Positions 1-64,000 of a stretch of DNA of 64,000 nt are shown one piece after another; position 1 is the first letter of the stretch; each line of letters begins with the position of its first letter. Location of the stretch: the NCBI GenBank assembly GCA_034440575.1, contig JAOTOL010001564.1, forward strand, positions 434,001 to 498,000, given 5' to 3'. Under the pieces are notes generated by a model, which was given only the letters and a program-made list of their open reading frames with translations, did no database searches and was not told the origin of the DNA. The stretch comes from Imbricaverruca yamaguchii (taxonomy: Eukaryota > Arthropoda > Thecostraca > Neoverrucidae). The position numbers and the translations under genes are program-made.

Positions 1-1922
1 GCATTGTCGAAAAATCGACAGATAAGACAATATTGGCTATCTTATGTTTTCTGATACAACAGCAAATGTCCACTTCGGGGCATACAAGGAACTCTGAGGC
101 TTAAACAAGTAAAAATCATCATATAGCCGTGGTTTCTGTACTTACTCATTTAAATATTTCAGTATCATTCACTGGGCGTAGAAATATAGACAAAGCTTCA
201 TACTTATTCGCTGTTTGAACTGCATAGCAGCATGATTCAGGAAGGCTGCTTTGTACGCATGTGCATCAATCACATACCAAATACATACCTATTCGTTGTA
301 TGTTGAGACATTCAGGTACCCTTTCCACATCACATTCAGACGAAAATCAGATACGTTGGTGATAAAAGTAATCAAAATTTGACGTGACTACTGTATTTCG
401 CCATGATCACCATGGGACCATCGATGACTATTTTTTCCCAAAGGGACACATGTCAGACATCAATCAATGAACACTGGTATATCCAAGGCAAACATCGCGC
501 CAAGGTGCGGAGCACAACTGACTTGACGGCATAGAGCACCCAGCTCTATCTTTCATGAAACTCACAGATATTTTAGCATATTCTCCAAGTCCCTCTTAGT
601 CGCTAGAACGGGCAAAAGCTGCCGATGCATGTAGGCAGCCTGGATGTAACCGTCCCTCCTCTACTTCTCGTACACATTTCCTTTTGCAGTTAGCGACACC
701 TGTTTCACGCATGGTTCAACTGACTGACAGGGCACGGTAAACCGTGGAACTGACATTGGCACGTCCACATAGCCATCAAGTTCCGAGCTTGGCGTGGGCA
801 GGTGAGGGCCGGTTCGAAGGCGCCGTCCCAGGATATCAACTCTTGCAGACTCTCCGCGGCCTCACTTAGTCTCGGAATTCTCATGGGACGGACGCTGGGG
901 TCTCCACGCTCATTTTTCCAGCGGATGCACCTGATACGTTCAACAGCGAACTGGCGCTCTGCTCTGTCATCGCTACAGAGAAGTGTCTGGAGCACCACTT
1001 CGCTGTGAGCATAACAGGCACTGGAGTGGAGGTACGGCATCACAATGCTCACGACTTCTCCATGCTGCAGCCAAGTGAGCTGCAGCTAGCGCAGCACATG
1101 CCGCGGCCAGTCCAGCCAGTTGTGCTGCACCTTCGCACGAAACCACATCGGATGGTAAACCCCACAATTAATTCAACGATACGCCAGAGGTTTTTGCATG
1201 CAGTGTCTCCCAGGGCATGATCTGACACGTACAGTGTACTTACATGCACCGACAGCTTTTGCCCGTGCTAACAACTAAGAGGGACGCGTAGAATACGAGC
1301 TAAAACGACTGTGAGTTCCATGAGATAGAACTGGGGTGCTCTACGCCGTCAAGTCAGTTGTGCTCCGCACCTTCGCTCGATGTTTGCCTTGGATATACCA
1401 GTGTTCATTGATTGATGTCTGACATGTGTCCCTTTGGAAGAAATAAGCATCGATGGTCCCATGATGATCACGGCGAATTTCAATAATCACTGCGAATTTG
1501 CATAATTTGTTTCACCAACGTATATGGTTTTCGCCTGAAAGTGATGTGGAAAGGATATCTGAATGTCTCAGCATGCAACGAATAACTATCTATTCGTTGC
1601 ATGCTGAGACATTCAGATAACCTTTCTAAATAGCCTTGCATTTGATATGTGATGCACATGTGTGCAAAGCAGCCTTCTCCAATCCTGCTGCTGTGTAGTT
1701 CAAACAGCGAAGTTCAAGTATGAAGCTTTGTCGATATTTATATGCCCAGCGAGTGATGCTGAAGTCTTCAAATGAGTAAGTGCGGAAACCGCGGCTGTCC
1801 CATGATTTTTACTTGTTTAAATCTCAGAGTTCATTGTACGCCCCGAAATGGACAATTGCTGGTTTATTAGAAAACATAAGATAGGCGATATTTTCTCAAC
1901 TATCGATTTTCCACAATATTGC
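1..1922. mobile_element. Foldback-type element with arms of about 570-610 bp
   Basis: The first roughly 570 bases read as an imperfect reverse complement of about 1306-1922. For example, the block around 520-575 (GGCATAGAGCACCC, then CTCTAT and ACTCACAG) pairs with 1312-1356, and the start of the window pairs with the block ending near 1922. The arms enclose about 730 bp (573-1305) in which I see no transposase; short ORFs there match no family I know. The arms differ by scattered substitutions and by an extra inverted segment in the right arm that makes a hairpin at 1561-1614. The left end may lie outside the window, so target-site duplications cannot be judged. A non-autonomous DNA transposon or foldback element is the simplest reading. 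Confidence 0.8.
1561..1614. repeat. Perfect 24-bp hairpin in the right arm of the foldback element
   Basis: GAATGTCTCAGCATGC at 1561 and its continuation to 1584 are followed by the six-base loop ACTATC and an exact 24-base reverse complement at 1591-1614. Pairing continues imperfectly for about seven more bases outside. The matching part of the left arm (near 292-320) has only one copy of the motif, so the palindrome arose by local inverted duplication in the right arm. Confidence 0.9.
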
Positions 1923-2931
1923 GTAGTTTCCAACGATTCAGCTCGTCGAGACGATCAAAAAGAGGTACTATTTAACCCACATAGCTGGATTAGTTAGCAC
2001 AGCTAATATGGCGCCGAATGCCGAAAACCCTCTTTTTCAAACGCACTTTGATAAAAAATAATGCCCATTGCCCAACGATCTAATTTGTATGCCGAATTGT
2101 TATGCACATATCAAGGCAACATAAAAAGAGTAAACGTTTTTTATGACACCATTTTGAAAATTTTCGACACAGGCTAAGAAACACACACTATTGATGATAA
2201 GCACATTCCACCTACTCTGGCACTGCGAGCCATCAATACAATATATAATTGTCAACAAAAAGTGCACCGCCTTCAGCACCACAAATGACACAAGTGCAGT
2301 GAAACCAACGACAATTTTAGCTTAGTTTCGTTGCAGCCAAACGCCTTGGTGAATGAAGCACGAAATAGCAAATCGTGGATTCTTGGCAACATATGGCGCG
2401 AAACCTGATGACCGAAGCTTGAATGAACGGATGGATGCATGGAAAGTGATTGGAGCCCACCGATGAAGGGGGCTCTCAGCAGATGTAGATTTACGTTTGG
2501 CTATCTCGCTGTATATCTTGCATTTAATGTGTACATGTGTATGCTCGTGAGAATAAGTACCAAAACGCAACATACATCTGGACACCACATGAATGCCATG
2601 GAGTGTTTTCTCGCACTGCGTTCAGACTAGGTACAGGACGACATGTCAGAAACCATCGAAAGCAGCACTTGTGGGGGAAATGGAGTGTCCTTCGCCGGAC
2701 AAATTATTCAGCATCAATATATAATGCAATTGATTGATCGAGCGTTATTTCTATACATATATATATGTACATGTATATATTTGTGTATATATATATATAC
2801 ATATATTTGTATATATATTAACATTCGCACACACACCCCTATGTGTACTGTAAAACTAAATACATAGCTGTATCAAGCAGAATAACACTTTAATATTAAT
2901 GTAATAATTGCGTCCCGAGGTAAAGACAAGA
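1923..2931. other. Intergenic AT-rich stretch with no supported gene
   Basis: No ORF here shows family motifs or convincing splice borders. An impure TA/TG-rich microsatellite lies at about 2752-2820. The rest is AT-rich unique-looking sequence. Confidence 0.6.
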
Positions 2932-3075
2932 TCAGCCAGATCCCTGGACACCACTGTTACTCGACTGAAGCCAGTCAGCGCCACCGATCTTTGTGATCTC
3001 ATGGCCGACCGTCCACAACCGGTCCCCGATATCCAGCTTCAGTTTAGTGTCCAAGTGGAGTTCATTGGATCCGAC

Positions 3076-3078
<3 letters not shown>

Positions 3079-3127
<49 letters not shown>
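3079..3127. repeat. (AT)n microsatellite
   Basis: An uninterrupted alternating A/T run of nearly 50 bp between a GC-richer block (2905-3078) and further unique sequence. Confidence 0.97.
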
Positions 3128-3129
<2 letters not shown>

Positions 3130-3276
3130 GATCAATGCAATTCCTTATTGATATTAGAAGGGCTGTAAAGAAAGCGCATGCTCGTGAATCATCGTGTTGA
3201 TGTGTTCATTGCAAAGCTGTGTCCAACAGTGGTAGTTGGCAGCAGATCTCACTGGCAACTATAACTCACGGGCTAC

Positions 3277-4136
3277 CTTGCATGGTCGGGACCGAGAGCT
3301 ACGGGGCTTGACCAGCTCTCCGGGCGATGACGTCCGTGTGGCGTCACGACTTCTGTCCGACCTGCCGTCTAATGCCGAACACTCGAAGTTCTCCAGCTCT
3401 CTCTCCATCATATCCAGTCGGTCCTCCAGGCTTCGCTGAAACGTCAGTGGTATATGATGGAGTCCTGTTGCTGATATCGCTTCTAGCCTGAAGCTGAATA
3501 TTCTGACTATTGCGATCATGCCAAATTGTTTCGTCTGGTTTTGAAGGAGGAAACTGGACCAGTATTATACCAACGCGTTATATATTTTGTACATTAAAGA
3601 ACCCATATTTTTGGAATCGAAATAATTTAAGTCCGGAACACAGCAATCTTCAGCCGAAAATTGTCTAATTTCGCTCGGCACGCGGCTCGACACACCTTTG
3701 GTTAGTCAAATATATCAGGCAATATTACAGAATTCTTACCACTACAATCATCGCATGACCTAGGTGCCATCGGTCTGACACATTCACAGAGTCCTGCAGC
3801 TGTAACCACTTTATTATATTCGATTATGCATACACTAGTTGATTGACGATGGGTTCAAGATGGACATTTCTGGCATGCAATGCCCTTTTCACACGCCAAT
3901 GAGTTTCAACCTTGTATTTTGGCTTGCGGCATCAGAGAAGGCACATGTTCCCTCACCCTCCCAATGCTGTGGAGCTGAAACTGACAAGGTGCACTACACT
4001 CACCTTCTCCCTAAGCATTATGCCAACATCCATGTCACAATCCCTTGGGTCGGATCGTGCTACGTTAGTAGCGGCCTCTTGGAGGTCTCTTTCAATTTTT
4101 TCTAACTTCTTATGTAGTCTAGCAAAGTCTCCCATG
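3277..4136 (-). CDS. Two exons of an unrecognised coiled-coil protein (partial gene)
   Basis: Two minus-strand blocks behave as neighbouring exons. The first, 4136-4004, starts one base before an ATG and encodes 44 residues beginning MGDFARLHKKLEKIERDL, strongly helical and charged. It ends at the consensus donor AAG|GTGAGT. The second, 3435-3277, follows the acceptor TTTCAG, encodes 53 residues including the helical stretch SLEDRLDMMERELENFE and a Ser/Arg-rich tail, and ends at the donor AAG|GTAGCC. Both borders are in phase 0, so the join is open. The acceptor before 4136 has a poor pyrimidine tract, so this may instead be the first coding exon. A possible short terminal exon (2964-2932, ten residues then TGA) follows a CTTCAG acceptor but is weak. 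I cannot name a family; a coiled-coil scaffold or cytoskeletal protein is only a guess. Confidence 0.45.
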
Positions 4137-5791
4137 CTTCAGATTTTGGTGGGAAGATCAGGAATAATTTGGGACTATTATTTTTTACATGGGTAGCCAG
4201 TCAAGACGCAGAGTGCTCAAATGTGAACTACATAACATCTATTGCAAGTAACACAAGAATTTAAAGATCTTACAACCCACGTCAAACCGTGACAAGGAAA
4301 TGTAAACATTAAAAAAATTACGTCGGTATATTATTTCAGCGATGTTGCCTCGTGCAATGTGGAATATTGCACTTTAGTGGATGGAGGGTGGTGCAGAAAT
4401 CGTTTTTAGCATCACTCGATGTTTAGTTACAATTTCCGCTTAAATTACGAAGGGTTAAAACGAAATTTTCAGGACATATAAGGTCAGGATGCTTTTCTAA
4501 CATTCAGTAGATGCTGTTGGTGATCAAGGCATGCCAGGCCAATGGAAGTTACATTTCCATGTTTTTGACATCCTGATCTGACTGTGGACAAACACAGCCT
4601 ATAATTGCATGGACTATAATTGCAAAATAGCAGTCTTCACTTCGAAAACTTCTCCACATACATATTGCTGCATTACATTACACATAATGCTCGTTTCATT
4701 CAATCAATCGACAAACTCAGAAAATGACAAGTACTATTTATGTTAATGGCTGGTTCAATTCCGCATCCATATATGAAAACGTGGCACTCCGCAGCAGCGG
4801 TGGGGCAGGCAAAATGTTTTTGCAGGTGACCCCATTGCACATTCTACCACGTGTTGACCATCTCTCAGTTCAGAAGGAGTAAGTTGGCATGGCAACGACA
4901 TAAGTTCGGACATATAAAAAAGAGGTAAGTTAGCCCCTCTTCAACAAACTGGCTATTCCCCTTAATAGAAGGCAAGTCGAAAGTGTGCTTACGCGATCAG
5001 AACTGTTAGGTTACTGCTGAGTTGGTTATGTACACATTGATCCGGTTGTCGGATTGTGGAATTTCAATTCAGCAGCACAAATTTGTATGAGAAATTCGTG
5101 TACCGTCAGTACTCTGGAGCTGTCCCCTCATCGCATCTGAAAGTGTTTTCAGTTAACATTTTCTTTCTACTTGAGGCCTAATTGCAAGCGCCGGTATCGA
5201 CCTGATCCAGGTCTAGAAAGCCAAAAGACAACAAAGACTGATGCCCTACAAACTGAGTTGCCAGTTCAGCAACAATCACCAAGGCACGTCACTGCCGATG
5301 CGATTGACACCCTCAGTTTTAATCACAATGGTGTGCTTATGTTACAACACTTTTTCAATTGTCCTCCCTCACATCAGATGCAGCAGCGGCCTATCCTATT
5401 TTGGCTCTATGTAGCTTTATCGGGTCTTTCAATTTCGGGCTTCCCTTGGTGACTTGCCCATTGGTCAGAACAACCAACACATGGGTGCCTCGGGATGCAA
5501 ACAAGAGGTATAAAGGACAGTGCTCACAGCAATACAATTTCCATTCCTCTTTCCATTCCTTCTGCTTTTCCTTCTTTTTAAAGAATAGGCCGCCACCAAT
5601 TACTAGTGAGGAATAAAACACTGGAAAACCGTGGACAGGTAGCAAGCTTGCAACTCCCACAGAGTTACCAGGGTCACAAGATGAAAGTATTACGACGAGC
5701 ATAGAAATCATGAAAACAGATACACATACAAGCATCCTGTTGATGTTTTAAGTTACACCAGCGGCGCAAAAATGCATGCTAGTGCAAAGTT

Positions 5792-5793
<2 letters not shown>
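4137..5793. other. No supported gene
   Basis: AT-rich sequence with only short ORFs lacking motifs or paired splice sites. It would be upstream or intronic sequence of the partial minus-strand gene if that model is right. Confidence 0.5.
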
Positions 5794-5889
<96 letters not shown>

Positions 5890-5935
5890 GTATGGATCTG
5901 CGTAGTAGTCACATACACACACACACACACACGCG
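5794..5935. repeat. Compound (AC)n-(AT)n microsatellite
   Basis: About 46 bp of pure AC passes directly into about 46 bp of pure AT (5839-5886). After a 26-bp gap, a second short AC run follows at about 5913-5931. The short ORFs across it are repeat artefacts. Confidence 0.97.
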
Positions 5936-5999
5936 CATGCATACACCATAAAGCCAAGTTGGTTTCGTGCCAGTGTCATGAATTATGAGTCTGATCCAC

Positions 6000-6345
6000 A
6001 ATTATCTGATCTAGTCGAGCCGCGCTCTGCCTCCAATCAGACGCACGCACTGCTACTCTGGCCCGTGCCCGCTCACGGAGGACCGCCAGTCCCCAGTGAC
6101 CGTCGCCGCCCTGCCGAACCCGCTCTGGTCAGCTGCCACCTGGTCTTCGGTTCAGGCGTCTCCTTGGCGCACGCGTCGGTCAATCGACCGAAGTAGATGG
6201 TCCCGAGAAGTGGTGTCACTCTTAGACAATTTGGGAGCCGCAGGCCACGACCGAATCGGCAGCTGGAGGGGCGCGCAGTCCGGCGTGGAGTCGGGATCCG
6301 ACATTGGCAGTGATCGCCGGAAGCCCGCCCGGTGACGTCAGTTGT
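6000..6345. other. GC-rich block, possible promoter or untranslated exon
   Basis: This roughly 340-bp block is clearly richer in GC and CpG than its surroundings. It is open in more than one frame, which base composition alone can produce. A possible acceptor (CTGGTCAG near 6130) exists, but no frame shows a recognisable domain. It may be a CpG-rich promoter, an untranslated exon or an unassigned coding exon. Confidence 0.25.
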
Positions 6346-7017
6346 AATATCCGTAATCTAGTCTCTTGGTCCACGTAGTTGGCATCTCTAGAATGCATGG
6401 TCGCGTTTGTTACGTCACCCCTGGCGACGAACCCGAATCGACGCATCGCAGCTGACGCTTGGTTGAGGTCGGTGGAATGGTAGCTGCTCGTGCTCAGTTG
6501 CTTCTGTGCCCTCCCGCCAACGCGTCGCATTGATAAGGTGTGCTGGGAAGAAGTGGAGACATAGCAGGTGAGTGGAGGTGGAGAGTTGGCGAGGTGATGT
6601 TGGTGCGAAGGAAGCTGAGGAGTGTGCTCAAGCACAGCAACCGTAGTGCAATACGAGGGAAGTGATTGTGGCTGTTGTCAGGTGTTTGGTTGAGGAAGTA
6701 AAAAAAAAGCTGTCGTTGACGTGGAAATTGTATGGTGAGTACGGAAGTTTGAGCTTCTGTAAATAGATGTGAGTTTTGCAGTTGTGAGAGCTCAGTGTGT
6801 AGAACGAAACGTCGACATACATGCCGTAAATATAGCATATGCGCCAAATCCGACGACCTATCCACGTCAATTATGTATGGCCATCGATTAAGAAAGCCAA
6901 CACCTCTCAGGTGTTCGGGGTTCGGATGCCATCGGATGTTTTCTGATGGGGCCCACCCACCTCTGGCAAGCTTCGAGAATATGTGTCATCATCCTGAAGT
7001 CTCCCAGGCTCCATATC

Positions 7018-7155
7018 GGGCGACATCTATATCGGGTGGATGGACTCGGCCGACGGCCCCGCCGCCAATCTGCTGGACGGGTGGGTCTCTGTCGCGGTCA
7101 ATGCCACCATGGCAGCGTGCCAGACGAGCGTCTGTCTGTCGCTGGTCTGTCTGAC
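7018..7155 (+). CDS. Candidate exon with a DOMON-like stretch
   Basis: After a possible acceptor (AAGTCTCCCAG near 7000), one plus-strand frame reads GDIYIGWMDSADG, then a spacer, then LLDGWVSVAVNATM. DOMON domains (haem/sugar-binding beta-sandwich, as in DBH-like monooxygenases) often carry a D(I/V)xxGW..D..G core, which this resembles. The frame closes near 7207 and no strong donor is visible. Neighbouring blocks do not extend the domain. I treat it as a single isolated candidate exon or relic; the match is short and could be chance. Confidence 0.25.
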
Positions 7156-7207
7156 CTGGCGCTGTGGATACCCTATGACTGACGGGGTTGTCCGGCCATT
7201 GCATACA

Positions 7208-8100
7208 TTATAATATGTGCTACAAGGAAAGCAACAATATTTTCACTTCCCCATGCTAGTGGTTGAATGATTATTTTCATTGTGACCTTGGCTGCCAGCT
7301 GGTGAATAAATTGCTTTCTCTGGCTAGCTGCCGTAATGACTAGCAAGAGCAATGCCCATTGGTACAACAGAAAGGTCAACACCCAAAGCTCCAAATTAAA
7401 GGCATCCGCAGAATGGCCCATCATTTTATGACCGTGAGAAGCGCTGTTTTTTCCTCTACGACAGAGAGGTTAGCTGCTTCTGTCTAGGTTAGACAAGAAC
7501 ATAGGAGCATGGAAATAACTTGTACTTTGTGATTTAATCCTGTAGTGACAAAAGGAGTGAATAATCATCCCGAACCTTATACTCTGGATAATGTTCTGGA
7601 TCCCTGGACAGTGTTCTGCATGGCAACAATCCACGATAAGACCGTGTTTCCAACCTTATTAGGCAGTCATCCGCTTTGGATCGAAGGTCAGTTTTTTCCT
7701 CATAGAAACAAACAAAAGACCGAAATATCGGAAATTGGAAACGTGCCGACATTCCTTTTTCATCTGGAATCAATAAATGTCTAAGCTATTCATACACATC
7801 GACTCAAGTCCAAAACGACTATTGTGTCCATGTCGTGTATTGGTCACGTCTCTGGATCGCGTTGGATACGATTGTGGCCAAAAGCTTAGGAAGTGGAGGT
7901 TTTTACACGATATTGAACTACAACAGCAATGCTGTTTTGCATGGATATACGAATTATCAAGAACAACAGAGTGACCACACCCCCACGATCCAGCATGTCC
8001 TCCGGAAGCGCCGTGTCACCCGGTTCGCTGCAGGGAATCACCTTTTTTTTAACTTAAAAAAAAAATTAATCCGAATTGTTGCTGGGGTGGCTTGAGGAAC
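7208..8100. other. No supported gene
   Basis: Two overlapping 79-codon ORFs (about 7534-7784, opposite strands) are mutual shadows and neither has motifs or splice support. Nothing else stands out. Confidence 0.5.
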
Positions 8101-8104
8101 CAGG

Positions 8105-8400
8105 GTTCTATTGCTAAGCTGAGCTTGTTGCGTGAACCCTGGCTCCACCACCCGATCCATGAACTCCAGTTCAACGGCAGAATTTAGACCGAAAGTTTAA
8201 CGCGCCGCCAATGCACCGACACGGCCGCCCGGTAGCTCGTCCCCGGCCTTATCGAGCCAGCTGCCAACTGACACTCCCGGCCGGGGGCTAAATGCGAACG
8301 CGTGAAGCGACTCGAACCCTGTGTTGCCAGTACAGGGGAGACCAGCGCAGGCCAGCGCTCTAACCAACTTAGCTACCGAGGCGGCACCTTGATCCATGAT
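8105..8400 (-). mobile_element. tRNA-derived SINE, minus strand
   Basis: Read on the minus strand from about 8390, the sequence has a tRNA-like head with a near-perfect A box (GTAGCTAAGTTGGTTAGAG) and, about 40 bases on, a B box (GGGTTCGAGTC). These are internal RNA polymerase III promoter motifs. It continues past the tRNA-like part into unrelated sequence and lacks a complete cloverleaf 3' half with a discriminator and terminator, so a SINE is preferred over a tRNA gene. Its far end (8105-8150) contains an imperfect hairpin built on AACCAGGGTTC and GAACCCTGG. Confidence 0.7.
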
Positions 8401-8419
8401 CCCGAGTTGCCACCGTGGC

Positions 8420-9740
8420 CGTGAACCTTTCTAAACGCCGACTCCGAACACGACCTGCAGGCGCAAACCCGAGCTGCCAAATCAGGCCGGGACCGGCAAA
8501 AATCAATCCGCCGCTGCATAGCTGGTCCTCAAGTCCGCACAAACTCTGGTTTGAACCGCCCAAGTCAGGCAGGCTTCGACCGCCAGCCTGGTGCCGAACA
8601 GCCCAGCTGGCAGTTACCACTATCTGCTGGGTCAGCCGACCCGGACCTGTTGTCTATCAGTGTGTGATCCAGTCCTGGAGTTGAAGATATATCGACGACA
8701 CAGGACGTTATCTACGTGCTCTTGGGTTCACTTTCCATCACCAGACTGATGTCATCCGTCTCAAACTTTTACTCGACACATTGAGGGAAAAGTTATGGTA
8801 CGGCATGCACATTGGGAATCAGTACCACCTCCCGAGATTCCCGCGATATAGAGAGTGCATTAAGCACTAGCGAACCCCATGCTGATCGGGACAGGCTTCT
8901 TTCGCGAAAAGATCACTTCTTATTTCGTTACGTCATTCGCTCGGAAGAACAACAAGATACATTATGCGATGCCTTAACATCATTAGCAGCATTACTAATG
9001 TGCACTAGTGAAGCGCAACTTTCAATTCAAAATGAGAACTAGATCGTAAGCATGTCGGAATAACCCGTTAGACGGGTTAGTCCACACCGAGATGGCATGT
9101 CCCGCTAGATGCTAGAAGCGTCTGCCATGAGCATATAAACATGGAAATGACACATTGACCGTGCCGACCAGTAATTGATCGATTCAGAAATGGTATCACC
9201 TGCATGACCACTAATAATGTTATGTCCCACGACTTGGACTGTTAGGAGATAACAAACACTAGATGAAACTTCCCATATATTTGGCAGTCTCCAGGCTCCT
9301 CCCATTCCACCTTGTAAATTTTGTTTTATTGGGGCACGTTCGATTAACTGTTTTGAATCTTTTTGAGCAATCAAATATTTTGAAAAAGTTCCATCACTGC
9401 CGTATTATGAGTAATCGCAGCTTAAATCAAAAGCAAGCGGTTATTTTTCGTCATCGACCTGACTTTGCCATGCCATTTCAAACTTTACATTTAAGTTAAT
9501 CATTTAATACCTTCAGATACATGCATGTATATGTATATTAGCTAATAATACTGAGTGACTTCCGGATTGCGTTGCGCAACACATTTCGCCGCGGGAGTGT
9601 ACTAGAACCTACAAATGGTTCAATGTGTTTTGCTACAATGAGAAGACGAACAAAGCCGTCCCGAAATGTACGAGTTGTATAGCTCCCTTGCCTTTACCGA
9701 CGCCAAGCCAAACAAACAGGAGGAGCCTGCTTGTGCTTTG
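8420..9740. other. No supported gene; GC-rich start
   Basis: 8420-8660 is GC-rich and next to the SINE, so it may belong to a larger repeat. A 76-codon plus ORF at 8812-9042 has no recognised motif or flanking splice sites. The remainder is AT-rich. Confidence 0.4.
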
Positions 9741-9879
9741 TTCAGAGTCGGCCCCACGAGGGCGTTTGGCGGGCCGACATGTTGACAGTCAGCTGGGTTC
9801 CGTGGCGAGGCGGCTTCGGGTCGATGCCACGGCCGGACCCATCCGGTTCAAGCAGGATTCCAGCTGGCGTAGCGCCAGC

Positions 9880-9880
<1 letters not shown>

Positions 9881-9916
<36 letters not shown>

Positions 9917-9919
9917 AGC
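9881..9919. repeat. (CCG)n trinucleotide tract in a GC-rich block
   Basis: About a dozen CCG/CGC triplets lie inside the GC-rich segment 9740-9960. All three frames give homopolymer-rich ORFs (Pro, Arg or Ala). No neighbouring exon evidence, so a CpG-rich regulatory or untranslated region is as likely as coding. Confidence 0.9.
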
Positions 9920-10671
9920 CGCGCCAAACTGTGCGACGGAAGCTGCTCCGACACCTGCCGGCTCCTATTGTCTATTCATCATGCGGTACACGGGAGCGGG
10001 GTCTGACTGCTGGACTGCCGAAATAATGCAGATGCGGCGTTGTGTGTACTTTGTAGGCATTGTGTGCCGCAGCATTGTGTTTGCGAAAACTGACTGAATG
10101 TTCCTGTTGTCTGTTTCCATGTGAAAGCAGACATAGCAGTAAATATCGCGTGCTAGGAACATGACCAGAAGCTGAATGCCCTGTTTCTGCCGGAACGCAT
10201 GAATATGTTCCGCTCTCCACGCAATGCGCAGTGCAAACAGCCTCGAGTAAACTCAGTAACAGCTCTCAATTGAGGGCTCCTTTGAAGGCCCTTGCCTGCT
10301 GAGATGAGGCGTCGCATCGTCCCTCCTTCCCCTTCCCCCTCCATCACACACACACATTAAGGCCAGTTATTGCAATGGAACTTAGTAGCGCTGATGAAAC
10401 ACCTTTTGGCCACTTCATAAAGAATACAACGAAAAAGGCATCTCAGGCTATGTTCCAGCAGCACAATGCAGGAGATTGAGCTATCCTAACCTGCCAAAAT
10501 ACCACGATAATGGACACTATATAGGCATGGCCTTTGATGCACCCTCAAGCCATAATACCTAGGTCATGTCAAATTACCAACTTAGATGTCATGACAAACG
10601 ATATTTCGGTCTGTTTGTTTTTCGGTGAAATCGGTCCCTATTTTTCCTAAACTAGCTTCCAACGTCACGAA

Positions 10672-11142
10672 ATGACACTGGCGCTCGAAATCGCACCTAA
10701 TGTAGGTCAACACCACTTGCCACTGAACGACAATATTTTGTATCACAGGACTATGCCAGGAGCAACCCATTTACTGCGTTCGCGCTACGGCGGAATGGCG
10801 TACCAATCCGTTCACCACGTGCCTTTCAACTGCCCAGAGAACAGGTACTCAGATTTGCTTTGTTTCGAACGCTTAATGCGCGATTATCCGGCAGAACTGG
10901 ACAGCGAGGTTCGCAGAAGCAGCGCGCGGCCAATGCCTGGGGCATTAACCTCCCAGTGCGTGATGTCATGTGAAGTTTCACCGTCGGCTCCCCCGTCGCC
11001 TTTATCTAGACATTCGATGCAACGGGTATCTGACGTTGTCAGCATGTCTCAGAGGCCCGCTTTCCTTGCGCCTGTTGAGTTGGTGAAGAAGTGCATGCGA
11101 CTTAATATTTTAATAGCACATGCTGGTCCTTTTTTAGACTAG
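10672..11142 (+). CDS. Unassigned 156-codon ORF
   Basis: A single uninterrupted plus-strand frame of moderate GC content about 760 bp upstream of the SLC22 start. The product has no predicted membrane segment and no motif I recognise, although a Ser/Pro-rich patch occurs in the middle. There is no convincing promoter, splice site or polyadenylation signal nearby. It could be a chance ORF, a single-exon lineage gene or a fragment of an upstream exon. Confidence 0.2.
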   Translation: MTLALEIAPNVGQHHLPLNDNILYHRTMPGATHLLRSRYGGMAYQSVHHVPFNCPENRYSDLLCFERLMRDYPAELDSEVRRSSARPMPGALTSQCVMSCEVSPSAPPSPLSRHSMQRVSDVVSMSQRPAFLAPVELVKKCMRLNILIAHAGPFLD

Positions 11143-11903
11143 CTGCTGCAGTATTCACGCCGTAATCACAAAGCGTACAAATACTTTATTGTTAGAATTG
11201 TGTTTTGCTTGAAATGCAGATGATATTATGCTGGTCAATGGCCGTGCAAGAGCAGCTTCAGAACCAGACAAACTCGTGACAAAAATGCCAAATCATGCCA
11301 ATCTATCCAGGGATGCATGTGGCAAAAATGTTATAATAGGTCACGGGGGATAGTGTCGTACACAATCACTGGAACGACTTGTATTTGCATTATGCATCAA
11401 AGTGAACGAGCACAATCGATTATGAATAATAAATGACCAAATGAAATAGGAATGACAATCAGTGCAGGTGGAGTGATCGGATTATCGATCGTATGAATTG
11501 GAATCGTTTGAACGTACAAGAGCATCGTTAGTGCATCAAGTCGCTTCCGCTAGAAGTATATGGCAGATGGCTGAGGATGATGGATTTCCAAAATGCTAGA
11601 AATGCTGTGCGATTTTCGATGCTGGAATTTTGATTCTTCGATCTTCATGTTATGCCTGATATTTTGTTACGTTTGAAACCTACCCTCTGCTAAATATCGC
11701 ATGCTCCCACCCAAATTCGTGCGGGAAGGTAGTTCCAAAATTTCCACGGAGTAAATGATATAATAGAGGCCACGGGTGTCGATTGGATGGTTTGGATCCA
11801 CATTTGTGCGGGAGACAGTCCATTGGCTAAGACTCCGATTCCACGAGCGTGTGGTAGCGGGCGGGAGCGTGAGTTGAACAAGTGCGGCCTGCTTTACAGA
11901 GCG

Positions 11904-12122
11904 ATGGCCGTCGACGAGGACGCGGTGGTGCGCGTGATCGGCCAGGTGGGCCGCTGGCAGGTGCACCAGTCGGTGCTGCTCTCGCTGGTCGGCGTGCTGT
12001 TCAGCTGGCAGGTGGTGGGCATCGTGTTCCTGGCGCCGCCCACCGACCACTGGTGTGCGCCGCCCGACCAGCACGCGGCCCGCCGGCAACGCGGCCCAGC
12101 CGAGCTGCCGCTGGAAATGCGG
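11904..12122 (+). CDS. SLC22 exon 1 (residues 1-73)
   Basis: Starts [20 protein letters not shown], the usual SLC22 cytoplasmic N-terminus, then helix 1 and DHWC at the start of the large extracellular loop. It ends ATGCGG|GTGGGT, the first of about 46 tandem copies of this junction. The phase-0 end fits exon 2. Confidence 0.85.
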
Positions 12123-15100
12123 GTGGGTGTGGTGCTGGGGCCCGCCCGCATCCCGAGCTGCCGCTGGAGATGCGGGTGGGTGTGCCGGTGGAGATGCGGG
12201 TGGGTGTGCCGCTGGAGATGCGGGTGGGTGTGCTGGTGGTGTGCGGCCGAGCTGCCGCTGGGGATGCGGGTGGGTGTGCTGGTGGTGTGCGGCCGAGCTG
12301 CCGCTGGAGATGCGGGTGGGTGTGCCGCTGGAGATGCGGGTGGGTGTGCCGCTGGAGATGCGGGTGGGTGTGCCGCTGGAGATGCGGGTGGGTGCTGCTG
12401 GAGATGCGGGTGGGTGTGCCGCTGGAGATGCGGGTGGGTGTGTGTGTGCGCGGCCGGCTGCCGCTGGAGATGCGGGTGGGTGTGCCGCTGGGGATGCGGG
12501 TGGGTGTGCCGCTGGAGATGCGGGTGGGTGTGCCGCTGGAGATGCGGGTGGGTGTGCCGCTGGAGATGCGGGTGGGTGTGCCGCTGGAGATGCGGGTGGG
12601 TGTGCCGCTGGAGATGCGGGTGGGTGTGCCGCTGGAGATGCGGGTGGGTGTGCTGCTGGAGATGCGGGTGGGTTTGCCGCTGGAGATGCGGGTGGGTGTG
12701 CCGCTGGAGATGCGGGTGGGTGTGCCGCTGGAGATGCGGGTGGGTGTGTTGGTAGTGTGCGGCCCGGCTAGGCTTCCTCTGGAGATGCGGGTGGGTGTGC
12801 CGGTGGAGATGCGGGTGGGTGTGCCGCTGGAGATGCGGGTGGGTGTGCCGCTGGAGATGCGGGTGGGTTTGCTGCTGGAGATGCGGGTGGGTGTGCCGCT
12901 GGAGATGCGGGTGGGTGTGCCGCTGGAGATGCGGGTGGGTGTGCCGCTGGAGATGCGGGTGGGTGTGTTGGTAGTGTGCGGCCCGGCTAGGCTTCCTCTG
13001 GAGATGCGGGTGGGTGTGCCGCTGGAGATGCGGGTGGGTGTGCCGCTGGAGATGCGGGTGGGTGTGCCGCTGGAGATGCGGGTGGGTGTGCTGGTAGGTG
13101 CGGGCGGGTCTGCCGCTGGAGATGCGGGTGGGTGTGCCGTGGAGATGCGGGTGGGTGTGCCGTGGGTGGGTTGCCGCTGGAGATGCGGGTGGGTGTGCCG
13201 CTGGAGATGTGGGTGCCGCTGGAGATGCGGGTGGGTGTGCCGCTGGAGATGCGGGTGGGTGTGTTGGTAGTGTGCGGCCCGGCTAGGCTTCCTCTGGAGA
13301 TGCGGGTGGGTGTGCCGGTGGAGATGCGGGTGGGTGTGCCGGTGGAGATGCGGGTGGGTGTGCCAGTGGAGATGCGGGTGGGTGTGCCGCTGGAGATGCG
13401 GGTGGGTGTGCCGCTTGTGTGCGGCCGCCTCTGGGAGGCTGTGGAGTGTGGAAGGCTGGTGGTCACCTCTTCGAATCCTTTTCTTTCTCGTATGCAGCAT
13501 AGGTATGTTGGCGCATGCCATTGCAGAATTCCGGATATTTGGCAACGTTCGTGCTTACATGCATTTTTCCGATGACTTTTTCCTCACAAATAAGTCTGAG
13601 CAAGATATCTTGTATGTAAACACACTTCATGCGGTTTCCACAATTTGCCAAATATCTGAGGATGTGTTTTGTTCACAGGACGGAGCCATGGTCAGATCTC
13701 AGTGTCGTGCCTATCTGAGGATGTGTTTTGTTCGCAGGACGGAAGTCATGGTCAGATCTCAATGTCGTGCCTATCTGAGGATTTACTGTGTTCACAAGAG
13801 GAGCCATGGTCAGATCTCAATGTCTTGCCTATCTGAGGATGTGTTTTGTTCACAGGACGGCCTGTCGATCTCAATGTCGTGCCTATCTGAGGATGTGTTT
13901 TGTTCACAGGACGGAGCCATGGTCAGATCTCAATGTCGTGCCTATCTGAGGATGTGTTTTGTTCGCAGGACGGAAGCCATGGTCAGATCTCAATGTCTGC
14001 TATCTGAGGATTTGTTCAGGGAGCCATGGTCAGATCTCAATGTCTTGCCTATCTGAGGATGTGTTTTGTTCACAGGACGGAACCATGGTCAGATCTCAAT
14101 GTCGTGCCTATCTGAGGATGTGTTTTGTTCACAGGACGGAGTCATGGTCAGATCTCAATGTCGTACCTACGACTGGCACACTGAAGCGGGCTTCTATCAA
14201 ACTAACGCCACCGTTCCGTGTACCAGATGGCAGTACGATACTTCTGAATACACCAGTAACATAATAATCGAGGTAAGACATGCAGTCCATTCGAACAGCT
14301 AATTTAAAAATCATATATGATGTAGTTCCATTTTGGAATTGCGTTCCGAAAGCATTAGAGCTCAAAAAGCAACAGTATGTTAGCTGCCGCCGGTAGCCCA
14401 GCCTGGATTTCCCTAAGGGGAGGGCCGATGAAAAAATGTGATGAACCAGAGAAAGCTTCCGGCACGCTTGGAAAATTTAGGTGAATTTTTTTGGTGAGGA
14501 AAGAATTATCGTCTTACATAGCGCATTTTGTGGATACTGAGAGAGGGGAGGGCTGTGCCGGACCCCCAGTTTTCCCTTGACTGCGTCCCAAAGGAACGTA
14601 TCTTCCAAAAAGCACTAAAGCCGTGGTCTACGGCTAAGTGGCCGCCTGTCGATTGGCTTCCAATATTCTCTGTCATTTTATAGCACGATTTTGTGATGAC
14701 AACCCGCGGTGGTCGCCTGATTTGGTCTGACGGCGGTGGCTGCAGCGCACATGCAAAATTTAATTTAGCTTGAACATTCGATATGCTCATCAGCACTCCC
14801 GCTTTGCCAACCACTACTCCATTAACCTCTTTGGCGTCAAGTATGCTGTTTGCATGCTCACACAATACTCCTTTCATTTGTGCAACCATGACCATCTCGC
14901 TAATCCCAAATCGTAGCGTCTATGCGTGCTGATTTTGGAATTCCACGGCAACTGACTTATGGGATTAACTGTGTTTTCAGTGGAATCTGGTGTGCAGCCG
15001 TAGCTGGCTGCAAGTTGTCGCCAAAAGCATCTACATGGTCGGCATCATGTTGGGCGTTATCGCCTGGGGCTTAATCGCTGACAGGTGAGATATCGTCGGT

Positions 15101-17793
15101 CAGTGCAGACCTGAGATCAACCGTCGATAGACGAGATTTCAGCGGTCACATTGGGATCTGGAACTTTAGAATACAGCTGACGCCGTCAGGTGAGATGACT
15201 CTCGCCTGGGAGGAGAGTTTGCCACAAAGACATGTGCGTGCAATGCGATTCGGTACGTGGGGACGAATAGTCTAGGGGTAAGTTACCAGTCTCACGATCG
15301 AAAAATTGGGGTTCGAGCCTCACCTGTTGCTACTCTTCACCCGCGGCCAATCGTCCTGAGAGATTAGCGACGCTACATGACTCAGCGGTCGACGTGTCGT
15401 AAAACCAACAACCACCAGTTCGGTATGCGTTGATAAAGTTATTGATCCAGCAGGTCAACACGTGGATGACCTTCCGTGGTGAGAAGTTGCCAATGTTACA
15501 TACCGCCATGCGACTGCAAGACTTTTGGAATGCGGAACTGGGCGCTAACGTTTCTGCAACAGGAACCAGCGCGATGTGATCAACAGTACCATTAGCAATG
15601 TTCTTAGAAACTCCTGATGCGAAGGGCGGCAGTTGCACTCTGACGGAGTAAATGCATTTATGCCTTTGCGATAACACTTGATTTCGGTGCGGTCCCCGAC
15701 AATAGGCTTTATCATGCATTCTTGTGAGGAGATATACGCGCATGTGTGTGCGTGACACACCCCGCGCTCGCCGATACATTTCCCGTGTATTCTCGATATT
15801 GCACTTGTGAACGTGCGGCTCATCTATCCAACGCATGCAGACTTGCGTGTTGCGTTGCGCGGACGCCGCGGCTTGTTGCCGGTGCAGAGCTGGACCTGTC
15901 CAGCTCTGCTCCAGACTGGTGCCCGTGGCCACAGGTTCGGGCGCCGGCCGGCCTTGCTGGCGTGCCTGGCGCTCAACTGCGTGTGCTGCACAGCCACCGC
16001 CGCCTCCACGTCAGTCGAGATGTTCCTCGTGCTGCGCTTCATGTCCGCTTTCTTCGGAGTCGGCATGTATACCACTGGATTCGTGATGTGTAAGTTCGTC
16101 AGGAGCAGGCGTTCCTGGTGTGATATTGACTCAGGCAACCGCTGTGTCAATAAACATTAGGCATGGATTTTACCATTGCATACACCTGGGTAGGAATTTG
16201 GCTAAATGTAGAGAGGATTAGCTGCCATATTTGAACCATCTGACGTGCATGGGAACAATCAAACTGGGCGTGCTTGTTATTACATGAAGGCGTACAACGT
16301 AGATGGAAAATCAATGAATACACCCTAATCTAATTGTAGTCAGTGTTGCACACAAGCCTCATCTCGGCTGATTCAGGAAACTAATGACAAACATAGAAAT
16401 AATCAAGCTAAACACACACATCCCACTTGCATGATTGCATGTACCTATAGCAACAGTGACCTAGCTAGTCATCAATTCATCAGTCAGGGTGGTCATTCTC
16501 AGTCAGGTCGCTCATTCTCAGTCAGTCAGTGCTCATTTTCTCCGTCGGTATGTTTCCATCGAATGAAAGGATTGTACGCTGAAATGTTAGCCTTATTCAC
16601 CATTTTCGTTTATCCTTCTCACCCATGGTACTGTAGTTGATGTTTTCCCGGAGTGAATGATGGCACTGCTACAGGTGCGACGTTCAATATCACGAAGTTT
16701 GCAGGGTCCGTGTCTGTCCAGTTCCCCGCCGCGTCCGTCGACTCTCCCGTTGTGGTGGACTTACCCGCACTCTCCCGCCTGCTAACACAGTGCTGCCGCC
16801 GTGTGAGGCACACAGAAACCGCCAATAGCCACGCCTCTACCTGCAATTGATCAGGCTTGTGCCTGACCAAGTGGGTCTGTCGCCGCTGCCTCGCGAAGTG
16901 CATTTGTGGCCGGCCACGATTCGCTCCGCTAACCAGCCACGTGTGTGATCGCGTTCAGAGGCCAGCCACTCGTGTCGTTGTGCGCCACGTCAACCCGCAC
17001 GTGTACCAACCCGACAGCCATGGAGCTGGCCGGCGACAGGTGGCGTGCGCTGCTGGGCATCACCTACTGCCTGCCGATTTCCTTCGGCTTCATGGCCGTC
17101 GGGGGTCTGGCCTTCCTCGTCAGGGGTTGGAGATGGTTCCAGCTGGCCACCGCCCTGCCCGGACTCGCGTTCGTCGCGTTCTACTGGTGAGCACGAGCGG
17201 CGAAATTCGGCCGATCATGTTGGCCTGTGAGCGGCACATCAGTGGGATGCACAACGTGATCTATCGAGTACTGAATCACACAGGAACTGCCTTGCCTGCC
17301 GCATCTTGCCTACCAGACACACGCTCATCTTCTGGTCCGGCGTGCAGTGTATGTCATGTGATGGCTTTCACGGCACTGATTACCATATGTGGATAGTAAG
17401 TTGAGGTTGAATGTGAAGGTTGGAGCGTGACCGCTGTGTTATGTGATGCCCGCTTCTGTGTGCCGTTACGGTGTTAATAATCCATGGTGTCTCTGCTTCC
17501 TTAGGCTTGTGCCAGAGTCACCGCGCTGGCTCCTGTCCAAGGGCAGAGTTTCTGAGGCTAGACCCATATTGGAGAGCATATGTAAATACAACGCTTGCTC
17601 GCCGCTGGAGAAATTCCCAGAAAGAGAGGTTGGCGACCTGCTGCAACGGATGTTCTTCATGTTTATTTGATTCGTTCAGACTGATACGATTGTTGCTCTA
17701 TTGTGTGGCGTGTTTTTTTATTTTGTGTTCACATCGTGATATCCATGTCCTGAATAATTGCCAACCTTCACCCGCATTGTGTTCCCCGTACCT

Positions 17794-17880
<87 letters not shown>

Positions 17881-20800
17881 CATATATATATATATATACG
17901 TAAATACTCGATAGTGTACATCCTTTCGCACATCACCTCTTCTTACATTCACGGAAATGTGCCCTGAAGGATAAACGAAGAAATCACAATCGAAAAGTTA
18001 AATCAGGATGCTTGCGAATATCCACAAAAAATTAGTTGCATATTTCGAATTGATACAGGTTTAAGCGAAGTTGAGAAACCGAATGAAGAAATGGCCGCAA
18101 AAACAGTTCGGATTGCTTTAAACAGACCTTTACAACATGACAATAAGTATATTGAAAGGTTCGAAATTCGAAGTACACCTTTCTACTGATTTATGTCTGT
18201 GTTTGGATGATTCCTTTGTAAACGAAATTGAAATATCACATAGTATTGTCTTCCTGAATGAATGTTCGCCCCTGGCACGTTGCTTAACAATCTGAAAGCA
18301 TTTCTGACGCTTCATAGATCTCGCAGCCGAAAGCCTACCCAGAACAAATAAATAATGTTCAACTAAAATGGGAGTTGACCTTGTGAGGTCAACTAAAATG
18401 GGAAGAACACCAATGCGCATTTTTCAAATGTCAGAAGCACTGAATGACTTCAAAAGACTCGAACAGATTCATGTTACGTGTGCTGTGCAACATAAGTAAA
18501 TGTTTGGACTTGGAGGTTTCTTATGCAGGTGTGAACGAATGCAAACGTAATTTTAAATGTGCGTCTAATTTGGCGCAACTGGCTGATGCCTTGGTTCTAA
18601 TACCGACTTTCAATCTATCGTACATTGTAATTTATCGGCAGCGTCATGCAATGCAGTCTAGGAATATGTGTGCTAATGTCAGTTGATCGTTTTTTCAACA
18701 TTCCTGTGGCGTGTTTCAGTATCTTCCAATGGCGGACCGACCGACTGAGAGCTTCTTCGAACTACTGCGCAGCGCTAAGACCACCATCATGCTGGCCAGC
18801 CTGTTCGTCTGCTGGTTCGTCAACAGCATGGTCTTCTACGGCATCGTGCTGCAAACTGGCGACTTCGGCGGCAACATATATATGAACACCACCCTGGGAG
18901 GTGCGTCACTACTCCCTCCTCCTCCACCCTCTCCAATGTTCGTGTTTGCCTAGTTGTCCAACGTTGACTGCTTGCTTTGAGAATGTTCTGAATTGAGAGT
19001 ATAAAAGATCCTTCTGTTTTTCTTCTGGTCTATATTGGAATACTGCAAGATCACTCTGTGTGGAGACATGTACGTCTTCAGGTACTAGATTAAGTGAACT
19101 CGTGAATTGTTCTGGCCCTGAAATCCTGTTCTCACATACAAATTCAAATTATCGGTATCCTGCAGGGACGTGTCATTGTTCGTAGGAAGTCGCGAGTCGA
19201 TTTGAAATAGTTTCTGCTGAGTTCTGTGATGCGAAATGGAACACTCCCGAGTACAAACATGTACTATTTACTGTGCATGACTTATGGTAAGTCAAACACG
19301 CATCGCTTAAAGTATTTGATTGTCAGCTGTTGCTGCAGGATGTGTCGATGTTCACAGGTGTCGGCGACCACAGGTTTCGGCGACCACAAGTGTCGGTAAC
19401 CACATCGGTCAGTGATCACATTGTCGCTGCCGCACCTGTTGGTGAACACAGCTGTAGGTGACCACAGCTCTTGGTCACAACGGTTATCGGTGACCATACC
19501 TATCGATGACCGCATATGTCGTCACCGAAGCTGTTGGTGACCATATCTGTCATTGACCACATCTGTCAGTGACCACAGGTGTGGCCACCGCAGCTGTCGG
19601 TGACCACAGCTATTGCCACCGCAGCTGTTGGTAACCATAAAAAGCTGTCGGTTGTTACAGCTGTTTCCACTACAGCTGTCGGTGACCACAGCTATCGGTG
19701 GCCACAGCTGTCGCCACTGCACCTTCTGGTGACCACAGCTATCAGTAACGACAGCTGTCGGTGACCACACTTGTCGCCATCGCAGCTGTCAGTGACCGAA
19801 ATATGTTGGTGACTATTGCTGCCAGCGAGGACGGCTGCGGTGAGCTCGCTGTCGGTGATTACGGATATCCCTGGCCTGCGCTTTTGCTGGCATACCGGAA
19901 ATACTAGGTTGGCGAGGAATTGGTAATGCAAAAATATCACTGATGCAATCTGGTTGTGTGTCTGGCCGCCCCAGGTGTAGTGGAGGTGCCAGCTCTGATC
20001 ATCTGCGCCTACGCCATCTACCGCCTGGGACGGCGAGCTCCCATCAGCCTCAACATGGTGGGCGCCGGGATGGCCGGTCTCCTCGCGTTCGCCTACAAAT
20101 CCGGTGAGTATGGAGAGCACCGGATACTTTACTCCACTGGTTGCAACTGAGCTCTTATGAAACGGTGCGCGGGTGTCCAGCAAGGTGCTTTATAAGTACG
20201 TTATTTTTATCCAGGAATATAGTTGCTTTATTCTTATTCAGGAATATAAGTGCTTTGTTCTTATTCAGGAATAACAACAAAGGAAGTAGGATACAGGAGA
20301 CAAATTATTTGCCTTAAGATTAGAACCCCAATTATCCACGTATTCCTATATCTTTTTCGCTATGCTTTTTCATCATTGACGTTCTGCATGGTGGCACACT
20401 GCAGAATCACATGTGCAGCAAACATATAAAGCCGGTCGATAATGAAACTCATCACGGGAGCTGGTGCTCTGTTCATCCCCACCCCCACCCTGTGGCGAAC
20501 CACACTAGGTGACTGCATCTACAACCATCCGGTGAGATATAGCCGGTTAGGGCGTTGAACTCTTGATCGTAAGATCGTGTGTTCGATCCCGCGGCCGGCG
20601 GGATTACCGAGCCCACACCCGTGACAAATCAGCGGCAGAGGTCTATCAGGTCTGGGAAGGGAATGCACCGTAAAACAACCCCGGGTTCTTCTTCCTCAAC
20701 TGACGGGACATCTTCGCCGGTGCCCGCCGGCTGTCCAGCAGGCGGCCACGCGCAGGACTGGCCGGTGACGTGTCTGGGCCTGCTCGGCCGGTTCTGCATC

Positions 20801-23800
20801 ACAGCTTCCTTCAGCACCATCTACGTCTACACGGCCGAGCTGTTCCCCACGTCTGTGCGCAACACGTGTCTGGCCTGCTGCTCGGTGGGCTCTCGCCTCG
20901 GCGGCATCCTGGCGCCGTTCGTCGCCATGCTGGTGAGCAGGATGCGCCATGCCGATGCTGCTGATGTCCCCCCGTGATGGTGAGTGCTATGGATGGTGAC
21001 GATGGGTAGGGCCGATAGTGAGCCATGGTGGCAAGTGCTGATGTGCGTCTACGATGTGTTCTCCGCATGTTTGTTGTTGTTTTAGTTATCGTGGTGTATG
21101 TGCATTGAAAATGACGCTGATATGGCTTCGCCCGTATCATTATTGCCGTGATTAAGAACTGGTACGAACTGGCCTCTGGTACGTCCATTTTATCTTGCTT
21201 GCGTATGTCAGCACTATTTTGTTTTTAAAGTTTGTGAGCACGCTATTGCTCAGTTACCTGGTCCTGAACCGTTGTATTAATATGTGTGCCTGTCAATCAG
21301 TGCTGCTTCGGGAGAGGTGTGGTACAGGTACACGTTTGTGAAGTATGTCGCCATGCCTTTATATATGTATATATATGTGCACATAAGCATATACATGCAT
21401 ATCTCTGCATCTTTGGAAAACAATTGTACAGACATGGTATGGACGAGTTAAGTTAAATTTTACACAAGGTAGTATTGAGTTATATTTCTTTATCATTCGC
21501 CTCCACCTTATTGCAAGACATTCTACAAGGAATCTAGGACTAGTTAGTTATTTGGGCTTAGGGGCGCTTCGACTGCTTCGGTCATACAGCGCCCAGGAAT
21601 CTAGGACTACTGCGCTCATGTTCAACATTGTATGATGTGGCAAGTGCAGGTGACAAAGCTAAGGCAGCTTAGCCACGTGCATGGATGGTGCAGCAAGATA
21701 TTGGTGGAAATGATGGTGTCCGACAAAGCCCTTTCACCGCAGTTGTTAATCCCTGCCTAGCTGCGTAAGTTCTAAGAACGGTGAGCATAGCTAGGTGTGG
21801 TAGGACATTCCATCACCCTGCCATGTACAATAATCGTATGCCCTTTTTCGGCGTATGACAAAGAACAGTAGTCTGGTAGCAACTACTTTGTGCATGCTTG
21901 TCTCCCAATAATCAGTGTAGGAGAATGGCAACATTATGTGAACTCTGCTGTCGACACGACGTAAATAATAATAAGGTAAGTTGGACTTCTTAGTCCAACT
22001 TACCTGTGATGCGTAATAACAAGTCATTGCACATTCATGTATCTTTCCATTTCTGTTCATCTATTTCTGAGCCGCTGACTTTTATCACACATTTGCTGAT
22101 AAATATAAGGAATTGTGTAAGCGCATTTTGACGGGTTTGGTATGAATCTTAACTATATTTACAGCTGTATATAGCATTCCGTAGCTACATGTATAATTGG
22201 AATATACCTGTTCAGAACCACGAAGGATGGATATAACCGTAAAGCACATGACCGTTGCATTTTGTCCCCATTCCCTGTCCGCTGGTAATTAATTATCAGC
22301 CGGCCACCACGGCTGATATGATAACTATGAGATATTGCAGAATGTGCAGACAGGGAGGCCGGTGGGGCGGAACGGGGTGGAACGGGGTGGAACGAGATGA
22401 GTGGCAGTGCGGGTGCGATTGCCTGTCATCCTGAACCAACTTAAACCGGAATTGGTGTATCGATCACGCTTGCCATCCGTCGAAGTGACGCGTGCTTCCC
22501 ACCGTCACTGTCCTCGCACCGCGCTTCCGCCTGAACGATGGCTGATAACATGTGTACTGCACTGTACATTGTACGGTGGATAAGTCAGAATCACTTCCTA
22601 ACTCGCCCGATCGGATTGTCAGAGTTCGCAGCTCCGTACAACCCTAAACATTAATTCAACAAAAGTGGCGGAACAGCACGCAAGTGTCGTTCATCGTTTA
22701 ACTACTCGTTCCTCGTTGCTCAAGCGTGTTTTGAAGACGGGCGTATAACTTGTTGAAATATGCATACGCTTCGAAGCCAACATGAATTACTAAACTGTTA
22801 CCAACATCTGGTATTAGTCTGCATTGCGCATACTTGGTGATATCTACACAAAGTTGTCGTTATGCATGCTTACTCTGTCACAAATCAAAACGTAGTTGGA
22901 ATCATTCCAGGGCAAATTGGCGGAGTCGAGGACAAATCTGCAAATACCTATAGATTTTGGTGATTCGGTCTTCATTAAGATAGCATAGCCTTCGTTTGTA
23001 ACCTTTTTCGAGTTATAGAGAGGAAATCGAATTCGCACAGTTTCGCGTCGGACGCCGGACACTGTGACTGCGCGTGCTGTTGAGCCCGCGTGCTGTTGAG
23101 CCCGCGTGTTGTTAAGACATAAAAGACATAAAGACATAAAAGATTAGTGCAACTATGAGCCACAAGGGCCCTTCTTGGTTGCACTCTGTACATTCAGTCA
23201 GTTGCCCACCAAATCTGGCAATCAGCCCTCCCTGTAATACTGTAAAGCAAGCTCTCCATTCTTATAATGATTGTCTTTGCTGTTTTTAAAGATGTTCAAT
23301 GTGCTGCTACTGACAATGGCTTCTGGCAGCTGGTTCCAGTGTTCTACTACCCTATTGATGAAGAAAGTCTGTCTTAACCTTGTTCTGCTGTGGTTAACTT
23401 TAATTTTGAATTGATGATCTCTACTTGCATCATTTCTGTTAAATTCAAACATTTCCCCAAGGTATCCCCTCTCCAGACCATGGACAAATTTAAAGACCTC
23501 GATGAGATCTCCTCTCAGCCTTCTATATCTAAGTGCAAACATATTAAATTTCTTCAATCTTTCCTCAAATGCCAGGTTGCTTATACCATTAACCATTTGT
23601 GTAGCCCTCTTTTATACTCTCTCTAAAAGCCAACAATCTTTTTCATAGCTAGGAGACCAATCTTGGATGCAGTATTCAAAATGTGGCCTGACATATGCAC
23701 AGTAAAGCTTCCTGATGACTTCCTCACTTCTGTATGATACATTCCTATTTATTGCCCCAAGCATTGTCAGTGCCTTCTTCCTGGCTTTCTTGGTCTGTTC

Positions 23801-25960
23801 TGATGCCCCCAATTTTGTGTTTAGAATAATACCTAAATCCTTCTCCTGTTGAGTCACTCATGATAGCACTTGGCCACCCATCAATTATGGAGCCTTCATA
23901 TGCCGCTTACCTACATGCATGATTTTGCACTTATCAAAATTAAATTTCATTTGCCATTCTTCGGACCACTTCACAGGTTCGTCTAAGTCTTTTTGCAGCG
24001 AGATATGCTAATTTTGACCTGTTATTGCCCTAAAGACCTTCAAATCATCCGCAAATTTTACAACGTTACTGCTTTGGCCACTTTCAATGTTATTTGCAAA
24101 TATATTGAACAGTAGTGGCCCCAGTACTGACCCCTGGGGGACTCCACTAAGAACATTTTACCATGATGGCTTTGTACCATTTAGCATCACTCTTTGCTCT
24201 CTACCTGAAAGCCACAACTCTATCCATTTTAAGATGCTACCTGCAATACCATGGGCCTGAAGCTGTATCATTAACCGTTTATGGGGTACCTTGTCAAAGG
24301 CCTTACTAAAGTCAATATATGCTACATCAACCTGATTTCCCTGATCAAATTGTACTGTGGCGAAGTTAAAAAATTTCAGGAGATTTGTGAGACACGATCG
24401 TCCTTTTCTAAACCCATGTTGAGCATCTTGAATCAATTTGTTTCCTTCCAGATAACTAACTATTCTATCCTTGATAATTTATTCCAGTACCTTGCAGACT
24501 ATGGATGTGAGACTTACTGGCCTATAGTTTTCAACTTCCCCTCTTTTTCCTTTCTTGAAAATAGGAACTACATTTGCCATTTTCCAATCTGTTGGAATTT
24601 CATTTTGTGAAACTGATCTAAAAAATGTTATACTAAGTGGAAATACCAGTTCCTTTTCAGCTTTCCGCATTACCCTAGCACAAATTTCCTCAGGTCCTGC
24701 TGCCTTGTTTGGCTTTATTTTCCTGATATAATTTAAAACAACATCACTATCAATGAAATCAACATCATTTGTCAGACCCCATGTCACAACTATGGTGTAC
24801 GGTCGGCAGATTGGTCATATCTTCCAATGTAAACACTGATTTAAACTGCTTGATCAGCTCCTCAACCATCTCACAATCCTCACCCAATGTAGTCCGATTT
24901 ACTTCCAGTGGACCAATTGTGCTAGAAACTTTTCTCAGCTTGTAGAAACTAAAGAACTTCTTACTGTCCCCATTACAGTTCCTATGTAAATCCAGTTCTT
25001 TTGCTCTCTTTGCTGCTGTTTTTTTTTGCTTCACAGTGTCTCTTGCTTTTCGATACGCCTTTAGATTTGCGATATTTGAAGCTTCTTTAAACACTCTAAA
25101 TGCAGCTTTCTTAGCCTTAATTTCTTTTATCAAGTCTGGTGTAAGCCATGCTGGCTTTCCTAACCTTCTTTTGCGTCTTTGCTTTTGGGGGACATATCTA
25201 ATCTGCTGAGCCCGCGTGCTGTTGAGTCCGCGTGCTGTTGATCACGCTTGCTGTTGAGCCCGCGTGCTGTTCAGCTGTTCGGCTGACATCAGCGCTGTCG
25301 CCAGCGCGACGCTGTCCACCCGGCCGTGCCGGCGCTGCTGTTCGGAGGATCAGCCGTCGCCTCTGGACTCAGTATCCTGCTGCTGCCAGAGACTGCCAAC
25401 GCCCCCCTGCCGGGCGTCATAGCAGACATGGGTGCCGCGGCCCGCCGCCAGAGTGTCGGGTACGTGGACGCCAGGACTGGACCAACGCGCTGGCGTGCTC
25501 TGTGGCCACTTTGTCAGCGATGCACTGAAGTGCAGTCCGTTGTACATGCGCGTAAGGGTCATGGCTGTTAATCGATAGAGCGATTCGAAGTAGTCCCTTC
25601 ATCGCCTTGGGTGAATATACTCGGTAGTGTGGGAAGATGCTTGGCAACACAATATACACCCTCATAAAGCGCACGGCTTCGTGATACTTTGATAATAATT
25701 TTGGGTTGAAGCGCAACTGTAACCCTATTCTCATGAACTACTAAGCGTTGCAAACCTCTGATAATGAAACACACAAACATTTATGTCACAAACAAGACAG
25801 GTATTTCACATTTTGATGTTATCCAGTAGAAATCAAGTAACTAATTGTATGAGTGTCATTTCATTGCATTGCCCGTTGCTCCTATTCATGTCATCTGATG
25901 TCTTCCTTTCCTCCCTACAGGAGTGATGAGAGTCTTCCTACAGAACCGGTTGTTGTGTGA
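11904..25960 (+). CDS. SLC22-type organic ion transporter, 11 exons, 538 residues
   Basis: Predicted polyspecific organic cation/anion or carnitine transporter of the SLC22 family (major facilitator superfamily, 12 membrane helices, plasma membrane). Exons: 11904-12122, 14135-14272, 14981-15084, 15935-16089, 17018-17186, 17505-17628, 18720-18900, 19975-20103, 20742-20932, 25293-25459, 25921-25960. All junctions are GT-AG and phase-compatible, totalling 1617 nt. Family landmarks: first helix about 21-44; large extracellular loop with glycosylation site NAT (97-99) and [15 protein letters not shown] before WNLVC (about 102-124); MFS motif GLIADRFGRR (149-158); PESPRWLL (265-272); [11 protein letters not shown] before helix 8; [17 protein letters not shown] (436-447); LLLPET near the C-terminus. 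Length is typical of the family. The substrate cannot be told from sequence. The ATG at 11904 was chosen because it fits the family N-terminus and follows an acceptor-like CTTTACAG, although the frame is open upstream to 11787. Weakest points are the exon 6 donor (GAG|GTTGGC) and the exon 10 acceptor. Confidence 0.88.
12105..13420. repeat. 24-bp minisatellite made of the exon 1 splice donor
   Basis: About 46 copies of a 24-bp unit with core GAGATGCGGGTGGGTGTG. Every good copy repeats the last bases of exon 1 (ATGCGG) plus the intron start (GTGGGTGTG). A longer variant containing GTGCGGCCCGGCTAGG recurs near 12747, 12966 and 13259, so the array has higher-order structure. Because 24 is a multiple of 3, long repeat ORFs (PLEMRVGV on the plus strand, His/Pro-rich on the minus) appear; I regard them as artefacts. 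Unit spacing is irregular at places (first interval 53 bp), so only some donors, such as 12123 and 12270, are in phase with exon 2. Confidence 0.95.
13655..14170. repeat. 59-bp minisatellite made of the exon 2 splice acceptor
   Basis: About nine copies of a unit near 59 bp, each with a pyrimidine-rich TGTTTTGTTCACAG acceptor followed by GACGGAGCCATGGTCAG. The copies are degenerate: the third has lost the AG (ACAAGAG) and the seventh is shortened. The last copy (AG at 14133-14134) joins exon 2 in phase. 59 is not a multiple of 3, so neighbouring acceptors give different phases. Confidence 0.93.
14135..14272 (+). CDS. SLC22 exon 2 (residues 74-119)
   Basis: 46 codons in phase 0 at both ends. 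Encodes the rest of the extracellular loop with the sequon NAT and the family-typical [20 protein letters not shown] just before helix 2. Its first bases are the repeat unit of the acceptor array. Donor GAG|GTAAGA. Confidence 0.9.
14981..15084 (+). CDS. SLC22 exon 3 (residues 120-154)
   Basis: After GTGTTTTCAG the frame reads [11 protein letters not shown], the hallmark entry to helix 2 in SLC22, then the helix and GLIAD. Donor ACAG|GTGAGA splits the arginine codon of the MFS motif. Confidence 0.93.
15259..15420 (+). mobile_element. tRNA-derived SINE in intron 3
   Basis: A-box-like TAGTCTAGGGGTAAG and a B box GGGTTCGAGCCTC lie in a tRNA-like head. This is followed by a body ending in CGTCGTAAAACCAACAACC, like the tails of the SINEs near 20700 and 57490. 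It overlaps a long antisense ORF (15932-15330) that I do not consider a gene. Confidence 0.65.
15935..16089 (+). CDS. SLC22 exon 4 (residues 154-206)
   Basis: Completes the arginine of GLIADRFGRR and encodes helices 3 and 4 ([18 protein letters not shown]). Acceptor GCCACAG, donor ATGT|GTAAGT, phase 1. Confidence 0.92.
17018..17186 (+). CDS. SLC22 exon 5 (residues 206-262)
   Basis: Begins in [14 protein letters not shown], matching the conserved E-x-x-G-x-x-W/R-R segment before helix 5, and runs through helices 5 and 6 to FVAFYW. Acceptor CCGACAG, donor TACTG|GTGAGC splitting a Trp codon. Confidence 0.92.
17505..17628 (+). CDS. SLC22 exon 6 (residues 262-303)
   Basis: Encodes [14 protein letters not shown], the SLC22 signature opening the large cytoplasmic loop, and a charged linker. 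Acceptor CTTCCTTAG is good. The donor GAG|GTTGGC is weak but is the only one giving the phase 0 needed by exon 7; the frame otherwise stays open about 40 bases before TGA. Confidence 0.75.
17793..17900. repeat. (AC)n-(AT)n microsatellite in intron 6
   Basis: A short CACACA run passes into about 75 bp of pure AT and then impure TA-rich sequence. Tyr/Ile repeat ORFs here are artefacts. Confidence 0.96.
18720..18900 (+). CDS. SLC22 exon 7 (residues 304-364)
   Basis: Encodes the end of the cytoplasmic loop and helix 7 with [14 protein letters not shown] and [13 protein letters not shown], a conserved SLC22 block. Acceptor GTGTTTCAG, donor GGAG|GTGCGT, phase 1. Confidence 0.93.
19346..19860. repeat. 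Degenerate minisatellite in intron 7
   Basis: About 500 bp of imperfect tandem copies around the core TCGGTGACCACAGCTG, with variants such as TTGCCACCGCAGCTG. Units vary in length, so this is an old, mutated array. Short ORFs on both strands reflect the repeat. Confidence 0.85.
19975..20103 (+). CDS. SLC22 exon 8 (residues 364-407)
   Basis: Encodes helix 8 ([15 protein letters not shown]) and the second MFS loop motif RLGRR, then helix 9. Acceptor GCCGCCCCAG, donor TCCG|GTGAGT, phase 1. Confidence 0.93.
20531..20700 (+). mobile_element. tRNA-derived SINE in intron 8
   Basis: tRNA-like head (GCCGGTTAGGGCGTTGAAC, then B box GTGTTCGATCCC) and a body ending in CGTAAAACAACCCC and a C/T-rich tail (GGGTTCTTCTTCCTC). 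The body and tail resemble the 57303-57490 copy. The tail ends about 40 bp before the exon 9 acceptor and may supply part of its pyrimidine tract. Confidence 0.7.
20742..20932 (+). CDS. SLC22 exon 9 (residues 407-470)
   Basis: Encodes helices 10 and 11 with [17 protein letters not shown] and [11 protein letters not shown], among the most conserved SLC22 segments. Acceptor CTGTCCAGCAG, donor ATGCTG|GTGAGC, phase 0. Confidence 0.94.
20933..23069. other. First part of SLC22 intron 9
   Basis: AT-rich intronic sequence without gene features apart from a short TA-rich patch (about 21358-21405) and a small local duplication of GGAATCTAGGACTA near 21530 and 21596. Confidence 0.6.
23070..23112. repeat. 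Left remnant of a 16-bp minisatellite split by a LINE
   Basis: Nearly three copies of the 16-bp unit CGCGTGCTGTTGAGCC. The same unit reappears at 25206-25275 on the far side of the LINE. Confidence 0.9.
23113..25205 (-). mobile_element. 5'-truncated, decayed CR1/jockey-type LINE
   Basis: Minus-strand fragments in order (from 25205 down) match the reverse-transcriptase half of a non-LTR retrotransposon ORF2. They include [17 protein letters not shown] (linker after the endonuclease), [69 protein letters not shown] (catalytic FADD box near 24060), KDLGIILN and [16 protein letters not shown]. The endonuclease is missing and the frame is broken by stops and shifts (for example a stop just before SGVPQGS), so it is inactive. 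The 3' end carries short repeats of TTTATGTC, as non-LTR elements often do. The family within the CR1/jockey group is uncertain. Confidence 0.92.
23222..25133 (-). pseudogene. Reverse transcriptase remnant of the intron 9 LINE
   Basis: Five or six frame segments (25133-24765, 24787-24479, 24436-24158, about 24157-23860, 23857-23612, 23596-23222) together cover the linker, palm and C-terminal region of the reverse transcriptase. Palm aspartates of FSKAFD and FADD are retained, but no continuous ORF remains. Confidence 0.88.
25206..25275. repeat. Right part of the 16-bp minisatellite, next to the exon 10 acceptor
   Basis: Four to five copies of CGCGTGCTGTTGAGCC variants. The last copy reads GTGCTGTTCAG and the array ends about 15 bp before the chosen acceptor (AG at 25291-25292). 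Confidence 0.85.
25293..25459 (+). CDS. SLC22 exon 10 (residues 471-526)
   Basis: Encodes helix 12 ([19 protein letters not shown]) and the conserved [16 protein letters not shown] tail. Two acceptors are possible in the same phase: ACATCAG ending at 25292 and CGCCAG ending at 25304. The donor GTCGG|GTACGT leaves phase 2, matching the tiny last exon. Confidence 0.85.
25921..25960 (+). CDS. SLC22 exon 11 (C-terminus, residues 526-538)
   Basis: After TTTCCTCCCTACAG the phase completes a glycine, then reads [12 protein letters not shown] and TGA at 25958-25960. The hydrophobic C-terminus could be a PDZ ligand, as several SLC22 proteins have, but this is inference. If intron 10 were retained the protein would instead run about 36 residues to a stop near 25569. 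Confidence 0.7.
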
Positions 25961-27676
25961 AGATTGAGCCTTGTTTCACTATGCTGAAGGCTCACCTGCA
26001 TAAGATGATCAATCATCATTCACTGATGTCATACTGAACAAAGCATCTTAGATACGTAGTCCTTAGTGAGTGCTCGAATAGCAGTTCCCATGCGCATCAT
26101 TTGGCTGTTCATATTTGCAAGTTCACAGGTAACCATGTGCTTCTGGTATTCAAAGTTAGCATTGTCATATTGTTATACGTCATATTGTCATACGTGATTG
26201 ACAAAATATTGACGTATATATGCACAATACAGGTATTCTTCACTCATTGTGGTAGGTTAGCTGGTGTTTTGAATGGCAAGAATCACTTGGAAAGACCTGC
26301 CAGATTAAATGTCACATATAGGACGAAGGTGACTCTTAGTGACAGTTCTTAGAGCACCGTGCAATATATTAATGCTGCTTCCGCACTGCGTGCAACGTTG
26401 CATTATTTCCCGAAGCCTACATGTTCATCCTTTCATTGCATAAATGGCGATATTGAGCAAGAAAGATGATGTCGTTGAACATCGACGTGTTGTGTGTATG
26501 TGTATATATCTTGCATCATGTGTAAGTGTCGAGGCTCTGCATGTGTTTAACAATAAATTGCTGAAGTAATTAATGAGCGGATACTTGTATTCAGCACTAA
26601 CGATATTAGTTCTAAAACCGACTGAAATAATGACTCGGTATCGCAATAGCACGCTTTTTGCATACATGTCAATTACGCCAATGCTATTACACATACGTGA
26701 ATACCTTTGGCTAATACCCCTGTCTTTGTCATGTGATAACTAAATTTATCAGTATTTTCAATGCTACGTCCACACAAATCCCTTCAATCTGACTCAGGAA
26801 TCAAGGAGACAAGTGAGCTAGATAATTCGTATCATATGCGTTCCCCAGCTCCTCGGTTACCTCAGTGACAAGTGAAGGAGCTCAAAACATGGCAGGGTTG
26901 GGCAAGGATAGCCAGTTGATTTGTGGATAATGCGAGCCACCGTTGTTACGTTAGCGTGTACAGATCTTAACGTTCATGGACAAACCACTGAAGATAGTAT
27001 TGGGTGTCATGGGTACCGTGTGGCCTTTTATCTAGCACTTTCCTTTCAACCCCACATCATCAAGCAGTACACATACCCTGACTGTCGTCGTCATCTGTGT
27101 TTTGCACGTATTGCGATGTTCACGTATTTGTCACAGGTAGCTCCGAAATAGACACAGACAGTAGTCATCTGTGTATTTCCTCCTGCGGAACGTATATCCA
27201 AGGATGTCAATTGCCGATGATCGATACTGCGGTGCATCAGCAGACGCAACGTCGTTTTAGTCAACGAGGTGTATGTTGGTGTCTAGTTTCGGCGGCGTGC
27301 TGACTATCGCTGTAAAGACGAGCCAGGTGGTTGGTGGCGCCACTGCCAGGCAGGCGCGGCGCGCTTAGTTAACCGGAACGATCCCGTAGGATGACACACC
27401 TGTGGCGAAGCAGCCGGCTGTCGGGTTGGGCGGTGGCTGCGCAGATTCGGCACCAAAGTGAGGCCGGACAACATACCAGAGCAGGCTATCTCTTAATTAG
27501 TTCAACGTGTTTGGTCAGCAGCTCAATGCAGTTTTGTGTATTTGCGCATATATACGCCTTCACTTTGCCGCGCACCCCACTTTAAATCTCGAAGACGAAA
27601 CTGAACTTGATATCGGGGTGTGATCTTGATATTTGATTGACATCTGAAGCGGTTGCTTCCTCCAGTCGGTACGGCG
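25961..27676. other. 3' flank of SLC22; no supported gene
   Basis: Probably 3' untranslated sequence followed by intergenic DNA. Short ORFs only, without motifs. A GC-rich patch at 27290-27480 shows nothing recognisable. Confidence 0.5.
26552..26557 (+). promoter_or_regulatory. Candidate polyadenylation signal for the SLC22 gene
   Basis: AATAAA lies about 590 bp after the predicted stop, the first canonical hexamer downstream that I found. No transcript end is visible, so the assignment is tentative. Confidence 0.3.
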
Positions 27677-28280
27677 TTGGTTTACGTGAATGCGGTTAGT
27701 GTTGGTTTATGTGAGCTGGGTTAGAGTGCTGGCTTATGTCAGTGTGCTTAGTGTTGGTTTATGTGGGTGTGGTTACATTGTTGGTTTAAGTGTGTGTAGT
27801 TTGAGAGTATTTATTTATGTGATTGATGTGCACGGCGTGGTTTTTGTTGGTTTATGTAAGTGTGGTTAGTGTTGGTTTATATGAATGCAGTGATAGTGTT
27901 GGTTTATGTGAGTGTGGTTAGAGTGTTTGTCTATGTGAGTGCGGTTATAGTGTTGGTTTATGTGGGAGCGGTTATAGTGTTGGTTTATGTGAGTGTAGTA
28001 AGAGTGTTGGTTTACGTGAGTGTGGCTAGAGTGTTTGTTTATGTGAGTGCGGTTATAGTTTTGGTTTATGTGCGAGCGGTTATAGTGTTGGTTTACGTGA
28101 GTGTGGCTAGAGTGTTTGTTTATATGAGTGCGGTTATGGTGTTTGTTTATGTGCGTGTGGTTATAGTTTTGGTTTATGTGAGAGCGGTTATAGTGTTGGT
28201 TTATGTGAGCGTAGTAAGAGTCTTGGTTTATGTGAGTGTGGCTGGAGTGTTGAACTATATGAGTGCGGTCATGGTGTCGA
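27677..28280. repeat. 27-bp minisatellite, open in frame
   Basis: More than 20 imperfect copies of a unit near 27 bp with core GGTTTATGTGAGTGTGGTTA. Because 27 is divisible by 3, the plus strand stays open as a Val/Tyr-rich repeat (27860-28294) and the minus strand as a His/Asn-rich repeat (28426-27866). Both are explained by the array and I do not call them genes. Confidence 0.93.
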
Positions 28281-29164
28281 TTGGTTTGTGGTGACAGTAG
28301 TCTGCAGTTTGCTGGATTAGCTGTATCGGCTTTCGGCAAATCAACCTTCACCAAGCAGAGAAGTGCTCTTGAAAGCAACCACTCACTATCTTCTGATCTA
28401 CGTAAGCTAGCTAGAACAAGAATCAAAATGCAGTTAGAAACCTCTGGTCATTCAGGGCTCAGAGCATACCTTATATTTGCACTTTGGCTGATATTGAGGT
28501 TACCAGAGGTCATATTACATCAACATGTGGGCCTGGACATAAATACCTCAATTGGTTAAAAAGACGAAAATTGCTTCCGTTCGATAATTTGTTGCAACAC
28601 CTAGCACTGATGACCGATTTTCGTTATCATCATAATCATCATTATCATCATCATCATCATGAGCGGCAGCAGCAGCATCATCATCATGTATTTCGAAGCT
28701 CTCATCACATGGGGCTTCGGTTCGGCACGTCAATGACAATGGTAAGAGCATGACACGAGCATACAATACTCACGCACAACCCTCATTAAACAGGTTGCGG
28801 CTTAAGGTGGTCACGGGTGTCCGAATATTGGTAAAGCGCCGCCTTTTTGAGAAAATAGCTATAGTCGCCTCCCTCTAGGTGGCAGATAGCTACACCCTCG
28901 TACCGTTCGGCACACGAAAGACTGTCTCGATAATTCAATTTACGTGCGTGGAATGAGGAGCTGACCATTAGCAGTTGACCTTATACTGCTCTGTGAGCCG
29001 GCGCGACCAGTGATACAATGGTGCTGCAGTAGCTCGGGTGACTTTGTGCCGCTAAAACTGGTGTAAATTAATTGTATGGCCATTTATCATACGGGTCACA
29101 CTCAGTCATCATAGGCCAAAAATGGCTTAGCTACTTTGTCACGATGCCTCAATTCGGCCACGAT
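28281..29164. other. No supported gene; short (CAT)n tract
   Basis: Contains an impure CAT/ATC trinucleotide tract at about 28626-28688. No coding evidence otherwise. Confidence 0.6.
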
Positions 29165-29417
29165 GCGAGAAAAAAGTTAACACACTTTTACACCCTTCTC
29201 TGCTGGGTCAAAAGCCTGAGTCAATGCATCCAACAAATTAGCTGTGCAATATCGTAGGTGCGGGAGCACGAGCGCTTCAACCAGCACCCGCATAGTGTCG
29301 CGTGGCACACGGTGCCTCATCATAGCTAGTGCGATGATAATGTAATATTGACGGTGCATGATGGTTGCAACGCGCTTCTGCCTGGACAGGCAAACATCCA
29401 CAGTGACACACATCATT
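29165..29417 (-). pseudogene. LINE reverse-transcriptase C-terminal fragment
   Basis: On the minus strand a frame reads RHRVPRDTMRVLVEALVLPHLRYC, the region after the reverse-transcriptase palm in many jockey- and RTE-like LINEs, and then closes after about 25 more codons. No other part of the element is visible nearby, so this is an isolated relic, different from the LINE at 23113-25205. Confidence 0.5.
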
Positions 29418-29905
29418 TTAACGCAATGTGCCGGTTATATTTCTGAGTTTTCAAAGTGGACGAGTGACGTTTACGAATAACGTGTTCGAGTGACATGGTG
29501 TGACGTTCATTCACCCTTTGATGCGAAATTTCAGGATAATGAGCTCTGTCTTTGAAGGTTTTATTCGTGGCCTATTTTGTGCGAACCGATGCAATGCGCA
29601 TGTCAAGGTGATGTTGAGCAGCGTTTTCAGTGCAGAGATAATCGACATCTTATTTACATTTATCACAGTGAAAACATATCAAGACATGGTAGGTAGGTCT
29701 TGCCAGGATCAGTGTGTGTGTCTATGTCTATCGCTGTGTCAATGTCAATGTACGTGAGAGACTGGAAGAACGTCATTGACCAATGTAGCCTAGAGTTCAT
29801 ATCACAGCTTACTTCTTCATTTTCAGTCATGCTGAGTACATTAAGGACCTCAAGAGGTGAATCCAGTTGCGTGACCCGCATATTGGAAAATTACCTAGAA
29901 AACAC

Positions 29906-29968
<63 letters not shown>

Positions 29969-30389
29969 TATGTACTGCGTACATCCTGATTAGCACACAC
30001 AGCGAAACCAAAGTTTTGCAATAACACGCCTTCGATTAGTAATCGCATTCGCTGACGTGATATGATGACCGTTATTGTACATTTGGTCACTATCTAGCTG
30101 GCCCTGGCTATGAACCTGCGGCGAATTCATGCCTCGTACATCCGCTGTAAGGTTACTTGATGTCTCAGTCGTGGCCTGACCTCTGACCGGATCGGGCCAG
30201 TGCCTGCGGGCGCATGGGCAGCGAGACCGGCCGGTGACCGATCGGTGCACGGAGAACGGAGCAGTGTTATCCCGGTGTCAAACATTGGCGGTGGCTTTTT
30301 GTGAAGGTTGTGCGTGAAAATTGTATCGGACACAGCGTCGTCGGTCGTTGATTCCGTGTTTAGTGGGGTTGAGGACGCTGCGAACCCGA
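29418..30389. other. No supported gene; (AT)n tract
   Basis: Holds a pure AT run at about 29909-29966. The segment 30100-30389 becomes GC-richer and may be promoter or 5' untranslated sequence of the exon-like block that follows. Confidence 0.5.
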
Positions 30390-30505
30390 TGGAACAACGG
30401 GACTGCATGGAGGACAAAGCAGGCGTTCTTCATTATCCGGCCTGGCATGGATGGCTGGAGGAAAGGAGCGTTGCAAACGCAGAGAACACATGTGGATCAG
30501 AGAAG
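30390..30505 (+). CDS. Candidate first coding exon with a strong donor
   Basis: An open plus-strand frame starting ATG at 30390 (MEQRDCMEDKAGVLHYPAW) ends in GAGAAG|GTAAGT, a consensus 5' splice site after codon GAG AAG. The frame is open upstream to about 30308. No downstream exon could be matched, and the peptide has no known motif. It is a plausible first exon of a plus-strand gene whose later exons I cannot identify, or a chance combination. Confidence 0.3.
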
Positions 30506-32399
30506 GTAAGTCCAGGATGGAAAGAGTGCACGTCTACCGGATCGACAGCACTTAGCTGGGCGAGGTCTATAAAATGGCTGGTTCCTGCATGGTCAAGGAA
30601 GTGCAGTTAATATTTAACATGCTAATTGAATGAGATGAAAGCAAGAGGTGCTCGAAGCACTCGATCACCATGCAACATGAAAGATGGATTGGGCCTGCAG
30701 GAAAACTTCTTGGAGTTGCCTGAAGGATATTATGAGACAGCGATGCCATCTTTCGTTTCAGGAAACATTTTTGTGGCACATCAACTAAATACAAAATATA
30801 ATGCATTTGCTAAAAATGCAGCATTTGAATTGGTAAAACATTTTATTATGGTAACATGAAGATGGGATAACGCATGCGTCACAACTCCATAAAGCAAGTG
30901 TTAATTCAGCACAATTCAAACTATTCGATGGATCCGTGTATGTTCAGGATCAGGTTCTCTCATCGTGAATTCAACAAAATATGAAGACGGTCTCGAGAAC
31001 GAATGCGACGCTTAGCCACGTGTAGTTGCATGCTACCTCGGTGGCACCATTGACCAGTTTCGAGTTTGTCCGAGTATGGAAAGCACTTAATTTAAGTCTG
31101 ACGCCAGGCACACTTTTACTCGGCTAGCACCTATCCAGAAGATAGCAGTAATAGTGAGTGTTCCCCATGTCTCGACATTAGCGCCGACCGGCCGACCGAC
31201 GCCAGCGGCATTGGGTGCACTGACTTATAGCAGACCCTGCAGTCCGGCGGCACGCCCCAAGGGCACAGCCGCACCTCGTACTACTGGAGCGGTTCTCTCC
31301 CATCCCGGCCGGGATAAATCTGGACACGTCGTGCTACGGCGGGATATCTGAGAGCAAGTGAAGGAACGAGACAGTCCCACAAAGGTGTCGGAAAATGGAA
31401 CACACGCACACACAAAATTCCTGAAACTTGCGAAGTAGCACCGGAAAACATTTCCTTGTGGCCTGAGGCAGAAATGGATACTGAATTTCCTTTGAGCATC
31501 CACATTAACCCAGAATAGCTACAAATCGTCCCAGATATAAGTTGAACAACATCGTCCAGTGAAGTTCGATCATTAACCTCGAATGGCCATAGCAAAGTCA
31601 ATGATCTACACAAGCAGCCTAGCTGAGTTGCCCCATCGCCCTAAAACGCCCAACATTGGCCATGTTTGGCCATTAAGTAAGGTTGATGGCCGATAATTCG
31701 TGTTATTGGTGAAAAAGCTTTAAGAACAAGTCAGGCAATCCTTGCCTGTTGTCCTCCACCAGAGCGCCGTGATATATAGCCTGCTCAGAGTCAGGCCCAG
31801 CAATGCCATCAGTAACCCGGAGATGTGATGCGGTTGTGGATGTGCAATACGGTACCAAACACACGTTATTCCGGCGAAATGATGGCTCGCTTGGCGGTGG
31901 TGTGACGTGCGCTGTCATCACCTCATTTCTACCACTGCTGCCTGGTGAGCTGCCGGTCCCGCCCACGTCGGGGTGCTACTGAACCACCTGCGACTGGCAG
32001 CCGACTCCATCGCCGTCTGCTGCCACCTGTCGCCCCATCAAGCATTACTGCAGCTCTATCCACGCTCCAACTGCCGAACGATTGCGTGATCGGGACGGGT
32101 GATCTTAAGATCACCGGTAAGTTCGGGGCTGGATCGGAAGACACCTGCTCGGTTATACGACGCGACAAATGCTGTTTGCTTTTTCATGTGTCTTATGGGT
32201 GCGACAGACTCCGCGCCGCTCCAAATATTATAAACGAAGAGCGGGTCTTGACGGTCTGCGCAGTCACATGCTACTGCTTATGGCTCTGCTCGGTGTCAGC
32301 GATGCAAATGATGTAGATGTGTATGCACTCGCTTCTGTAATCAGCAATAACCGACTACATTCCCGTTGTGATCAAGTACCGTAATTCCCATCCCCGACC

Positions 32400-32457
<58 letters not shown>

Positions 32458-33199
32458 TACCGATATGCACTGATGGCCGTCGAACTGATCCCAAGAGCTC
32501 CCGAGGTTCTGGACTGATTTGGAATATCTCCCGGAAAAAAACATGGCGAATCTATTCACACAATGCATTAATACTTGTATTCTTGTATAGTTGTGCGACG
32601 CTTTTGCCATGAGGAATTTACATTCCTGAACACAACAGCTTAGACAAATCAATGAAGCTCACATAGCACATTCTACGGTACACTTGGGAGTGCCAGCGGT
32701 TATTAATTTGATGAATTACACTTGTACAAATTGATATTCTTTCGTAGTCATAAGGAATATCTTAATACTGCCTTTGTTACTGAAAGAACGGCTGTTCTAG
32801 GGTGGAATAGTAAATTATAAGGGCTTAAGGCCCAATGGAGACTTTTGTGGACAGCACCAGAGGCAGAAGGGATTTACTTGACTTACGTAATGTTGTGCAA
32901 CGTTGAGAGGACATCACGATCTGTATGATCTTACTTAACTTGCGTTGTGCTTGATGGATGTTGGATGGATGTGCTCAAGTGTAATGTTTTTGCGTAGGTG
33001 GATCAAGTGCGTTCAATTGAGGGGGTAGGTAGCTCGGTCGGCGAAGTGTGACTGGTGTTTGCAGCTGTTTGTAGCGCTTTACAACATATCATTTGCCACT
33101 GGAAAACGCAACAAGTCAGCATGGAACCAGGGAAAAGATTACTACAAGGATAAAGCATGTGGTGGACGTCGGCGAATTCAAAAATAGACAAAAGAAAAT
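30506..33199. other. No supported gene; (AT)n tract
   Basis: Includes a pure AT run at about 32402-32452 and two GC-richer patches (31180-31330, 31950-32080) open in several frames without motifs. Nothing else supported. Confidence 0.45.
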
Positions 33200-33206
33200 C
33201 TGGTTC

Positions 33207-33370
33207 TGAGTGGGGCAATTGGAACTGGAACTACTGTTTTTGCAACGTGAACAGCTGTTGAAAATTGTCCGCGAACGGAAATGCCGTTGCAAAGCTCTTT
33301 GTATGATCAAGCATTTAGATACATTCATTGCGAATGCTGGAAGAGCATTTGTACATGAACACACATAGTG
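33207..33370 (+). pseudogene. Possible C-terminal helix of a transposon-derived DNA-binding protein
   Basis: Directly after a stop, a plus-strand frame reads QLELELLFLQREQLLKI and continues for about 35 charged residues to a stop. Such an amphipathic helix is typical of the C-termini of Myb/SANT-like or MADF proteins encoded by Harbinger-type elements. No DNA-binding domain is readable upstream, so this is a weak call and could be chance. Confidence 0.2.
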
Positions 33371-34257
33371 TACATCTGACTCAGAGCGAAGAGAAGACAA
33401 TACGAAACTCTACGAAACTCGCGAAATTTTCGCGATCTCAAACGACGCGTGACGGTCGGGCTGGGTCAAACAGAGTCTTTCAGATGAAATGTATATCATA
33501 GGCTTCGAAGTATATTTGCTCGCGCTTAGCCCTCGCTTCTAACCGTATGATTTGCAAAAGATGCCTCATGAGCTATCCCATCGGTGGCACGCTGACTCGC
33601 GCCGTTTTCCCACGGTCGCAAAAAAGGTTGGGAGGGTGTTGCATCAGCTAGGAACCCTGCCCTCCCTCCCCTTCCTCCCCTCTCTTGCACCGTGGAATAC
33701 GAAGTGAACACATTTTGTGCTGAGGTGACACACAAGTCGGCCATCGGTGCTAAGGAGGTCTATGTGGACAACATCGAAGGAAACATCACAAAAGAATAGT
33801 AAAAAACAAATTCATGTTTGGGTTTGTGCTCATTTTGTATTAATGTTTACTGCATATATTACAAACACCCGAACCATGAAAAGAGTCGAAGGTTACGTGG
33901 GTCATCAATACCTTTTCTATCTCAGACACAGTGTACATGTTGTATTAAATGTTAATTGCATGTTGACTTACTTTTAGTGCAGTCATAGCCAATAACAGTT
34001 GCGAAGATAAAACACTGCTAAGAAGTCTACAAGCCTTCATCATAATAGTGCGCGGTAACTTCAAGCTCGATTACACACTTGCTATGTGTGACTTATTACA
34101 CAAGGTGCTAACGAAATGTGCATAATGTGTTCCGTAGGAGCTTGATTGCATTCAAGGGGTGTTCTGCACTACAGACGGAATTTCCAGCGGATCACTCAGT
34201 AGACTCATCTTGTTCCGTCACCATCTCATCAGCCTTTTCTGAACCAGATCATTGCGC
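33371..34257. other. 3' flank of the acidic-protein gene
   Basis: Contains no coding evidence. No canonical AATAAA on the minus strand was found close to the stop codon at 34258, so the transcript end is undefined. Confidence 0.5.
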
Positions 34258-53457
<19,200 letters not shown>

Positions 53458-55536
53458 GCCCGCCGGGTCCGGTCATTCTGGCCGACCGTGCCCTGACCGA
53501 CTGGCGGCCGGGCCCGGCCCACCCATGACCAGCGACGAGACGCAACCCATTGATTCATCAATATTTAATCAATCTCAGTCTGGCCGCCGCCGGCCGTCTG
53601 ATGGAGCCGCGCGTTCAGCCAGACGGGAATTTAATTACGGCCGAGTCGACGTGGTCCCAGCTACAGACGGTGCGACGCTTCCCGGTTGTTCTGGCAGTTG
53701 TGTGACTCAGAAGCGCTTGAGGAAGTGAGTGGAATGTAGATCGCAGAGCTACCGTGGCTGATCTGAGCTACCGTACTTCCCTCGGGACGCACGTTGTGTT
53801 GAATGTAATGCATAGTGTCTTCAGTGAGCACGGTGCAAGGAGACACTGACGTAGCTGAGCGGCTGAGAGCAGGACAGACTACAGGGTCTCCGTACTGTAG
53901 CCACAGACACCATGCCGATATCGGCAGGGGATGGCAGTGGCCCAGGCGACATCTCGTGCCATCAATATATCAGTACATTGTGTTTGGAGTTGCGCTGCAA
54001 AGCCCTCTTTGAAGAAAGTAATGCGAATGTTTTCAGCATGATGTGTTAACAACAGCAAGCAACGATTGGAACTTATACAACGGCACTCATTCGCAGTGTA
54101 GAAATTAGGAAGTCGAACCTAAACGATATGCTCAATCGAGGATGCTTTCTTTATTTGGCCCGGGCTTCGCCGTCGCTCGCAACGATGTTGGTACATTGCC
54201 GACATTACTATGTAAAACACAATGTTGTGCCATCAACATTTGACAAAGCCACACCGGGTTGATATTCACGTTACTACCGTTTGCCAGATTAAGAACCCCG
54301 CTTTTCCTGCAGCACCGGCAGCTGGAAGTGCCACGTGGTGTCGCCACTCTGCCCCGCTAGGTTGTGACGAGGAAATCGGAAACATGATAAACCAAAGATC
54401 ATGACCGTCATGTCGTACGTCGCGCACAGTGATGTCACGACTGCCGCCTCCCAATATGTTTTCCCATCTGATGTTGATACGTATGTTATGTAGCTAATGT
54501 AGATGAAGACGTACGGTCGTAAAATGCATAACTGATCTCTGCGTCCGCTCAGGAGCCAAGTGATACTATTTTCCTTGTTGGACACGCCGGATGGGTACCT
54601 TGAAGTACAACCGATATCCTAACACTTGTTTGCAACCACTACCATGTTAATTGACCGGCTGGGCTTTTGATTATTTGTAAATCAGTACGACGTGACAGGA
54701 AGTGATTTATAAGGTGCGTACGCACTGCCGCATACGATCCCATCAAGTTATCAAGGGAGAAATCTCGCTTTAACGTTCCGCCATGCGAACAATCATGGCT
54801 TCAACGACTGCGTGGTGGAAGGGGAATGTCTGAATAAACAGATCATAATTCTGAAAGTCAATGCGTTGGCATTCGACATGATGCCATAAACAACGGGTAA
54901 TGCTCAATGAATGCAAAAATGTGTCGAAAAAAAACGACTGTGAAAAACTGAAAATCAAGCAATGAAGCACAAACTGAAAATCAAGCACCGACGGAGAGAA
55001 TGTAGTTCTGGAAGGATACATTGCTAGCTGGTAGGAGACACCACATAATTGTGTTTGGTTCATTATATACCGCATTGACTGGGAAAGGGGTGCTTGTTAT
55101 TTGGATCAGTTTGTGGGAAACCATGCACGCATTCCATGGCTACCTTCCTACATAGTAAGTCTGTAAGTTACATTGCTACCCTTCTACATTTGAACACCAT
55201 CTAGGTTGTTATCGGCGCTCTAAGCAGTCAACGGCACTCTTCAAACCGTTCACTCTTCCAAAGAACTGAGATGTGCGCTAAATCGGGTGATGTTTTGCCT
55301 TATAATCTGAGCGTGTAAGTCCCAGATTGCTCGGTAGGTGGGCCAATCCTGTACAGCATTCATTGCGCCTGAAAACGCAACCTGAAGTAAAATCAGATGT
55401 ATCGCCGATCGTGGGCTGTGGCCAAGGATGGTGCAGTGCAGTGTCAGCAAAGCGAAGGCACGGAAAAAAACATATTAATGCTCATTATCCTGCACAATAA
55501 ACCTAACGACGTCGTAAGCAGTCGGCGCCCGGCTGC
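53458..55536. other. Upstream flank of the acidic-protein gene
   Basis: After the GC-rich block (to about 53720), AT-rich intergenic DNA with no supported gene. Confidence 0.5.
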
Positions 55537-56028
55537 GGAGGACTCAGTCGGCACACCGCATCGCCACACCATGGGATGCCACTCCACCGGGCCGCCACGT
55601 CACGGCGCGGACGCCAACGGAGGACTCAGTCGGCACACCGCATCGCCACACCATGGGATGCCGCTCCACCGGGCCGCCACGTCACGGCGCGGACGCCAAC
55701 GGAGGACTCAGTCGGCACACCGCATCGCCACACCATGGGATGCCGCTCCACCGGGCCGCCACGTCACGGCGCGGACCCCAACGAAGGACTCAGTCGGCAC
55801 ACCGCATCGCCACACCATGGGATGCCACTCCACCGGGCCGCCACGTCACGGCGCGGACGCCGACGAAGGACTCAGTCGGCACACCGCATCGCCACACCAT
55901 GGGATGCCGCTCCACCGGGCCGCCACGTCACGGCGCGGACGCCAACGGAGGACTCAGTCGGCACACCACATCGCCACACCATGGGATGCCACTCCACCGG
56001 GCCGCCACGTCACGGCTCGGACACCAAC
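55537..56028. repeat. 82-bp minisatellite, six copies, open in all plus frames
   Basis: Units start at 55537, 55619, 55701, 55783, 55865 and 55947, each beginning GGAGGACTCAGTCGGCACAC or a close variant. Copies are over 90% alike. 82 is one more than a multiple of 3, so each frame cycles through all three translations of the unit, and none has a stop. This yields three overlapping plus-strand ORFs (164-243 codons) that are array artefacts. Confidence 0.96.
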
Positions 56029-56203
56029 GAAGTCTTTACGACAGCCGGCCAGGGGCCGATCCGTCGACTTTGCACCCCTGTTGTCACAATATTTGCAGAC
56101 GGATTTCAAAACTTCGTATTGTCTGTGATGCCCTATTCAATTTGTGACAACGTCGCGGGATTTCATTACAGTATCGCTGCGATGTGATGAGATAGCGAGA
56201 ATG

Positions 56204-56232
56204 GGGTGTGTGGGTGGATCCTCCACACACCC
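56204..56232. repeat. Small perfect hairpin
   Basis: GGGTGTGTGG, a nine-base loop, and CCACACACCC form a 10-bp stem. It is followed by GC-rich sequence, not a T run, so no terminator function is implied. Confidence 0.8.
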
Positions 56233-56340
56233 TGCGCCCCTACGGTGCATGAGGCATCTGGTAGGCAACAAAGCTGCAATGAAATTGAGTGTGATGAATC
56301 GCGTGGATTGAGTGTGTGACAAGCAAAGGCCTTGGTCCGC

Positions 56341-57187
56341 TTAACCTGCGCCGTCTTTCCGGTCAAATCCTCACACCCCGTCTCGGGGGGGGGGGACGGT
56401 TGAAGACCCACCTCTAAAATCCAAACTAAGCATCGCACGAAGACGAAACAGATGTCATCGGAAAGCGCTCGACAAGTAGGGTCCGGGTCCAGCCCCCAAA
56501 ACAATTTCCCTCAAGAGTAATGTCACCAGTGGAGCTAGATTTGCAAGACTTTTCACGAATTACATTATGTTTTTTTTGGCTCTGGAGAGTCCATTTCGGG
56601 GTATATATGAAAACAGTTTTTATTGGGAATGGGAAAAGGACAGCGGAATCGACCAGGGGTCTAATTTTTGGCACCCCAAAATATACATTTTATTTTTGAA
56701 ATTTCAAAATTTTGAGTTTCAAGTTTTCTTTAATTTTCCTTTTCCAATGGGTAGAGCAGACCGAGAAACGTTATTGGAAGTCAATTTGCGCAAGTAAAAA
56801 ATGCTTACTTTAGCCAGAATCCTCTATTTGAACTGCAATTTGGAAAATACGCAAACTTTATATGTAGTCAAAAACAAACAAACAAAATATACTTGTATGT
56901 TTTGTTGCATCCCTAAAGATAAGCGAACGCTGAGAGTTTCATTAAGATATCTGTATCTATTAAAGCGTGACGACTGGTTGAACTTTTTTGGAGGTGACCT
57001 CACTTGACCTTGACTAACTCGTTGACCCTAGATGACCTGACATCAAAATTTTGAAACATCGTGTCAAATTGATGTGGCAAAAGGTATGCCAAATTTGGGC
57101 GCGCTACCACGAGCCGTTCGTCCACTATCCGCGAAACACGTGAGGGGGCGGTTGAAGACCCTCCCCAGAGACCACGCACGCTGTTAA
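56341..57187. mobile_element. TTAA MITE, family A copy 2
   Basis: Same orientation and organisation as 46661-47496: TTAACCTGCGCCGTC start, TGTCATCGGAAAGCGCTCGA block, GGGGGCGGTTGAAGACCC near the right end and a bordering TTAA at 57184. The extreme right end has diverged. A G-homopolymer near 56387 replaces the shorter run in copy 1. Confidence 0.8.
56995..57010. promoter_or_regulatory. DR4-type nuclear-receptor-like motif in MITE copy 2
   Basis: TGACCT CACT TGACCT, identical to the motif at 47302-47317. Confidence 0.45.
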
Positions 57188-57302
57188 CCACGCACGCTGC
57201 CTAACCTTGGCTTGCCGAGTGCTGCGGCTGTGCATAACGTGCACGCTGCCACCTGACGAACTAGTGCTGGCGGTTCAATTCGTCACTTAATTCACACCAT
57301 GG

Positions 57303-57490
57303 CGGCCGCGGTAGCTTAGTTGGTTATTCATCAGACTATTTATCGCAATATTATGGGTTCGAATCTCATAACCGACCGCATTTACCGAGTCCACTCGCGA
57401 CCAATAGGTGTGAGAGGTTGACGATGATGCTGTATGGCCTAGCGGTTGAATACGTCGTAAAATAACCCAAGGTTCTTCTTCTTCTTCTCC
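57303..57490 (+). mobile_element. tRNA-derived SINE
   Basis: A box GTAGCTTAGTTGGTTA and B box GGGTTCGAATCTC in the tRNA-like head, then ACCGAGTCCAC, and a tail CGTAAAATAACCC followed by (TTC)n. It shares body and tail with the SINE at 20531-20700. Confidence 0.75.
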
Positions 57491-58801
57491 TACATCACAC
57501 CATTCAGCAATTTGCTTTCATATCAAGCGGAACTGGACTTGTCAGGACGGTACCAAGAACCTGTACGAAAGTGCTTTATCCTAACAGCGCTCCATCTGCG
57601 CCTGGCAGAGCTGGTGACTCCAGCGCTCCAGCACAACCACTACTGGACACACTCTGAGACGCTGCTTCAATTGGAATGTTGTCTAACCAGGGCATGGCAA
57701 CTCGAGAGGCGGCGATGTCTACAGTGCTGCAATGTCGTCTCAGGGGCGAGTCCGCCCCTTCCGTCTCTCCGCCGTTCAGAGGGAACCAGCCATCAACACA
57801 ACGTTCATTGACTGGGAGCATGAGACGAGCTTCCAGCCTACGATAACCCTCACCGTGCCAGACGATCACATCAGAGGCATCGTCTATACTCCTTTCAGAC
57901 ATTCCAGCGTGCCCCGTGCACACACAGGCTGTTGAGAGGCGAGAGGTTCAGCTGGTCACCGGAACGTCTTAGAAGGTGATCGACGTGGAGGCCAGGGGTG
58001 GCCACGTAGGTGTGACCCTACGGCACAGGAGTAGTTTTCCGAGTCCCTTCCGCAAGGGTAATATATTGGCTGGCCGTGCATCAGACCTTGCTCCTGATGA
58101 TGTTGACAACTAGAGCCAAACTTGCGACGTGTCTAGTTGTTGTACAATGCCAACTCTCCGTGCTACAGTGTTTAGTTCTAATAGTGCGGAATGGAAGTTA
58201 ACACCGTTCATAATCATGAGTTGTACTATTGGGTAGCCATGCTGCAAATAGGAATCGAATGGTGTAGCCATGTGTAATTTACTTCAGTTTCCGCTACTGA
58301 CATCTAGTGTGGGTAGCTGTGGTGAACTAGGGCGGTTGGGCACGTTAACGCAAAGCCAAGCATAGAAACACACAAAATAAAACTATTCCTCCGTTCAAGT
58401 TAGTAATTTGCGTTGTCATTTGTGTTGCCACTCAACGTAGGGTGATGCACTTTCTGTCTGGTAGTACTTCCGTAAATACTTTCTTCTAACGGAGGAACTA
58501 CACGGATAATGTATCAAGCAACTATGTTCTGTAACTTGTAAACATAGTTCTGAAGACGCTTGTATTTTGAGAACGCTTGGCGGTGTCTTGCTTTGAGCTA
58601 TTCTTTATAACTTAAAAAAGTTTCATAGCGAAATCAAGTCATGAGTCTGAATCATGTTTCGTGTGAGCATTTGACTCCGGAGAAGTTTAAGAGTCGTTGG
58701 AGGTAATTTTTTGTTACTTTATAACTATTATTGACCCATTGAAAATGATCTGAAGTCATCGGCGCTGGTTAATTCTGTTCATTGCATACCGAAAGTCCTC
58801 T
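57491..58801. other. No supported gene; coding-like patch
   Basis: 57550-57930 is GC-richer and open on both strands (99 codons plus, 115 codons minus) but shows no family motif or splice pair. It could be an exon or repeat relic. The remainder is AT-rich. Confidence 0.4.
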
Positions 58802-60149
58802 TTAACACGCGCACTGGAGGGGGGGGGGGCGAAATCCGCCCACCCCTCCGGTTTTTCGCAGATAACTCCAGATTTTACCGGCCAATATGCACTATTATTT
58901 GTGTACCTGCTAATAAATGAACGGCGCGTTTTTTAAAGTAAGAAAAACGAAAATCGACCGACAATTTTTTTAGTTAGAGGTCGGTAAAGTAAAACCAAAT
59001 TATCAGCGCCAGTCTACAAATATCGGCGCTGATGTGAGTCCCGTATATTGGCAAAAAGGAAGTGTTCTTGGTAACACTAGCGACTTCTTTGATGTATATT
59101 GTTATGCTACATTATTTCAAAGTCATGTCAGGTCACCGTGGTCAAGTCAGGTTAAGTTCATGACAAGCTAATACACACCCTGGAGGGGTGGAGGGCAAAA
59201 TCCGCCCACCCCTCCGATTTTTCGTACACAACTCCATATTGTACCGGCCAATATAAGCAATGTTTTCCGTACCTACTTAGAAATGACCGGCACATTCTTT
59301 AAAGCAAGATAAATGAAAATCGGCCGACACATTTGTAAGTTATGTGCCGTTAAAGTTTTTTCTTTAATTGCACGGCCAGACCACAAAAATCGGCGCTGAT
59401 GTGCTTCTCGTATATTGGCAAAAGGGAAGTGTTCTTGGCAGAACTAGCGACTTGTTTGATACATATTGTTATGCTATATAATTTAAGAGTCATGTTAGGT
59501 CGCCGAGGTCATCGTGACAGGCTAATGGAACCAAACTTGGTCAACTGGAATGTTGTCACAAATGGAAATGACAGACATGCGATTGATGTCACTTTGCACG
59601 TTACTCCCTACACATCCGGAAATCTACTGTTTGTCATTGTATGCCTAAGCGTTTCTATACTTTATTCATGTATTTCACTCCTTTCTTTGCGAAACCGATT
59701 GTTCGAGCCGCCCAAAGGAGCAGTCAGGTGGGCAGCCCGTTTCCGGTAACTGGACCATGTCATGACCTGATAAAGTGCTCCTATATAGGTGACCTGAGGT
59801 CAAATGGCGGATCTGGCATATGCATTGTATCATTAGTAATATCCAAAACATCATTAATGACAATTCTGGAGCATTTAAATATAATCACAGCGATCCATAA
59901 CAATGACAAGCCAAGCCACGCAAAACCAGAACATTTTGCTATTTTGACCTCATTTGACCTTGAAAACATTGTCCTAAGGTCAATAACTTTGCACACAATA
60001 AAGTTAGCTATCGAGCCCATCCACCCTGTAAATTATGTTGCTCTAGCCTTAATGGGAGCCGAGGTCTTAGAGGGGGGGGGGGGGCGGAATCCGCCCCCTC
60101 CCCCCTCCAGTGCGCGTAAGTTTCAGAGGCCCTCCAGGGCGCGTGTTAA
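58802..60149. mobile_element. TTAA element, family B, with internal tandem duplication
   Basis: Bounded by TTAACACGCGCACTGGAGGG on the left and CCCTCCAGGGCGCGTGTTAA on the right (reverse complement TTAACACGCGCCCTGGAGGG), flanked by TTAA on both sides. The 1348-bp element is likely another non-autonomous piggyBac-type family. Its left part is duplicated with a period near 366 bp (58802-59168 and 59169-about 59525), and the second copy starts with a diverged end sequence (TAATACACACCCTGGAGGGG). A 178-codon ORF (59641-60177) runs across the right end and is not transposase-like. Confidence 0.78.
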
Positions 60150-63100
60150 TGCTCGTTTGTTGCCTTACAACTACTAATGCACTCAGTATTGTGCAAACAT
60201 GGCATTGCGTGCTTCCAAGGATGGAAGGATCATAGCTCGGTGCCGTGACATGACCTGGGTTCATTTCCTTCTTCGAAAGACGCACAATTGATGCATCAAC
60301 AGCCATGTCAATTTATAGCGCGATACCTAACGCCGTTTTCTCGTAGTCCCGGAAAATATGTGAGAGGGAGAAATTACTCCGACGTGAGAGCACATTCAAC
60401 GGAATCTTTAGCTCACCGGCTGATTGCGCTTGCAGCAGCACACAAGGCGTAAAACTGTCTTGCTGCTAACCAAGACATGTAGAATGTGCTTTTCAATGTA
60501 CAGTTATCGATTCAGGTAATACTCTTCTACATTTATAAATAGATGGCAGGACGTCCGACCCACCAAACTATAAATAGATACGAGGCCTCAAATTGTCATT
60601 GTTTAATTCGCGTTTGATATGTGTGTTTCTAGGGGGTTTCGCGCATGATCCGTTATAATGTCACCCATACTTCATAAAGTTCAGAAAAAAACGTTTTTCG
60701 ATGATATATCTACTGTGCAGCATTGGGAGCAATGGTCTTGTAGCATTGGCACAGGCCAAAGTGTACCTTCGAATGCCATGGACAAATGTGTCAAAGTGGT
60801 ACGGGTGAGCAATGTTTCGAGATCGTTCTTGAGCGATTAAACCGTCATCCATGTCACCCGAGTTTGTCAATGCTCGTATGACATGTTTCCTGCATGTATT
60901 CATAAGGCTACTAAATGCACTCATCGGTTGAAATGGAGTCGAAATTGTTGCTCACACAATTCGACAACATGGTATCGTCTACTAGCTACAAATGAACGGC
61001 AAATATGGTTGGAACAAAACTGAAGCTAACCAGGAAAAAAAATCGCATCGCTTGTTTTATTCCAGCTGAAATTCGCCAGTATGAGCGCCAATATAGCATA
61101 TTCTTCAACGCATCTTTATGTGAACGTTCCTTGCACACGTTCATATAAAACTTGTAATATATGTATATAAGTATATATATTCATATATATGTGTATATAT
61201 GCATATATATAATGCATTTATATATATAAATATAAATATAATATAAAAAGCAGTATTGTGCACGGTTGATGGCACTGCCGTGACCTGTCACCCCGAGGCG
61301 GCACATGTGCTGAGGCTCCCGGCGTGGCGAGACTAACGTGACGGGTCCGAGCGACAACGCACCCTTTGATGCCGCCGCTCCACTTAGACGGCGCCCGTGA
61401 CGCCGGCGCCGGTCGGCAGCCTCAGCAGCACGCCACCACTTGAGTGTCACTGGTGCGCCGCTGGCGGTCCGTCCGACACTGCTTGGACTGTGCCGCCGCC
61501 CTGCCGGCCGGCCACCACCTCCTGGCCACAGCTGGCAGTTGCGCCACTTGCCGACATGGTAGGTGACCGCTGCAAACGCCCGTCGGACTCCGGACGAGAT
61601 TGTTGCTGAGTTCGCAGGTGTTCAGATGGTTGATGGAGGTGTTTGTTAGATTGCTGGATATGGAGTAGTGTGCTCTTGGCTGCAGATGATGGCAGTTGAA
61701 ATGGCGTCAATGCACTGGTCATAAGTCGTGTGACAAACGAGCTGAATGGGAACCTGCATGGGTTGGTGAAGCGTTGTGGTCATAAGGTTGCACTCGCGTG
61801 TCGCGGTGTCACTATTATCGTGGCTAGTCTTTCAATTGTGGACTTTAAAGTGTTATTTATCTGTCCTCATCGTCATTTATTTGAGTATTGCTTCGACAGC
61901 AGCTCTGCCCTCGTCTGTCGTTCACGTCGAATAGGAGCTTTTAGCAATCTCCAGGTGTAAAAAGTACCACTAATGCGGGGAATGATGCCTCAAAAGCTAC
62001 GCACCTTAACGAGTATCAGTGATGTTCGCTGTCAAATAAACTGCACTTGCTGAACTATAATTTCTTGGTACCATGTTTTTGCTCCGGTGTATGTCATGTC
62101 CGATCAATGATAGACTAGTTGGATTTCTTCCTTTCAGTATAATTTAAGCTGGTTGAGAAGAAGTCGCGGAAAAAACTGCGGCTTCGCCCCTTGCAAGGTA
62201 GACCGGAAAGAGCAAACCGAAAAGGAAGTAATACATGGGCCAAGGCGGGAGCAGATCTGCGATATAACACAAGTTGGAGGTGAGAATTAACACCTAATTA
62301 TATGTCTTCATTAACACGAAAAATACTAAGAGGTCAGCTGGTGAATGATGCCGTTCTTTACTGTTTGATTCCGTAATACATTTAAAGTACTGACGCAAAA
62401 ATGCACAAAACCTCCATGTTTAGTCAATTTGCCACACCTAGCATATCTTCACGGTCTGACTGTTATATTATTGGTGTATGACATATTTTATGGAGGACTC
62501 TTCGTGATTGAAGTACATATAGATTAAGGAGGATATTTTGTATTATTATCTGGATTATTATGGTATTAACTAAACTCGTATCAACACTAGTTGCTTCATC
62601 CATTTCCTGGTACTTTAGTACCCGCAATGCTGCCTGTTTGGTCCCTCAGCCACTATTCGACCTCAACGTAGGTGACTGCAGTTTGGTTCCTGGATTCAAC
62701 TCCATCACTGCACACATCGAAATGTGGACGAATTTTCAAACTGTTCAGCCTTGTACCGCCAACCACCGCCTTTGAGTGATACTCTGTTGGAAAAGTTGGC
62801 TGACTAATCTAGGTAGGTTTGCTCCATACCCTGCCGTCATTAAAGAAGAGCGTCCTCAGACTTCAATCGCGGCGCATCGCACGCTGTGTGCGATGTCTTC
62901 ACATTTGCAGCACTTCTCGCGTGGTGGATCCATATGATGACATATGATATATAATATAATCCATATGATGACTCCGTATGGCATCCACGATTTGCCACAC
63001 TCGTTGCCATCTGATGCTTCTGCATTTGGACATCCGACATCGCAATTTGGACAGTGAAGGCGGCTCTGATAGCCGATCAGAGCCGTGCCAAGCCGATTGC

Positions 63101-63678
63101 CGCGTGTCGCAAGTCCGCAAGTTCGCCCTTCTGGCGACTGCTCGCATAGTCACGCGAACGGCCGGGCCCGTCTGGCTGCAAGAACCGAGACCCCAGCTGG
63201 CCGGCGTCATCGCTGAATGCGGTCATTACCCGATGTTGACGGCGTCTTCACACGTCATTATCGGCGCCCTCGGCGGACCGCCGCTCATTGCCGCCCGTCG
63301 GCCAACGACGGCCCGTCACGCGGGGCGACCACGTACCGGCGCCAGTCGGCCCGTCGACACCGACGCCGACGAACCCGGCGCGGCCACGGCCCGCGGAACA
63401 AAACAAACGCGATTGAGGCAAGGCGAGCGCCCGTTGTGCCGACACTGACTGGCACGGCCCATTCAGTCGGACCGTACTCCAGTGACTAATCTTCCACAGT
63501 GGATCACCAAGGGACAGAAGCGGCACGAAACATCTTCGTGTTCCGATACATATTTTCTTGGTTGATCTAAGGAGGTGAGGCTATGCTCCTGACATTATTC
63601 CTGGGGGCTTTAGTCATGAAATCACAGGAACTTGAATCGATTTGGGTCACAAAAAGAAGAATATATTCCGCACAAGTC
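60150..63678. other. No firmly supported gene; two GC-rich blocks
   Basis: 61260-61620 and 63060-63480 are GC- and CpG-rich and open in several frames (a 156-codon plus ORF at 62978-63448) with no recognised motif. The first ends near a donor-like GACATG|GTAGGT at about 61560. Both could be promoters or exons. An impure TA-rich microsatellite lies at 61155-61245. Confidence 0.4.
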
Positions 63679-64000
63679 TTAACCCGTCCCGTCTCGGGGG
63701 TCTTCAACCGCCCCCTCAGGTTTTTCGCAGATAGTGGACGAACGGCGCGGAGCAGCGCGCCCAAATTTGGCATACCTTTTCCCACATCAATTTGGCATGC
63801 TGTTTCAAAATTTCGAAGTCAGGTCATCTAGGATCAAGGAGTTAGTCAAGTTCAAGTGAGATCACCTCCAACAAGCTTAACCGGTCGTCACACTTTAAAG
63901 GATACAGATATTTTAATGAAATTTCAGCATTTGCTTATCCTTAGGGATGCAACAGAACGTACAAGTGGAATTCTTCATTTTTCTTTTTTCACTACATACA
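63679..64000. mobile_element. TTAA MITE, family A copy 3, inverted and cut by the window end
   Basis: TTAACCCGTCCCGTCTCGGG, then the reverse complement of the right part of copies 1 and 2, including CAACCGCCCCCTCAGG. The DR4 motif is degenerate here (near 63850-63875). Orientation is opposite to the other two copies. Confidence 0.85.

Follow-up and report, generated by a model that had tools for sequence, protein, structure and literature searches.

The closest described counterparts of the locus reported here are the amphioxus "mirages," minisatellite-like copies that lie across splice junctions in Adh3 (Canestro 2002, as cited in PMC3087553) and in the globins BflGb6 and BflGb9 (PMC3087553). 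The lancelet genes PGBD5 and troponin C have been added to these cases of junction arrays, PGBD5 having two arrays at neighbouring exons (PMC3902484). These reports give copy numbers of 2 to 7 and describe regular splicing as undisturbed by the mirages (PMC3087553, PMC3902484). In humans, intron 18 of ABCA7 contains a VNTR with a 25-bp unit that opens with the GT of the exon 18 donor; it is reported that canonical splicing occurs at the first GT, that an additional isoform retains one unit and is out of frame, and that array length alters splicing (PMC5954066). Tandem duplication has also been linked to the origin of introns, both in a model by Rogers (via PMC3087553) and in the potato RdRp gene (PMC4974935), and repeats at exon-intron boundaries have been tied to intron change in human duplicated genes (PMC2812944). 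Among the literature matches listed, the titles and opening lines of abstracts mention neither a double array in a single intron nor an example from barnacles, which is weak evidence. Here we analyze a 64-kb window (the whole stretch of DNA under study, 64,000 nucleotides) with an SLC22 gene whose first coding intron carries such an array at each end.

Results

Gene model and relatives

The gene model comprises ten exons on the plus strand (11904 to 25571) and encodes a predicted SLC22 organic cation transporter of 558 aa. The family had been named in a first-pass annotation made from the letters of the window, and the assignment was borne out by a relationship across most of the product's length together with an MFS domain: the solved structures of OCT1, OCT2, and SLC22A3 match it over most of its length (PDB; E values of 1e-70 to 1e-77), and Sugar_tr and MFS_1 were recovered above the Pfam cut-offs. 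The five best matches of the product among the best 120 of 1,653 are barnacle proteins, the nearest listed being 63 to 65% identical. Amphibalanus amphitrite P0001 is the lead match among those listed (63% identity over 93% of the product), and Pollicipes pollicipes P0002, also among the matches listed, has 65% identity over 73%. Over 416 residues these two proteins share 73% identity with each other, compared with 63 to 65% to the window's product, suggesting that the window derives from a relative that is more distant or evolves faster, or that the gene is a paralogue.

All nine introns of the model are GT...AG when coding exons 1 and 2 are joined 12122|14135 (Table 1). An acceptor-like CTTTACAG lies upstream of coding exon 1 at 11892-11899, within the longer TGCTTTACAG (11890-11903) directly 5' of the start codon; the first coding exon may therefore be the second exon of the transcript, with a non-coding exon upstream. 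Because the acceptor-like CTTTACAG hints at such an exon, "intron 1" here denotes the first coding intron, 12123-14134.

Table 1. Coordinates of the SLC22 exons, the intron 1 arrays, and the candidate founder hexamers in the 64-kb window
Feature	Position	Strand	Description and basis
Coding exon 1 of SLC22	11904..12122	+	End is the first (predicted functional) donor, LEMR|; gene model, alignment, Pfam, PDB SLC22 matches
Exonic GCGGCC	12091..12096	+	Candidate left microhomology of the donor-array founder duplication
5' array	12108..13426	+	46 units carrying ATG[CT]GG|GTG, mostly 24 bp, eight of 42-53 bp plus a terminal unit
GCGGCC, inner end of 5' array	13421..13426	+	Candidate right microhomology of the founder
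Spacer between arrays	13427..13652	+	~226 bp of intron, by TRF ends
3' array	13653..14169	+	9 units, 49-60 bp long, made of a pyrimidine-rich stretch, AG, and ~33 nt of exon-2 start
Coding exon 2 of SLC22	14135..14272	+	Start is the last acceptor; gene model, alignment
Coding exons 3-10 of SLC22	14981..25571 (span)	+	Gene model; C-terminal end less sure

The two arrays

The first-pass annotation had described intron 1 as beginning in about 46 copies of its own donor and ending in about nine copies of its own acceptor, with about 230 bp between them, and on all three counts the description held. In the 5' array, 46 units match ATG[CT]GGGTG, the first at 12117, and the exact site CGG|GTGGGT is present in 45 of them; in the 3' array, CAG|GACGG is found in seven of nine units and is absent from units 3 and 7. 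The two arrays were recovered by TRF as 12159-13415 (period 24, 52.3 copies, 81% matches, score 1620) and 13653-14169 (score 792), and the distance between them agrees with the annotated one. At both ends of the intron the units span exon and intron across the splice junction, as in the mirages. The annotation had given one unit length per array, 24 and 59 bp, but the units are not all equal: the spacing of donor units is 24 bp in 33 of 46 cases and 18 to 53 bp in the rest (the last, 44 bp, being measured to an arbitrary end), the eight long units and the terminal one are scattered through the array, and acceptor units vary over the range given in Table 1.

Only the first donor-array unit comprises the end of exon 1 and the start of the intron; the remaining units, each carrying ~15 nt of exon sequence, lie inside the intron. 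Lengths that are not divisible by three occur among the units of both arrays (53, 46, 22, 23, and 38 bp in the donor array; 59, 58, and 49 bp in the acceptor array), which argues that coding constraint is absent inside them. The 24-bp unit can be read as PLEMRVGV, and we considered a coding minisatellite; this was rejected, since the first and second units start 53 bp apart, the frame is lost immediately, and stop codons come next.

Predicted U1 pairing of the array donor is the strongest among the nine modelled donors of the gene, at -12.6 kcal/mol in each of three donor copies computed, the first and last included. Given that 45 of 46 donors have the same nine-base site and that pairing is equal in these three copies, site strength does not pick among the donors. 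RNA folding was tried as a selector of the first donor and set aside as weak, the openness of this donor in local folds ranking 3rd to 5th of 46 depending on the size of the folded segment. Between 13427 and 14134 no GT reaches a U1 pairing of -8 kcal/mol, which leaves the spacer and the acceptor array without an obvious additional exon.

Several copies of the exon-2 start in 13653-14134 encode two alanines at positions that are V and T in the present exon. These alanines agree with Pollicipes (DGAEAKSQCLAF) and disagree with Amphibalanus, and because of this disagreement the possibility that the acceptor array preserves an older state of exon 2 is only a hint.

Reading frame and the predicted functional splice pair

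Alignment and frame both predict that the functional splice uses the first donor (12122) with the last acceptor (14135). The proteins P0001 (HELRDGERVKSQC) and P0002 (LELRDGAEAKSQC) align without gaps across the 12122|14135 join of the window's product, and this agreement with the two closest listed, orthologue-like proteins predicts the authentic junction at these two positions. Against this placement, the same alignment shows ~18 extra residues upstream in coding exon 1 of P0001 and P0002, gaps close to the join in P0003, P0004, and P0115, which are less closely related barnacle proteins, and no coverage of the region in P0005. The alignment, together with the nine GT...AG introns of the model, agrees with the earlier prediction that the junctions themselves lie within the repeat units.

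With the last acceptor, 2 of 46 donors are in frame; of the 18 AGs considered around the acceptor position in the nine units, 1 is in frame with the first donor. Of the 828 possible donor/AG pairings, 10 read in frame to the natural C-terminus and 818 do not; among the 10, 12122/14135 alone has no inserted residues. A count over fewer pairs gave 6 of 414 in frame, with the site assumed for unit 3 not located at an AG. Joining the innermost pair gives a product that terminates within the donor array. These counts indicate that the copies are not interchangeable.

Inner copies lie between the two outer sites, within the intron, and would leave with it. We infer that cells use the outermost pair. 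Possible choosers of the outer sites include exon definition by the real exon bodies, transcription order, and the GGG runs past the first donor. GGG runs boost upstream donors in other animals. Proximity rules would favour the inner sites, and this counts against use of the outermost pair.

Other features of the window

A third set of repeated splice-like signals within the SLC22 gene is found in intron 8, where a 27-bp array of 3.1 copies (20191-20273) has a unit with an acceptor-like TTATTCAG|GAA; the modelled acceptor is at 20741. In intron 9, two small arrays of the 16-bp unit CTGTTGAGCCCGCGTG (23071-23113 and 25203-25275) flank minus-strand ORFs, one of which has an RVT_1 match above the Pfam cut-off (PF00078, 9.5e-12), an arrangement that resembles the insertion of a retrotransposon into a minisatellite directly upstream of the last modelled exon. 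Downstream of the gene are arrays of a 27-bp unit whose consensus includes a donor-like TATGTGAGTG (27676-28277), a TC-rich simple repeat of ~1 kb (37678-38663), and six copies of an 82-bp unit with 96% matches (55536-56029), the most homogeneous long-unit array in the TRF list of the window. When ten ORFs, taken from a longer ranked list and from intron 9, were compared to Pfam, only RVT_1 was above the cut-off and HJURP_mid fell below it; arrays outside the SLC22 gene could therefore not be tied to exons. Searches for structured RNA gave no Rfam match at gathering thresholds and no tRNA by ARAGORN.

Discussion

Proposed origin and tolerance of the arrays

The locus is most probably the outcome of two separate tandem duplications, each of which spanned a splice junction and was later expanded, and both of which were tolerated since the outermost sites still work. 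In this reading, a single short tandem duplication that by chance covered a junction would have founded each array. For the donor array the founder was perhaps a duplication between the exonic GCGGCC and the intronic GCGGCC now at the inner end of the array (Table 1). Six more copies of this hexamer occur in long units within the array, which is consistent with a founder unit of the long form, duplicated between two GCGGCC, from which the 24-bp form would be derived; GCGGCC is also present at 11884 and 12075, so the hexamer is not unique to the array edges. For the acceptor array the founder duplication would have arisen between exon-2 and intron sequence having little beyond TA in common. Slippage or unequal exchange could then have multiplied the copies inwards, with the shorter 24-bp form coming to dominate the donor array. 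These founding and expansion steps are reconstructed from the present repeats; block duplications of 219 bp at 98% and of 114 bp at 98% (231 bp apart) suggest later tandem-repeat turnover in both arrays.

The gene would survive because splicing uses the first donor and the last acceptor, which are still joined to the real exon bodies, and the other copies exit with the intron. The extra copies look like tolerated decoys of the sort known in lancelets and humans. Such arrays need not be harmless, as shown by the effect of array length on splicing in ABCA7.

Chance and a possible border process

The first-pass annotation had regarded arrays at both ends of one intron as hard to attribute to chance alone. 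We evaluated this with a null test on the 18 junctions of one gene and 18 arrays hand-picked from the TRF output (period of at least 9, overlapping rows merged), with founders placed at random. Under this model the probability that at least one of the 18 arrays spans a junction of the SLC22 gene is 0.166, and that two or more do so is 0.011; for both ends of one intron it is ~0.0009 per window, or ~1 per 1,100 such windows. The both-ends value is 0.0008 when the gene span and nine arrays are used and 0.07 when whole arrays are placed, and the double array was itself selected from a scan for what stood out. Several hundred megabases of genome contain windows like this one by the thousand. At ~0.0009 per window, a handful of introns with double arrays would be expected genome-wide without a special process, an estimate that comes from one window and one gene. 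The arrangement is thus unusual, as the annotation had it, but a process specific to exon-intron borders is not needed to account for it.

A lineage-specific mutational process at exon-intron borders, such as transcription-linked R-loops or breaks near bound U1/U2, would make junction arrays common in this lineage, and we consider it improbable. It would fit the low random-founder probability for both ends of one intron, the several junction arrays described in the available reports on amphioxus, and the composition of intron 1, which has a GC skew of +0.40 and 4.9 GGG runs per 100 nt, compared with 0.09 to 1.25 in the other eight introns, although the array itself supplies much of this signal. 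It sits poorly with the distribution of arrays in the window: 16 of the 18 modelled SLC22 junctions lie outside arrays, and 16 of the 18 window arrays counted are not at a junction, SLC22 junctions alone being considered.

Possible re-splicing, redundancy, and assembly artefact

Tolerance might also have another basis, which we hold to be improbable: the intron could be nested and self-correcting, in that a splice between inner copies leaves the true outer pair in the product, and removal is completed by repeated re-splicing. With the true donor at the far left of all copies and the true acceptor at the far right, an inner splice would be a step and not a dead end. If true, this would explain why a second array was tolerated at the other end of the intron and would predict that double arrays are commoner than chance. 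The exon junction complex is reported to repress such re-splicing in Drosophila (PMC8184009), and this counts against repeated re-splicing here unless the outer donor is beyond its reach.

The first-pass annotation had also raised selection for splice-site redundancy, in which many donors and acceptors secure the removal of the intron or make isoforms. The exact donor site kept in all but one of the 46 donors would accord with this, as would the 12 core columns ATGCGGGTGGGT, which are invariant (0 of 516 bases) in 43 well-aligned 24-mers while the other 12 columns have 17 substitutions; the invariant core is possibly a hint of selection on the site. Those 17 substitutions amount to 7 distinct changes, and decayed units at 13207 and ~13098, outside both the 43-unit count and the search rule, break the core, which weakens this reading of the donor core. 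Redundancy would further call for alternative copies that give usable in-frame products, and the frame counts for donors, AGs, and pairs given above speak against this; two acceptor units also lack CAG|GACGG. The redundancy raised in the annotation is accordingly not supported, and we judge it very improbable. Least credible is an assembly artefact in which the assembler expanded or mis-joined the arrays: a 219-bp block repeated at 98% is typical of assembler duplication, but in both arrays the units differ from each other in length and in sequence, and short forms are mixed with long ones; the precise number of copies could nonetheless be off.

Comparison with known systems

The locus is a natural test of splice-site choice, in which 45 donors with the same site face nine acceptor units and the frame names the necessary winner, and it would add a crustacean to the chordate examples of junction-spanning minisatellites cited above. 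Should double arrays turn out to be frequent in barnacles, this would point to a bias in where minisatellites arise or are tolerated.

The comparisons that follow draw on the available parts of the reports cited at the outset. The Rogers model and potato RdRp share with this locus the multiplication of splice signals by tandem duplication, but there new introns are formed from duplicated exonic sequence, whereas the present locus shows the lengthening of an intron already in place and does not imply a new one. ABCA7 likewise has a donor-carrying tandem array in an intron; it is confined to the donor end with a unit that begins at the GT, whereas both ends are affected here and the donor unit includes exon sequence. 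The amphioxus mirages are the most similar in having tandem copies over donors or acceptors, many of their units with AG/GT, but they are from a chordate, have 2 to 7 copies, and are described without statement of arrays at both ends of one intron, whereas the present locus has 46 and 9 copies at the two ends of one intron in a barnacle relative. Single-junction arrays, at a donor or at an acceptor, are already published, and the present locus differs in its lineage, in its copy number, and in having arrays at the two ends of the same intron.
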